A DNA stretch of 64,000 bases from Orbaceae bacterium ESL0727. Its GTDB lineage: Bacteria; Pseudomonadota; Gammaproteobacteria; Enterobacterales; Orbaceae. Positions 1 through 64,000 of the stretch are shown piece by piece. The notes below the pieces were generated by a model, which was not told where the DNA came from, did not search any database, and saw only the letters and a program-made list of their open reading frames with translations. Each line of letters starts with the position of its first letter. Within the stretch, counting starts at the first letter, position 1. The DNA is taken from contig JAQTHY010000001.1 of assembly GCA_029433345.1 (NCBI GenBank), positions 992,001 through 1,056,000 on the forward strand, in the 5' to 3' direction. A program made the position numbers and the translations under genes.

Positions 1-2039
1 GTGCAGAAGAGGACGGTGATCGCTTTATCGAAATCTGGAATATCGTCTTTATGCAATTTAATCGTAAACCTGATGGAACGATGGAACCTTTACCGAAACC
101 CTCTGTTGATACCGGCATGGGACTTGAGCGTATAGCTGCTGTTTTGCAACATGTTGATTCTAATTATGATATTGATTTGTTTAAAAAATTAATCAAAGCG
201 GCTGCAGATGTTATCCAAACGAAAGATCTTGAAAGCAAATCATTACGGGTGGTTGCTGATCATATTCGTTCTTGCGCATTTTTGATTTCAGATGGTGTAT
301 TACCATCTAATGAAGGGCGCGGTTATGTGTTACGTCGTATTATCCGTCGTGCAGTTCGCCATGGGCATATGTTAGGTGCTAAGGATGTTTTCTTCTATAA
401 GTTGGTTAAGCCGCTTATCGATGTGATGGAAAGTGCTGCTACTGAGTTAAATAGTAATCGTAAATTGGTTGAAGACACATTGCGCATCGAAGAAGAACAG
501 TTCTTAAAAACATTGGAACGCGGATTGCAATTGTTGGATCAAGAGTTAACCAAGTTGACTGGAACTGTTTTACCGGGTGATGTGGCCTTCAAATTATATG
601 ATACTTATGGTTTCCCATTAGATTTAACTGCGGATGTGTGTCGCGAAAAAAATATTACCATTGATGAAGCCGGTTTTGATAAATGTATGGAAGCTCAGCG
701 CAAACGTGCACGTGAGGCAAGTTCATTTAGTTTCGACTATAGCAATGTAATTAAACTTGATGATAAGACAACGTTTTTAGGTTATGAGACAGCTGAAGCA
801 TCGGGTAAAGTCATCGCAATATTTAAGCAAGGTCAGAAAGTGGATCAGCTTAAAGAAGGTGAAGAAGGAATTATTATTTTAGATCAGACACCTTTTTATG
901 GTGAATCGGGTGGTCAAGTAGGTGATAAAGGATTATTAACATCGACAACAATAGAATTTACAGTAACAGATAGCCAAAAATATGGACAGAGTATTGGTCA
1001 TTTAGGGCAATTAGTGAAAGGTGCTGTCAAAGTAGGCGATACCTTGACTGCGGCTATTGATATTGAATTACGTGAACGTATTCGTCGCAACCATTCTGCA
1101 ACGCATTTATTGCAAGCTGCATTACAACGTGTATTAGGTAATCATGTCCATCAGAAGGGATCGTTAGTAAACGAAAGTTATTTGCGGTTTGACTTTGCAC
1201 ATAATCAAGCTATTACTCGAGATCAAATTATTGAGATTGAAAATCTTGTCAATCGACAGATTCGACGTAATCTTCCTGTCACTGTTGAGCTATTACCTAT
1301 TGCGGAAGCAAAGAAAAGAGGGGCGATGGCACTATTTGGTGAAAAATATGGTGATATTGTTCGCGTATTAACAATGGGTGACTTTTCGATTGAGCTTTGT
1401 GGTGGTACACATGTTGATCACACTGGCGATATTGGATTATTTAAGATTGTGTCAGAGTCGAGTATCGCAGCGGGTGTACGTCGTATTGAAGCGACATCAG
1501 GGCAAAATGCAATTGATTATATGCATCATGACGAAAATCTACTTAATGAACTTGGTTTGCTGGTCAAAAGCGATAAAGTAGCGTTGATACCGCGAGTGGA
1601 ACAATTACTCGAACAGACTAAACAGCTTGAAAAAACCATAGATCAGTTAAAAGCACAACAAGCTAATCAGGTGAGCGGACGATTACTCAATCAATGTGAA
1701 AAAATTAATAACAAAAATTTATTAGTTGCAACGGTTGATAATGTAGAAGCAAAAGTATTGCGTACCATGATAGATGATCTGAAAAATCAATTAAAATCAG
1801 GTATTATTGTATTAGCTGCTATTAATGATGGAAAAATTAATTTAGCTGTTGGCGTAACAAATGATTTAGTGCAGTTTTTTAAAGCAGGTGAATTAGTTTC
1901 GCAATTGGCGTTAAAAGTAGGAGGTAAAGGCGGTGGACGACCTGATTTCGCTCAGGCAGGAGGCGTTAATATTTCAGCACTACCAGAAGCGTTATCCTCT
2001 ATGAAGACGGAAATCAGTAATAAATTACAAGCAGAGTAG
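1..2039 (+). CDS. alaS: Alanyl-tRNA synthetase, 3' part (5' end outside window)
   Basis: Charges tRNA-Ala with alanine in the cytoplasm and clears mis-charged seryl/glycyl-tRNA-Ala. The frame is open from the first base (codons from position 3), so the gene enters from the left; about 678 of the ~875 residues usual for the family are visible. The visible part starts in the class II catalytic core ([12 protein letters not shown]), continues through the editing domain with its zinc-ligand motifs (HSATH near 1094 and CGGTH near 1400) and ends in the C-terminal coiled-coil/glycine-rich domain ([17 protein letters not shown]). csrA follows after 28 bp, the same order as in E. coli. Identification is secure. 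Confidence 0.97.
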
Positions 2040-2067
2040 CTGTATACATAACTGAGAAGGAGGTCTA

Positions 2068-2265
2068 ATGTTAATTTTAACCAGGAGAGTAGGCGAAACA
2101 CTTATTATTGGTGATGATGTAGTTATTACTGTTTTAGGTGTTAAGGGTAATCAAGTTAGAATTGGTATCAATGCACCGAAAGAAGTTTCGATTCATAGGG
2201 AAGAGATTTATAACAGAATTCATCATGTAGATGACAAAACGGAGGATGAATCTGTATTAAAATAG
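2068..2265 (+). CDS. csrA: Carbon storage regulator CsrA
   Basis: Small dimeric RNA-binding protein that binds GGA motifs in mRNA leaders and controls translation and stability of carbon-storage, motility and biofilm mRNAs. The 65-residue product begins [17 protein letters not shown], the standard CsrA N-terminus, and keeps the [22 protein letters not shown] core with the RNA-contacting arginine near residue 44. A very strong Shine-Dalgarno sequence (GAAGGAGGT, about 2056-2064) sits just upstream of the ATG. It lies between alaS and a serine tRNA as in E. coli. Only the last ~12 residues differ from family norms. Confidence 0.97.
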
Positions 2266-2396
2266 CTCTAGTTGGGTAGGAAATAAACAACTAATACGCT
2301 TAAATGAATAAAGTGTTTGACTTATTTTGTGTAAATCGTAATATGTGCGCCACACATTATGTTTTTATTGTTGAGTGCAATGATAGCATAATGCTT

Positions 2397-2489
2397 GGTG
2401 AGATGGCCGAGAGGCTGAAGGCGCTCCCCTGCTAAGGGAGTATGCGGTCAAAAGCTGCATCGAGGGTTCGAATCCCTCTCTCACCGCCA
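2397..2489 (+). tRNA. tRNA-Ser (anticodon GCT)
   Basis: Class II tRNA with a long variable arm. The acceptor stem GGTGAGA (2397-2403) pairs with TCTCACC (2479-2485); discriminator G and encoded CCA end at 2489. The anticodon loop reads CT-GCT-AA, so it decodes AGC/AGU. Its place after csrA and before tRNA-Arg copies matches E. coli serV. Confidence 0.97.
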
Positions 2490-2536
2490 TTTATCGATAC
2501 ACTATTTATCTATTAAGTTATACACTAGTAGATTAT

Positions 2537-2613
2537 GCATCCGTAGCTCAGCTGGATAGAGCACTCGGCTACGAACCGAGCGGTCAGGGGTTCGAATCCC
2601 TTCGGATGCACCA
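2537..2613 (+). tRNA. tRNA-Arg (anticodon ACG), copy 1
   Basis: 77-nt tRNA with encoded CCA. Acceptor stem GCATCCG pairs with CGGATGC; anticodon loop CT-ACG-AA. A34 would be deaminated to inosine to read CGU/CGC/CGA. The T stem is AGGGG/CCCTT with one G-T pair. Equivalent to the E. coli argV/Q/Y/Z group. Confidence 0.97.
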
Positions 2614-2650
2614 TCTCCATATTTGTAATGATTTTAGATTAATAACGCAT

Positions 2651-2727
2651 GCATCCGTAGCTCAGCTGGATAGAGCACTCGGCTACGAACCGAGCGGTCA
2701 GGGGTTCGAATCCCTTCGGATGCACCA
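2651..2727 (+). tRNA. tRNA-Arg (anticodon ACG), copy 2
   Basis: Identical in sequence to copy 1 and placed exactly 114 bp downstream, with a nearly identical spacer. Anticodon ACG; encoded CCA ends at 2727. Confidence 0.97.
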
Positions 2728-2764
2728 TCTCCATATTTGTAATAATTTTAGATTAATAGCACAT

Positions 2765-2841
2765 GCATCCGTAGCTCAGCTGGATAGAGCACTCGGCTTC
2801 GAACCGAGCGGTCATGGGTTCGAATCCCCTCGGGTGCACCA
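2765..2841 (+). tRNA. tRNA-Arg variant (anticodon TCG), copy 3
   Basis: Third member of the 114-bp array. It differs from copies 1 and 2 at four bases: A34 to T, which changes the anticodon to TCG; position 50 G to T and position 64 T to C, which leaves a T-C mismatch in the T stem; and position 69 A to G, which makes a T-G pair in the acceptor stem. TCG still specifies arginine (CGA/CGG). It could be a functional isoacceptor or a decaying copy. Confidence 0.9.
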
Positions 2842-2995
2842 TTATTACCTCACTTTCCCTCACGTATAAAAAAACTATACAACAGGTATAAATATACTTT
2901 ACTAATGATATATCGCTACATATAATTAATCAGCTATTAGCGTATTAATTATCTGCGTTTTATATTTTTACTAATTTAATAGAGGTAACAATTAA

Positions 2996-3214
2996 ATGAA
3001 AATAGATAAAAATGCATTCTGTTGCGGTGTTTTATCAGGTATTGTTGCCTCATCAATGGTAAATGTAGCTACTAACCAAGTATCACGAAATATTAAATTA
3101 TTCTCTTCTTATAAACGTCTTTTAAGTCGTCTTACGACTGATAAAGGTCAGATGTTAAAAGATTTTGGAGCTGTAGGGAATGATATGTGTCAAGCGATGA
3201 AATATTATGGCTAA
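2996..3214 (+). CDS. Hypothetical 72-residue protein
   Basis: Not recognised. A 72-residue ORF with a good ribosome binding site (AGAGGT about 10 bp before the ATG). The N-terminal third contains a short weakly hydrophobic stretch (residues ~9-24, GVLSGIVASSMVNVAT); the rest is basic and mixed. Its stop region overlaps the start of the next small ORF (ATG at 3207) by 8 bp, implying translational coupling. It lies just after the tRNA-Arg array, a common landing site for acquired DNA, and before serS, where E. coli has nothing equivalent. No function can be given. Confidence 0.6.
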   Translation: MKIDKNAFCCGVLSGIVASSMVNVATNQVSRNIKLFSSYKRLLSRLTTDKGQMLKDFGAVGNDMCQAMKYYG

Positions 3215-3377
3215 AGATACATCACAAAATAGCAATCAACAATCTGTTCAAATAAGACAAGAAATAATCCACCAAGGCCCTATACCTAATTCAAATGAAA
3301 TGGCTAAATACGAAAGTATTCAACCTAGTTTTGCTAATAGCATTATGACCATGGTAGAGATGATTAATGCAGATTGA
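3207..3377 (+). CDS. Small DUF2335-like protein (56 residues), possibly truncated
   Basis: Short ORF starting ATG GCT AAA at 3207, inside the end of the preceding small gene, and ending TGA at 3375-3377. The middle (HQGPIPNSNEMAKYE followed by IQP) resembles the conserved opening of DUF2335 proteins, which run G-P-L-P-P-P-x-x-L-x-x-Y-E-x-x-x-P-G. Members of that family normally continue for another ~60 residues with membrane segments near the C-terminus; here the frame stops right after the MTMVEMINAD segment, so it may be a truncated or soluble version. Family assignment is from memory of the motif and is tentative. Confidence 0.5.
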   Translation: MAKDTSQNSNQQSVQIRQEIIHQGPIPNSNEMAKYESIQPSFANSIMTMVEMINAD

Positions 3378-3419
3378 TTTATAACTTTATTCACTCTTTT
3401 TATAAAGATTATTTGTTAA

Positions 3420-4751
<1,332 letters not shown>

Positions 4752-4771
4752 AAATGGCATATTAATACCCG

Positions 4772-4798
4772 TAGCGCTAATTTTAGCGCTATTTTTTT
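4772..4798 (+). terminator. Rho-independent terminator of serS
   Basis: Perfect stem TAGCGCTA (4772-4779) / TAGCGCTA (4784-4791) with a four-base loop, followed by seven T. Confidence 0.9.
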
Positions 4799-4812
4799 GA
4801 AGGTAAGTTAAC

Positions 4813-5709
4813 ATGTTAAAAGGTATTCTCCTTTCCATTGCTGCATCTTCTCTATTTGGCTTCATTTATTACTATCCAGTGTTTCTGAAACCTTTATTTG
4901 TGATAGATATTTTTTGTTGGCGATTATTGATGTCTTTCCCTGCGATTCTTATTCTTATCACAATAGAAAGACAATGGTCAGTTATTTTTGCTTTATTTAA
5001 TCGTATTAGGACTGAACCACTATTTTTATTAGGATTATTAACCTCGTCTTTTTTGCTGGGTATCCAAATGCTTATTTTTGTTTGGGCACCACTTACTGGG
5101 CATGGTTTATCAGCATCGGTGGGGTATTTTTTATTGCCACTTATCATGGTAATTTGTGGTCAAATTGTCTATAAAGAAAAATTATCTTTTCTGCAAAAAA
5201 TAGCAGTTGGTATAGCCGCTTTAGGTGTCAGCATAGAATTTTATGTCACAGGTGCATTTTCTTGGGAAACTGTAGTGATCGCGGTAGGTTACCCCGTCTA
5301 TTTTATACTCAGGCGTAAATTACAAATAGAAGGGTTAGCAGGCACTTTTTCCGATTTCTTTTTTATCTTTATCGGCTGTTTTATCTATTTTATTGTCAGT
5401 TATGATCTGACAAAAATCGCTGATGAATTAATCACATTTCCAATATATATTCCCATGTTAGGTATCATTACGGCGATTGCCTTTGCTATGTATTTTCTTG
5501 CACGGCGTTTATTACCTCTGGGTCTATTTGGTTTATTGGGCTATGTCGAACCGATATTATTAACTATCGTATCGGTACTCTTCCTGAACGAATCAATACC
5601 ATCCGACCAGATTATTTCATATGGACTTATTTGGTTATCGGTTTGTCTATTGGCTTTAGAAGGCGGAATCTTTATCTTGAAGTCAATGAAAAGGAAGATC
5701 ATCTACTAA
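4813..5709 (+). CDS. rarD: RarD/EamA-family inner-membrane transporter
   Basis: 298-residue polytopic membrane protein with about ten hydrophobic segments, the two-fold EamA arrangement. The N-terminus (KGILLSIAASSLFGFIYYY) and the segment GYFLLPLIMVICGQIVYKEKL resemble RarD of E. coli and Pseudomonas. Substrate is unknown for the family; RarD was named from chloramphenicol phenotypes. Ribosome binding site GAAGGTAAG precedes the ATG. It sits between the serS terminator and a bidirectional terminator shared with pflA, so it is a single-gene unit. Family is sure; the exact subgroup name is likely but not proven. Confidence 0.85.
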   Translation: MLKGILLSIAASSLFGFIYYYPVFLKPLFVIDIFCWRLLMSFPAILILITIERQWSVIFALFNRIRTEPLFLLGLLTSSFLLGIQMLIFVWAPLTGHGLSASVGYFLLPLIMVICGQIVYKEKLSFLQKIAVGIAALGVSIEFYVTGAFSWETVVIAVGYPVYFILRRKLQIEGLAGTFSDFFFIFIGCFIYFIVSYDLTKIADELITFPIYIPMLGIITAIAFAMYFLARRLLPLGLFGLLGYVEPILLTIVSVLFLNESIPSDQIISYGLIWLSVCLLALEGGIFILKSMKRKIIY

Positions 5710-5797
5710 TAAGTAAAAATAATTAGCGATAACGCAATTAATGAGATGGATGATGTATATAGATGACTTATATGGATTGATATATGTAATGTAATTA

Positions 5798-5824
5798 ATG
5801 GATGACCTTCAGGCCATCCATTTT
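5798..5824. terminator. Terminator between convergent rarD and pflA
   Basis: Inverted repeat ATGGATGACC (5798-5807) / GGCCATCCAT (5812-5821) with one mismatch and loop TTCA, followed on the + strand by TTTG. Serves rarD and perhaps pflA. Confidence 0.65.
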
Positions 5825-5864
5825 GTTATTTATTTCGAGATAGCGACTATTTGCTTCAGCATAT

Positions 5865-6638
5865 CTACTTACTAAATGTTGCCGCAACACCATAACTTTC
5901 TAAAATAGCTTGTATTCTATCTAAGGTTTCCCGCGGCGGTGGTTCTACGCCTTCAAGGCTATATTTATCACCAATATTTTTCCATTTATAGGCGCCTAGG
6001 CTGTGATAAGGAAGCAAATCAACTCTTTCAATATTCTTCATATCTTTGATGAATTGACCTAATAAATGTGCAGAAGCATCATCATCAGTCCAGCCCGGCA
6101 CAACAACATAACGAATCCAGGTACGTTTATTGATTTTTTGTAAATATTGGGCAAATTCAAGTACACGTTTATTTGAAACACCGGCTAATTTTTGGTGAAT
6201 TTCATCGTTAATTTGCTTAAGATCTAACATGACCAGATCAGTTACATCCATCAAATTTTCAATGGTTTGATCGATTTGTCTCGCATAACCATTAGTATCA
6301 AGACAGGTATGAATACCTTCCTCATGACAAGCGCGGAACCAGGCGGCAACGAATTCAGCTTGTAAAATAGCTTCACCACCTGACGCTGTGACCCCACCAT
6401 CATTGGGCATAATGAAGTTTTTATAAGATACGATCTCTTTCATTAATTCATCAACGGTGATCTCTCGTCCTGCTTTGAGATCCCAAGTATCGCGGTTATG
6501 GCAATAAAGACAACGCATTAAACAGCCTTGAAAAAAAACAATAAAACGAATTCCAGGACCATCTACGGTGCCAAATGATTCAAATGAATGCATTCGACCT
6601 TTAATTGGTTCTTTTGTGGTTACAATAAGTTGATTCAT
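5865..6638 (-). CDS. pflA: Pyruvate formate-lyase activating enzyme
   Basis: Radical SAM enzyme that uses a [4Fe-4S] cluster and S-adenosylmethionine to place the glycyl radical on PflB under anaerobic conditions. The cluster motif CLMRCLYC (CxxxCxxC) follows [20 protein letters not shown], and the conserved [13 protein letters not shown] and [12 protein letters not shown] segments are present. 257 residues against 246 in E. coli, with ten extra residues before [11 protein letters not shown]. It lies downstream of pflB on the same strand but behind a terminator, so it may have its own promoter in the 140-bp gap. Confidence 0.97.
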
Positions 6639-6714
6639 AGAAAAAAGCTTCCAATTTGGACATTACTTTATATTATCTTCGATATGAATATGCAAAAGCA
6701 GTCATTATAGTTTA

Positions 6715-6746
6715 ACTAAAAATAAAGGCCCCACAAGGAGCCTTTG
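6715..6746 (-). terminator. Terminator of pflB
   Basis: Read on the minus strand: AAAGGCTCC (6745-6737) pairs with GGGGCCTTT (6732-6724) with one mismatch and a four-base loop, followed by the T-rich tract TATTTTTA. Confidence 0.8.
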
Positions 6747-6779
6747 TCTATTATTAAAACGATTATCTACTTACAAATC

Positions 6780-9062
6780 TTACATAGATTTGGTGAAAGT
6801 ACGAGTAATAACGTCTTTTTGTTGTTCCTTAGTTAAAGAATTAAAACGTACTGCGTAACCAGAAACACGAATAGTTAATTGTGGATATTTTTCAGGATGA
6901 TCCATTGCATCAAGTAATGTTTCACGATTTAATACGTTAACATTAAGATGTTGTCCACCTTCAACTGTTGCTTCGTGATGGAAGTATCCATCCATTAAGC
7001 CAGCAAGATTACGTTTACGCGCATCATCATCCTTACCTAACGCATTTGGTACGATAGAGAAAGTATAAGAGATACCGTCTTTCGCATAGGCAAATGGTAG
7101 TTTAGCCACAGATGTTAATGAAGCAACCGCACCTTTTTGGTCACGTCCGTGCATTGGGTTAGCACCTGGTCCAAATGGTGCACCAGAACGACGTCCATCC
7201 GGTGTATTACCTGTTTTCTTACCATATACGACATTAGACGTAATAGTTAAAACAGATTGTGTTGGAATAGCGTTACGATATGTTTTTAGTTTCTTGATTT
7301 TCTTCATGAAACGTTCAACAAGATCAACCGCGATATCATCTACACGTGGATCATTGTTACCGAATTGTGGATATTCACCTTCAATTTCGAAATCAACAGC
7401 AATACCATTTTCATCACGAATAGGTTTTACTTTCGCATATTTAATCGCAGATAATGAGTCAGCTGCAACAGAAAGTCCAGCAATACCACATGCCATTGTA
7501 CGGATAATATCACGGTCATGAAGAGCCATTAATGAAGCTTCATAACTATATTTATCGTGCATATAGTGAATAGCATTTAATGCAGTAACATACTGTTTAG
7601 CTAACCAATCCATAAAATGATCTAAACGTGGGAAGACGGTATCAAAATCTAAATATTCGTCAGTAATACGTTCAGTTTTTGGCCCTACTTGTACTTTTGA
7701 TTTTTCATCTACACCGCCGTTGATTGCATATAACAATGTTTTAGCAAGGTTGGCACGTGCACCAAAGAATTGCATCTGTTTACCCACGATCATTGGGCTA
7801 ACACAACATGCAATAGCATAGTCATCATTATTAAAATCAGGACGCATTAAATCATCATTTTCATATTGTAAAGATGATGTATCGATAGACACTTTTGAAG
7901 CAAAGTTTTTAAAGCCTTGTGGTAACTGTTCTGACCAAAGAATTGTCATATTTGGTTCAGGTGATGGTCCCATAGTATAAAGTGTATTTAAGAAACGGAA
8001 ACTTGTTTTAGAAACTAATGTACGTCCATCAATACCCATACCGGCGATAGATTCTGTTGCCCAAATTGGGTCACCAGAGAATAATTCATCATATTCTGGT
8101 GTACGTAAGAAACGAACCATACGAAGTTTCATAACGAAATGGTCAACGATTTCTTGTGCTTCTTTTTCAGTAATTAAGCCAGCTTTAAGATCGCGTTCGA
8201 AATAGATATCAAAAAATGTTGATGTACGACCTAATGACATTGCTGCACCATTTTGTGATTTAACCGCAGCTAAATAACCAAAATAGGTCCATTGGACAGC
8301 TTCTTGTGCTGTTTGTGCTGGACGAGAAATATCAAAACCATATTTGGCAGCCATTTCTTTCATCTGGCCTAACGCACGATGTTGATCTGCAATTTCTTCA
8401 CGACGTTGCATAGTCATAACAAGATCAACGCCATTTTCAAAATCTTCTTGTAATGAAGTGAATTGTGCAAATTTATCTTGCATTAGGTAGTCAATACCGT
8501 ATAACGCAACACGACGGTAATCACCAATAATACGACCACGTCCATAAGCATCAGGAAGACCGGTAATGATACCTGATTTACGGCAACGAAGGATATCAGG
8601 AGTATAGATATCAAATACACCTTGGTTGTGAGTTTTGCGGTATTCAGTAAAGATTTTTTTGACAAGTGGATCAAGGGTACGGTTATAGGCTTTGCAAGAA
8701 TTTTCGATCATCTTGATGCCACCGAATGGGATGATAGCACGTTTTAATGGTTTTTCTGTTTGTAAACCAACGATTTTTTCAAGATCTTTTTCGATGTAAC
8801 CCGCATCATGTGCGGTAATAGTCGAAATAACGCTTGTGTCAAAATCAACCGGTGCATGCGTTGCATTTTCGATTTTAACACCTTCCATAACTTGCGCCCA
8901 TAATTTAGTTGTTGCATCAGTCGCACCAGCTAAGAAAGATTCATCTCCTTCATATGGGGTATAGTTTTTTTGAATAAAATCGCGGACATTAACTTTATCC
9001 TGCCATTCACCGTCAGCAAAACCTTTCCATGCTGAGATTTGTTGTTCATTTAGATTACTCAT
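6780..9062 (-). CDS. pflB: Pyruvate formate-lyase (formate C-acetyltransferase)
   Basis: Glycyl-radical enzyme of mixed-acid fermentation: pyruvate + CoA gives acetyl-CoA + formate. 760 residues, exactly the E. coli length. The catalytic cysteine pair is seen in [12 protein letters not shown] (codons near 7800), and the C-terminal radical glycine lies in [10 protein letters not shown] (near 6855). The N-terminus [15 protein letters not shown] has an excellent ribosome binding site (TGAGGTAAC). focA is 199 bp upstream in the same direction, so the order focA-pflB matches enteric bacteria. A 17-bp palindrome sits in its leader. Active only together with PflA. Confidence 0.98.
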
Positions 9063-9088
9063 ATAGTTACCTCAGATTAATAATTAGC

Positions 9089-9105
9089 GATCCTAAATTA
9101 GGATC
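9089..9105. promoter_or_regulatory. 17-bp palindrome in the pflB leader
   Basis: GATCCTAAATTAGGATC is a perfect inverted repeat with a single central base, 27-43 bp before the pflB start codon. It is a candidate operator or RNA hairpin; the binding factor is not recognised. Confidence 0.5.
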
Positions 9106-9261
9106 AAAGCGTCTAAATTTAGTTTTATATACCCATTACCAGGGATAGTGAGTAAAAAGGTAACTATAGGGTGTAGCCTATGAATTATCTCTTTTTCTCG
9201 TTAAATTTCGTCGACATTTATCGGCGAAATAAATGACCATCAAAAGGTAACCGGAACATAC

Positions 9262-10110
9262 TCAGTGGGGTTTACGTAAATATAAAGCCCAATACGGTAA
9301 TGCAACAGCTAAACCACCTAAAATATTGCCTATCGTTACCGGAATTAAATTATGTAAAAAAAAGTTTTCAACAGTTAATTGCCTAAAAGTTTCAGGTGAC
9401 GCACCAATTGACTGCCAGAATTCGGGTGAAGCAAAATTATTAATAACGATTCCCATTGGAATCATAAACATATTGGCAATGCTGTGTTCAAATCCGCTAG
9501 CAACAAACATAGCCACAGGTAAAATCATAACCAACATTTTGTCTAGCAGACTACGGCCTGCATAACTCAACCATACCGCTAAACAGACCATCAAATTAGC
9601 GAGGAAACCAAGACAAACCGCCTCAATAAAGGTGTGATGAAGTTTATGATCTGCTGTCTGTAGTACATTTAAGCCCCACAATCCCTTTGCGACCATATGT
9701 TGTCCTGCTAACCAGATGATTATCACAAATATTATAGCACCAATAAAGTTGCCAATATAGACTAAAATCCAATTACGGAACATACGCATCCAACTAATTT
9801 TATGCGTCATTTTGGGTAAAATAGTTAAGATTGTGGAGGTGAAAAGATCTGTCCCACAACAGACAACCAGCATTAATCCCAATGAAAAACAGATACCACC
9901 GATCAGTTTTGCTAAACCAAAAGCAACCGTCGCGGTACCGGTTGTCGCCGTAATATAAAAGACAAAAGCAATAGAGATGTAGATACCGGCAAGAATTGCG
10001 GAAAGGAGAGTGGCACTAGGATGTTTGTTAGCTTTGTAATCGCCAAGTTCTTCAGCTATCTGTGTCATTTGCGCAGGCGAAAACGAATCCACAATTTTGT
10101 CGGTGCTCAA
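9262..10110 (-). CDS. focA: Formate channel FocA
   Basis: Pentameric inner-membrane formate/nitrite-family channel that exports the formate made by PflB and can re-import it. 282 residues (E. coli 285) with six hydrophobic segments; conserved features include LAKLIGGICFSLGLMLVVCCGTDLF split over the first half, and FVASGFEHSIANMFMIP in the second half. The N-terminal helix (FSPAQMTQIAEELGDYK) that gates the pore in E. coli is present. It heads the focA-pflB unit. Regulation by anaerobiosis is expected; an FNR/CRP-type site lies 53-66 bp upstream of the start. Confidence 0.96.
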   Translation of the reverse strand: MSTDKIVDSFSPAQMTQIAEELGDYKANKHPSATLLSAILAGIYISIAFVFYITATTGTATVAFGLAKLIGGICFSLGLMLVVCCGTDLFTSTILTILPKMTHKISWMRMFRNWILVYIGNFIGAIIFVIIIWLAGQHMVAKGLWGLNVLQTADHKLHHTFIEAVCLGFLANLMVCLAVWLSYAGRSLLDKMLVMILPVAMFVASGFEHSIANMFMIPMGIVINNFASPEFWQSIGASPETFRQLTVENFFLHNLIPVTIGNILGGLAVALPYWALYLRKPH

Positions 10111-10162
10111 ATTAATACCCTCAAAAAAACTAAGTTCTTATAAGTCATAGTATACTAAAAAT

Positions 10163-10176
10163 ATGATATAGATCAC
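10163..10176 (-). promoter_or_regulatory. FNR/CRP-like site upstream of focA
   Basis: ATGATATAGATCAC keeps the TGAT-N4-ATCA core and matches 8 of 10 defined FNR consensus bases (TTGAT-N4-ATCAA); it also partly fits CRP. Known FNR control of focA-pfl in E. coli makes this plausible, but no well-spaced promoter could be assigned. Confidence 0.45.
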
Positions 10177-10341
10177 CTTTTTTTTAATTAAAAGTGTTAA
10201 TTTAGTATAAAGAATAAGGTGTTTTTGTGTTGTTTTTTTAGCGAGTTAATTCGGGACTGGTTCTGATTTACACATATTATTAACCTAAGATTACACCTTT
10301 ATTAAGGTGATGGCTAATAATATGTGTTATGCAGAATGATT

Positions 10342-11409
10342 TTATTTATTATCTAAAATCCTACTTACTTTAATCAGATAATTACGTGACTCTTGTGAGA
10401 CATGCGACGTAACTAATTTTTTATACACTTGTTGTGGTGTCATCGAATTAATGATGTCGATGGCGGCATTGCGATCATCCGAAAATGTACGTAATACACT
10501 ACCTGCACCGCCATTGTAAGAGGTAATCATAGCATAGCGTAATGATATCGGATTGTTAATTCCGACCAAATATTTTGTTTTTAGTAAAGATAAATAAGCT
10601 GTGCCCATATCAACATTATTACGTGGATCGAGTAAAAATTGACGACTCGGTTCACCTGATTTTCCACGCAGTTTGAAAATGTCTCGTCCCGCGGTATGTT
10701 GTTGCACTTGCATTAGGCCAAGGGCATCGGTACGGCTGACTGCATAGGGGTTAAATGCCGATTCGACTTCCATAATCGCTAAAATTAAACGTTCATCGAT
10801 ATAGTAACGATTTGATGCTTCGGTTACCAAAGGTAAGAATTTACGCGCACGTTGATTAATATGGTTAGGTACTAATTTGATTTCAACATAAGTAATACGA
10901 TGCGATCCCGATGAGCGAACTCTCATGTTATTGGCAATAACATAATCAGCAAATGTATTCGCACGACCGCTCCAACGAATAGGTTGCCTATCTTGATCTA
11001 ATACCTGATTATAAAGGAAAGGTTCTTCAGTAAGATTCAGATCAACTTTATTTTTACGGATGATATCAACCGGTTCAGACATTAAAAGCGTGGATACAAT
11101 GGCTTCTTTCAAACTCAGTTGTGGCGTACTTGAAAGTGTTTCAACAGTAATAACACCTGACACAAAATTAATATGTACACGTGTTTGTAAGTTATCTTCA
11201 TATTGTACATAGTCTTTAGGCCCTGCAATCAATACCTCTTTTGGCCCCCAAATTTGTTCAATATTATTGGCATATTGACCGATTAATATATTGAAAGCGT
11301 TGGTATCTTTAACGTAATAATCTTGATCATTTTGTTTATTTCTACCAGAACAAGCCGTTAATAAACTGATAAAAATTAATAATATAATAAACTTATGACT
11401 ATTTTTCAT
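10342..11409 (-). CDS. mltC: Membrane-bound lytic murein transglycosylase C
   Basis: Outer-membrane lipoprotein that cleaves the MurNAc-GlcNAc bond of peptidoglycan with formation of anhydromuropeptides. Start chosen at the ATG with Shine-Dalgarno GGAAG rather than an in-frame GTG two codons earlier, giving 355 residues (E. coli 359). A lipoprotein signal ends in lipobox LLTAC with Cys20. The N-terminal MltC-specific domain (VLIAGPKDYVQYEDNLQTR) is followed by the SLT domain with catalytic Glu in LAIMEVESAFNPYAVS and the motifs ALGLMQVQQHTAG and TSYNGGAGSVLR. It follows yggX closely, as in E. coli. Confidence 0.96.
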   Translation of the reverse strand: MKNSHKFIILLIFISLLTACSGRNKQNDQDYYVKDTNAFNILIGQYANNIEQIWGPKEVLIAGPKDYVQYEDNLQTRVHINFVSGVITVETLSSTPQLSLKEAIVSTLLMSEPVDIIRKNKVDLNLTEEPFLYNQVLDQDRQPIRWSGRANTFADYVIANNMRVRSSGSHRITYVEIKLVPNHINQRARKFLPLVTEASNRYYIDERLILAIMEVESAFNPYAVSRTDALGLMQVQQHTAGRDIFKLRGKSGEPSRQFLLDPRNNVDMGTAYLSLLKTKYLVGINNPISLRYAMITSYNGGAGSVLRTFSDDRNAAIDIINSMTPQQVYKKLVTSHVSQESRNYLIKVSRILDNK

Positions 11410-11421
11410 TGTCACTTCCGA

Positions 11422-11691
11422 CTATTTATTAGGTTTATAGCCATCAATAATAATATCTTCACCATCAAAAAGAAATTTCACCATTTCGGCTTCAATCCTT
11501 TTGCGATGTTCAGGATTCATCATATTAAGTTTATTTTCATTGATTAACATCGTCTGCTTTTTAAGCCACTCGGCCCATGCGGGTTTCGAAATTTCATTAA
11601 AAATACGTTTACCAAGTTCCCCCGGATAAAGCTGAAAATCGAGACCTTCGGCCTCTTTTTTTAAAAAATGACAGTAAATGACGCGGCTCAT
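11422..11691 (-). CDS. yggX: Probable Fe(2+)-trafficking protein YggX
   Basis: Small cytoplasmic protein linked to protection of iron-sulfur clusters and iron handling. The family start is [16 protein letters not shown], so the ATG at 11691 is chosen over an in-frame TTG five codons upstream; this gives 89 residues (E. coli 91). [19 protein letters not shown] and the [14 protein letters not shown] segment are diagnostic. It precedes mltC by 12 bp. In E. coli the operon is mutY-yggX-mltC; here mutY lies 6.2 kb away on the same strand, beyond an accessory insert. Confidence 0.96.
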
Positions 11692-12096
11692 AATAGTGGT
11701 TCTCAAAATGTAATGAATTACTTAAGACGTGATTATACCCAAAATAGTCTTAGAAAAGGAGATTATTATAGAGTGAATATTGAGAGATGATCAAATCATA
11801 GAACAAAAATAATCCCCATTACTGTTATTTTATTAACAATTTCTTCTTTACAATTTTTTACAAAAAAATGAATTTTTACTTAAAATAAATTTTCTTTAAT
11901 GTTAGAATTCAAACGTAATTATCGCGAAGCCTAATTTTTAACTATATAGTGTGGCAATTAAACCGATAAATAAAAAATCTAACGGTAAAACTGCTTGCAG
12001 GCCGCCAACAAGGTATGATTTCTAAGGATAAGTATAAAAAATAAAAACAATAAAATTTAAAAACGAATTGACATTTGAAATAAAGGATAGTAAAAT

Positions 12097-12652
12097 ATAA
12101 AAGCCAAAAAACTTTCGTCTTGTTAGAGAGATTTTTGGTCGTTTTTCTAGCGTAATTCATTTTTTATCTGCTTCCATTTATCAAAAATATCGCGATCAAA
12201 ATCGATCTATTCCACTATTTCTTCTAACATCATCTTATTTAAATCCGTTATTTTTACTATCACAACCGTTGCGCCCAAACTTTTCCCAACTGTTGTTTTC
12301 TCAAGTGCTGTTTTTTCAAGGACTGTTTTCTCGATTATCGCCTCTTAAATTAAGGCGTTATAAAGCACGCTTTTCTTCTTTTTCTCTGAAACGATTTTCA
12401 TCGATTTCACTCACTTCCGTATTGCGTTTATCAAGCGATTTATTTTCAAATTAGTAAAACATGTTTTTCATGTCCTTTTTGGTGTGCCTTCGGGTGCACC
12501 GTTTTTTTTTTAGGAATTTCATTTTAGGCGGATACGGCCTTATCCACCCCTATCACAAAAAATATTCACTATACGCCGCTCTATTTTACGACTGACGGTG
12601 GACAAACCCAAATTACCCATTTAGACGGATTACCGACGATTAACGTCGAAGG
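12097..12652 (+). pseudogene. Decayed 5' copy of the giant repetitive protein gene
   Basis: Duplicate of the first ~600 bp of the downstream gene. The start codon position is ATA instead of ATG, only one octamer unit remains, and the conserved frame (about 12106-12451) ends in TAG at 12452 before the signal peptide. Further frameshifts follow, and homology ends near 12652. The open part translates to a product clearly related to the downstream copy (for example LVREIF, HFLSA, YRD, SQPLR, FSSIS), so it was once coding. It could serve as a recombination donor for the intact copy, but no evidence of use is visible. Confidence 0.85.
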
Positions 12653-13001
12653 AAAACACTGCAAAATCCGCATAATTAATCGATAAGTAAACCCGCTATC
12701 CTAGGGCGAATATCGCAAGATCTCAAATCCAAAAACAAAAATAATCACTATTATTGTTGATTTATCAGTAATTTCTTCTTTACATTTCTTTACAAAAAAG
12801 AATGATTTTTTACTTAAAATAAATTTTCTTTAATGATAGAATCCAGAAGATATTATCGTTAAGCATAATTTTTAGCTATATTGCTGCGTAATTATAACGG
12901 TAAATAAAAAATTAACCGTAAAAAATGCTGATCATGCCGCCAACAAGGTATGATTTCTAAGGATAATTATAAAAATAAAAACAATAAAATTTAAAAACGG
13001 A

Positions 13002-13030
13002 TTGACATTTGAAATAAAGGATAGTAAAAT
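13002..13030 (+). promoter_or_regulatory. Sigma-70-like promoter abutting the giant gene start
   Basis: TTGACA (13002-13007), 17-bp spacer, TAAAAT (13025-13030), ending directly at the ATG. The same block is intact in the pseudogene copy (12068-12096). Within it, AAGGA (13017-13021) is also a fair Shine-Dalgarno for the ATG nine bases on. If this promoter is used, transcription would begin near 13037, inside the octamer tract, and the ATG would not be in the message; an upstream promoter would be needed for translation from it. Confidence 0.55.
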
Positions 13031-16000
13031 ATGAAAGCCAAAAAGCCAAAAAGCCAAAAAGCCAAAAAGCCAAAAAGCCAAAAAGCCAAAAAGCCAAAAA
13101 CATCCATCTTGTCAGAGAGATTTTTTCTTATTCCGCTAACATAGCGCATTTTTTATCTGCTTTCATATTTCCAACCTATCGCGATCGACAAAGATCTATC
13201 CTACCGTTTTCAGTATCATCTTGTTTCAATCTGCCGTTTTTAGCATCTCAACCGTTACGCCAACAATTTTCTCACTTATTGTTTTCTCTGGCTGGATTTT
13301 CCAAGCTAGCCTTTTCTCAATTACCGCTTTTCAAGTTATGGTTTTCTAATGGATACCCTTATTTTTCTTTGTCTTTTTATTCGTCTTTTTTAGTGCGATT
13401 TTCATCTATTACTTTATGTCGTTTATCTCATATTTCATGCTTTACACAAAAAAAACAGGCTTCTCATGTCCTTTTGGGTGCACCTTTGGGTGCACTGTTT
13501 TTTTTAGGCATTTCATTTCAGGCGAATGCGGCCTTATCCACGCATACCACACAAAATATCCAAGGTACGCCACCCTATTTTACGACGGATGGCGGACAAA
13601 CCAAAATTACCCAACCCGAAGGGTTATTGACGATTAATGTCGCGGGACAGACCTATGATAAAAATAATACCAGTAGTCCAGCGAAGCCGATTATTTTGCC
13701 ACAATCAGACACTACGCTTGAAAATATCAAGATGCTGCTCCCTTTTATTAAGGACACTAATGGTAATGCTATCAGCGCGATTAATTTCAATGATTTGCTC
13801 AAGGCGCCTTATGCCTATTGGGGCGATGATGAAGGCGATGGTCAAGGGGAAAATGGCATTACTGCGACCGGAAAATTAACCGTTAAGGCGGTAGGGACCG
13901 GTCAATATGGTCGGCAACGCGAAGTGAATCGTGCCCAGCCATTGGATATCTGTGATGGTCCTTTTAAGGTGGATATCAGTAACGAAGCTATTCTCTTAAA
14001 AACCCAATATGGTTTACCGAATACGGCTAGTTATCCGGCAATGACCAGCAGTTATTATGTCAACCTTAGCGGTATTTGCGTCTATCCGGCTTATGATGCG
14101 GATAGTAACAATAAACGCCCACGGATGTGGGATGCCGCTGGGTTAACGTGGATACGACTGGGTGAAGGTTGGGGTAACGGGAAAGACCAATCTTATAATC
14201 ACAACAATAATCCGTCGACTGAAACAAAACCGATTGTTCTGCCGATACAAGATGAAGCCCATCCGCCTGCCAAGCAGACCCTATTTGATGATGTGTTAAC
14301 TGTTATCAAATCGTATGACCGTGATAAGGCTAAGGATGGCACAGTACCGATCAACAATAGTGCCTCGTTACAAAATATTATGGGCGCAAATATGAACACC
14401 AAGTGGTGGAGTAAATGGTGGTATGTTGGTAATACTGCGCCGAGTGGCGTAACCGTGATAGGGGATGATCTCCAAATAAAAGCAACGCGCGCCGGTTCGA
14501 CCGAGGCGGTTGCCTTAAATGCGCCCCTTGAGATATGTGGTAAACCTTATGCGTTAACCCTTAGCAGTAATGGCGGCAAGATAACCGCGAACGATGGTCC
14601 TACCCGTTATACGACTTTTGCGGCAAAATCGACCACCTATTATATTACGCCAAGTGGTTATTGTGTCTATCCTGCTTATGGAGCGGATGCTAGTGGTCGC
14701 CATGCGCCTATGCAAGATGCCGGAGTATTAAATTGGGTAAAAGTAGGTAAAGGAACACGTGATGAAAAATCCTACACCGCGACGAATGCCGCAGCCACGC
14801 AAACCACACCGATTGTCATCCCATTAAAACCGTTAGCGAACGGGGCGACTCGCAAACCGCAAACTTTATGGGAAATTCAAACCGCCATCCAAGCGAAAGA
14901 TGCCACTCAAGTGCTAACCAGCATGTCGCTACAAGATTTAATGGGTAACCGGATACCGGGTACCGATTTCGGACTATGGTGGTATACCGGTAATCAGCCA
15001 GATGCCGTGATAGTCACCGATAAAAAGGGTAATGAAGGTAAATTAACTCTGGAAGCCAAAGATAAAAATAACCGGACTATTGGTTTACAAGATGACTTAA
15101 ATGCGTGCGCGGCACCGTATAGTTTAACCATTAGTAGTGGAGAAGGGGGCAAAATTACCGCCAAAGGCAGTGTGCCACATTATACCGAATTTGATGGGGT
15201 GACGAGCACCTATTATATCAACCCTAATGCGGTTTGTGTCTACCCGGCGTTTGATGCACAAAAGAAAACCCCTGTCAAAAATCTGCAAGGGCTGCACTGG
15301 ATAGAGTTAACCAGTGGCCAACAGAAAGTGAGGAAAACGGCCACCAACACCGCTGATACTCCTTATGAATTGTTAGGTGACAATGATACCTTAGCCAATG
15401 TGGTGACACCAATTCGCGCTTACTACGCCAGTATCAATAACACCAGTAATCTCAATGACAAAGAGATTGCCTTGCAAAGCTTAATGGGCGGCGCCAAAGG
15501 GACGCCATGGGGAAATTGGGGTTACACGGGTAATATCGAGCCGAAAGATATCAACGTCACGGGTAGTCTTAAAGTGAAAGTGACTGATAATACCAATACC
15601 GACGTGGCATTAGGCAGTCAACTCGATGTGTGTAAAGCACCGTATAAAGTCCGTATTCAGACCAATACCGGCACCATGACGGCGGCGAAAACTGCAGACA
15701 ATAAAGAGCTGGCACCTAGCTATAGCAGCTTTGCTGGATTGAACGAGAGTCACAACAATGCGACTGACTTCTATATCAAACCAAAAGGCACATGCGTCTT
15801 CCCGGCCTTTGATGCAGATAGACAGAAACAGTCGGCTAACCTTGAGGAATTACGTTGGATTGAGATAACGGAAAACAATCAAACCACCCGTTACACAACA
15901 AGTAATCAGCCAACACAACCTATCATTTTACCGACGAAGGATGCCAATACAGCGCAAACCTTATCTGAAGTGATGACCGTGATAAAAGGACGTAATGGTG

Positions 16001-17688
16001 CCAATAATAATGACGCCAGCATTGCCCTCCAAAACGTCATAGGAGCGGGTTATAAAACACTTTGGGGTAACTGGGGTTATCAAGCCTATAGCGGCAGTAC
16101 GCCACCAAGCGAGGTGACGGTATCGAACAATAGTCAGCTTACTATTACGGCGTCGGATCGCCTCAATAGAGCGATTGGCTTAACCGATGCCCTAAATGCC
16201 TGTGATGCGCCGTATAAACTGACTATTAGCAATACGGCGGGGACGATTACGGCGTCTGGCTCGGGTGTTGTAATGCGCAATACGCCATTTAGTGCCGGTA
16301 GTACCACTTACTACATCAAACCAAACAGTTACTGTGTTTACCCAGCATTTGATGCAGACAGGAAAATAGCGGCAACCAATATGAAAGCATTGCAATGGAT
16401 CGAAGTAGATAATACTCGGTACACCCCTGATGATACCAGTAAACCGGGGGCAACCTCAGCTAATCCGATCAATTTACCGATCATAGGACAAAGTGCCGCA
16501 GATATTAAAACAGCGCTTAAAGATTATGGTAGTAATGATAGTAGTCTTGGGTTAGATAAGTTAATTGGTGATAGTTATAAAGCAAAATGGGGTAACTGGG
16601 GATATCAGGGTGATACTCAACCAACAGGTGTCGCGGTTACGGGGCGACTTAATGTTACAGTCACAGATAAGAACGGTAATCCTGTTGATTTCAATGATAG
16701 ACTCTATAATTGCACAAATCACTTATCACCTTATCAATTAACGATCAGTAATGAACGAGGTAAAATTACAGCCAATGAGTTTGCTAAGGTAGTGAATTAT
16801 ACTAATTTTGATGCGTCAAGTACGACCTATTACCTGACACCAAAACCGCCAACTACCATAACAACCACGTGGGCACAACCTAACTTAGCGTATAATGATG
16901 TCAATTATGACGGATCGGGAAGTAATAGTTGGGAAAGCGCTCAGTTTGATAGTAGTAAAGGTTTTAGAATACAGAGCACAACGAATCCAGCAGTTAACTT
17001 CCCGACCACTGCTGCCAATGGATTATTCTTTAATTTACCTTTAGAAGGTCACGGCGTTGCATGGTGTGACTCATCACTAAAAGTTATTAAGGAGCCTGCC
17101 AATTCAGGTCTAAATATCGAAATTAGCAATGGTGGTACAGGTAAAATTATGAATGTTGCCAAAGTAACCATTAAAGGACCGAAAGATGGTGCATCGCAAG
17201 CTGAAGCAGAAACAGCCGTACCAACGACCTTTAAGATCATGTCAAATAATCAGGTTGTTTATAGCTTTAAAATAGCGCAATGGTTTATTGCTAAAAGGGG
17301 CGCAGATGTGCCTTTCTATGGGGGAGCTTTTAACTATTGTCGTAATACTTATGGAAACAAATATTCGTTGCCTACTGTTGGGAACTTGACTAATGCCAAT
17401 GGGATATATTGGACTTCAGGATTAGCGGGACAACCAAATCATTATAAACGTCAAATTGGTGGTGGAATTTTTGCTGAATGGGGATATACCGTAGGTAATG
17501 CCCAACCACGAAATGGCTCACCGGCGGCACCTAATTATTATTTAGGCAGTGATTTTGATCACCATTTCCATTGGACAGTGAATTCATATGATGATAAAAG
17601 GCAACGCACAGTGGATTCATTTAATGGTTTTGTAGGTTTCCAATATAATAACACTGCGGTAGGAAGAATCATTTGTGTGAAGAATTGA
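13031..17688 (+). CDS. Giant repetitive secreted/surface protein, predicted phase-variable (OFF as sequenced)
   Basis: Function unknown. From ATG 13031 the present frame stops at TAG 13142 after 37 codons. The frame that carries the protein is open without a stop from 13018 to 17688 and is joined to the ATG if one octamer is lost, giving 1549 residues. A conventional caller would start it at TTG 13279 (1469 residues). Order of parts: lysine-rich repeat (KAKKPKSQ), a ~115-residue Phe/Ser-rich region, a signal peptide (HVLLGAPLGALFFLGISF, cleavage likely after QANA, near 13532), about six units of 170-200 residues (13650-16850) and a distinct C-terminal domain of ~275 residues with Cys-rich, Gly/Trp-rich motifs (IGGGIFAEWG). 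No beta-barrel, LPXTG or type I export signal was seen. Base composition differs from neighbours: 14101-14160 has 31 G/C of 60. A terminator follows. Confidence 0.85.
13034..13100 (+). repeat. Octanucleotide simple-sequence repeat (AAAAAGCC)7
   Basis: After the ATG at 13031: partial unit AAAGCC (13034-13039), seven complete AAAAAGCC units (13040-13095) and trailing AAAAA. Since 8 is not a multiple of 3, every gain or loss of a unit changes the downstream frame. The copy in the pseudogene has a single unit, showing that the tract expanded. Confidence 0.95.
13477..13505 (+). terminator. Terminator-like hairpin inside signal-peptide codons
   Basis: GTGCACC (13478-13484), loop TTTG, GGTGCAC (13489-13495), then TG and eight T (13498-13505). 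The pseudogene has the same element in stronger form: GGTGTGCC-TTCG-GGTGCACC (12481-12500) followed by ten T (12502-12511). It lies within codons for LLGAPLGALFFLG. It may stop transcription when ribosomes are absent, or may only reflect the coding repeat. Confidence 0.5.
13650..16850 (+). repeat. Six tandem ~170-200-residue repeats within the giant protein
   Basis: Anchors of the form C-x-x-P-[YF]-x-[LV]-x-I-S recur near 13949, 14537, 15108, 15633, 16200 and a variant near 16710. Each unit also has a Y-x-x-F...TTYYI-x-P-x-x-x-CVYPA[FY]DA block, a W-I/V block, a PI-x-LP block, a SLQ-x-[LI]-[MI]-G block and W-G-x-W-G-Y-x-G followed by a short beta-rich stretch. Spacing of 510-594 bp. Units are divergent, so this is an old repeat. 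Confidence 0.88.
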
Positions 17689-17718
17689 TAACACTATATC
17701 GATTAGCTAATCTAACCC

Positions 17719-17747
17719 AAATGCCGTCGACTTGACGGCATTTTTTT
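17719..17747 (+). terminator. Terminator of the giant protein gene
   Basis: Stem AAATGCCGTC (17719-17728) / GACGGCATTT (17734-17743), loop GACTT, followed by T to 17747. Confidence 0.92.
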
Positions 17748-17830
17748 ATGCTGTTTTTAGACGATTTAGGTTTTACATTCATGCTGACCAAAAGTTTTGT
17801 TGCTTTGCGCGTGAAGACATCTTAAGAAAT

Positions 17831-17862
17831 TTGACATAAACGTATACTAACTCTGAAACATT
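17831..17862 (-). repeat. Dispersed intergenic element, copy 1
   Basis: Minus-strand copy: TTGACATAAACGTATAC, then CTGAAACAT. Lies between the convergent ends of the giant gene and mutY. Confidence 0.8.
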
Positions 17863-17931
17863 ATTATAGAAAATGGCTAAGTCAACCTGTATCAATTGGT
17901 CTTGAAATATTTTGGGTAAATAGATTAGCCG

Positions 17932-18972
17932 TTATTCACATTGTTGTAGCAGATTATAAATTGGCGCAGGTAGCCCTATTGGGGCATCTTTGGTTTTCAG
18001 GTCGTACCACTGTCCGTTTGCTTGATCCAAACAGTGCTGATAACTGATAACTTGGCAACGCATGGGGATAATATCTAAATGAAAATGGCTAAATGTATGC
18101 CGAAAAGCGATAAGTTGCTGCGGTTTGGTGGTGATAATACCTTGTTTATTTAGCCAATCGATTAAAGCGTGCTCATCAGTAAATTGTGGAAAACAGTATA
18201 ATCCGCCCCAAATCCCTGATGGTGGACGTTTTTCGAGCCAAATATGGTGATCGCGTTCGAGCAATAAAAAATAGGCGGTTTTTTCGGGTATAGCCTGTTT
18301 GGTTTTTTTGGTTGGATAGTGTTGCCAACTTTCTGTTTTATAAGCAATGCAGCCCTGATGTAAGGGGCAGAGTGTGCATTTGGGTTTCGAACGTGTGCAG
18401 ATCATTGCCCCTAAATCCATCATCGCCTGATTGAATTGGGCCACACCTTGCTGGGGCGTGACCTCGGCGCTTAATTGCCATAGTCGATTTTCAACCGTTT
18501 TATTGCCCGGATAACCTTCGACAGCAAAGTAACGCGCCAGTACCCGTTTGACATTACCATCTAAAATGGGGTAGTGCTGATTTTGTGATAACGATAAAAT
18601 CGCGCCGGCAGTAGAACGCCCAACGCCAGGTAAGGCGACCACATCTGTAAAGTGCGTCGGGAAAATCCCCTGATAGTGTTGGGCAATAATTTGGGCTGCT
18701 TTATGTAAATTACGCGCACGTGCATAGTAGCCAAGTCCTGTCCAAAGATGTAGAACATCGTCAAGGGGGGCATTGGCTAAATCAGTAATGGTTGGGTAGT
18801 ATTGAGTGAAACGATTAAAATAGGGTATGACCGTTGCCACTTGCGTTTGTTGTAACATCACTTCTGATAACCAGACATGATAGGCACTTTTTTCAAGTTG
18901 CCATGGCAAGGTTTTCCGTCCAAACTGATCATACCAATTAAGTACGGCTTGTGAAAAAAAGGTGATTGTCAT
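17932..18972 (-). CDS. mutY: Adenine DNA glycosylase
   Basis: Removes adenine mispaired with 8-oxoguanine in base-excision repair. 346 residues (E. coli 350). The catalytic Glu is in [19 protein letters not shown], the helix-hairpin-helix with catalytic Asp in [15 protein letters not shown]...[14 protein letters not shown], and the [4Fe-4S] ligands in [17 protein letters not shown]. The C-terminal NUDIX-like 8-oxoG recognition domain is present. It is 17 bp downstream of pheA on the same strand, so it may be cotranscribed with pheA. In E. coli it leads the mutY-yggX-mltC operon; here that link is broken by the insert at 11.7-17.9 kb. Confidence 0.97.
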
Positions 18973-18989
18973 GGTGATCTCGAATAAAC

Positions 18990-20141
18990 TTATATGACAG
19001 CCGTAATCGAATCACTCGGATAACAACCCAGCACTTTTAAAAATAGTGTGATTGAAGAAAGTTCTTTCAGTGCCAATTGCATATCAAGCGAATCAATATT
19101 TCCTTGCAAATCGATATAGAACATCTCTTCCCACGGATTACCATGAATGGGGCGCGATTCTAGTTTGGTCATGATGATATGGTGTTGGCGTAGAACCATC
19201 AAGGCATCCACTAATGCACCTGCATGCTGACCAGTTTTGAGTAAAATCGTGGTTTTTGCCGGAATTTGTGATGATACCTCAACCGGTTTACGAGAAAGAA
19301 TAATAAAACGGGTGATGTTTTCTTTCTGGTTGGCAAAATTATGCTCAAGCATCTGCAAACCGTAAAGTTCGCCGCCATCTTTATTGCCAATAGCCGCAAT
19401 ATTGGGTTGATTAAGTTTGACAACGGTTTCCATTGCCGATGAGGTACTATCGCAATAGACAATCTTCCATTGCGGGAACTTTTCTAAAAAGTGGCTACAT
19501 TGCTGGAATGGTTGAGGATGGCTGTAAACCGTGTCGATCTCACTGAGTTTGCTATTCGGCATCGCTAAAATACAGTGATCAATAGGGAGTGAAAGCTCAC
19601 CAATGATGTATAAATTGGTTTTCTGGAGCAGATCATAAACTTCATTAATCGAACCTGAGCTGCTATTTTCAATCGGTAAAATGCCGTAATCGACAAAACC
19701 TTTCTCAACTTGCTCAAAAATATCTTTAAATGTCTGGCAACCGGCTTCGATCATCTGCTCAAAATGTGCACTGGCGTAACGGCGTGCAGCTGAGTGCGAA
19801 TAGGATCCTTTAGGGCCTAAAAAAGCGATTTTGGCGGTGATAATCGTATCATTATTGACCTTTTCTTGGAGAATCTTCCGCTGTAATAAAACAGAATCTT
19901 CAATAATAATTTGATAGAGCCGCTTAATAAACAGATCATCAAGATGGTACTGTTTTCCTTGATTGATTAATGTTTTAATTAAAGCATGTTCACGGGCAAT
20001 ATCACGCACAGGAATATTGGCAGCAATCTTGGCCTGCACGACTTGTGCCGACAGTTCGCGGCGCTTAGCAATAATTTCCAGTAATGTTTTGTCCAGTGAG
20101 GTTATCTGGTCGCGTAATGGTAATAAAGGATTGTCAAGCAT
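18990..20141 (-). CDS. pheA: Bifunctional chorismate mutase / prephenate dehydratase (P-protein)
   Basis: Catalyses chorismate to prephenate and prephenate to phenylpyruvate in phenylalanine synthesis. 383 residues (E. coli 386). N-terminal ~90-residue AroQ mutase helix bundle ([20 protein letters not shown]), then the dehydratase domain ([17 protein letters not shown], and the catalytic region [15 protein letters not shown]), then a C-terminal ACT domain with the Phe-binding signature [15 protein letters not shown], implying feedback inhibition by phenylalanine. raiA lies upstream as in E. coli, but the pheL attenuator peptide (run of Phe codons) was not found in the 250-bp leader. Confidence 0.97.
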
Positions 20142-20179
20142 GTTAAACCAAGTTGATTAAAAAGTGATGTTAAGTGGTT

Positions 20180-20185
20180 ATTATA
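20180..20185 (-). promoter_or_regulatory. Possible -10 element for pheA
   Basis: TATAAT on the minus strand, 39-44 bp before the pheA start. No convincing -35 at the right distance, so weak evidence. Confidence 0.3.
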
Positions 20186-20233
20186 CCAATTATTATCGCA
20201 ACTATTATAATAAATAGTGCTGATGATAACTCT

Positions 20234-20297
20234 TTCTGATAATAAGCCTTTCTGAATAATCACTATTCGTGATAATAACTATTCCTGATAATAAAAA
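20234..20297 (-). repeat. Four imperfect 16-bp tandem repeats upstream of pheA
   Basis: Units start at 20234, 20250, 20266 and 20282. Three carry TTCxTGATAATAA (with x = none, G or C) and one carries TTCTGAATAAT. They fill the pheA leader region. Confidence 0.8.
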
Positions 20298-20330
20298 TAC
20301 CGGTAATGGATAAGCTAGCATTTAACAGAT

Positions 20331-20353
20331 AAAGGCACATAATGTGTGCCTTT
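20331..20353 (-). terminator. Probable raiA terminator hairpin
   Basis: AAAGGCACA / TGTGCCTTT, nine perfect pairs with a five-base loop, 42 bp past the raiA stop. The following T tract is poor, so termination may be partial. Confidence 0.6.
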
Positions 20354-20394
20354 ATTGATAATGCATTTAATTGGCCCAATCAAGGCACCAATTG

Positions 20395-20724
20395 TTACTC
20401 TTCTTCAGTCACATACTCTTTAATACTATCCATTGCGCGACGCGATTCACTTTTATGTTGCATTTTGTTTAGTTGTTTTTCAAGTTTGCTAATCAGCTCA
20501 TTGATTGCGGTATACATATCGGTATGTTTAGCTGAAGCGACTAAAGGTGAGCCTTTGGTGGCAATGGTTGCATCAATAATAAATCCATCTGGTTCTTTGG
20601 TGAGAATAAAATGTGGATTAATCAGTAATGCACGCCATTTATCTAATTTAGAAAATTTTTCTTCTAAATAGCTACGGATTGCAGGGGTAATGTCCATTTG
20701 TTTACTGGTAATACTTAAAGTCAT
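20395..20724 (-). CDS. raiA: Ribosome-associated inhibitor RaiA
   Basis: Cold-shock and stationary-phase factor (YfiA, protein Y) that binds between the 30S and 50S subunits and blocks translation. 109 residues with the HPF/RaiA fold: start [20 protein letters not shown], then [15 protein letters not shown] and [19 protein letters not shown], very close to E. coli RaiA. The short C-terminal acidic tail (EEE) distinguishes it from longer HPF. The start has a strong ribosome binding site (AAGGAGG). It precedes pheA as in E. coli. Confidence 0.96.
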
Positions 20725-21130
20725 AATTGGCCTCCTTTCTAGTTGTTAACAGATCTAATCGTTAACAAAATGATTAACAAATGATACTAACCTAATTTGA
20801 TACCTTTGTTACTACATTGGCAAATTATTATTAGTACGTCAATATGATATTTATAACTCATTGAAATTTGCCACTACTTGCTTATAAATTGTACATAATG
20901 CTTAATTATATGTCATTTAACTGATTTAAATGGGTGGTAGTTATGAAAGATCTTAACAACCAGTGTATGAGCGGCGCACTTTTACAAGATGATTATTAGA
21001 CATTGAATTTTAATCAAAACCAGGCAGGATTTGCGAGTATGTTATTTATTGCAGGTATTCTTTTGGTTCATCTTCCTAGAAATACGGCTATAATAGGCAA
21101 AAATTATCTATTATCGTTAATGAGGCGGAT
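20725..21130. other. Intergenic region between divergent raiA and trmJ
   Basis: 406 bp without a convincing gene; expected to hold both promoters. A possible 18-codon ORF begins at 20943 but lacks support. Confidence 0.6.
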
Positions 21131-21967
21131 GTGATTTTCCCTGATAATGTCAATAAAAATGCAGATAAGATGACAGCTTGTTGTGATGCAAATAATAACC
21201 AGCAACCAACTGATAATCATCCCACTTATGATGATTTAGCCAATATTAAAATTGTCTTAGTGGGGACGTCGCATACTGGCAATATGGGATCGGCTGCGCG
21301 GGCAATGAAAACGATGGGCCTAACCCAGTTATGTTTAGTGAACCCCATTGTCAAACCTGATTCGCAAGCCATATCATTGGCGGCGGGTGCCAGTGAAATT
21401 ATTCAACATGCTCAGCTATTTTCGTCATTAGACGACGCGATTGCCGATTGTACGCTGGTGATTGGTACCAGTGCACGTTCACGTAATTTGGCATGGCCGA
21501 ATTTAACGCCGCGCGCGTGTGGTGATAAAATTGTCCAGGCCGCAGCGCAGGGATCGGTAGCGTTAGTTTTTGGTTGTGAAAGGGTGGGATTAACCAATGA
21601 AGAGCTACAAAAGTGCCATTATCATGTCACTATTCCGGCAAATCCAGATTACAGTTCACTCAATCTTGCCATGTCGGTGCAGATACTCTGTTATGAAATT
21701 CGCATGTCGTGGTTAAATAATTTATTACCATTGAGTGAAGATCACCTTCATCCACAGATAGAACTACCTAAAGATAAAGATCTTGAACGATTTTACAGTC
21801 ATCTAGAACAGACATTGCGGCAAACAGAATTTATCAATGCCAACCACCCCGGGCAGATTATGGGGCGATTACGGCGTTTATTTACACGTGCACATGTTGA
21901 ACAACAGGAACTCAATATTTTGCGCGGCATTTTAACGTCGATTAATCGCGCCATCAATAAGGGGTGA
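21131..21967 (+). CDS. trmJ: tRNA (cytidine/uridine-2'-O-)-methyltransferase TrmJ
   Basis: SPOUT-class enzyme that 2'-O-methylates position 32 of several tRNAs using S-adenosylmethionine. Starts with GTG preceded by GAGG at five bases; 278 residues, about 30 more than E. coli because of an unconserved Asn/Asp-rich N-terminus before [20 protein letters not shown]. The knotted SAM-binding part is seen as [17 protein letters not shown] and [17 protein letters not shown]. An ATG at codon 14 is an alternative start. Divergent from raiA. Confidence 0.95.
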
Positions 21968-22030
21968 TCTGTTGTTGTCTCTGTTATTTTTCACAATAAC
22001 CGGCTTGCGCGACTGCTTTACTCACTAGAA

Positions 22031-22111
22031 ACTCATCATTAATAACTCATCAGTAGTAATTAATCATTAAGAATTAATTATTAAGAACGACTCACTAATG
22101 ACTAATAATAG
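22031..22111. repeat. Imperfect 14-bp tandem repeats downstream of cysS
   Basis: About six units of 14 bp, e.g. ACTCATCATTAATA (22031), ACTCATCAGTAGTA (22045), ATTAATCATTAAGA (22059), ATTAATTATTAAGA (22073). Intergenic, between convergent trmJ and cysS. Confidence 0.75.
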
Positions 22112-22118
22112 ATAACCG

Positions 22119-23525
22119 TTAACTGTTTTTATGGCGCCAAGTGGTGCCTTCTGCGCTATCTTCTAAAATAATATTCATTGCATTCAGCTTGTCGCGCGCT
22201 TCATCTGCCAATGACCAGTTTTTGCTAATACGTGCATCATTGCGTTGTTTGATTAAGGATTCGATCAGTTCGACATCTACCGTATTTTGCCCTTTATTTT
22301 GTGAAAGGCCTTGTAAGAAAAGGTGAGGATCTTGATTTAATAATCCTAAAATATCCGCTAAATAACGGAGTTCAGCGGCCAGTTCTTCAACTGTTTGTGT
22401 GGCATTTTCAGCCTTCGCTTTATTAATTTCGCGTGCCAGATCAAAAAGTACTGAATAAGCTTCGGGAGTATTAAAATCATCATCCATTGCTTGGCAGAAT
22501 TTACGGCGATAATCACTATCGGGTGTCAAATGTGGCGTATTTGGATCGGTATCACGGAGTGCAGTGTAGAGGCGTTCAAGTGCAATACGTGCTTGCTTTA
22601 GATTCTCTTCGCTATAATTGAGTTGGCTACGATAATGGCCAGACAGCAAAAAGTAACGCACGGTTTCTGCATCATATTGTTTTAGCACGTCGCGAATCGT
22701 AAAAAAGTTATTGAGTGATTTTGACATTTTTTCTTGATCGATCATCACCATGCCAGAATGCATCCAATAATTTACATATTCGCCATCGTGTGCACAGGTT
22801 GATTGCGCAATTTCATTTTCATGATGAGGAAACATTAAATCTGAACCGCCACCATGAATATCAAAATGGTTGCCAAGTTCGTAACTGTTCATGGCAGAAC
22901 ATTCAATATGCCATCCCGGGCGACCTTGCCCCCAAGGTGAAGGCCAACTTGGTTCATTAGGTTTTGACATCTTCCAGAGCACAAAATCCATCGGATTGCG
23001 TTTTACATCAACGATATCAACACGTGCACCTGCGCGGAGCTGTTCGAGATTTTGGCGGGATAAGATGCCATAACTTGGATCACTATCCACCGCAAACATT
23101 ACATCGCCATTATCGGCAATATAGGCGTGATTTTTGGTGAGGAGTTCTTCGACAAGTTTGATAATTTGCGGCATATGTGCAGTTGCACGCGGCTCAATGT
23201 CTGGACGTTTAATATTGAGCGCATCGAAATCGGCATACATTTCGCGCAACATGCGATCAGTTAAGGCATCACAGCTTTCACCGTTTTCAATTGCGCGTTT
23301 GATAATTTTATCATCAATATCAGTAATATTACGCACATAAGTCAGATCATAGCCTAAGAATCGTAGATAACGCGTGACGACATCAAAGGCAACAAACGTA
23401 CGACCATGACCGATATGGCACAGATCATAAATCGTCACCCCACATACATACATGCCGATTTTATTGGGTTTAATGGGCGTAAATAGTTCTTTTTCGCGGG
23501 TGAGCGTATTGTAGATCTTAAGCAT
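22119..23525 (-). CDS. cysS: Cysteinyl-tRNA synthetase
   Basis: Class I synthetase charging tRNA-Cys. 468 residues (E. coli 461). The HIGH signature is in [18 protein letters not shown] with the zinc-ligand Cys, further zinc ligands in WHIECSAM and HHENEIAQS, and the KMSKS loop in [16 protein letters not shown]. Start [13 protein letters not shown] is canonical. It is flanked by repeats on both sides: 14-bp tandem repeats downstream and a dispersed element upstream. Confidence 0.97.
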
Positions 23526-23647
23526 GCGATTATCCTAAGCTAATAAAGAGACAAAATTTGCAATGTTGGCAATATAGCAAAATTTGCTTATATACTCAAA
23601 TCTCTTCATGGCTAGATATCGCCTTGTTCTATCCAGATCAGTTTTAT

Positions 23648-23682
23648 TGGATGTTTCAGAATCACTATACGTTTATGTCAAA
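23648..23682 (+). repeat. Dispersed intergenic element, copy 2
   Basis: TGGATGTTTCAGAATCAC followed by TATACGTTTATGTCAAA. Lies 120 bp upstream of the cysS start and downstream of lysC. Confidence 0.85.
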
Positions 23683-23734
23683 TTCACTTGGGGGAAGGTG
23701 ATCCCCCTGAAATGTCGAGACGTTTTTTGATCGC

Positions 23735-23776
23735 AAAAAGGTCAACCGATTATTTTTATCCGGCTGATACCTTTTT
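23735..23776. terminator. Terminator of lysC
   Basis: AAAAAGGTCAACCG (23735-23748) pairs with CGGCTGATACCTTTTT (23761-23776) across a small internal loop. A/T tracts at both ends allow function on either strand; lysC ends at 23788. Confidence 0.75.
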
Positions 23777-23787
23777 GTGTGGTACCA

Positions 23788-25167
23788 TTATTTTTCAAAA
23801 ATATGGTGATGTAATAATTTAATAATCGCGTCTGCATCACTATTTTGCACTAAAAAACAGGCATTATGGGTGCTAGCGCCATAGCAGCAGAGTCGAATAC
23901 AAAAATCATCTAACGCACCAAACACTTCTTTGGCTACCCCTTTGGTCGAAGTGATGTTATTGCCGATAATCGCCACTAAAGCGAGATCTTCTTGCACATC
24001 AACATGGCAAACAGTGGACAGTTCGTCAAATAGTGCTTTGGTTAATAGGCTGTTACCATCCGTATTGGTACCGGTAGTATCAATGGTGAGCGCAACGCTG
24101 ACTTCAGACGTGGTGACTAAATCGACCGAAATATTATGTTTAGCTAAAATGGCAAATACATTGGCTAAAAAGCCTTGTGCATAAAGCATATTCAGGCTGG
24201 TCAATGTTAATAACGTCTGTTTGCGACGTAACGCAAGTGCGCGGAATGGGGGCAGGGTTGATGTGATACTGCCGGTATTGTAAACCATTGTGCCGCCTGC
24301 TTGTGGCGCTTTACTTGATCCGACAAATACAGGAATATTACTCCGTACCGCCGGTACTAATGTGGCCGGGTGTAGGACTTTAGCGCCAAACGTGGCCATT
24401 TCGGCTGCTTCAGCAAATGAAATTTCGTCGATCCGTTTTGCCGCAGGCGCAATGCGCGGATCAGTGGTATAAATACCGGCCACATCTGTCCAAATGTCGA
24501 TTTGTGTTGCATTTAATGCTTCACCTAATAGCGCTGCTGTATAATCACTGCCGCCACGACCTAAGGTAGTGGTTTTACCGCTGCTTTCGGAGCCGATAAA
24601 TCCTTGGGTGACAACAATCCCTTTCTGATCTAAAGATAAAATATCCAATGATTTTAGATGCGCACAGCAGAGCTGTTTGATCTCTTCTATTTTGGGTATT
24701 GCTTTGCCAAATTTATCATCTGTACGCATCACTTTACGCACATCAAACCAGATCGCGTCATAGTGCAGTTGTTTTAATATTTCGACAAATAGACGCGATG
24801 ACATGATTTCGCCATGGCTGACGAGCTCATCGGTTAATGCCGGCGATGTGGCTAAACTTGCTGCTTCTGATAACGAGGCAATATTGGCCAAAATATTATC
24901 AATATCAGCTTGTAATTGTGGATTTTCTGGTAGATGTTCGAGAATATTATCTTGTATCTGTTTGATTTTAGCTAAATGTTGTTGGCGGATGTCGGGGGTA
25001 CGTCCTTCTGCTAATGCAACCAGTAAATTGGTTACCCCTGCCGAGGCCGATAAGACCACGACTTTCACGTTAGGATTAGCAATAACGATATTTGCACTAT
25101 TCACCATCGCCGGATAATCAGCCACGCTGGTACCACCAAATTTAGCAATAATAAATGATCTGTTCAT
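23788..25167 (-). CDS. lysC: Lysine-sensitive aspartokinase III
   Basis: Phosphorylates aspartate, the first step towards lysine, methionine and threonine. 459 residues (E. coli LysC 449), monofunctional. Kinase domain motifs: IIAKFGGTSVADY at the N-terminus, TTLGRGGSDYTAALLGEAL, and DVAGIYTTDPRI. The C-terminal ~150 residues hold the paired ACT domains (LLTLTSLNMLYAQGFLANVF) typical of lysine-inhibited enzymes. The E. coli gene is controlled by a lysine riboswitch; no such structure was recognised in the 390 bp upstream, which instead contain 16-bp tandem repeats. Confidence 0.95.
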   Translation of the reverse strand: MNRSFIIAKFGGTSVADYPAMVNSANIVIANPNVKVVVLSASAGVTNLLVALAEGRTPDIRQQHLAKIKQIQDNILEHLPENPQLQADIDNILANIASLSEAASLATSPALTDELVSHGEIMSSRLFVEILKQLHYDAIWFDVRKVMRTDDKFGKAIPKIEEIKQLCCAHLKSLDILSLDQKGIVVTQGFIGSESSGKTTTLGRGGSDYTAALLGEALNATQIDIWTDVAGIYTTDPRIAPAAKRIDEISFAEAAEMATFGAKVLHPATLVPAVRSNIPVFVGSSKAPQAGGTMVYNTGSITSTLPPFRALALRRKQTLLTLTSLNMLYAQGFLANVFAILAKHNISVDLVTTSEVSVALTIDTTGTNTDGNSLLTKALFDELSTVCHVDVQEDLALVAIIGNNITSTKGVAKEVFGALDDFCIRLCCYGASTHNACFLVQNSDADAIIKLLHHHIFEK

Positions 25168-25420
25168 GAATTCCTCATACTCTAGACATGCAATTCCACT
25201 GAAGCAAATCGGTGGAAAAAGTGGGACATTTTATTGTGCTATCACCTATCGCGTCTGCAACTGTTTGGATAATCGATGTAGTTGCGAACGGATGGGATGC
25301 CATAAAACAATCATCAATGCTGTATAGAATTGATGATTATGCAAAGCGTGTCAAGAGAGGATAAATTTATTTAATTATCAGGCAGATCTTACTTTAATAA
25401 CTTATACTTGTTTCTTTTTA

Positions 25421-25516
25421 CAGATCTATAAAACTGCAGATCTATAAAACTACAGATACATAAAACCACAGATACATAAAACCACAGATACATAAAACTA
25501 CAACTGCATAAAATGG
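25421..25516. repeat. Six imperfect 16-bp tandem repeats between lysC and argR
   Basis: Units at 25421, 25437, 25453, 25469, 25485 and 25501; e.g. CAGATCTATAAAACTG, CAGATACATAAAACCA (twice), CAGATACATAAAACTA, and a divergent last unit CAACTGCATAAAATGG. Confidence 0.93.
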
Positions 25517-25558
25517 CTGATCGATAACCAGTCGATCACAGAGAATGCACTTGATCTG

Positions 25559-26017
25559 TTACAGCTCTTGATCAAAAAGTGTGATGATCGTTTTATGCAG
25601 TTTTTTAACTGAACACTCTTTGGTTGGCGTACTAAAAATGGTGTCATCACCCGCAATAGAGCCTAAAATACCTTCTGATTTACCAATCGAATCAAGTAAC
25701 CGTGCAATCAGCTGGGCGGCGCCGGGGCTAGTGCGTATCACAACCATGGCATTATTATAATCAATATCTAAAACTAGATTTTTTAATGGACTACAGGTTG
25801 TGGGCACACTGATTTCGGTCGGTAAACAGTAAACCATCTCAGATTTAGCATTGCGCGTACGAACAGCGCCAAATTTGGTCAGCATGCGTGAAACTTTTGA
25901 TTGATTAACATTGCTAAAACCTTGTTCCTGTAAGGCTTGCACAATTTCGATTTGTGAACTGAACTTTTCTTGTTGTAGCATCTCTTTAAATGCTTTAGTG
26001 AGATTATCTTGTTTCAT
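25559..26017 (-). CDS. argR: Arginine repressor
   Basis: Hexameric arginine-dependent repressor of arginine synthesis genes and accessory factor in plasmid resolution. 152 residues (E. coli 156). N-terminal winged helix ([17 protein letters not shown], and [20 protein letters not shown] as recognition segment); C-terminal oligomerisation and arginine-binding domain with [16 protein letters not shown] and [10 protein letters not shown]. Start [10 protein letters not shown] follows a weak site (GGAGTAGT). A hairpin and an inverted repeat are found in the leader; neither fits the ARG box consensus well, so autoregulation cannot be claimed. Confidence 0.96.
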
Positions 26018-26040
26018 ACTACTCCGTGATGACTATGTTA

Positions 26041-26066
26041 TCGATTCCTTCTGGTGAGGGAATCGA
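26041..26066 (-). promoter_or_regulatory. Hairpin in the argR leader
   Basis: TCGATTCC (26041-26048) / GGAATCGA (26059-26066), eight perfect pairs, ten-base loop, 24 bp before the argR start. No T tract follows. Confidence 0.45.
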
Positions 26067-26141
26067 ATTTGATAGCAAGTAGGTTGTTTTAGGCCATGGT
26101 TAACTATTTTTAGGGTCATATTATCGGTTACTATTACATAA

Positions 26142-26162
26142 TTATGCACTAGTTTTGCATAA
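26142..26162. promoter_or_regulatory. Inverted repeat upstream of argR
   Basis: TTATGCA-N7-TGCATAA, perfect seven-base arms, between the 3' end of mog and argR. Operator-like spacing; factor unknown. Confidence 0.4.
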
Positions 26163-26164
26163 AA

Positions 26165-26743
26165 TTAAAGATTCGTTTTTAGGGCACTTTTAGGACGAAA
26201 GGCTTTGATAATATGATCATCTGTTTCAATATAAGGGCCGTCTAATAACTGGATACAGTAAGGTACACTGGCAAAAATACCGGTGACGATCACCTCGCCT
26301 TGACTATTTTTAACACCTTCCAATGTCTCTTTGATTGATTTAGGTTGGCCGGGAAGATTTAAGATAAGGCACTGTTTGCGAATCACTCCAACTTGTCTAG
26401 ATAAAATAGCAGTAGGAACAAAATGGAGGCTAATTTGGCGCATCTGTTCGCCAAAACCAGGCATGACACGGTCGGCAATGGCTAATGTGGCATCAGGGGT
26501 AATATCACGACGTGCAGGTCCGGTTCCACCCGTGGTGAGAATTAAATGACATTGCTGTTGGTCCACTAATTCGCATAATGTCTGTTCGACGATGGGCTTC
26601 TCATCTGGGATCAGACGTTGTTCAGTGGTAAATGGCGTTGTTAAGGCTGTTTGTAACCAAGCAAGCAATGCCGGAATACCTTTATCTTCATAAATACCTT
26701 GTGATGCTCTATCCGAGATTGAAACTAAGCCAATTTTTAACAT
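26165..26743 (-). CDS. mog: Molybdopterin adenylyltransferase
   Basis: Adenylates molybdopterin before metal insertion in molybdenum-cofactor synthesis. 192 residues (E. coli Mog 195), near-identical in blocks: IGLVSISDRASQGIYEDKG, LTTGGTGPARRDITPDAT (the nucleotide/cofactor site) and RQVGVIRKQCLILNLPGQP. No other moa/moe gene is in the window. It may be transcribed towards argR, with a 147-bp gap. Confidence 0.96.
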   Translation of the reverse strand: MLKIGLVSISDRASQGIYEDKGIPALLAWLQTALTTPFTTEQRLIPDEKPIVEQTLCELVDQQQCHLILTTGGTGPARRDITPDATLAIADRVMPGFGEQMRQISLHFVPTAILSRQVGVIRKQCLILNLPGQPKSIKETLEGVKNSQGEVIVTGIFASVPYCIQLLDGPYIETDDHIIKAFRPKSALKTNL

Positions 26744-27362
26744 AATATTGATATCCTTGCTATTTTTATAACGTTATTTTTGTAAAGCTACTTTTATAAA
26801 ATCATTGCTATAACACTGTTTTTTCTAACAGGTTCTTCTAAAAATGTTTTCCCAAACTGTTTTTCCAAAGACGGTTGTCACACTTGGAGGTAGTCATTTT
26901 AGCGTAAATTTCCCAATTTTGCTGATCATTACTGATGATAAGCACTGATGATAGGTCGAAAAATAACTGTTTTGAGCGGATTTTTACGGTGATTGTTTGC
27001 CTGTTTTATCTGAATTTGCCACATTTTTTACCCAAAGGATTAGTACATGTGTTTGTATTGATTTAAGGGTGAATTTGACATAAACGTATATATGTTCTGA
27101 AACATCTTTACAACGATGCATCATTTTGTCAACATAAAGCCGCTAAAACAGGTTATCATATAGCAGTTACACTTCAAGATAGGTGATGACTATCAGCATA
27201 ATCTTTTTGACGTCGCACTGAAAAGTGAATCTGCCATTGGGAACTATCTGATAGCCTGCTTTGTCACGCTGAGATCTGTTGGTGGCATGGGTGAAATTAA
27301 GATAAAACCGCCTGCTTGGAGAAGAGTCGATCTATTTGTTACTTATCAATTAGGATAATTTT
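26744..27362. other. Intergenic region between divergent mog and yadG
   Basis: 619 bp with no convincing ORF. Holds copy 3 of the dispersed element (27074-27106). T-rich stretches such as GCTACTTTTATAAAATC near 26785 recur loosely. Promoters for both neighbours are expected here. Confidence 0.6.
27074..27106 (-). repeat. Dispersed intergenic element, copy 3
   Basis: Minus-strand copy: TTTGACATAAACGTATATA, then TGTTCTGAAACATC. Confidence 0.85.
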
Positions 27363-28316
27363 ATGTCATCTATTCCTGCCCTTGAACTTATTGCGCTCAA
27401 AAAAAGATATAAAAATGGTGTTGAGGCGTTGAAAGGCATTAATCTTACCGTACAAGCGGGGGATTTTTATGCGTTGCTCGGACCTAATGGTGCGGGGAAA
27501 TCGACAACAATTGGTATTATCAGTTCACTGGTCACCAAAACATCTGGTCAAGTCAAAATCTTTGGTTATGATTTAGATAATGATATTGTCGCGGCCAAAC
27601 GGCAATTAGGGTTAGTGCCGCAAGAGTTTAATTTTAATCCATTTGAGACAGTGTTACAGATTGTCGCGAATCAAGGTGGCTATTATGGTCTACCCCGAAA
27701 ATTAGCGTTGCAACGCGCGGAAAAATATTTGCGGATTCTTGATTTATGGGATAAACGAAACAGTCGTGCCAGAATGTTATCTGGTGGCATGAAACGGCGC
27801 TTAATGATTGCCAGAGCACTGATTCATGAACCAAAATTACTCATTTTGGATGAACCGACAGCGGGTGTAGATATTGAAATACGGCGCTCTATGTGGAATT
27901 TTTTGCAGCAAATTAATCGTCAAGGCATCACCATTATTTTGACCACACACTATTTAGAAGAAGCCGAAATGCTTTGTCGCCATATCGGTATTATCCAACA
28001 TGGCGAACTGATTAGAAATACATCGATGCGTAATTTGCTCGCCAATAGTCAGTCAGAAACCATCATTTTAGATTATATTCCTATGTCTACGCCGATTCAC
28101 TTAGATGGGTATGATTTTTCTGAAGTTGAACCGGGGAGTATGGAAATAAAAATTGATAGTCAAAATAACTTAAATGATCTGTTTCATTTATTGAATGAAA
28201 AACAGATAAAAGTGATCAGTATCCGCACGAAGACAAGCCGATTAGAAGAGTTGTTTGTCGATATTTTACGACATGATGATACGGTAGAAACAAAAAAAGG
28301 AAATATAGATGAATAG
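27363..28316 (+). CDS. yadG: ABC transporter ATP-binding protein (YadG family)
   Basis: ATPase subunit of an ABC-2 type exporter of unknown substrate. 317 residues (E. coli YadG 308). Walker A GPNGAGKST, signature LSGGMKRR, Walker B LLILDEPTAGVD, and the switch His in TTHYLEEAEML. The C-terminal ~80 residues form the extra domain usual in this family. Ribosome binding site AGGA precedes the ATG. The stop overlaps the start of yadH by 8 bp, a translational-coupling arrangement. Confidence 0.95.
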   Translation: MSSIPALELIALKKRYKNGVEALKGINLTVQAGDFYALLGPNGAGKSTTIGIISSLVTKTSGQVKIFGYDLDNDIVAAKRQLGLVPQEFNFNPFETVLQIVANQGGYYGLPRKLALQRAEKYLRILDLWDKRNSRARMLSGGMKRRLMIARALIHEPKLLILDEPTAGVDIEIRRSMWNFLQQINRQGITIILTTHYLEEAEMLCRHIGIIQHGELIRNTSMRNLLANSQSETIILDYIPMSTPIHLDGYDFSEVEPGSMEIKIDSQNNLNDLFHLLNEKQIKVISIRTKTSRLEELFVDILRHDDTVETKKGNIDE

Positions 28317-29079
28317 TCTCTATTGGATAGCGTTAAAAAGTATTTGGCGCAAAGAAGTCACGCGATTTTTGCGAATTTGGATCCAAACATTATTGCCACC
28401 AGTGATTACGATGTCACTCTATTTTATTATATTTGGTAATCTGATTGGTTCACGCGTCGGTGACATGGGAGGCTTTAGTTATATGGCCTTTATTGTGCCT
28501 GGATTGATCATGATGTCGGTAATCACTAACTCTTATACCAACGTCTGTTCCTCATTTTTTAGTGCTAAATTCCAACATAATATTGAAGAGTTATTAGTGG
28601 CGCCAGTGCCGACTCATATCATTATTTTAGGCTATGTAGGTGGTGGCGTTGCACGTGGAATCTGCACCGGTATTTTGGTGACCATTATTTCGATGCTGTT
28701 TGTCCGCTACGAAGTGCACTCATGGTTTTTTGTGGTTTGTACGCTCTTACTCACATCGATTCTTTTTTCATTAGCCGGCCTGCTAAATGCCGTGTTTGCT
28801 AAATCATTCGATGATATCAGTATTGTGCCGACCTTTGTGCTTACGCCGCTCACTTATCTTGGCGGGGTATTTTACTCGTTAACATTATTGCCCACTTTTT
28901 GGCAATGGGTCTCAAAATTCAATCCAATTGTTTATATGATTAACGGTTTTCGTTACGGCTTCTTAGGGATTACCGATGTGTCACTGTTAATGACTTTTTC
29001 GATATTGATCTTATTTTTAGTGGGGCTTTATCTGATTGTGTGGCGACTGATTGAGAGTGGTAGAGGATTACGGAGTTAG
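28309..29079 (+). CDS. yadH: ABC-2 type transporter permease (YadH family)
   Basis: Membrane subunit partnering YadG. 256 residues, the E. coli YadH length, with six hydrophobic segments; conserved segments include LPPVITMSLYFIIFGNLIGS, LLVAPVPTHIIILGYVGGG and PLTYLGGVFYSLTLLP. Export substrate is not known. A strong bidirectional terminator separates it from eda on the other strand. Confidence 0.95.
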   Translation: MNSLYWIALKSIWRKEVTRFLRIWIQTLLPPVITMSLYFIIFGNLIGSRVGDMGGFSYMAFIVPGLIMMSVITNSYTNVCSSFFSAKFQHNIEELLVAPVPTHIIILGYVGGGVARGICTGILVTIISMLFVRYEVHSWFFVVCTLLLTSILFSLAGLLNAVFAKSFDDISIVPTFVLTPLTYLGGVFYSLTLLPTFWQWVSKFNPIVYMINGFRYGFLGITDVSLLMTFSILILFLVGLYLIVWRLIESGRGLRS

Positions 29080-29089
29080 GCAGAAATAG

Positions 29090-29119
29090 ATTCTCCACCC
29101 TCTTGATAGGGTGGAGAAT
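29090..29119. terminator. Bidirectional terminator between yadH and eda
   Basis: Perfect stem ATTCTCCACCC (29090-29100) / GGGTGGAGAAT (29109-29119) with loop TCTTGATA, between convergent genes. Confidence 0.85.
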
Positions 29120-29139
29120 AATATAGAGAAATGGATAAA

Positions 29140-29781
29140 CTATTTTGTTGCTCCAGCAACCGCTGCCTGTGCCAGTTGGGTAATTTTTGCAAAATCACCA
29201 TTGGCGATCGCATCGGTTGGAATAAACCAAGTACCGCCAACACAAAGCACATTTTTTAATGCTAAATAATCATGGTAATTTTTTTGGTTAATGCCACCGG
29301 TTGGGCAGAACTTCATATAGCCACAAGGACCAGAAAACGCTTTAAGTGCTGCCACACCACCATTGATTTCGGCTGGGAAGAATTTGAGTGCAGTCAAACC
29401 ATATTGTTGGGCAGTTAATAATTCTGAAATAGTTGCAATACCTGGAATAACAGGAACAGAACCGGCAACGGCAGCTTTTAAAATAGACTCTGTGATGCCC
29501 GGGGTAATAATAAATTCTACACCCGCGTCGGTGACCTGTTTTAACTGTTCCACTGTGGTAACGGTACCTGCGCCGACGATAGCTTCAGGCACTTCTTTGA
29601 TGATTTTTTTGATAGCATCCAAGCTGCATTCGGTGCGTAATGTGACTTCTAATACTTTTACGCCGCCGGCAACCAATGCTTTGGCAAGGGGCACGGCATC
29701 GTCGAGTCGTTCAATAACAATAACCGGCACGACAGGACCCATAGTTAGAATTTCTTCGGCACTTCTTTTCCAGTTTTTCAT
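29140..29781 (-). CDS. eda: KDPG/KHG aldolase
   Basis: Cleaves 2-keto-3-deoxy-6-phosphogluconate to pyruvate and glyceraldehyde 3-phosphate (Entner-Doudoroff and uronate routes) and 4-hydroxy-2-oxoglutarate. 213 residues, E. coli length. Visible: catalytic Glu in [33 protein letters not shown], the Schiff-base Lys in [10 protein letters not shown], and [10 protein letters not shown]. It starts 15 bp after accC on the same strand and shares the terminator downstream, so it appears to be the last gene of an accB-accC-eda unit, which is not its E. coli position. No edd is present in the window. Confidence 0.95.
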
Positions 29782-29796
29782 TTGCGATTCACCTAT

Positions 29797-31143
29797 TTAA
29801 CCGTAGATACCTAATTTCTTCTCTAAGTAGTGGATATTGGTTCCCCCTTTTAGGAAGTTTTTATCGTTCATGATCTCAACATGTAATTCAATATTGGTTT
29901 TAATGCCATCAATAACCAGTTCTGCTAATGCATTTTTCATTCTTGCAATTGCTACATCGCGTGTTTCGCCATAAGCAATCAGTTTGCCTATCATTGAATC
30001 GTAATAAGGCGGCACGGTATAGCCTGCATAAATATGTGATTCCCAGCGAATACCAAATCCGCCCGGTGCATGAAAGCGCGTAATTTTGCCCGGTGATGGC
30101 AGAAATGTTTTCGGATCTTCCGCATTAATACGGCATTCAATGGCATGTCCTTTGATATGAACATCACTTTGCTTAAAGGATAAAGGACGACCTGCTGCAA
30201 TTGAAATCTGTTCTTTGACAATATCAATACCGGTGATCATTTCGGTAACAGGGTGCTCAACCTGAACACGGGTATTCATTTCGATAAAATAAAATTCATT
30301 ATTTTCGAATAAAAATTCAAATGTCCCAGCGCCGCGATAACCAATTTCAATACAGGCATTGACGCAACGTTCGCCGATAAATTGACGCATTTTCGGTGTA
30401 ATACCAATGGCAGGTGCTTCTTCGACCACTTTTTGGTTACGGCGTTGCATTGAGCAATCACGTTCGCCTAAATAGACGGCATGACCTTGCCCATCTGCTA
30501 AGATTTGGATTTCGATATGACGCGGATTTTCAAGGAATTTTTCCATGTATACCGTATCATTATTAAATGCAGTTTTGGCTTCTAATTTAGTCATTTTGAT
30601 GGCTTGTTCGAGATCTTTTTCTTGACGAACAATACGCATTCCGCGGCCACCACCGCCACCCGAAGCTTTAATAATAATGGGATAGCCAATTGTTTTGGCA
30701 ATCTGTTTGTTGGTTTCGATATTATTACCAAGTGGGCCATCCGATCCCGGTACACAAGGCACGCCGGCTTTTTTCATTGCGGCGATCGCCGAAACTTTAT
30801 CGCCCATCAAGCGAATAGTTTCTGGTTTAGGGCCAATAAAGATAAAACCAGAACGCTCAACTTGTTCAGCAAAGTCAGCATTTTCAGATAAAAAACCGTA
30901 TCCTGGGTGAATAGCGGAAGCGCCGGTAACTTCGGCTGCTGAAATAAGTGCAGGGATATTTAAGTAACTTTTTGCTGCTGGAGCAGGGCCGATACAGACA
31001 GTTTCATCGGCCAGTAAAACATGTTTCAAATCTTTATCGGCGGTAGAGTGTACCGCGGCTGTTTTAATACCAAGTTCCTTACATGCTCGTAAGATACGCA
31101 ATGCGATCTCACCACGATTAGCAATAAGAATTTTATCAAGCAT
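29797..31143 (-). CDS. accC: Biotin carboxylase subunit of acetyl-CoA carboxylase
   Basis: ATP-dependent carboxylation of the biotin carried by AccB, first half-reaction of fatty acid synthesis. 448 residues (E. coli 449). N-terminal [22 protein letters not shown]-grasp glycine loop [13 protein letters not shown], carboxylase motif [18 protein letters not shown], and [18 protein letters not shown]. Follows accB by 52 bp on the same strand. The product is clearly paralogous to the first 450 residues of the pyruvate carboxylase at 40.1 kb. Confidence 0.98.
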
Positions 31144-31195
31144 ACCTCAACCTCTTATTATATAGATAAATAAAAGAAAACTTATTCGACAAAAA

Positions 31196-31654
31196 CTATT
31201 CAAGAATAAATAGAGGTTGATCAAATTCAACAGGTTGACCATTGTCAACCAAAATCGCTTTGATGACACCCGATTTTTCGGATTCGATTTGGTTCATCAT
31301 TTTCATTGCTTCAACAATGCAAAGCACGTCGCCAACTTTAACGGTTTGTCCAACTTCAACAAACGGTTTTGAATCAGGACTTGGTGTACGGTAAAAAGTC
31401 CCCACCATTGGTGATTTAATTGTGTTATCTGCAGCAGCAACAGGGTCTGCTGATTGGGTTGGTTCGGTTGTCGTTGGCGTTACAACAACTGGAGCAGGTT
31501 GTGGAATTTGAATGTTTTGTATTGGCGCAGAGTAGTTCGCTTGTGGGATATTGCGACTGATGCGAACCGACTCCTCACCTTCAGAAATCTCAATTTCTGA
31601 AATGCCTGATTCTTCAACGAGTTCAATTAATTTTTTAATTTTTCGTATATCCAT
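31196..31654 (-). CDS. accB: Biotin carboxyl carrier protein
   Basis: Carries the biotin of acetyl-CoA carboxylase. Start set at the ATG giving [18 protein letters not shown], the family start; an in-frame GTG three codons earlier is disregarded. 152 residues (E. coli 156). N-terminal helical region, a Pro/Ala/Thr linker (residues ~45-75), then the biotinyl domain with target lysine in [14 protein letters not shown] and the [14 protein letters not shown] thumb. First gene of the accB-accC-eda unit, divergent from mreB. Confidence 0.97.
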
Positions 31655-33166
<1,512 letters not shown>

Positions 33167-33260
33167 TCGCCCGTATTCACATTAATATTACAAAAAATCA
33201 CTTTGCATCTGTTAACTAAGCCAACTAACACCGGCTTAGCTAACAGGTGAGTATTCAACG

Positions 33261-34103
33261 ATGAAATTACTGTTTTCAAAACAATCACCACTTAGCGTAC
33301 AACTTTTTATTGCTTTAGTCTTGGCTTTAGTTCTGCTTGGCCTAGATATCAGTTATCAGCCGTTTAAAACTGTCCGTTATTATTTAGATACCCTTATTTC
33401 GCCTCTTTATTATATTTCGAATTCACCGCGAGTGACCGCTGACAAACTGTATGAAATGTCAAAGTCACGTGATGAGTTAGCGATAGAAAAATCAAAATTA
33501 ACCGAAGAATTATTAAGCAAAAAAAGTGATCTTTTATTATTAGAACATTTGCGTCACGAAAATAATCGCTTAAGAGAGTTATTGGGATCGCCTCTCCGGC
33601 ACGATGAACATAAAATGGCCGCACAAGTTTTGCTGGCAGACACTGATCCTTACGTATATCAAATCGTCCTGAATAAAGGTAAAAGTGATGGCGTTTATGT
33701 AGGTCAGCCTGTTGTTGATGGTAAAGGTATTGTGGGACAAATTTATGAGATTGCGCAAACTACTAGCCGTGCCATTTTGGTTTGTGATTATCAACATGCC
33801 ATTCCCGTGCAAGTATTGAGAAACGATATTGCGATGGTTGCGGTTGGTAATGGCTGTAGTAATGAATTAACCCTCGATTTTTTACCGAATAATGTTGATA
33901 TTAAAGTCGGTGATATTTTAGTCACCTCTGGTCTGGATGGACGTTTCCCTGAAGGCTATCCCGTGGCTATTGTGAGCTCGGTTAAATTAGATATCAATGA
34001 TTCAACACCGGTTATTTCGGCTACCCCAACGGCTGATTTAAAACGATTACGTTATTTGTTATTGCTGTGGGGTGAGGGAGAAAAGAAAGATAATGGATCG
34101 TAA
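33261..34103 (+). CDS. mreC: Rod-shape protein MreC
   Basis: Periplasmic bitopic partner of MreB/MreD and of the elongation PBP2. One N-terminal membrane segment (LFIALVLALVLLGLDI, residues ~14-30), a coiled coil (residues ~60-115, rich in E/K/L) and the paired beta-barrel domains (ILVCDYQHAIPVQVLRND, VTSGLDGRFPEGYPVAIV). 280 residues, shorter than E. coli MreC (367) mainly through the lack of the Pro/Gln-rich C-terminal tail. Its end overlaps the start of mreD by 11 bp. Confidence 0.95.
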   Translation: MKLLFSKQSPLSVQLFIALVLALVLLGLDISYQPFKTVRYYLDTLISPLYYISNSPRVTADKLYEMSKSRDELAIEKSKLTEELLSKKSDLLLLEHLRHENNRLRELLGSPLRHDEHKMAAQVLLADTDPYVYQIVLNKGKSDGVYVGQPVVDGKGIVGQIYEIAQTTSRAILVCDYQHAIPVQVLRNDIAMVAVGNGCSNELTLDFLPNNVDIKVGDILVTSGLDGRFPEGYPVAIVSSVKLDINDSTPVISATPTADLKRLRYLLLLWGEGEKKDNGS

Positions 34104-34575
34104 CCGCACATTTATTATTTGGATTACATTATTCATCGGCCTTTGCTTACAAATTATGCCATGGACAGCTTCATTTTATATGCTAAAACCTCATTGGCTG
34201 ATGCTTATTTTAGTTTATTGGCTATTAGCATTACCGCATAGAGTGAGTATTGGCACCGCGTTTATTGTTGGGATTATTGTTGATCTGTTTACCGGTACCC
34301 TTTTAGGTGTACATGCGTTTATTTTTTCAGTTATCGCCTATTTAGCGGTGTTTAAATTCCAATTAGTGAGAAACTTAGCTTTATGGCAGCAGTCGGTGAT
34401 CATATTTTGCCTCTCTGTTTGTTATGATGTTTTATTGTTTATCTTTGAAGTGAGCATATATCATACTATAACCATGTCTCCCCTTATCTTACTGTCTAGT
34501 TTAGTTGATGGATTATTATGGACATGGATATATCTATTATTGCGACAAATAAGGCGTCATTTTGACATAAATTAA
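34093..34575 (+). CDS. mreD: Rod-shape protein MreD
   Basis: Small polytopic inner-membrane protein of the elongasome. ATG at 34093 (MDRNRTFIIWITLF) overlaps the mreC stop; an in-frame GTG at 34072 would add seven charged residues and is less likely. 160 residues (E. coli 162) with five hydrophobic segments; conserved LLALPHRVSIGTAF and RNLALWQQS. In E. coli the next gene is maf (yhdE); here rng follows after 25 bp. Confidence 0.94.
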   Translation: MDRNRTFIIWITLFIGLCLQIMPWTASFYMLKPHWLMLILVYWLLALPHRVSIGTAFIVGIIVDLFTGTLLGVHAFIFSVIAYLAVFKFQLVRNLALWQQSVIIFCLSVCYDVLLFIFEVSIYHTITMSPLILLSSLVDGLLWTWIYLLLRQIRRHFDIN

Positions 34576-34600
34576 AAAAAGATAAATCAAAGGAAGATGT

Positions 34601-36076
34601 ATGTCAGTTGAGTTATTAATGAATGTGACGCCATCTGAAACCAGGGTTGCCTACATTGAAGATGGTGTGTTGCAAGAAATCCACGTCGATCGTGAATCGA
34701 GACGCGGTATTGTGGGAAATATTTATAAAGGCAAAATTATCCGTATTTTACCGGGAATGCAAGCAGCGTTTGTCGATATTGGGTTAGAAAAAGCGGCGTT
34801 TTTACACGCCTCTGATATTATGCCGCACACTGAATGTGTTTCCAACTCCGAACAAGAACAATTTCAAGTTAAAGACATTTCTGAACTTGTCCGCCAAGGC
34901 CAAGATTTAATGGTGCAAGTCGTCAAAGATCCGATTGGTACTAAAGGTGCTAGGCTGACAACGGATATCACGTTACCTTCGCGTTATTTAGTTTTTATGC
35001 CCGGTTTAGGATCGGCGCATGTGGCAACTTCGCAACGGATTGAGTGTGAAGAAGAACGAGAAAGACTCAAACGTATAGTGGAAGCCTATGTGACTGATGA
35101 AGGCGGATTTATTGTGAGGACCGCTGCCGAAGGGGCACATGCCCATGAACTTGAGCAAGATGCCAAATTTCTAAAGCGCTTATGGGCGAAAATTCAAGAG
35201 CGCATGGCAAGACCGATGAGTAAAAATTTAGTTTATGGTGAACTTGCCTTAGCTCAGCGGGTATTACGTGATTTTGTGGGGGATCCGATTGAACGTATCC
35301 AAGTGGATTCGAAATTAACTTACGATCTGCTGGTTGAGTTTACCGAAGCATTTATGCCAGAAGTGACGGATAAACTCTCCCATTATCGTGGCAGTATGCC
35401 AATTTTTGATCTTTATGATACCGAAAATGAGATCCAACGCGCCTTAGAACGTAAAGTTCAGCTCAAATCAGGGGGGTATCTCATTGTTGATCAGACCGAA
35501 GCGATGACAACGATTGATATTAATACTGGCGCATTTGTTGGTCACCGAAATTTAGAAGAGACTATATTTAACACCAATATCGAAGCCACTCTTGCCATTG
35601 CTAGGCAGTTAAGATTGCGTAATTTAGGCGGCATTATTATTATCGATTTTATCGATATGCAAGAGTCACTACATCGGGAACGTGTTTTACAATCTTTACA
35701 AGAATCGTTACAAAAAGATCGGGCAAGAACAACAATTAATGATTTTTCGCCACTTGGATTAGTCGAGATGACACGTAAACGGACGCGAGAAAGTATTGGT
35801 CATATTTTGTGTGAAGAGTGTCCCACTTGTAAAGGGCGCGGTATGGTAAAATCGGTCGAAACAGTTTGTAATGAAATTTTACGTGAAATTGTTCGCATCC
35901 ATAAAGCACACCGTTCAGAATACTTTTTGGTTTATGCATCAACGGCGGTTGCTAATGCATTAACTAATGATGAATCTCATGCACTTGCCGAGGTAGAAGT
36001 CTTTGTTGGTAAAAATGTCCAAGTAAAAACCGAACCACTTTATATGCAAGAACAATATGACGTGGTTTTAATGTGA
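34601..36076 (+). CDS. rng: Ribonuclease G
   Basis: Endoribonuclease that matures the 5' end of 16S rRNA and degrades some mRNAs. 491 residues (E. coli 489). N-terminal S1 domain (GNIYKGKIIRILPGMQAAFV), RNase E/G catalytic core with Asp residues around TTIDINTGAFVG and GGIIIIDFIDM, and the zinc-link CPTCKGRG. The RNase E C-terminal scaffold is absent, as expected. Ribosome binding site AAAGGAAG. Directly after mreD. Confidence 0.97.
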   Translation: MSVELLMNVTPSETRVAYIEDGVLQEIHVDRESRRGIVGNIYKGKIIRILPGMQAAFVDIGLEKAAFLHASDIMPHTECVSNSEQEQFQVKDISELVRQGQDLMVQVVKDPIGTKGARLTTDITLPSRYLVFMPGLGSAHVATSQRIECEEERERLKRIVEAYVTDEGGFIVRTAAEGAHAHELEQDAKFLKRLWAKIQERMARPMSKNLVYGELALAQRVLRDFVGDPIERIQVDSKLTYDLLVEFTEAFMPEVTDKLSHYRGSMPIFDLYDTENEIQRALERKVQLKSGGYLIVDQTEAMTTIDINTGAFVGHRNLEETIFNTNIEATLAIARQLRLRNLGGIIIIDFIDMQESLHRERVLQSLQESLQKDRARTTINDFSPLGLVEMTRKRTRESIGHILCEECPTCKGRGMVKSVETVCNEILREIVRIHKAHRSEYFLVYASTAVANALTNDESHALAEVEVFVGKNVQVKTEPLYMQEQYDVVLM

Positions 36077-36155
36077 TGAAACTGATGTCATAAAACTATG
36101 CCATGAAGTTAATGTCATGAAATTAATGCGATGAAACTGATATTATGAAGATAGT
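36073..36155. repeat. Six imperfect 14-bp tandem repeats after rng
   Basis: Units such as GTGATGAAACTGAT (36073), GCCATGAAGTTAAT (36100), GTCATGAAATTAAT (36114), GCGATGAAACTGAT (36128) and ATTATGAAGATAGT (36142); one unit is 13 bp. The first unit includes the rng stop codon. Confidence 0.88.
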
Positions 36156-36216
36156 ATCATACCTAACTATTCCATAGGTGGTTATCGCCGGGATACAAAA
36201 GCGTATGATCTATTGT

Positions 36217-36250
36217 AATGTTTCAGAACATATATACGTTTATGTCAAAA
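36217..36250 (+). repeat. Dispersed intergenic element, copy 4
   Basis: AATGTTTCAGAACATA, then TATACGTTTATGTCAAAA; 45 bp upstream of the tldD start. Confidence 0.87.
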
Positions 36251-36294
36251 ATAGACAGTTATCCTTTCTAAAAATGAGACAAAGTAAGGAAATT

Positions 36295-37755
36295 ATGCTA
36301 ATAACGGATGTGAGTGAGCGTCTGCTTACCCCAAATAACTTAACGCTTTTAGAATTAACACATTTATTAGATATGCTAAGTTCAAAGCGTATTGATTTTG
36401 GTGATCTCTATTTTTTATCAGGCTATTACGAAAATTGGTCGTTAGACGATAGAATCATTAAAAATGGTTCTTTCCATCGCGATCAAGGCGTCGGTGTCAG
36501 AGCTGTGGTAGGCGAAAAAACGGGCTTTGCCTATACAGATCAAATAACGATGGCGCGTTTGGCGCAAAGTGCACGTGCCGCCAGTACCATTGCGACTGAA
36601 TCGGCACCGTTAATTACCACATCGCTAAAGATGGGTCAACCGAGCTTGCCTATTTACGCAAGCATCAATCCGATAAATAGTCTTGCACAAGAACAGAAAA
36701 TTGCACTATTACAACATGTTGATCAATTTGCGCGTGCATTAGATCCGCGTGTAGTGGAAGTATCAGCAACGCTTACCGGTAGTTATGAAGATATTTTAAT
36801 TGCCGTAACTGATGGAACATTAGCCGCTGATATTCGTCCATTAGTCCGTTTATCGGTTTCGGTATTAGTCGAAAAAGAGGGTAAACGTGAACGGGGTTCG
36901 AGTGGTGGCGGTGGTCGTTTTAGTTATGATTATTTCTTTTCTATCAATCCCAACACAGGCGAGAGTTATGCTGATGATTATGCACGCGAAGCGGTGCGAC
37001 AGGCCTTAGTGGCGCTTTCTGCGAAAGCTGCTCCAGCAGGTACAATGCCAGTCGTATTAGGTGCAGGTTGGCCTGGCGTATTGCTACATGAAGCGGTGGG
37101 TCATGGTTTAGAAGGCGATTTTAATCGTAAAAATAGTTCTGTTTTTTCAGGTAAAATAGGCGAAAAAGTGACGTCTGAATTATGTACTATTGTGGATGAT
37201 GGTACCTTGGCTGATCGCCGTGGTTCGTTAACGATTGATGATGAAGGCACAACAGGACAAAAAACCACATTGATTGAAAATGGTGTTTTAAAAGGTTACC
37301 TATTTGATAAACTGAATGCGCGATTAATGAATACGCATTCAACCGGAAATGGCCGTCGTGAGAATTATGATTGTCTACCTATGCCACGCATGACTAATAC
37401 TTATATGCTAGCTGGTACATCGACATTTGATGATATTATTGCGAGTGTCGATTATGGTATTTATGCGCCTAATTTTGCTGGTGGACAGGTGGATATCACG
37501 TCTGGCAAATTTGTGTTTTCGACCTCAGAAGCCTATCTGATTGAAAAAGGCAAAATTACCACGCCGGTGAAAGGCGCCACTTTAATCGGATCGGGTATTG
37601 AAACGATGCAACAAGTATCGATGGTGGGGAATGATCTCGCCTTAGATGCGGGTGTGGGTGTTTGTGGGAAAGCCGGGCAAAGCGTGCCTGTCGGTGTAGG
37701 TCAACCGACATTAAAAGTGGATAATTTGACTGTGGGTGGTACTATTAGCAGCTAA
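36295..37755 (+). CDS. tldD: Metalloprotease subunit TldD
   Basis: Zinc protease which with TldE/PmbA unfolds and cleaves small peptides (microcin B17 maturation, CcdA turnover). The start is the ATG giving [11 protein letters not shown] with Shine-Dalgarno AAGGA; the frame extends 39 codons further up through the dispersed element, but that part is not conserved. 486 residues (E. coli 481). The metal site [14 protein letters not shown] is present, with [18 protein letters not shown] before it and [16 protein letters not shown] near the end. In E. coli yhdP lies between rng and tldD; it is missing here. No tldE in the window. Confidence 0.96.
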
Positions 37756-37885
37756 TAGCGCAGGGTTAATAACGAAAGTTGCTAATGCGTCATAGAGTGA
37801 AAATCGTCAATTTCTTCTTTTTGCGGCTATTTCCCTAATCATAGCAGGCAAAATAGAGATATATTTATTAAAAAGAGAGCCAATA

Positions 37886-38590
37886 ATGGATACAATCATG
37901 ACGTTGTACCATGCTTTTTTAAGCATGAACATCGAAACCTTATCCGATCCGAAAGTGTTATGGACGCTTTACGGTATGTTATTTGTCGTCTTATTATTAG
38001 AATGTGGCGTATTACCTGCGGCTTTTCTACCTGGCGATAGTTTACTTTTCTTAACCGGTGTATTGATTAGTTTGGATGTCTTCCATTTCGGATTAATTAA
38101 TGTGATTCTCATTGCCGGCGCGGCATTTGGTACTTGGCTCGGTTATATTCAAGGCCGATGGTTAGGGAATACCCGCATGGTAAAAAATTGGATGGCACAC
38201 CTGCCGGCTAAATATCACCAACGAGCAGAAACGTTATTCCATAAGTATGGATTATTTGCCCTCTTTTTTGGTCGTTTTATTGCCTTCGTGCGGACGGTTA
38301 TGCCTATTATGGCTGGGCTTTCTGGGTTAAAAAGTAAATATTTTCATATTTATAATTGGTTAAGTGCCACCTTATGGATTTTTTTAATTGTTACCATGGG
38401 GTATCTTTTTGGTTTATCACCACTTTTCAAAGCCTATGAAAAACAGATGATGACCTTTCTGATGTTAATCCCGGTATTTTTACTGGTGGTCGGATTGATT
38501 GCCTCACTGTGGGTGGTTATTCAGCGATCACTTAATAAGAAAAAACGGCAAGCCGCTAACAGCGATGATCACTCATCATTGCAAAAATAA
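37886..38590 (+). CDS. DedA-family membrane protein (YqjA/YghB-like)
   Basis: Inner-membrane protein of the DedA (SNARE-associated) family, linked to undecaprenyl-phosphate or lipid recycling, membrane potential and envelope stress. 234 residues with five or more hydrophobic stretches. ENGLLPAAFLPGDSLL-type motif is seen as ECGVLPAAFLPGDSLLFL, then YIQGRWLGNTRMVKNW and FFGRFIAFVRTVMPIMAGLSG with the key acidic and arginine residues. Closest remembered relative is E. coli YqjA. Strong terminator downstream; single-gene unit. Confidence 0.92.
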   Translation: MDTIMTLYHAFLSMNIETLSDPKVLWTLYGMLFVVLLLECGVLPAAFLPGDSLLFLTGVLISLDVFHFGLINVILIAGAAFGTWLGYIQGRWLGNTRMVKNWMAHLPAKYHQRAETLFHKYGLFALFFGRFIAFVRTVMPIMAGLSGLKSKYFHIYNWLSATLWIFLIVTMGYLFGLSPLFKAYEKQMMTFLMLIPVFLLVVGLIASLWVVIQRSLNKKKRQAANSDDHSSLQK

Positions 38591-38664
38591 CAGAGTCATT
38601 GTCTCTATTGGTTTTTATCTAATGTATCAATGAGATTCACTTTTTTACCCGCAGCTGTTTATGG

Positions 38665-38700
38665 CCCCTAGATGATTTCAAGGTTATCTAGGGGTTTTTT
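38665..38700 (+). terminator. Terminator of the DedA gene
   Basis: CCCCTAGAT (38665-38673) / ATCTAGGGG (38686-38694), then six T. Confidence 0.93.
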
Positions 38701-38744
38701 GATCTGTTATTGATGTTTTGGTCTATGGGTATTAAGCATGTGAG

Positions 38745-38772
38745 GATAAAAAATTAGCGCCGAGTGGCGCTA
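38745..38772 (-). terminator. Terminator of rnpB
   Basis: On the minus strand TAGCGCC-ACTC-GGCGCTA followed by ATTTTTTAT; lies just past the 3' end of rnpB. Confidence 0.92.
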
Positions 38773-38794
38773 GCAAATACAAGATGAAATAAAT

Positions 38795-39187
38795 AGATGA
38801 AATTAACCGATAAGCCGGGTTCTGTCGTGGACAATCATTCCTCTAGGCTAATACTCGCGCATTAGCTCAAGCAGTCTACCCGGATTCAACGCGGGCCGCG
38901 CCAGTGAATCCCTATTTGACCTTGCTCCGAGTGGAGTTTACCCTGCCACAACTGTTACCAGTTGTGCGGTGTGCTCTTACCACACCTTTTCGCCCTTACC
39001 TGTGCTGCAAGCAGCCATTGGCGGTATACTTTCTGTTGCACTAGTCGTGAAATTTAGCTCTCGCCAAACTTCCCCAGGCGTTACCTGGCACTCTGCCCTA
39101 TGGAGCCCGGACTTTCCTCCCCTTTGCATTGTCCCTTTTTATTCCTAAAAAAGGCCATAACAAAGCAGCGATTGTCTGGTTAATTTC
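38795..39187 (-). ncRNA. rnpB: RNase P RNA
   Basis: Catalytic RNA that removes 5' leaders of pre-tRNAs. Read on the minus strand it begins GAAATTAACCAGACAATCGC and ends with the complementary GGTTAATTTC, closing helix P1. Signature blocks: GAGGAAAGTCCGGGCTCC (near 39118-39101), the AGGGTGAAAAGG-type segment near 38990, and AGAACCCGGCTTATCGG at the 3' end. About 393 nt (E. coli 377), type A. The exact ends are inferred from P1 pairing. Terminator follows. Confidence 0.96.
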
Positions 39188-39330
39188 GCTAAGGAGAATA
39201 CTATAATCGAAAAAGTGTGTAAATAATTAATTAGCATATTATGTCAATATATTTAAAGGTGTCAGTATATGATAATTCAGTGTAGATCAGATATGGGCAC
39301 TATCCATTAACTTTATATAAGGAGATTCAA

Positions 39331-39777
39331 ATGTCGAGTTTATTGCAGTTGATTTTCAAACTTATTCAATCAAGTTGGCTCTATTTTTTAGCACAGATAT
39401 TGGTGACCTCTTCAATGTGGCGCAGCGGTTTTACAAAGTTAATAAATTTTAATGCTGCTGTTGAGGAAATGGCAGAATCTGGACTGAGTCCCGCTTTCTT
39501 TTTTGCCGCACTGGTCATTTTTGTCCAACTCGCCGGTACCTTTTTAGTTATTTTTGGTCGTCGCTGGGCATGGTTAGGTGCAGGTGCACTCGGGGTATTT
39601 ACTATTATGACCATTTTTGTGATACATCATTTCTGGACTTATACAGGCGTACAATATGATGTCCACTTAACGGCGTGCCTAAATCACCTTACTTTAATCG
39701 GTGGCTTGATACTCAGTGCTATCGCCTCTGTGTTACGCTATCACAGTGACAGCTTGGTGACAGTGACTAAAAAGTAA
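39331..39777 (+). CDS. DoxX-family membrane protein
   Basis: Four-helix inner-membrane protein of the DoxX family, 148 residues. Hydrophobic segments near residues 15-30, 57-75, 82-98 and 122-138; the family features RSGFTKLINF, AALVIFVQLAGTFLVIFGR and HHFWTY are visible. Members are often stress or redox related, but the role of this one is unknown; E. coli YphA is a comparable protein. Ribosome binding site AAGGAG precedes the ATG. Terminator downstream at 39904. Confidence 0.85.
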   Translation: MSSLLQLIFKLIQSSWLYFLAQILVTSSMWRSGFTKLINFNAAVEEMAESGLSPAFFFAALVIFVQLAGTFLVIFGRRWAWLGAGALGVFTIMTIFVIHHFWTYTGVQYDVHLTACLNHLTLIGGLILSAIASVLRYHSDSLVTVTKK

Positions 39778-39903
39778 CGTGATTTCCTATAGATATTTTA
39801 TATCGAAGCTATGTAGGCGTGATCCTTAATTGTGCCTTTTTATTTAAAAATGGCGCATAAGGAAACAGATTATAAGCTCTCTTGCTCTTTCCATTCAATA
39901 TTC

Positions 39904-39939
39904 ATAGTGTGATAGCTTTGGCGATCACACTATTTTTTT
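39904..39939 (+). terminator. Terminator downstream of the DoxX gene
   Basis: ATAGTGTGAT (39904-39913) / ATCACACTAT (39924-39933), then T to 39939. Confidence 0.9.
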
Positions 39940-40125
39940 AGCTAAAATCAAATCCAATTATTCTTTACCTAAATAGCAGCTAAAATAAAATGTTTTAATT
40001 CATTAAAACTTATTAAATATATTTATAGATAAACGATTATATCGCGACATTGGTTGTCAGCTAATTGTTGATTAAGTATACTCTTTTTGTTGATCCGATT
40101 TATTCAAAATAATAGTAGAGGCTGT

Positions 40126-43100
40126 ATGAAAGAGATACGCAGTATTTTAGTTGCTAATCGTAGTGAGATTGCTATTCGTATTTTCCGCGCTGCTTATGAA
40201 CTTGGTATTAGAACAGTAGGTATTTTTTCGTATGAAGATCGTTTAGCACTCCATCGCTTAAAAGCCGATGAATCTTACATGGTTGGTAAAGGTAAAAAAC
40301 CAATTGAGGCTTATCTAGATATTGATGATATTATTCGCATCGCCAAAGAAGCCAATGTTGATGCAATTCATCCCGGTTATGGTTTTTTATCTGAAAACCC
40401 AGATTTTGCTGATGCATGTGCTAAAGCCGGCATTGCTTTTATTGGGCCAACCGGTGAAGTAATGCGTAATTTGGGTAATAAAATTGCTGCCCGCCATATG
40501 GCCGAAGTGGCTAAAGTTTCGGTGGTACCGGCAACCGAAGCATTACCTTATGATATTGAAGAAGTCAAAAAGATGGCCAATAAAATTGGTTATCCTTTTA
40601 TGTTAAAAGCGAGTTGGGGTGGCGGTGGGCGCGGTATGCGCGTTGTTGAAAACGAATCTGAACTCGGACCGGCAATTGATGTGGCACGTCGAGAAGCCAA
40701 AGCTGCTTTTGGGAATGATGAAGTTTTCTTAGAAAAATTGATTCGTAATGCTCGACATGTTGAAGTACAAGTGCTTGCTGATTTGCATGGTAATTATGTG
40801 CATCTTTTTGAACGTGACTGTACCGTTCAGCGACGTAATCAGAAAGTGGTTGAACGTGCGCCAGCACCTTATTTTACTGAACAACAACGCACAGCGTTAT
40901 GCCAAGCTGCTTTGCGTTTAGTGAAAGCCGCGCATTATACACACGCTGGTACCGTTGAGTTTTTGATGGATGTTGATACCGGAGCCTTTTACTTTATAGA
41001 AGTGAATCCACGTATTCAGGTTGAACATACGGTTACCGAAGAAGTGACAGGTGTGGATATTGTCAAAGCACAGATTCGTATTACTGAAGGATATCAAATC
41101 GGTGATGAAAAAAGTTATGTTCCTAAGCAGGAAAACATCCATCTATTAGGGCATGCCTTGCAGTGTCGTGTAACGACAGAAGATCCGGAAAAGAATTTTA
41201 CTCCTGATTATGGCCGCATATCTGTTTATCGAAGTGCATCGGGTTGTGGTATTCGCCTTGATGCAGGTACCGCCTATACAGGTGCGGTGATTTCACCTTA
41301 TTATGATTCTTTATTAGTGAAAGTAACCGCACGGGGGCGAACCGTTGAAGAAGCGACCTCGACCATGTCGCGGGCGTTACGTGAGTTCCGTATTCGGGGA
41401 CTGGCGAATAATTTATTATTTTTACAAAATGTGATTTTACATCCTAAATTTAGTAAAGGGGATTACAATACGCGGTTTATTGATAATACACCTGAACTGT
41501 TTAAGTTTACCAAACCGCTCGATCGGGCAACGAAATTAGTTAACTTCTTTGCTGATATGGCTGTTAATGGTAATCCAACCATGAAAGGCCGTACTTTACC
41601 TGAGTTGCCAATCAGTGAACCAATTTTACCTAAAATGAGTTTAGCTACACCAATTCCGAAAGGAACACGTGATAAACTCCTTGAATTAGGGCCTACCGGT
41701 TTTGCCAATTGGATGAAAGAAAATCCTAAAGCCTTAATCACTGATACTTCGATGCGTGATGCTCACCAATCATTATTTGCAACGCGTATGCGTACCCATG
41801 ATATTCTCAATATCGCACCTTATTATGCCCGTATGGCACCTGAACTATTTTCGTTAGAATGTTGGGGTGGCGCCACTTTTGATACAGCGATGCGCTTTTT
41901 ACATGAAGATCCGTGGGAACGGCTGATTCGTTTAAGAGCTGCTGTGCCGAATATTTTATTGCAAATGCTATTACGTTCCTCTAATGCGGTCGGTTATACC
42001 AATTATGCTGATAATGTGGTGCAATTTTTTGTGAAGCAGGCAGCAGAAAATGGCATTGATCTTTTCCGCGTTTTTGATTCACTGAATTGGGTTGAAAACA
42101 TGCGTGTTGCGATAGATGCCGTGTTAGATTCGGGTAAACTGTGCGAAGGCTCAATTTGTTATACGGGGGATCTCTTTGATAGCAAACGCAGTAAATATAA
42201 TTTAGATTATTATGTCAAATTGGCTAAACAGCTAGAAAAAGCCGGCGTACATATTTTAGGTATTAAAGATATGTCTGGCATTTGCCGTCCGCAAGCTGCC
42301 AAATTATTAGTGAAGACCTTAAAAGAAGAGACCGGCCTGCCAATTCATTTCCATACACATGATACAAGTGGTATCGGTGGCGCTTCCGTATTGTCAGCAT
42401 TAGAAGCCGGTTGTGACGCGATTGATTTGGCCATGGATGCATTAAGTGGTTCGACGTCACAACCTAATTTGGGATCCATTGTGGCTGCGTTAGAACATAC
42501 CCCACGTGATCCGGGACTCAAGCGTGATCATCTTCTCACTCTTTCTAATTATTGGGAAGAAGTGAGAGCGATTTATAAACCGTTTGATGTTCATATTACA
42601 GGCACATCTGATGTATACAATCATGAAATGCCGGGTGGGCAATATACAAATCTACGTGAGCAAGCAAGATCAATGGGACTGGCTGAACGTTGGCCAGAAG
42701 TGGCTAAAGCGTATGAAGATGTCAATAAACTGCTGGGTGATATTGTCAAAGTGACACCAACGTCGAAAGTGGTTGGCGATTTAGCGATTTATATGGTCGT
42801 GAATAATCTTTCAATTGAAGACGTCGCTAATCCTGATTATGAAATTGATTTTCCTGCATCCGTTGTTTCTATGATGAAAGGCGAATTAGGCTTCCCACCT
42901 GATGGATTCCCACCGGCCATTCAAGCGCGTATTTTGAAAGGTGAAAAACCGTTACCAGGGCGAGCAGGTGCCTTTATTCCACCTGTCGATTTAGAGAGAA
43001 CCCGTGCTGAACTTGCCAGGAAATTGCATAAAAAAGCAGTAGATACGTCAGACAATGAATTGGCTTCGTACTTAATCTATCCAAAAGTCTTTTTAGATTT

Positions 43101-43581
43101 TAAAGAACAGATTGAAAAGCTGGGTGATGTTTCCTGTATTCCAACCGCCAACTTTTTTTACGGGCTACAAAATCAAGAAGAGATCAATATCGAAATTGAA
43201 AAAGGTAAAGTTATTATTATCCGTGCAACAGGAAGAGCGGAAAGTGATGATAGTGGCTCTGTAAAAATATTCTTTGAGATGAATGGTCAGCCAAGAACAG
43301 TTGTTGTTGCGGAAAAAGGTAAAACTCAAAAAACAGATAATCGCCATAAAGCCGAAATCGGCAATCCTTTGCATATTGGTGCGCCAATGCCAGGGATGAT
43401 CGCGATTTTATCAGTCAAGGCAGGACAAAAAGTTAGCAAAGGTGATCCACTATTATCTATTGAAGCGATGAAGATGGAAACCACCATTACGGCAGAATGT
43501 GATGGCGTAGTTAAAAATGTTTTTGTCAAACCGGGTAGTGTCATTGAAACTAATGATTTATTAATTGAGCTGACCCGCTAA
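40126..43581 (+). CDS. pyc: Pyruvate carboxylase (single chain)
   Basis: Biotin enzyme that makes oxaloacetate from pyruvate and bicarbonate with ATP. The ATG with Shine-Dalgarno TAGAGG (MKEIRSILVANRSEIAIRIF) is chosen; the frame runs 13 codons further up without support. 1151 residues, normal for the homotetrameric form. Order: biotin carboxylase (ATP-grasp loop [31 protein letters not shown]), carboxyltransferase (DTSMRDAHQSLFATRMRT; LPIHFHTHDTSG), allosteric linker, C-terminal biotinyl domain with SIEAMKMETTI. All active-site motifs are intact. E. coli lacks this enzyme and uses PEP carboxylase. Confidence 0.97.
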   Translation: MKEIRSILVANRSEIAIRIFRAAYELGIRTVGIFSYEDRLALHRLKADESYMVGKGKKPIEAYLDIDDIIRIAKEANVDAIHPGYGFLSENPDFADACAKAGIAFIGPTGEVMRNLGNKIAARHMAEVAKVSVVPATEALPYDIEEVKKMANKIGYPFMLKASWGGGGRGMRVVENESELGPAIDVARREAKAAFGNDEVFLEKLIRNARHVEVQVLADLHGNYVHLFERDCTVQRRNQKVVERAPAPYFTEQQRTALCQAALRLVKAAHYTHAGTVEFLMDVDTGAFYFIEVNPRIQVEHTVTEEVTGVDIVKAQIRITEGYQIGDEKSYVPKQENIHLLGHALQCRVTTEDPEKNFTPDYGRISVYRSASGCGIRLDAGTAYTGAVISPYYDSLLVKVTARGRTVEEATSTMSRALREFRIRGLANNLLFLQNVILHPKFSKGDYNTRFIDNTPELFKFTKPLDRATKLVNFFADMAVNGNPTMKGRTLPELPISEPILPKMSLATPIPKGTRDKLLELGPTGFANWMKENPKALITDTSMRDAHQSLFATRMRTHDILNIAPYYARMAPELFSLECWGGATFDTAMRFLHEDPWERLIRLRAAVPNILLQMLLRSSNAVGYTNYADNVVQFFVKQAAENGIDLFRVFDSLNWVENMRVAIDAVLDSGKLCEGSICYTGDLFDSKRSKYNLDYYVKLAKQLEKAGVHILGIKDMSGICRPQAAKLLVKTLKEETGLPIHFHTHDTSGIGGASVLSALEAGCDAIDLAMDALSGSTSQPNLGSIVAALEHTPRDPGLKRDHLLTLSNYWEEVRAIYKPFDVHITGTSDVYNHEMPGGQYTNLREQARSMGLAERWPEVAKAYEDVNKLLGDIVKVTPTSKVVGDLAIYMVVNNLSIEDVANPDYEIDFPASVVSMMKGELGFPPDGFPPAIQARILKGEKPLPGRAGAFIPPVDLERTRAELARKLHKKAVDTSDNELASYLIYPKVFLDFKEQIEKLGDVSCIPTANFFYGLQNQEEINIEIEKGKVIIIRATGRAESDDSGSVKIFFEMNGQPRTVVVAEKGKTQKTDNRHKAEIGNPLHIGAPMPGMIAILSVKAGQKVSKGDPLLSIEAMKMETTITAECDGVVKNVFVKPGSVIETNDLLIELTR

Positions 43582-43586
43582 TGACT

Positions 43587-43634
43587 TCATTTTTTAGTGA
43601 GATCATTTTTAGTGAGGTAGTTTTTAGGAAGAGA
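43587..43634. repeat. Imperfect 16-bp tandem repeats after pyc
   Basis: TCATTTTTTAGTGAGA (43587), TCATTTTTAGTGAGGT (43603), AGTTTTTAGGAAGAGA (43619), and a partial fourth unit. Confidence 0.75.
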
Positions 43635-43739
43635 GTTTTTTAATGACATTAGTGCTTTAATCATATAGTGCTTTAACAGTAAGGGCATCATAATGATGTC
43701 CTTACTTACTTTATCATTTTGTTATTGAGCAATGCAGTA

Positions 43740-44102
43740 TTACCATTTCTTCTGTTTATTGTTTTCGTTATAGTTAAACCAAGTTACGATGCCCTTCGTT
43801 ACCACAGCATCAAGTGTTCCTTCAATAATATTGTATTGTGTTTCACCAAATAACGCATTCATTGTCGATGTTTTGCGAACATATTTATATGTCCATTGTG
43901 TCGCATTGGTATTAACGACAGTTTTACTGGTTGGTTCACCAAAAAGAGCGCGTAGTTGCGATTCGGTTGTGACACCTTCCGTAATTTTACTCACCTTTTC
44001 TTTACTCAGCGGCGTACCTTGCTCAACTAAATTAGTTTGTGAACAGGCGGTCAATAACCATGTTGAGAAAAGTGCAACAAGTAATAATTTGAATTTTTTC
44101 AT
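43740..44102 (-). CDS. SmpA/OmlA-fold lipoprotein
   Basis: Predicted lipoprotein of 120 residues; signal with lipobox LLTAC and Cys20. The mature part has the SmpA/OmlA (BamE-like) pattern: a helix start KVSKITEGVTTESQLRALFGEP, then beta strands with WTYKYVRK and a final WFNYNEN. BamE itself has a different N-terminal part (NYL/YRPDINQGN), which is absent, so it is probably a paralogue rather than BamE. Role unknown; the fold generally supports outer-membrane or protein-binding functions. Confidence 0.75.
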   Translation of the reverse strand: MKKFKLLLVALFSTWLLTACSQTNLVEQGTPLSKEKVSKITEGVTTESQLRALFGEPTSKTVVNTNATQWTYKYVRKTSTMNALFGETQYNIIEGTLDAVVTKGIVTWFNYNENNKQKKW

Positions 44103-44563
44103 TTTTATTATCCGATAATTAAAAGAGTGTTGTTAAAAATTGCCGCCAATCATAGCATATGTCCATACGTGTTACCATTCCAGATGAGCGCTTTTGCCCG
44201 GATAGGCAAGAAAAAAAGAGAAGAGAATACGAGGTTTTGCCTGATAAAGCATCGGCTGCTTAACGTTTAGATGTTAATGTAGAAAGGAATGCTTCTCTTT
44301 TTGATCATCCGTATCGCATATCATTATGTTAATAACTTTCAGAAGTACTACCCATTTCAATCAAAAATACCGAGTGAATGCAAGTTTGGTCAAGGCAATT
44401 TGTCACCAAATTGCTTTAATCACAACTACCTTAATCATCACTACCGTAATCATAGTTTATCAGGTAGATTTTAGTATTTTGACAGAAATGGATATGTTTA
44501 AAATGTTTCTTATTATTTCCATATTAGCTCTTGTAATGCGATAAAATAAGGTCACTTATCGTA
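44103..44563. other. Intergenic region without a clear gene
   Basis: 461 bp between two minus-strand genes. A 34-codon ORF at 44159 and overlapping ORFs near 44289-44544 lack ribosome binding sites and recognisable products. Nothing else seen. Confidence 0.5.
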
Positions 44564-44839
44564 TCATGTTGGCTGGCAGGTTTTCTTTTCTCGTAATACC
44601 CGTTTTTTGGGTTGTTTTGTATCAAAATTTATATAGCGGCTAGGCCAAATTTTTTCTGGATCAACACCTAAAGCATTGGCAATAATAATTTCACCTTTTG
44701 TCCATGGGCGAACTAAGGCATTGCTTAGGGTCGACGAACTTAGACCTGATTGACGAGATAATCGAGCCAAGGTTGTCCCTTTCTTTTTTAATGCAGCAAT
44801 AATATCTGCTTGATGCCAATCGTTACATTCTATTTTCAT
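44564..44839 (-). CDS. Ner/Nlp-family DNA-binding protein (SfsB-like)
   Basis: 91-residue helix-turn-helix protein of the family that includes E. coli SfsB/Nlp and the Mu/D108 Ner repressors. DWHQADIIAALKKKGTTL, LSRQSGLSSSTLSNAL and RPWTKGEIIIANALG with PEKIWPSRY match SfsB almost position by position. Likely a transcription regulator. Ribosome binding site AGGAGA. It is divergent from the Mu-type HTH gene at 45016, with a 176-bp shared upstream region, an arrangement that recalls the early control region of Mu-like phages. Confidence 0.88.
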   Translation of the reverse strand: MKIECNDWHQADIIAALKKKGTTLARLSRQSGLSSSTLSNALVRPWTKGEIIIANALGVDPEKIWPSRYINFDTKQPKKRVLREKKTCQPT

Positions 44840-45015
44840 TTTTCCTATCTCCTTATTTATAACTAATAATAATTGTGTTATGCTCTTTTCAATACCAAAA
44901 CAAGTAAGTATAAATAGTAACTATGATGAATAATGATTTTTGTTTCTTATTTATTTTAACAAAATTTCTATTATTTCAATAATGTTTTCTTTATTTCTCA
45001 ATTAGGTCGTTTAAA

Positions 45016-45372
45016 ATGAAAGAGTGGTTCTCACCTAAAGAGTTAACCAATATTGAAGGAATGCCGTCGACAACGCAGGGTATTAATCGGAAAGCAAGAG
45101 CTGAAAATTGGACTTCGCGTAAACGAATGGGTGTTCGTGGAAAAGCGCTAGAATATCATATTGGTAGTTTACCTAAAAAAATTAAAGAAGTATTAATGGT
45201 TGAAGAGGAGCGGGCAACCTATGTGGTGCCGTCGATTGAACCTTTACAGCTTTGGATTACGGCATTTGAACAGTTATCGAGAGAAGAACAATCGATTGTT
45301 GTTTCTTGGCTGATGCGTAATGGCATTAAAGATTTTGTGGCTTTTATTGATAAACGCGAAAAAGATAGTTAG
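45016..45372 (+). CDS. Stand-alone Mu-type HTH DNA-binding protein
   Basis: 118-residue protein whose first ~65 residues match the N-terminal DNA-binding domain of Mu transposase and Mu repressor: KEWFSPKELTNIEGMPSTTQ, then NRKARAENWTSRKRMGVRG and ALEYHIGSLPKKIKEVL. The remainder (PSIEPLQLWITAFEQLSREE...) is short and has no DDE transposase core. It is therefore a regulator or a domesticated fragment rather than a transposase. Sits 75 bp upstream of proQ and divergent from the Ner-like gene. Role inferred from fold only. Confidence 0.82.
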   Translation: MKEWFSPKELTNIEGMPSTTQGINRKARAENWTSRKRMGVRGKALEYHIGSLPKKIKEVLMVEEERATYVVPSIEPLQLWITAFEQLSREEQSIVVSWLMRNGIKDFVAFIDKREKDS

Positions 45373-45447
45373 TGTTATTGTTTAAGCTGATATATACTTT
45401 ACCCCGAATAAATTAACCATAGCAAACGAGTGATTGTGGAATAACGA

Positions 45448-46014
45448 ATGGAAAGCCAGTTTCAATTAACAAATAGTAAAGAGATTATTGCTTATTTAGC
45501 TAAACATTTTCCCAATTGTTTTATTTTAGAAGGTGAAGCAAAACCGCTAAAAATTGGAATTTTTCAGGATATCGTCGACCGATTAGGCAATGAAGATATA
45601 TTGAGTAAGACGAAGCTCCGCGTCGCATTACGTGCTTACACCATGAGTTGGCGCTATTTATATAGTATTAAAGAAGGTGCACAACGTGTCAATTTAGACG
45701 GTGAGCCAGGTGAAGTGATAACGCAAATACATGTGGAGCATGCTAAACAGCAGCTAAAAGAGAGTAAAGAACGTGCTAAAGAGCGCGCACTTGAAAAACG
45801 CAAAAGCGTATCCAATTCTGCTAAGCCACCAGTTAAAAAAAGAACATTACCTAAAAAAGAAAAAGTGATCAATGTTGGGGATACAGTCAAAGTGGTGTTA
45901 AGTCGTAAACCGATTACTGTGCAAGTAGTGAATGTTGAAAAAGAACAAATTAGAGTCAAAGTTGCTTCAGGTATGGAGTTGACTGTAAAGCGCGAACATA
46001 TTATCACCCAGTAA
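45448..46014 (+). CDS. proQ: RNA chaperone ProQ
   Basis: FinO-domain global RNA-binding protein that stabilises many sRNAs and mRNA 3' ends. 188 residues, shorter than E. coli (232) mostly in the linker. N-terminal FinO domain (NSKEIIAYLAKHFPNCFI; LRVALRAYTMSWRYLYSI), a Lys/Arg-rich linker (residues ~95-135) and a C-terminal Tudor-like domain (VGDTVKVVLSRKPITVQVV). prc follows after 64 bp, as in E. coli. Confidence 0.95.
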   Translation: MESQFQLTNSKEIIAYLAKHFPNCFILEGEAKPLKIGIFQDIVDRLGNEDILSKTKLRVALRAYTMSWRYLYSIKEGAQRVNLDGEPGEVITQIHVEHAKQQLKESKERAKERALEKRKSVSNSAKPPVKKRTLPKKEKVINVGDTVKVVLSRKPITVQVVNVEKEQIRVKVASGMELTVKREHIITQ

Positions 46015-46078
46015 CCATTTATCACTTAGTCATGATAAGATAATCGATAAGTAAAAATAGATAATTAGAGAATTTTTG

Positions 46079-48175
46079 ATGAATAAATTAGTGAAGGCTT
46101 TCGTTAAGTTAACTCTTATCTTATGTCTTGTTAGTCAATCTGTTCAGGCAAAAGAGAGCAAAGAATTAACTGCCGATCAGCTGCCAGTATTAAAACAAGA
46201 TCCTATCCATGAAGTGGTCACAAGACGAGTGACCAATTTTTTTACCCAATCTCATTATCGCAATTTTGCCTTAGATGGCGCATTTTCGGCGAAAATTTTT
46301 GATCGTTATTTTAAATTATTAGATGCCAATAAAGCTATTTTTATCCAGAGCGATATTGATAAGTTTCGAAATAAGCAAGAACAGCTCGGTACAGAACTGC
46401 TGGATGGTAATTTACAAACTGCCTATGAGATCTATAATCTTTCATTAAAAAAGCGATTTGAACGTTATCAATATGCTTTAGCATTATTAAAGCAACCGAT
46501 GGATTTTTCGACTAATGATGAGATTGATTTTAAACGTGATGATATGGCGTGGCCAGCATCAGAACAAGAGTTAGATGATTATTGGAAAAAACGCGTCAAA
46601 TATGATGAGCTAAGTCTGGCTTTATCAGGTAAAAATGAAACACAAATTCGCGAAACATTAACTAAACGTTATGATCGGGTGTTAAAAACATTAACACAAT
46701 CGAATACCGAAGATGCCTTCCAACTCTTTATGAATGCGTTTGCGCGTGAAATTGATCCACATACAAGCTATTTAGCACCGCGTAAGAAACGTGATTTTGA
46801 TTCAGAAATGAGTCTTTCATTTGAAGGCATTGGTGCAACATTAAGTCAAGAAGATGACTATACCGTGATTATGTCATTTGTCACAGGCGGTCCTGCTGAA
46901 AAAAGTAAACAATTGGCTATCGGCGATAAAATTATCGGTGTTGGGCAGAGTAATACCCCAATTGAAGATGTGATTGGTTGGCGTTTAGATGATATCGTCG
47001 ATAAAATCCGTGGTCCTAAAGGGACAACGGTGAAATTAGAAATCTTACCTGCTGGTAATAAAAGTAAACCGAAAATAGTTGAGCTAACACGCGATAAAAT
47101 CCACTTTGAAGATCGTGAAGCGAAATTAAAGGTGATTGATAATCAACGTGGCAAAGTTGGTGTGATTGAAATCCCAAGTTTCTATATGGGACTCACGGAT
47201 AAAGTTGCCCATCTGCTTGAACAAGCCAACAGAGATAATTTACAAGGTATTGTTATTGATCTCCGTGATAATGGCGGGGGATCATTAGCTGAAGTGATCG
47301 CATTGACGGGGCTATTTATTGATAAAGGTCCAGTTGTGCAAGTACGTGATAACTTACAAAAAGTTACTGTCTATGATGACAAAAATAAAGGTATCGAATA
47401 TACCGGTCCGATTGTTGTGATGGTGAATCGTTATAGTGCATCAGCATCAGAAATTTTTGCTGCAGCTATGCAAGACTACGGGCGGGCAGTGATTGTCGGT
47501 GAAACAACGTATGGTAAGGGAACTGTTCAAACATCACGTAATATTAGTTATCCGGTTGATGCACGATTACATCCTGAGTGGCCAGAACTTGGTGGCGTAC
47601 AATATACTGTTCAGAAGTTTTACCGTATTAATGGCGGCAGTACACAATTAAAAGGTGTCGAACCCGATATCGAAATGATTAAAACAAAATATGTGGATGA
47701 AACCGGTGAACGCTATTTAGATAATGCTATGCCGTGGGATAAAGTGCCTTCTGCTGAATATAAACCGGTGGCAAATGTGGCAACGATGTTACCTAGTCTG
47801 AAGTCACAACATTTAGCGCGTATTGCTAAGAATCCAGAATTTGTTTATCTTGAAGAAGATATTACTCGTTATAATGATAAAAAAGATCGCGAATATCTGG
47901 TTTCTTTAAATAAAGCTAAGCGAGAAGCAGATCAGAAAGCGAATGATGATCGCGATCTAAAAAGAATCAATGAACGTTTAACACGAGCCGGTTTACAGAA
48001 TGTGACCAAATTGGAAGATGTGCCGAAAGATTTTAAAGTGCCAGATCCTTATTTAGATGAAGCGGTCGAAATTACACTTGATTTGGCACCTAAGTACCAT
48101 AAAATAGAAAATCCTAAAGCAGAAAGTAATATTTCGGAGATGAAAATTATTTCATTAGATGCACCTGTGAAATAA
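46079..48175 (+). CDS. prc: Tail-specific periplasmic protease Prc
   Basis: Carboxy-terminal processing protease (Tsp) that trims FtsI and, with NlpI, degrades the murein hydrolase MepS. Start at ATG 46079 (an in-frame TTG precedes it). 698 residues (E. coli 682). Signal peptide LVKAFVKLTLILCLVSQSVQA, i.e. residues ~3-23; PDZ domain around IGDKIIGVGQSNTPIEDV; catalytic Ser in NRYSASASEIFAAAM and Lys in GETTYGKGTVQ. Its partners nlpI (55.9 kb) and ftsI (61.4 kb) are also in this window. Confidence 0.97.
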   Translation: MNKLVKAFVKLTLILCLVSQSVQAKESKELTADQLPVLKQDPIHEVVTRRVTNFFTQSHYRNFALDGAFSAKIFDRYFKLLDANKAIFIQSDIDKFRNKQEQLGTELLDGNLQTAYEIYNLSLKKRFERYQYALALLKQPMDFSTNDEIDFKRDDMAWPASEQELDDYWKKRVKYDELSLALSGKNETQIRETLTKRYDRVLKTLTQSNTEDAFQLFMNAFAREIDPHTSYLAPRKKRDFDSEMSLSFEGIGATLSQEDDYTVIMSFVTGGPAEKSKQLAIGDKIIGVGQSNTPIEDVIGWRLDDIVDKIRGPKGTTVKLEILPAGNKSKPKIVELTRDKIHFEDREAKLKVIDNQRGKVGVIEIPSFYMGLTDKVAHLLEQANRDNLQGIVIDLRDNGGGSLAEVIALTGLFIDKGPVVQVRDNLQKVTVYDDKNKGIEYTGPIVVMVNRYSASASEIFAAAMQDYGRAVIVGETTYGKGTVQTSRNISYPVDARLHPEWPELGGVQYTVQKFYRINGGSTQLKGVEPDIEMIKTKYVDETGERYLDNAMPWDKVPSAEYKPVANVATMLPSLKSQHLARIAKNPEFVYLEEDITRYNDKKDREYLVSLNKAKREADQKANDDRDLKRINERLTRAGLQNVTKLEDVPKDFKVPDPYLDEAVEITLDLAPKYHKIENPKAESNISEMKIISLDAPVK

Positions 48176-48359
48176 TGGCATAATTGATTACGCTATTATT
48201 TGGAATAACCGTGTTGTTGAGATTATTTGTCGATATTTTGATGATATAAATCGTATCAACAACCGGGAAGATTCGTCAGGTATTTTTATTCTATTTGATT
48301 ACAGTCAAAATGATTACAGTAAAAATAGAGCAAAGTGTGATTCAAAGAGGAGATAGTCT

Positions 48360-48449
48360 ATGTGTACTGATTTAAAATATGCGTTGATGATGGTTGTTTT
48401 TGCATTTGTTGTTATAGGCATCTTTGCTTCTTTTGTCGTGATGCACTAA
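48360..48449 (+). CDS. ynhF: YnhF-like 29-residue membrane peptide
   Basis: Tiny ORF with an excellent Shine-Dalgarno (AAGAGGAG, spacing about 7). The product begins MCTDLKYALMM, continues as a single hydrophobic helix and ends VVMH. E. coli YnhF is also 29 residues, begins MSTDLKFSL and ends in AALH, so length, start motif and terminal His agree. Likely an inner-membrane single-pass peptide of unknown function. Location between prc and a tRNA-Ser differs from E. coli. Confidence 0.8.
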   Translation: MCTDLKYALMMVVFAFVVIGIFASFVVMH

Positions 48450-48521
48450 AAAACTTGATTAATTCTGCACACATCATTATAGTATGCGCCTACTTAGAGC
48501 TAAGTGGGCGATAATAGATTC

Positions 48522-48609
48522 GGTGAGGTGTCCGAGTGGTTGAAGGAGCACGCCTGGAAAGTGTGTATACGGCAACGTATCAAGGGTTCGAATCCCTTCC
48601 TCACCGCCA
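48522..48609 (+). tRNA. tRNA-Ser (anticodon GGA)
   Basis: Class II tRNA; acceptor GGTGAGG pairs with CCTCACC; anticodon loop CT-GGA-AA decodes UCC/UCU; encoded CCA ends at 48609. prmB starts 18 bp later, so both may be on one transcript. Confidence 0.97.
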
Positions 48610-48626
48610 CCACTTGGAGCATCATC

Positions 48627-49520
48627 ATGACAAATTTACGTACTATTCAAGATTTTATTCGTTTTGCCACATCACAATTTAACCATTCAGATATCTATTT
48701 AGGGCATGGCAGTGATGATCCTATTGATGAAGCAAAAAATCTTATTTTATCCACACTCGGTTTGCCACAAGTTATTCCAGCTGAATTTTATGCTGCCAAT
48801 CTTACTGATGATGAAAAAATCCAATTAACAGATATTATTAATCGTCGCGTAGAAGATCATGTTCCTACTGCTTATCTGATTAATCGTGCATGGTTTTGCG
48901 GACAAGCTTTTTATGTTGATGAACGAGTACTGATTCCGCGTTCACCGATTGGTGAATTGATCGAGAATCATTTTGCTGGCATTTTGACTTATCCACCACA
49001 GACGATTTTAGATCTCTGTACAGGCAGTGGTTGTATCGGTATCGCCTGTGCGTATGCCTTTCCAGATGCTCAGGTTGATATTACCGATATTTCACCTGAA
49101 GTACTTGATGTTGCTCAAACAAATATTGAAATCCATGCGATGGAAGATCGGGTAACGCCGATTTTGTCTGATCTTTTTACGGCTATTCCATCTACACAAT
49201 ATGATCTAATTGTCACCAATCCCCCTTATGTTGATGCAGAAGATATGCATGACCTTCCTGATGAATTTCTATTTGAGCCTAAAATGGCATTAGAAGCCGG
49301 TTTTGATGGATTGGATTTAGTGACACAAATATTGCGTGATGCACCTAATTATTTAACACCACAGAGTGTATTAGTTTGTGAAGTGGGTAATAGCCAAGTT
49401 CATTTACAAGCTAAATATCCAGATGTTCCTTTTAAATGGATCAAGTTTGAACGCGGTGGCGATGGTGTCTTTTTTATGACGCGTGCAGAACTTTTACAAT
49501 ACAATAGCTATTTCCAATAA
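48627..49520 (+). CDS. prmB: Ribosomal protein L3 glutamine methyltransferase
   Basis: SAM-dependent N5-glutamine methyltransferase for uL3. The ATG after TTGGAG is chosen (MTNLRTIQDF); the frame open upstream only crosses the tRNA gene. 297 residues (E. coli 310). SAM motif I LDLCTGSGCIGIACAYAF and the glutamine-binding motif IVTNPPYVD are clear. Followed by aroC, the conserved gammaproteobacterial order. Confidence 0.96.
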   Translation: MTNLRTIQDFIRFATSQFNHSDIYLGHGSDDPIDEAKNLILSTLGLPQVIPAEFYAANLTDDEKIQLTDIINRRVEDHVPTAYLINRAWFCGQAFYVDERVLIPRSPIGELIENHFAGILTYPPQTILDLCTGSGCIGIACAYAFPDAQVDITDISPEVLDVAQTNIEIHAMEDRVTPILSDLFTAIPSTQYDLIVTNPPYVDAEDMHDLPDEFLFEPKMALEAGFDGLDLVTQILRDAPNYLTPQSVLVCEVGNSQVHLQAKYPDVPFKWIKFERGGDGVFFMTRAELLQYNSYFQ

Positions 49521-49685
49521 CTGATCTACTTGAAATAGATCACCAAACTGGACTATAGCTGTAACGCTATATATTTCCTTATTTTCCCGCAAAAATCGCT
49601 TACCAAAGCAGATCATATTATTGGGATTATAAGGAATCGTCTTGATAATAATGAATATAAATTAAACTATTTGGAATGATACATT

Positions 49686-50765
49686 ATGGCAGGAAATTCA
49701 ATAGGCAGTGCGTTTAAAGTGACAACCTTTGGCGAATCACATGGTGTAGCGTTAGGCTGCATTGTGGATGGTGTTCCGCCTGGTTTAGCCTTAAATGAAG
49801 CTGATATGCAGCAAGATCTTGATCGTCGACGACCGGGATCATCACGTTATACCACGCAGCGACGCGAAGCGGACACAGTAAAAATTTTATCGGGCGTTTT
49901 TGAAGGTGTGACCACAGGTACCAGTATTGGTCTATTGATTGAAAATACCGATCAGCGATCACAAGATTATAGTCGAATTAAAGATATTTTCCGGCCAAGC
50001 CATGCCGATTATACATATCAGAAAAAATATGGTATTCGCGATTATCGTGGGGGCGGTCGCTCTTCCGCGCGCGAAACCGCGATGCGTGTTGCTGCCGGCG
50101 CAATTGCCAAAAAATATTTATATGAAAAACTGGGGGTGACCATTCGTGGTTATTTGGCACAGATGGGCGATGTTGTTTGTGAGCCGACTATTTGGACACC
50201 CGCACATTGGCAGCAGATTGGGCAGAATCCTTTTTTCTGTGCGGATGAAACGAAATTGGATAAGCTTGATGAACTTTTACGGACTTTAAAAAAAGCAGGC
50301 GATTCAGTGGGGGCTAAAGTTTCGGTTATAGCGGAACATGTTCCTGTTGGTTTAGGTGAACCAGTATTTGATAAACTTGACGCTGATTTAGCAAAAGCAT
50401 TGATGAGTATTAATGCTGTAAAAGGGGTCGAAATTGGTGATGGTTTTGCGGTGGTGAATCGCCGTGGTAGTGAGAATCGTGACGAGATGACCTCAGACGG
50501 CTTTTTATCTAATCATGCCGGCGGTATTTTAGGGGGTATTAGTTCAGGACAGCCCATTTTGGCGAGCATTGCGCTCAAACCGACACCCAGTATTGAAATC
50601 CCTGGCAAATCGATTAACATTCATGGCGAAACCGTTGATATATCAACACATGGACGTCATGACCCGTGTGTCGGTATCCGGGCTGTACCTATTGCCGAAG
50701 CGATGGTAGCCATTATTTTGATGGATCACTATCTGCGCTATCGTGCTCAGTGTGGTGAAAAATAG
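49686..50765 (+). CDS. aroC: Chorismate synthase
   Basis: Last step of the shikimate pathway, EPSP to chorismate, needing reduced FMN. 359 residues (E. coli 361). Signatures: [38 protein letters not shown] and [17 protein letters not shown]. It supplies the substrate of PheA in this window. E. coli has mepA next; here the following 196 bp hold no gene and yfcA comes directly. Confidence 0.98.
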
Positions 50766-50961
50766 CCGTCGTATATTATCGTCGTACTGAATAAAAGATT
50801 CATCACGCTTATAAAGTGGCAATCATCATCATTTGATGAGATTGATAAATATAGTGCTTCTTACATTCATTTCATCAACTATAGTGAATGGCATAGTGGC
50901 ATTCAAGATAAAATCGTTAGTTTGCCTCATCGCAAATAGAGACGATAAGCGATAAATAAAA

Positions 50962-51717
50962 ATGATAAGTTATGAATTATTAATATTGTTATTTGTTATT
51001 GCGATATTTGCAGGATTTATTGATACGGTTGCCGGTGGTGGGGGATTATTAACGTTACCCGCATTGTTAGCCGTTGGGTTACCGCCTGCGAATGCACTGG
51101 CGACCAATAAATTACAAAGTTGTGGTGGTTCGTTTTCGGCGAGTCTCTATTTTATACAACAGCGAATGGTTAATTTAAAACAGCAAAAATGGTCGATTCT
51201 TTTTGTTTTTGTCGGTGCGGCATTGGGTACTATGCTGATTATGCACATTAAGACAGATTTTTTACGCGTATTATTGCCACTATTGACCATTAGCGTTGGG
51301 CTCTATTTTTTGTTGTCACCTAGATTGGGTGAAGATGATCGTAAAAGTCGGTTATCAACGTTTCAATTTGCGTTACTCCCTGCCATGGGTGTCGGATTTT
51401 ACGATGGTTTTTTTGGTCCCGGTGCCGGTTCTTTTTATGCATTATCTTATATTACGTTAGCCGGTTTTAATCTTACTAAAGCGACTGCACACACTAAAAT
51501 ACTTAATTTTACCTCCAATATTACAAGCTTACTGTTTTTTATTTTAGGGGGTAAGGTAATTTGGATGATTGGTTTTGTGATGATGATTGGTCAGTTTATT
51601 GGCGCGCGATTAGGTGCCAAAATGGTTGTTGCTAAAGGTCGTAAATTAATCAGACCAATGCTGATTATCGTCTCTACTATTATGAGTATTAAATTAATTT
51701 ATGATAACTTCTTTTAG
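50962..51717 (+). CDS. yfcA: TSUP-family membrane protein YfcA
   Basis: Inner-membrane protein of the TauE/SafE (TSUP) family, thought to move sulfur-containing or organic anions; substrate of YfcA unknown. 251 residues with about eight hydrophobic segments. The family repeats are visible as FIDTVAGGGGLLTLPALLA and GFYDGFFGPGAGSFYALSY. Position after aroC matches E. coli yfcA. Confidence 0.92.
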   Translation: MISYELLILLFVIAIFAGFIDTVAGGGGLLTLPALLAVGLPPANALATNKLQSCGGSFSASLYFIQQRMVNLKQQKWSILFVFVGAALGTMLIMHIKTDFLRVLLPLLTISVGLYFLLSPRLGEDDRKSRLSTFQFALLPAMGVGFYDGFFGPGAGSFYALSYITLAGFNLTKATAHTKILNFTSNITSLLFFILGGKVIWMIGFVMMIGQFIGARLGAKMVVAKGRKLIRPMLIIVSTIMSIKLIYDNFF

Positions 51718-51737
51718 ATGGGCTAGATAAGTTTTTT

Positions 51738-51773
51738 GGATGTTTCAGAACTTATATACGTTTATGTCAAAAA
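51738..51773 (+). repeat. Dispersed intergenic element, copy 5
   Basis: GGATGTTTCAGAACTTA, then TATACGTTTATGTCAAAAA; between yfcA and the LysR gene, 28 bp before the latter. Confidence 0.87.
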
Positions 51774-51800
51774 CAGCTAATAAAACGGTAAATTGACTGA

Positions 51801-52724
51801 ATGAAATTACAACAATTACGTTATATTTTAGAAATTGCGCGTGCGGGTTCGATTAACGAGGCGGCTAAAAATCTCTATATTACTCAGCCTAGTCTTTCTA
51901 CCGCGGTGAAAGAGTTAGAATCCGAGTTTGGTATTGATATTTTTGTGCGTACTTCAAAGGGCGTTTCACTCTCGACAGATGGCGTTGAATTTTTAGGTTA
52001 TGCTAAGCAAGTATTGGATCAAGCTGAGCTGTTAGAACAGCACTATTCTAAAAAAGAGCCATCCAAACAGTTATGTTGTATTTCAACTCAGCATTATGCG
52101 TTTGCGGTGAATGCTTTTGTCAATTTGATTAAGAAGAATCATACTGGCGAATATGAATTTACCTTAAGGGAAACCAAAACCTATGACATCATTACCGATG
52201 TTGCCAATTTGCGTAGTGAAGTGGGTATTTTGTATTTGACGGATTTTAATCAAAAAGTCATTTTGCGATTATTGAAAGAGCACAGGCTCACCTTTAATCC
52301 GCTATTTGATGCTAGTCCGCATGTTTTTATTAGTACCCACCATCCTTTGTCAGCAGCAGTATCGTTAGGATTAGATGAGTTGGAAGATTATCCTTATCTT
52401 TCTTTTGAGCAAGGCGAATATAATTCATTCTATTTTTCGGAAGAGATACTCAGTACGGTTTACCATAAAAAAAGTATTCATGTGAGTGATAGAGCCACAT
52501 TATTTAATTTACTGCATGGCCTAAATGGCTATACCATTAGTACCGGCGTATTAAGTACAGATTTAAATGGATCGGATATTTTGTCTATTCCGCTCAATGT
52601 TGATGAAAAAATTCATATTGGTTGGATCACTTCACAGAAAGTACAACTTAGCCAATCGGCACAAAATTATATCCGCGAATTGAAACAATTGATTCAAGAC
52701 GAGTATGGTTTTCACTTGAAATAA
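51801..52724 (+). CDS. LysR-family transcriptional regulator
   Basis: 307 residues. N-terminal winged HTH MKLQQLRYILEIARAGSINE, AAKNLYITQPSLSTAVKELE and a C-terminal periplasmic-binding-like effector domain. Target genes and inducer cannot be told from the sequence; the neighbour yfcA points the same way, so it is not a divergent regulator-target pair. No clear Shine-Dalgarno precedes the ATG. Confidence 0.9.
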   Translation: MKLQQLRYILEIARAGSINEAAKNLYITQPSLSTAVKELESEFGIDIFVRTSKGVSLSTDGVEFLGYAKQVLDQAELLEQHYSKKEPSKQLCCISTQHYAFAVNAFVNLIKKNHTGEYEFTLRETKTYDIITDVANLRSEVGILYLTDFNQKVILRLLKEHRLTFNPLFDASPHVFISTHHPLSAAVSLGLDELEDYPYLSFEQGEYNSFYFSEEILSTVYHKKSIHVSDRATLFNLLHGLNGYTISTGVLSTDLNGSDILSIPLNVDEKIHIGWITSQKVQLSQSAQNYIRELKQLIQDEYGFHLK

Positions 52725-52922
52725 GTGAATAATGTTAGTAACAATAAATCAAATTGCTATTTGGATAAATTAAAGTATAATTGCCTGCGATTCATTGTTA
52801 ATGATTGTCTATTTTTGATAGGCGTTAATGTTAAATGAATGTCGCGGAATGACTGAATTAGAGATCGGTTTTTCCATTTTATGTTTTAATTTAATCAATT
52901 AGTTTAATTTCAGAGGTTAATT

Positions 52923-53192
52923 ATGTCTCTAACTGTAGATGAGAAGGCAAAAATTGTTGCAGAATATGGTCGTAGCGCTAACGATACGGGCTCAACAGAA
53001 GTGCAAGTCGCACTGTTAACTGCGCGTATTAATGGTTTGCAAGGTCATTTTGCTGAAAATAAAAAAGATCACCACAGTCGTCGCGGTTTGCTACGCATGG
53101 TTTCTAGCCGTCGTAAATTATTAGATTACTTACGACGTTCAGATATTGAACGTTACAACCAATTAATCCAAAAATTAGGTTTACGTCGCTAA
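52923..53192 (+). CDS. rpsO: 30S ribosomal protein S15
   Basis: Primary 16S rRNA-binding protein of the small-subunit platform. 89 residues, family length, with [19 protein letters not shown] and [20 protein letters not shown]. Ribosome binding site AGAGG. Followed by its terminator and pnp as in E. coli, where S15 represses its own translation through a pseudoknot in the leader. Confidence 0.98.
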
Positions 53193-53205
53193 TCATCACT
53201 ATCTT

Positions 53206-53235
53206 AAGAAGAGGCCAAGGCCTCTTCTTTGTTTG
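53206..53235 (+). terminator. Terminator of rpsO
   Basis: AAGAAGAGGCC (53206-53216) / GGCCTCTTCTT (53219-53229), effective loop CAAG or AA, then TGTTTGT. Confidence 0.88.
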
Positions 53236-53723
53236 TGTAAATTTTGTTGATATCAATGCTGCTGCTCGCAGAGTATTGATATAAGTTATAAAAAAATACA
53301 AGTTATTAGCAATTTATAAAATAGCTTGAATTTGCTGTATTTAATGTATTAAAAAGCAGAAAATTAAAAGATTATATCTCATGTTCCGCGCGACTAATGA
53401 GAACTCTATGGGTTAGGTTAATGCTCATTACTTTTTCAGACGAGCGATGAATCAAAAGCGTTATCGGATGAACGCTTATTAACCCCTTCTTGTTGTTAAA
53501 TTTCATCGATAATCAGATGGAATATACAGATATATTAAATGGTTATCCACTAACTATTTAATAAAGAAAGTAACTCTATAGATTTGTCATTAGTCGTGAC
53601 AGTGAAATGATCTTTTTATTTAATTTTCTATTATTGAAAGAGTTGTTATCAGTTTTTAACTATTTTTAACTCATTCATTTCAATAAGTTTGATAAAATTC
53701 TTATATAAAAAGGGGAAACTATT
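53236..53723. other. rpsO-pnp spacer / probable pnp leader
   Basis: 488 bp without a gene. Contains a hairpin AAGCGTT (53456-53462) / AACGCTT (53471-53477). In E. coli the pnp leader is cut by RNase III and PNPase for autocontrol; whether this leader does the same cannot be judged by eye. Confidence 0.5.
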
Positions 53724-55838
53724 TTGTTTAATCCGACTACTCAAAAATTTAAATATGGTCGTCATACTGTCACATTAGAAACAGGTATTATGGGGCGTCA
53801 AGCCACCGCCGCTGTGATGGTTAATATGGATGACACTGCAGTATTTGTGACGGTTGTTGCGCAAAAGAAAGTTAATGAAGGTCAAGATTTCTTTCCTTTA
53901 ACCGTTAACTATCAAGAACGTTCTTATGCAGCTGGGCGTATTCCAGGTGGTTTTTTTAAGCGTGAAGGTCGCCCAAGTGAAGGGGAAACATTAATTGCAC
54001 GCCTTATCGATCGTCCACTTCGTCCACTTTTCCCAGAAGGTTTTGTTAACGAAATCCAGATTATTGCCACCGTTGTTTCGGTTAATCCTGATGTAAGTCC
54101 AGATATTGTTGCGATGATTGGTGCTTCTGCTGCACTTTGTTTATCTGGTGTCCCTTTTCATGGCCCAATTGGCGCAGCACGCGTTGGTTTTATTAATAAT
54201 GAATTTGTGCTAAATCCATCCGTTAAAGAACTGGCTGATAGTCGTTTAGATTTAGTTGTTGCTGGGACTAAAAATGCGGTATTAATGGTTGAATCAGAAG
54301 CCGATTTATTAACTGAAGATCAGATGTTAGCAGCCGTTGTATTTGGTCACGAAGTACAACAAGTTGTGATTGATAATATCAATGAATTTGTGGCTAAAGC
54401 TGATCGTCCAAAATGGGAATGGGCGCCACAAGCGAAAAACAAAACACTTTATAATGCGGTGGTTAAGTTAGCCAAAGATCGCATTGGTGAAGCGTATCGT
54501 ATTACTGAAAAACAGGCACGTTATGCACAGATTGATAAGATTAAAGAAGATGTATTAACTGCACTGAAAGCGCAAGATCCTGAATTAGATGAGAACGAAG
54601 TACTTAATATTATTGTTGATTTAGAAAGCCAAATTGTACGTCAACGCGTGATCGCTGGTGAACCGCGTATTGATGGACGCGAAAAAGATATGGTGCGGGC
54701 ATTAGATATTCGTACAGGTGTTTTACCAAGAACTCACGGTAGTGCGCTATTTACGCGTGGTGAAACACAGGCATTAGTTACAGCAACATTAGGGACTGAA
54801 CGTGATGCCCAAGTGATTGATGAAATCACCGGTGAATATACTGAACGTTTCTTATTACACTATAACTTCCCGCCATATTCTGTCGGTGAAACCGGTATGG
54901 TTGGATCACCAAAACGTCGCGAAATTGGCCATGGTCGTTTAGCGAAACGTGGTGTTGCGGCAGTAATGCCAGATCGTGATGCTTTCCCATATACTGTTCG
55001 CGTTGTTTCTGAAATTACAGAATCGAATGGTTCATCTTCAATGGCTTCAGTATGTGGTGCCTCTTTAGCGTTAATGGACGCAGGTGTGCCAATTAAATCT
55101 TCTGTAGCCGGTATTGCCATGGGGCTTGTGAAAGAGGGTGATCAGTTTGTAGTATTATCCGACATTTTGGGTGATGAAGATCACCTTGGCGATATGGACT
55201 TTAAAGTTGCCGGTACCCGCGACGGTGTGAGTGCCTTACAAATGGATATTAAAATTGAAGGTATCACCAAAGAGATTATGCAAATTGCATTAAATCAGGC
55301 TAAAGGTGCACGTTTACATATTTTGAATGTCATGGAGCAGGCGATTAATCAGCCGCGACAAGATATTTCTCAATTTGCGCCGCGTATTTATACGATTAAT
55401 GTCAATCCTGATAAAATTCGCGATATTATCGGTAAAGGTGGTGCAACGATTCGTGCTTTAACTGAAGAAACAGGTACCACGATTGAAATTAGCGATGATG
55501 GTGTCGTGAAAATCGCTGCGTCAGATGGTGAGAAAGCGCAACATGCAATTGATAGAATTCATAATTTAATTGCCGATGTCGAAATTGGTAAGATCTACAC
55601 AGGTAAAGTCACACGTATTGTTGATTTTGGTGCTTTTGTTTCTATAATTGGTAGCAAAGAAGGTTTAGTGCATGTTTCTCAAATTGCGGATCATCGCGTA
55701 GAGAAAGTGTCTGACTACCTGAAAGTTGGCCAAGAAGTGAAGGTGAAAGTGTTAGAAATCGATCGTCAAGGACGTATTCGTTTAAGTATGAAAGATGCAG
55801 TTGAGTCAGCAGTTGACGCCACTCCTACATCAGAATAA
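53724..55838 (+). CDS. pnp: Polynucleotide phosphorylase
   Basis: 3'-5' phosphorolytic exoribonuclease, degradosome core. Starts with TTG after AGGGGA, the same rare start codon as E. coli pnp. 704 residues (E. coli 711). Two RNase PH domains ([39 protein letters not shown]), C-terminal KH domain ([20 protein letters not shown]) and S1 domain ([19 protein letters not shown]). Confidence 0.98.
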
Positions 55839-55862
55839 ATTGTTTGTCAGTAGGAGTTAAAC

Positions 55863-56720
55863 ATGGGACTATTCAACCTGAGAATCGTATGCTTTATGAT
55901 AGCTACCATTCTTTTATCGGGTTGTTCTAGTTCTCTGCCGCCACCTGTTCTCGCTGTACCTGAGCAAGTTTCGTATGATGATGAAGTGAAAATTGCTCAG
56001 CTTAGTCAACAGTTAGCTCGCAGAGATATTGATAATGTAACACGTATGCAGCTCTATTTTGAGCGAGGTATTGTTTACGATTCGTTAGGATTTAAGGCTT
56101 TTGCACAGAGCGATTTTTCGACTTTATTAAATTATAATCCCGATATTCCTGATGTGTATAATTTCTTAGGTACTTATGCATTGCGCGATGGTGATTTTGA
56201 AGCGGCGTTTTTAGCCCTCAATACCACACTTGAATTAGATAATAATTATGCATTTGCTTATTTGAATCGAGCGATTGCATTATATCGAACTGGTCATTAT
56301 CAATCAGCCAAACAAGATGCATTCAAATTTTATCAATACAATGTAAATGAACCAATTAGGATTCTTTGGCTTTATCTGATTGAAACTGAGACAGACAGCA
56401 AAGATGCCTTGAAAATGCTACAAAAACGTTATGATCAAATGAGTGATAAAACCGTTTCAGGTGGCGATATTATTGCATTTTATCTTGGTCGTATTAAAGA
56501 AGATAAATTAATGCAAAATGTTCAAAAAGGTGTAGAAAATAATCGGCAACTTGCTGAACGCCTTTGCGAAACTTATTTTTATTTAGGTAAATATTACCAA
56601 AATAAAGGTGACAACGAACGTGCCAAATTGTTATTTAAATATGCGTTAGCAAATAATATTTATAACTTTGTTGAACATCAACAGGCACTCTATGAAATGA
56701 AGTTATTTGATGAAAAATAG
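55863..56720 (+). CDS. nlpI: Lipoprotein NlpI
   Basis: Outer-membrane lipoprotein with TPR repeats that scaffolds murein hydrolases and acts as adaptor for Prc. 285 residues (E. coli 294). Lipobox LLSGC with Cys21; TPR-like helices over residues ~60-270 (QLYFERGIVYDSLGFKAFAQ, NFLGTYALRDGDFEAAFLAL, YAFAYLNRAIALYRTGHYQS). 24 bp after pnp, probably cotranscribed. Confidence 0.95.
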   Translation: MGLFNLRIVCFMIATILLSGCSSSLPPPVLAVPEQVSYDDEVKIAQLSQQLARRDIDNVTRMQLYFERGIVYDSLGFKAFAQSDFSTLLNYNPDIPDVYNFLGTYALRDGDFEAAFLALNTTLELDNNYAFAYLNRAIALYRTGHYQSAKQDAFKFYQYNVNEPIRILWLYLIETETDSKDALKMLQKRYDQMSDKTVSGGDIIAFYLGRIKEDKLMQNVQKGVENNRQLAERLCETYFYLGKYYQNKGDNERAKLLFKYALANNIYNFVEHQQALYEMKLFDEK

Positions 56721-57065
56721 TGGTTATAACCTACTGTAATTCTGAAAGTAACTTGGGTCATGCCAGTTTTAAAAGTGAAAATATTGTTATAGCGTAGTTC
56801 TAAATAGCGTAGCTGATTATCCAATTATTCAGAGAGTTATGACTAACAATAGATTGAAAAGCAATGAGAGATTATTCTCAATCTTAATCGGTTTCGGTCT
56901 ATCGTTTACAGGTCAATAAATAGTGATTGGTAACGAGTTATTGGGGTGAGTTGTAAATTTTCAATTTAGTAAGCTGGCATTATGAGAATTTAAAACAATA
57001 GTTTTAAGATGTAATCTGTAACAGATTATTTTAAAACATAATTTAAAAATTATAAGCGAGTTTAC
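56721..57065. other. nlpI-deaD spacer
   Basis: 345 bp. E. coli has the 26-residue yrbN here. A 26-codon ORF occurs at 56839-56919 but its product (starts MTNNRLKSNERLF) does not resemble YrbN and its ribosome binding site is poor. Probably the deaD leader, which is long and cold-responsive in E. coli. Confidence 0.5.
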
Positions 57066-58838
57066 ATGACAATAGAAGTCTCTTTTATTGACCTTGGTTT
57101 ATCCGAGGATATCCTTAATGCTTTAAATGATTTGGGTTTCACTAAACCCTCACCTATCCAAGCTGAATGTATACCACTGTTATTAGCCGGTAATGATGTG
57201 CTCGGTATGGCACAAACCGGTAGTGGTAAAACAGCGGCATTTTCCATTCCTTTTTTGATGAATATCGATGCAAGTTTGAAAGCACCACAACTCTTGGTTC
57301 TTGCGCCAACTCGCGAATTAGCCATTCAAGTTGCTGATGCGTGTGCTGAATATTCTAAATATATGCAAGGTGTAAAAGTACTTGCCTTATATGGCGGACA
57401 ACGTTACGACGTGCAATTGCGTGCTTTAAAACAGGGGCCACAAATTGTCGTTGGTACTCCAGGCCGTCTGCTTGATCACCTTAATCGTAAAACATTAGAT
57501 CTGTCTCATTTAAAAGGTTTAGTGCTTGATGAAGCGGATGAGATGTTACGCATGGGATTCATTGAAGATGTCGAAAATATTATGGCAGCAACGCCAGACG
57601 ATCATCAAACAGCTCTGTTTTCGGCAACCATGCCAGCGCCAATTCGTCGAATTTCTAAACGTTTTATGCATAACCCACAAGAAGTGCAGATTAAAGGTAC
57701 AGCGCAAACAGTTCCCGATATTGACCAAAGCTATTGGTTGGTCCGTGGTATGCGTAAAAATGAGGCCGTTGTTCGCTTTTTAGAAGCAGAAGATTTTGAT
57801 GCGGCGATTATTTTTGTCCGTACTAAAACTGCGACTTTAGAAGTCGCTGATGTGCTTGAAAAACATGGTTATAATTGTGCAGCGTTGAATGGTGATATGA
57901 CACAGCAGTTACGTGAACAGACATTAGATCGTTTACGTAATGGACGTTTAGATATTTTGATCGCGACAGATGTGGCGGCGCGTGGTTTAGACGTGGAGCG
58001 TATTAGCTTAGTGATTAACTATGATATTACCTTAGATTCTGAATCTTACGTACACCGTATAGGACGAACTGGTCGTGCGGGTCGTGCTGGACGTGCTATT
58101 TTGTTTGTTGATAGTCGTGAACGTCGATTATTGAAAAATATTGAGCAGTTGATTAAAAAGCCTATTCCAGAAGTGGGATTACCATCTAAAGAGTTACTTG
58201 AACAACGCCGCTTGGCTAAATTTACGCAACAAATTCAGCAGCAGCTTGAGAGTAAAGATCTGGAACAATATCATCAGTTATTAACTAAAATTCAAGCAGC
58301 AACAGACAGTGATCTTGAAACTTTAGCGACAGCACTGTTGAAATTAGCACAAGGCGAACGTCCACTTATTTTACCACCTGATCCAGTTTTCAAACCATCA
58401 CGTGACATGAGTGATCATGATCATCGTGGTGGCGAACGTCGACTACGCGGTGATAATCGTGAAACACCGAAACGTCGTGAACGTCGTAATGTTGGCGATA
58501 TGGACTTATACCGTATAGAAGTGGGTAAAGAGCAGGGCGTTGATGTGCGTCATATTGTGGGTGCCATTGCCAATGAAGGTGATATTAGCAGCCGCTATAT
58601 TGGTAATATTAAGCTATACGAAAATTATTCAACCGTTGAGCTACCAAAAGATATGCCTAATGAAATGTTGAAACATTTTGAAAGAGTTCGTGTACTGAAT
58701 GTGCCGATGCGAATGAGTTTAGTGAAAGGTGCCGCTGCACCATCAACAACAAAATCGCCGCGCAGTCGTAAAAATGATAGGATGACCGATTCAGGTGCGC
58801 CTAGAAAACGCGGCCGTTCTTCTGCACCAAAATTCTAA
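57066..58838 (+). CDS. deaD: DEAD-box RNA helicase DeaD (CsdA)
   Basis: Cold-shock helicase for 50S assembly and RNA decay. 590 residues (E. coli 629). Q motif [16 protein letters not shown], Walker [27 protein letters not shown], and [17 protein letters not shown]-terminal RNA-binding domain ([20 protein letters not shown]) and a basic tail. Strong terminator follows. Confidence 0.97.
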
Positions 58839-58845
58839 TGACTTT

Positions 58846-58880
58846 AGCTTCCGCTATGATGCGGAAGCTTTTCTTCTCTC
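58846..58880 (+). terminator. Terminator of deaD
   Basis: AGCTTCCGC (58846-58854) / GCGGAAGCT (58861-58869), loop TATGAT, then a T/C-rich run. Confidence 0.92.
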
Positions 58881-59189
58881 TTTTTCCTGACTTTTCCGTA
58901 TTTATGCTATGATTAGTTTAGCCATTCACGAATTTAGTTAGTTAACGTTTGACTTAATATAATTCCGTTCAGCAATTAGCCCATGCCAAAAGTGATCCTA
59001 AAATATTCTTCTTTCCTTTCTCTATTCTCTATTCTCGATAATTGATATTTTTTCGATGATAATCAACAGACTACGTTAGTTTTAGATTTGATTATCATAT
59101 TGAATAATAATCACTATTTATTCTCTTCTACTCGTTCATCCTCTTTTGACACACTGATGAAATAGATAAAAAAGTGCGCCAAGAATTTT

Positions 59190-59225
59190 TGGAAGTTTCA
59201 GAGTATATATACGTTTATGTAAAAA
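59190..59225 (+). repeat. Dispersed intergenic element, copy 6
   Basis: TGGAAGTTTCAGAGTATA, then TATACGTTTATGTAAAAA; the most divergent + strand copy. Confidence 0.8.
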
Positions 59226-59312
59226 AGTAGTCATAGCATCTTTTTTATGATCAATCGCTTACAACACTGTCATAAATTAATTAATGAAATCCCTATTAAT
59301 TTTGTTACTTTT

Positions 59313-59343
59313 GTGGTAAAAAGTGGGGATAAGTGGTAAAAAT
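59313..59343 (+). promoter_or_regulatory. MraZ operator upstream of mraZ
   Basis: Three GTGG[TG] motifs whose TGG starts at 59314, 59324 and 59334, exactly 10 bp apart, separated by A-rich bases. This matches the TGGGN-type triple box bound by MraZ in E. coli and implies autorepression of the dcw cluster. Confidence 0.8.
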
Positions 59344-59404
59344 AGACGAATTATATAACTTGTTGATTTTTAAATGAAAAGATTAAACAATTAACGGTGC
59401 TTTT

Positions 59405-59851
59405 ATGTTTAGTGGTGCAACTTCAGTCAATCTGGATGGTAAAGGACGAATAGCTATTCCTACGCGTTATCGAGATGCGTTAGGCGATGGCATGGTCTGT
59501 ACTATTGGTTTGTATCACGCATGTTTAACACTTTACCCTATATCTGAATGGGTAGAACTTGAAAAACAGTTAGCCACACTTTCGTCTGTCATTGAGGCAG
59601 AACGCCGTATTAAACGGCTGTTATTAGGTTATGCAACAGAATGTGTTATGGATAATGCCGGACGCATTTTATTGCCGCCTACATTACGCACTTACGCTAA
59701 GTTAGATAAATGTACAATGTTTGTGGGGCAATCAAATAAGTTTGAGGTATGGGATGAAACCATATGGTATCAGCAGATCAATGATGATATTACGACCTTG
59801 CTTCATGACACAGAAAATCTGTCAGATAATTTAAAAAAACTGACGATTTAA
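59405..59851 (+). CDS. mraZ: Transcriptional regulator MraZ
   Basis: AbrB-like ring-forming DNA-binding protein at the head of the division and cell wall cluster. 148 residues (E. coli 152) with two swapped-hairpin repeats: MFSGATSVNLDGKGRIAIPT and TECVMDNAGRILLPPTLR. Its binding boxes are found 60-90 bp upstream. Confidence 0.97.
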   Translation: MFSGATSVNLDGKGRIAIPTRYRDALGDGMVCTIGLYHACLTLYPISEWVELEKQLATLSSVIEAERRIKRLLLGYATECVMDNAGRILLPPTLRTYAKLDKCTMFVGQSNKFEVWDETIWYQQINDDITTLLHDTENLSDNLKKLTI

Positions 59852-59996
59852 TTCATTAGTATTTAAACGTTATGTCGATTTTATCTTTAATAATGAGTGA
59901 GATAGATAGCGGATTTTGTAGAATAACAAATTTAGATCATTTGGTTACTTATCTGTAATCAAATGGTTAGAAAAATTAATGTGAGTTATAAAATTT

Positions 59997-60929
59997 ATGG
60001 ATTATCAACACCAAACGGTTTTACTTAATGAAGCAGTTGATGGCTTAGCAATCAAACCTGATGGCATTTATGTTGATGGTACCTTTGGGCGAGGTGGTCA
60101 TTCTCGTCAAATTTTAGCGCAATTAGGTATACACGGAAAGTTAATTGCTATCGATCGTGATCTCCGTGCAAAGCAAGCTGCCAAAGAGATTGATGATGAA
60201 CGTTTTACGTTTATTCATGGTGAGTTTTCACGGGTAGCTGAATATATCGAAACGATGGGGCTGACCGGTCAGATTGATGGGTTTTTATTAGATTTAGGTG
60301 TCTCATCGCCACAATTGGATGATCCGGATAGAGGATTCTCATTTATGCGTGATGGCCCGCTCGATATGCGAATGGATATGACAAAAGGCATGACGGCGAG
60401 TGAGTGGTTACTCAATAGTAGTGAAGACGATATCGCCTGGGTATTGCGGACTTTTGGTGAAGAAAAATTTGCTAAACGAATTGCTAATGCGATTGTACAA
60501 CAGAATCAGATCGAACCTTTAACGCGAACAGTTGCATTAGCGAATGTGATTGCCAATGCTTTACCTTATAAAGATAAGCATAAACACCCTGCTACGCGCA
60601 GCTTCCAAGCTATTCGTATTTATATTAATAGTGAGTTAGAAGAGATAGAGCGTGCGTTAAAAGCAAGTTTAGCGATATTGGCTGAAAAGGGGCGATTTGC
60701 GGTAATTAGTTTTCATTCTTTGGAAGATCGTCTTGTTAAACAGTTTATGAACAAACAGAGTAAAGGGCCACAATTACCCGCAGGCTTGCCATTGACTGAA
60801 GCGCAAATTCAACAATATGGCGGTGCCACATTAAAAACGTTAGGCAAGATCAAACCCAGCGCTTTAGAAATTAGTCATAATCCGCGATCACGTAGTGCCA
60901 TACTAAGGGTAGCAGAAAGAATAAAATGA
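59997..60929 (+). CDS. rsmH: 16S rRNA (cytosine(1402)-N4)-methyltransferase
   Basis: SAM-dependent enzyme that methylates C1402 in the decoding centre. 310 residues (E. coli 313). Motifs: [16 protein letters not shown] loop [46 protein letters not shown] and [14 protein letters not shown]. Its stop overlaps the ftsL start by 4 bp. Confidence 0.98.
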
Positions 60930-61390
60930 GTGAGATGACTAACAATAATCATCATGAAGCTGAAAGTCATGATGATGAAAATGAGACATATAGTAATAAA
61001 GATAATCTTAAAAAACCCATTACGAGTCTATTGGGTTTGATTATTAATGATCTCGTGCATAATCAAAAGATTTCCCTGCTATTGCTCGTATTAATTATTA
61101 TTTCTGCTGGTGCAGTCTTAGTTACCACGCAGCAGGTGCGTAAACAGTTATTTGAACGTGAACAACTGTTATTAGAGCAAGATGTGTTGGAAAGTGAATG
61201 GCGTAATTTAGTAATCGAAGAAAATGTATTAGCTGATCCGAAACGTGTAGAAGATAAAGCGCGAAATCAGCTAGGCATGACCAATGTCACGCCGCAAAAT
61301 GAGACAGTCATTGTCATAAAGAACAACGTGATAAGAAGTAATCCCGTAAAAAATAATGTGAAAAATAGTAATGGGTTAAAGAATCAGTAA
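60926..61390 (+). CDS. ftsL: Cell division protein FtsL
   Basis: Bitopic divisome protein that works with FtsB and FtsQ to activate FtsWI. 154 residues, longer than E. coli (121): an acidic His/Asn/Asp-rich cytoplasmic start of ~35 residues and an Asn-rich C-terminal tail ([15 protein letters not shown]) are added. One membrane segment ([16 protein letters not shown], residues ~51-66) and the periplasmic coiled coil with [20 protein letters not shown], the conserved region. Position confirms it. Confidence 0.93.
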
Positions 61391-61407
61391 TGGATAAAGA
61401 GTAGGTA

Positions 61408-63171
61408 ATGAAATCTATCGCACTGGGTAAAACTAATAAAGTAAATAAAACGAATAAAAGCAGCGTTAAAAAACAATTTTTTGCGCCGTTACGTTTTAAT
61501 ATTGTGTATGGCTTTATTATTTTTGCGATTTTTTGCTTAGTGATTAAAATGGCGATTTTGCAGGTTATCAAACCTGATCGCTTGATTGCTGAGGGGGATA
61601 AACGTTCTATCCGTTATCAAGATATGGATGCGCCACGGGCGATGATAACAGATCGTAACGGTAGAGCCTTAGCGGTTAGTGTGCCGATGTATGATGTGTG
61701 GGCTGATCCAAAGATTGTGGTACAAAAAGGTGGTGTGAATGCCAATGATATCCGTTGGCAAGGTTTAGCGAAAACGTTAAATATTCCGATGGCAACGCTA
61801 GAGCAAAAATTAAGCAATAGTGCTATGCGTTTTGTCTATCTTTCGAAACAGGTAACACCCACCATATCTGACTATTTGAAGAAATTGAAATTACCGGGTA
61901 TCTCCTTTGCAAGAACATCCAAACGCTATTACCCCGCTGCAGAAAATGTGGCGCAATTAATTGGTCTTACTGATATTGACGATAATGGTAATGAGCGGGG
62001 ATCGGAAGGTATCGAAAAAAGTTTTAATAAATGGCTAACAGGTGAAGCCGGCCAACGTATTGTTAGACGTGACCGTGTTGGGCGCGTTGTTGAAGAGTTA
62101 GAACGAACCGACAGTGAAACAGCCGACGATTTAACCTTAAGTATTGATGAACGTTTACAATCATTAGTCTATCGAGAGTTAAGCCAAGCGGTTGATTTTA
62201 ATAAAGCGGATAGTGGTACGGCGGTACTTATTGATGTTCATACCGGTGAAATTTTAGCCATGGCGACCAGCCCTTCTTATAATCCCAATAATCGCTCAAT
62301 ACTGGATTATAATTTGTTACGTAATCGTGCTGTCACTGACTCATTTGAACCTGGGTCGACTGTTAAGCCATTGATTGTTATGGCCGCATTAGAAAAGAAA
62401 ATTGCTGATTTAAATACCGTCATTGATACGCGACCGTTTTATGTGAATCGTTATGAAGTGAAAGATGTTTCGTATCAGAAATCGCTAAACTTAGCCGGTA
62501 TTTTAGAAAAATCGAGTAATGTTGGTGTGAGTAAGTTAGCGTTACAGATGGAATCGGGTGATGTCGTGCAATATTATAGCCGCTTTGGATTAGGTCAACC
62601 GACTGGACTCGGTTTAGGGGGCGAAGTGAGTGGTTCGATTGCTGCTGATCGTACTCGTCGTTGGGCCGATATTGAACGTGCTACGTTTGCTTTTGGCTAT
62701 GGTTTGAATGTGACACCATTACAATTGGCGCGGGCGTATGCAACGATTGGGAGTTACGGTATTTACCGCCCAGTGTCGATTCTAAAAGCAACTGAACCGG
62801 TGAAAGGTGAGCGTGTCGTGCCCGAAAAAATAGCAAAAACAGTGGTTCAGTTGATGGAAGCGGTAGCCGTTACGGGTGGGGGAACTAAAGCATCGGTACC
62901 TGGCTATAGTGTTGGCGTTAAAACAGGGACAGCCAAAAAATTAGGTGCAGGTGGTAAATATGTGAATCAATATCTGGCCTATACTGCGGGTATTGCACCT
63001 GCAACAGCACCGAAATATTCCTTAGTGGTGGTCATTGATAATCCAAAAGCAGGTCAATATTATGGTGGATCGGTTTCGGCTCCTGTCTTTAGTCGTATCA
63101 TGGGCGGGGTATTGCGCACAACCAATGTCCAACCTGATCGCCAAGTTGATGGGCAAATGATTATTTATTAA
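61408..63171 (+). CDS. ftsI: Peptidoglycan D,D-transpeptidase FtsI (PBP3)
   Basis: Septal transpeptidase, target of beta-lactams. 587 residues (E. coli 588). One membrane anchor (GFIIFAIFCLVIKMAILQV), non-catalytic domain, then active-site motifs FEPGSTVKPL (SxxK Ser), EKSSNVGVS (SxN) and GVKTGTAKKL (KTG). E. coli FtsI is trimmed at its C-terminus by Prc; the cognate prc is in this window. Confidence 0.98.
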   Translation: MKSIALGKTNKVNKTNKSSVKKQFFAPLRFNIVYGFIIFAIFCLVIKMAILQVIKPDRLIAEGDKRSIRYQDMDAPRAMITDRNGRALAVSVPMYDVWADPKIVVQKGGVNANDIRWQGLAKTLNIPMATLEQKLSNSAMRFVYLSKQVTPTISDYLKKLKLPGISFARTSKRYYPAAENVAQLIGLTDIDDNGNERGSEGIEKSFNKWLTGEAGQRIVRRDRVGRVVEELERTDSETADDLTLSIDERLQSLVYRELSQAVDFNKADSGTAVLIDVHTGEILAMATSPSYNPNNRSILDYNLLRNRAVTDSFEPGSTVKPLIVMAALEKKIADLNTVIDTRPFYVNRYEVKDVSYQKSLNLAGILEKSSNVGVSKLALQMESGDVVQYYSRFGLGQPTGLGLGGEVSGSIAADRTRRWADIERATFAFGYGLNVTPLQLARAYATIGSYGIYRPVSILKATEPVKGERVVPEKIAKTVVQLMEAVAVTGGGTKASVPGYSVGVKTGTAKKLGAGGKYVNQYLAYTAGIAPATAPKYSLVVVIDNPKAGQYYGGSVSAPVFSRIMGGVLRTTNVQPDRQVDGQMIIY

Positions 63172-63183
63172 TAGGTGACTGTG

Positions 63184-64000
63184 ATGGCAATATCAACATT
63201 TAAAGCATTATTGACCATTTTAGGTGGTCATCTTGATGCAAACGCAACAGATTTTAAGCTAAATAAGTTATGTATTGATAGCCGGAAAGTTCAGCAAGGG
63301 GATGTCTTTGTTGCTATAAAAGGATCAATGCTTGATGGCGAAGCTTTTATTCCGCAAGCAATCCATGCAGGGGCATCGGTTGTTTTAGTTGAAACAACTA
63401 AACGATCAGCTGATTTGAAAATTGATTATCTGGTGCCAGAACAGAAAGAGAACGAAGAGAATTCACTCGCACAACAGCGCATTCCACGCATTCAAGTATT
63501 TCGCTTGCCTAAGCGGTTATCTGATATAGCTAATGCTTTTTATCGGTTCCCTTCCAAGAAATTAGCTGTCGTGGGCGTGACAGGAACCAATGGCAAAACC
63601 ACTGTGACACAGTTAATCGCGCAATTAGCGGTATTATTAAATCAAAAAAGTGCTGTTTTAGGGACCATTGGTAATGGAATTTATAATCAATTAACCCCTT
63701 CTATTAATACCACACCATCAGCGATTGATGTCCAAGAATTATTGGCCGATTTTGTCAATAAAAAAGTGAAGTTAGTCGCAATGGAAATTTCATCGCATGG
63801 TTTGGCGATGGAACGCGTCGTAGGGCTAACCTGCCAAGCGACGGTTTTTACTAATTTAAGTCGTGATCATCTCGATTATCATAAAACGATGCGTAATTAC
63901 GCCAAAGCAAAATGGTCACTGTTTAGTCCAGATGCGACAGAAAAACGGGTGGCGAGTTCAGGTAAATCGATCCTCAATTACGATGATAGCTATGGTAAAC
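63184..64000 (+). CDS. murE: UDP-MurNAc-tripeptide synthetase MurE, 5' part (continues past window)
   Basis: Adds meso-diaminopimelate to UDP-MurNAc-L-Ala-D-Glu. Starts ATG at 63184, 12 bp after ftsI, and is open to the window end (272 codons visible of ~495). Seen: IDSRKVQQGDVFVAIKG, ATP loop VGVTGTNGKTTVTQL, NTTPSAID, MEISSHGLAMERV and FTNLSRDHLDYHKTM. A GTG one codon earlier is an alternative start. Confidence 0.96.
   Translation, partial: MAISTFKALLTILGGHLDANATDFKLNKLCIDSRKVQQGDVFVAIKGSMLDGEAFIPQAIHAGASVVLVETTKRSADLKIDYLVPEQKENEENSLAQQRIPRIQVFRLPKRLSDIANAFYRFPSKKLAVVGVTGTNGKTTVTQLIAQLAVLLNQKSAVLGTIGNGIYNQLTPSINTTPSAIDVQELLADFVNKKVKLVAMEISSHGLAMERVVGLTCQATVFTNLSRDHLDYHKTMRNYAKAKWSLFSPDATEKRVASSGKSILNYDDSYGK

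Follow-up and report, generated by a model that had tools for sequence, protein, structure and literature searches.

An octamer array after the start codon of a giant, predicted exported protein in an Orbaceae bacterium: a probable frame switch within a large, repeat-bearing gene family

Background

The hmw products of Haemophilus influenzae are adhesins. Their genes, hmw1A and hmw2A, carry arrays of heptamers, or in some strains of octamers, which are placed ~69 to 213 bp upstream and probably act on transcription, according to the sections of PMC2651432 that deal with them. In the same sections tetramers are given as the main class of SSR locus in H. influenzae, and the HI1369 homologue has an intragenic AACAACC array of 13 and 8 copies in two strains (PMC2651432). 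SSR contingency loci in Bartonella and Neisseria have been tied to host interaction in PMC11466379 and PMC5084427, and Gilliamella is described in PMC9598484 as a core gut member of corbiculate bees. The best matches of broad topic searches, with most subscription journals outside their scope, gave no report of phase variation or of such repeats in Gilliamella, and the relevant passages of PMC13372188 and PMC9598484 make no mention of repeats.

The locus that we describe here, from Orbaceae bacterium ESL0727, resembles the SSR loci of H. influenzae, as far as the cited sections present them, in having non-triplet tandem units in an open frame and alleles of different length. The H. influenzae arrays, however, are found in many different genes and are mostly tetramers, whereas those reported here belong to one paralogous family, comprise 29 different units, mainly heptamers, sit at the extreme 5' end of the gene and occur in relatives of insect symbionts. 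As in hmw1A and hmw2A, heptamer and octamer arrays accompany genes of large exported proteins, but here the array follows the ATG and lies downstream of the -10, so that the -35/-10 spacing is unaffected. Bartonella and Neisseria are bacteria of vertebrates, and in what the two papers present of them we saw no family that unites tens of loci under one leader design. Frame-switching SSRs are already established and an octamer is in itself no surprise; what differs here is the scale (one large family), the occurrence in relatives of insect symbionts, the many different units at one position, and an overlying promoter.

In this paper we compare the locus with its relatives across the bacterial family and, from the sequences, consider it likely that the array is a slipped-strand, frame-switching phase-variation (contingency) element.

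Methods

The window analyzed is a 64-kb stretch of contig JAQTHY010000001.1 (positions 992,001 to 1,056,000), and coordinates below are positions within it. Arrays in the window were sought at periods 4-11, with a minimum of 2.9 copies and of 20 bp, and TRF was run on the window. Background was taken from twenty 20-kb segments of this genome, with the same copy and length thresholds and periods limited to 4, 5, 7, 8, 10 and 11.

Family members were found with a domain alignment (A1). From 314 open frames with the domain, 18 without a domain start, 4 with short upstream sequence and 55 duplicates were removed, leaving 237 distinct loci, in which the 520 nt before the domain were scanned for arrays of period 4-15 and at least 2.9 copies. 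Four near-complete genomes were tabulated separately (97 rows from 119 listed matches, those dropped being several matches in one gene, or matches that were weak or without a domain start); there, arrays were counted from 2.2 copies upward, and the ATG was scored, not the whole gene. Promoters were scanned at spacings of 16-18 only. Synonymous and other changes were counted over the first 450 nt of the domain, at codons with single-base differences, in pairs 70-97% identical, for which random change would give a synonymous fraction of 0.23. Array lengths were compared between copies that share the same unit and are 85% identical or more on each flank.

Results and discussion

The array and its reading frames

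The 5' end of the gene contains the following features:

13002-13007 and 13025-13030, + strand: sigma70-like promoter, TTGACA and TAAAAT separated by 17 bp, 11/12 to consensus
13016-13021, + strand: ribosome-binding-site-like AAAGGA, 9 nt upstream of the ATG
13031-13033, + strand: putative start codon ATG, read from the sequence and from the in-frame ATG in the leaders of array-less relatives
13034-13100, + strand: octamer array, 8.4 copies, the proposed slipped-strand frame switch
13101-13440, + strand: leader, in the frame open to 17688, with no in-frame ATG before the mature part and one TTG, at 13279

After ATG 13031 the sequence reads AAAGCC and then seven full AAAAAGCC units, and TRF returns 13034-13100 as period 8, 8.4 copies, 100% match, both in agreement with the first-pass annotation, which had described an ATG with AAGGA nine bases upstream followed by a partial unit and seven octamers. 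The unit length is not a multiple of three, the copies are several and perfect (8 bp x 8.4), and the array sits between the ATG and the gene body, so that its length sets the frame if ATG 13031 is used. The frame of this ATG runs in this assembly for 37 codons to TAG 13142-13144; another shuts at 13137, beyond the array (counted on the translation); and the third stays open for 1551 codons, to TGA 17686-17688, within a 1556-codon stop-to-stop frame that is the longest among all six frames of the window. The frame arithmetic put forward earlier (stops at 13142 and 13137, and the third frame open to 17688) was recomputed and is correct. Since the array length puts ATG 13031 out of frame with the 1551 codons, the gene reads as OFF in this assembly, if translation starts at that ATG. 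The TTG at 13279, in the open frame of the ORF list, is a possible alternative start, before which no ribosome-binding site was found by eye.

There is no other array in the window at the thresholds used, and none was found in the 400-kb sample of the same genome at the six periods scanned. With one such array in the window and 0 in that sample, a chance repeat was rejected. An array of at least 2.9 copies is present in 6 of the 20 family loci tabulated from the window's genome. No second allele of the window array was found, the array being absent from the other genomes among the 35 of the genus.

The gene and its tandem copy

Downstream of the leader, and in the copy that precedes the gene, the features are:

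13441-13545, + strand: signal-peptide-like stretch with basic residues, a hydrophobic core and small residues, judged by eye on the translation
13477-13496, + strand: intrinsic-terminator-like hairpin with T run, within the leader
13555-16941, + strand: total span of six conserved-domain matches to the family alignment
13555-14136, 14185-14670 and 14758-15270, + strand: domain matches 1-3
15247-15789, 15808-16398 and 16345-16941, + strand: domain matches 4-6
16624-17688, + strand: C-terminal part common to the ~500-aa paralogues, which match at query residues ~1175-1526
17719-17743, + strand: intrinsic-terminator-like hairpin 3' of the gene, with 11 pairs and a T run
11769-12700, + strand: decayed tandem copy with promoter segment, leader and truncated mature start, ATA for ATG and no array
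12480-12501: hairpin with T run in the leader of the tandem copy, similar to that at 13477-13496

The tandem copy is 70.8% identical to the window gene over 951 columns. The window protein has six domain matches, against one in the other members tabulated, and a typical family member has ~500 aa. An intrinsic terminator in the leader was rejected as a device of the family, being found in 2/237 leaders compared with 0.7 in shuffles.

Size and distribution of the family

Of the 28 domain matches in the window's genome, six fall in the window protein. In the genus, 30 of 35 genomes have the family, with up to 45 matches in one; no member was found at E <= 1e-5 in G002, G008, G011, G012 and G029, which are listed as 99-100% complete. 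Matches were obtained in 37/44 genomes of the bacterial family and, in the order, in 19 of the 295 genomes drawn, all of them in the window's own bacterial family. The named relatives with family members are Gilliamella species and 'Orbaceae bacterium ESL0721', and the window's organism is probably a symbiont of the bee-gut type. In two other genera of the bacterial family the members examined, which are part of the matches there, were all array-less with an in-frame ATG (10/10), which points to an origin of the arrays inside the genus-level clade of the window.

Arrays and units across the family

The 237 loci held arrays of period 7 (111), 8 (10), 4 (9), 6 (4), 9 (1) and 12 (1). The period is thus 7, 8 or 4 in 130/136 and divisible by three in 6/136, and all six of the latter have fewer than 5 copies. 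The first-pass annotation had called an octamer unit less usual, which is true, but heptamers dominate the family, so the window locus is one of many and no curiosity. Array-bearing loci (at least 2.2 copies) number 10, 13, 13 and 19 in the four tabulated genomes.

Thirty distinct units of 4, 7 or 8 bp were found. When AATT, which looks like AT noise, was omitted, 29/29 were stop-free in every frame against an expectation of 0.60-0.645, and 22/29 had no T on the coding strand against an expectation of 0.05-0.10; since the units are partly related, no exact probability should be attached to these figures. Tandem copies of a 7- or 8-bp unit are read in each of the three frames in turn, which is why the unit must be stop-free if the array is to be read; the units found are as would be expected of translation through the array.

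At family genes, GCCA tetramers in 18-29 copies occur at L209, L212, L215 and L218 (G006) and at L035 and L090, with two paralogue pairs differing in copy number (20/27 and 20/29). In the window's genome L048 and L051 are full-length, with octamer arrays of 10.2 and 4.2 copies and no ATG near the array, and retain a promoter-like segment, TTGAAA-17-TAGAA(A/T).

Coding constraint on out-of-frame members

Array members without an in-frame ATG showed 2911 synonymous and 1640 other changes in the domain (109 pairs), and array-less members 1596 and 879 (52 pairs). The leader of out-of-frame members gave 402 synonymous and 635 other changes (60 pairs), a weaker constraint, and third positions there still change most. 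Judged by these substitution patterns, the out-of-frame members are under purifying selection and are not decaying.

Frame states

An in-frame ATG was present in 40/42 array-less members of the four genomes, and the array-bearing members were in frame in 8 cases, out of frame in 45 and without an ATG in 2. Truncated copies occur among both groups (several). In members with long arrays, 5 of the 22 that have an ATG were in frame in the same genomes. Over all 237 loci, the ATG was in phase in 8/28 arrays of at least 6 copies, or in 6/28 after removal of two with stops before the domain, which is near one third.

The heptamer arrays are distributed by number of full units as follows: two units, 1 in frame, 8 out and 2 without an ATG; three units, 9 in and 85 out (94 loci, the commonest class, many of them close duplicates from one strain); four units, 6 in and 0 out. 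These counts overstate the independent events, both the paralogues and the units being related. Among the nine in-phase arrays of three units, 3 have stops before the domain and 5 are in phase through an extra ATG at the array edge. In the L205 cluster, adjacent copies whose leaders are almost identical have three units (out of frame) or four (in frame). The heptamer states suggest that three and four units may form the smallest reversible OFF/ON pair.

A translation start downstream of the array is unlikely for most members. Where no ATG at the array is in frame, 92/120 array members have no in-frame ATG, GTG or TTG between the array and the signal peptide; the other 28 have such a start after the array (TTG in 26, GTG in 7, ATG in 5), and it is accompanied by a ribosome-binding site in 1/120. 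Given the 92/120 with no downstream start, expression of most out-of-frame members seems to depend on the upstream ATG together with an array of suitable length.

Differences in array length

The locus L008 (G031) is 99.47% identical over 3991 bp to L009 (G024), and they have three units and one unit, respectively, in genomes that are 59% and 67% complete; L010 (G013), which is 96.6% identical to L008, has three units, and none of these loci is in frame. In pairs of long arrays the unit number differed in 3/3. Short-array pairs agreed in 230/256 cases and differed in 26/256, nearly all of these differences (24/26) being traceable to two single four-unit copies. On these comparisons long arrays look labile and short arrays fairly stable, and the length conservation of the short arrays is not hypermutable behavior.

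A promoter over the start codon

In the window locus the promoter covers the ribosome-binding site, and its last base immediately precedes the ATG. Its 29 bases are found unchanged at 12068-12096 in the tandem copy, which has lost the ATG. In array loci the best promoter is within one mismatch of TTGACA-TATAAT in 76/130, and in 31/53 after thinning of similar upstream sequences, compared with 8/88 array-less members; the spacing in array loci is 17 in 83, 18 in 43 and 16 in 4. The -10 ends 1-5 nt before the array in 119/130 loci (3 nt in the window); in 8 the distance is 14 nt. Over the overlap region the mean number of mismatches of 12 was 1.11 in 140 array-bearing loci against 4.06 in shuffles, and 3.28 against 3.88 in 85 array-less loci, where the control is mononucleotide shuffles and paralogy inflates the signal. 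By eye, the offset of the ATG from the -10 varies between lineages while the -35/-10 spacing is kept. A promoter-type SSR switch, of the hmw or nadA kind, was considered and set aside, the -10 ending before the array and the spacing being unaffected.

A transcript from the overlying promoter should, as predicted from its position, start inside the array and so lack the ATG, and this overlap is the main weakness of the frame model. No promoter for an ATG-bearing transcript was found above chance in up to 400 bp upstream, family-wide, in array-bearing or in array-less loci. In a comparison of the window gene with the tandem copy, two blocks (12770-12849 and 12930-13048) stand out from the adjoining sequence by their higher conservation, and the first block has a weak site with TG before the -10 (12814-12842, 9/12). 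Either the ATG-bearing transcript starts further upstream, at a site that the scan would miss, or the promoter has another role. One such role, which we regard as unlikely, is that a strong promoter covering the start codon drives the synthesis of a short, ATG-less transcript into the array, and that this act of transcription destabilizes the array or recruits recombination with sister copies, by which silent members would be kept switchable. If this two-layer coupling is true, the repertoire in these symbionts of bees would be mostly silent: each of the four tabulated genomes has 10-19 array-bearing members, of which few would be on in any one cell.

Weighing of the explanations

If the array is a frame switch, translation from ATG 13031 would pass through the octamers and the length of the array would set the frame; slipped-strand mispairing would alter the unit number in a small fraction of cells, and in a population few cells would express each protein. 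Taken together, the family would then supply exported proteins, probably located at the surface, in varying combinations, with most of them silent. The same ON/OFF contingency reading, with the locus OFF here, had been proposed from the window, and it draws support from the frame states, the coding constraint and the stop-free units of the family, and from the differing array lengths of some near-identical copies.

The out-of-frame members might instead be a reservoir of silent cassettes which donate by gene conversion to a few expressed, array-less genes, the array then being a by-product or a homology block whose length is unused as a switch. Such a reservoir, which could coexist with switching, would fit the large families (up to 45 matches per genome), the clustered copies with near-identical leaders, the out-of-frame state of most array members and the short arrays that seldom differ, and conversion could likewise maintain purifying selection; it does not, however, predict stop-free units (29/29), an ATG that is retained with its ribosome-binding site ahead of the array, or long-array members that are in frame (5/22), and we think it quite unlikely. 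The position of the promoter (within one mismatch in 76/130 array loci and 8/88 array-less ones, its -10 ending 1-5 nt before the array in 119/130, its segment unchanged in a decayed copy without an ATG) would also suit an untranslated transcription-start element, in which unit number tunes transcription or the 5' end and not the frame. That the leader has a coding bias in one frame with no start codon of its own in 92/120, that the units are stop-free and that array-less relatives have an in-frame ATG all make this very unlikely.

Decay of a pseudogene, in which an accidental repeat shifted the frame and the copy is being lost like its truncated upstream neighbor, is brought to mind by that neighbor (11769-12700, ATG lost) and by the several short family copies in the window's genome. 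We give it very little credence, as 1551 codons are still open with six domain matches, and the design recurs across the genus with the out-of-frame members conserved. Repeat tracts are prone to miscounting, but the pattern recurs in several assemblies, two of them single-contig (G006, G026), and the array itself is exact, which makes an assembly or sequencing artefact in the repeat number extremely unlikely.

The frame-switching reading has several consequences. In a clade of insect-gut symbionts each genome appears to have at least ten such loci, all from one gene family, and gene callers may truncate many members or label them pseudogenes, by which the repertoire would be easily missed. The bee gut community is simple and culturable. 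The system should be testable in an animal host, where it could be asked in which bees a given exported protein is switched on and whether its target is the host, phage or rival strains.

Product and flanking genes

In Pfam the window protein had no match at E <= 1, and no barrel or passenger domain of a classical autotransporter or other type V system was recognized at that threshold; no NCBIfam model scored above its cut-off for the window protein, and the family as a whole had no Pfam or NCBIfam match above cut-off. Among curated families the best match was DUF7926 (E 0.0013, one member, below its cut-off), and sequence searches of the PDB gave one weak match (E 0.00096) to a chain called SAKeCEref. 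A C-type-lectin-like C terminus is suspected by us from motifs and is not claimed, the sole hint of it in the searches being a match of one member to Xlink below threshold (E 0.11). A plasmid search gave nothing useful, and a contig search with the window protein alone as query was unproductive.

The locus is flanked by housekeeping genes, with mltC, focA and the pyruvate formate-lyase gene on one side and mutY, a pheA-type gene and trmJ on the opposite side. Elsewhere in the window, at 2537-2841, three tRNA-Arg genes (anticodon acg in two, tcg in the third) lie in tandem repeats of 114 bp.
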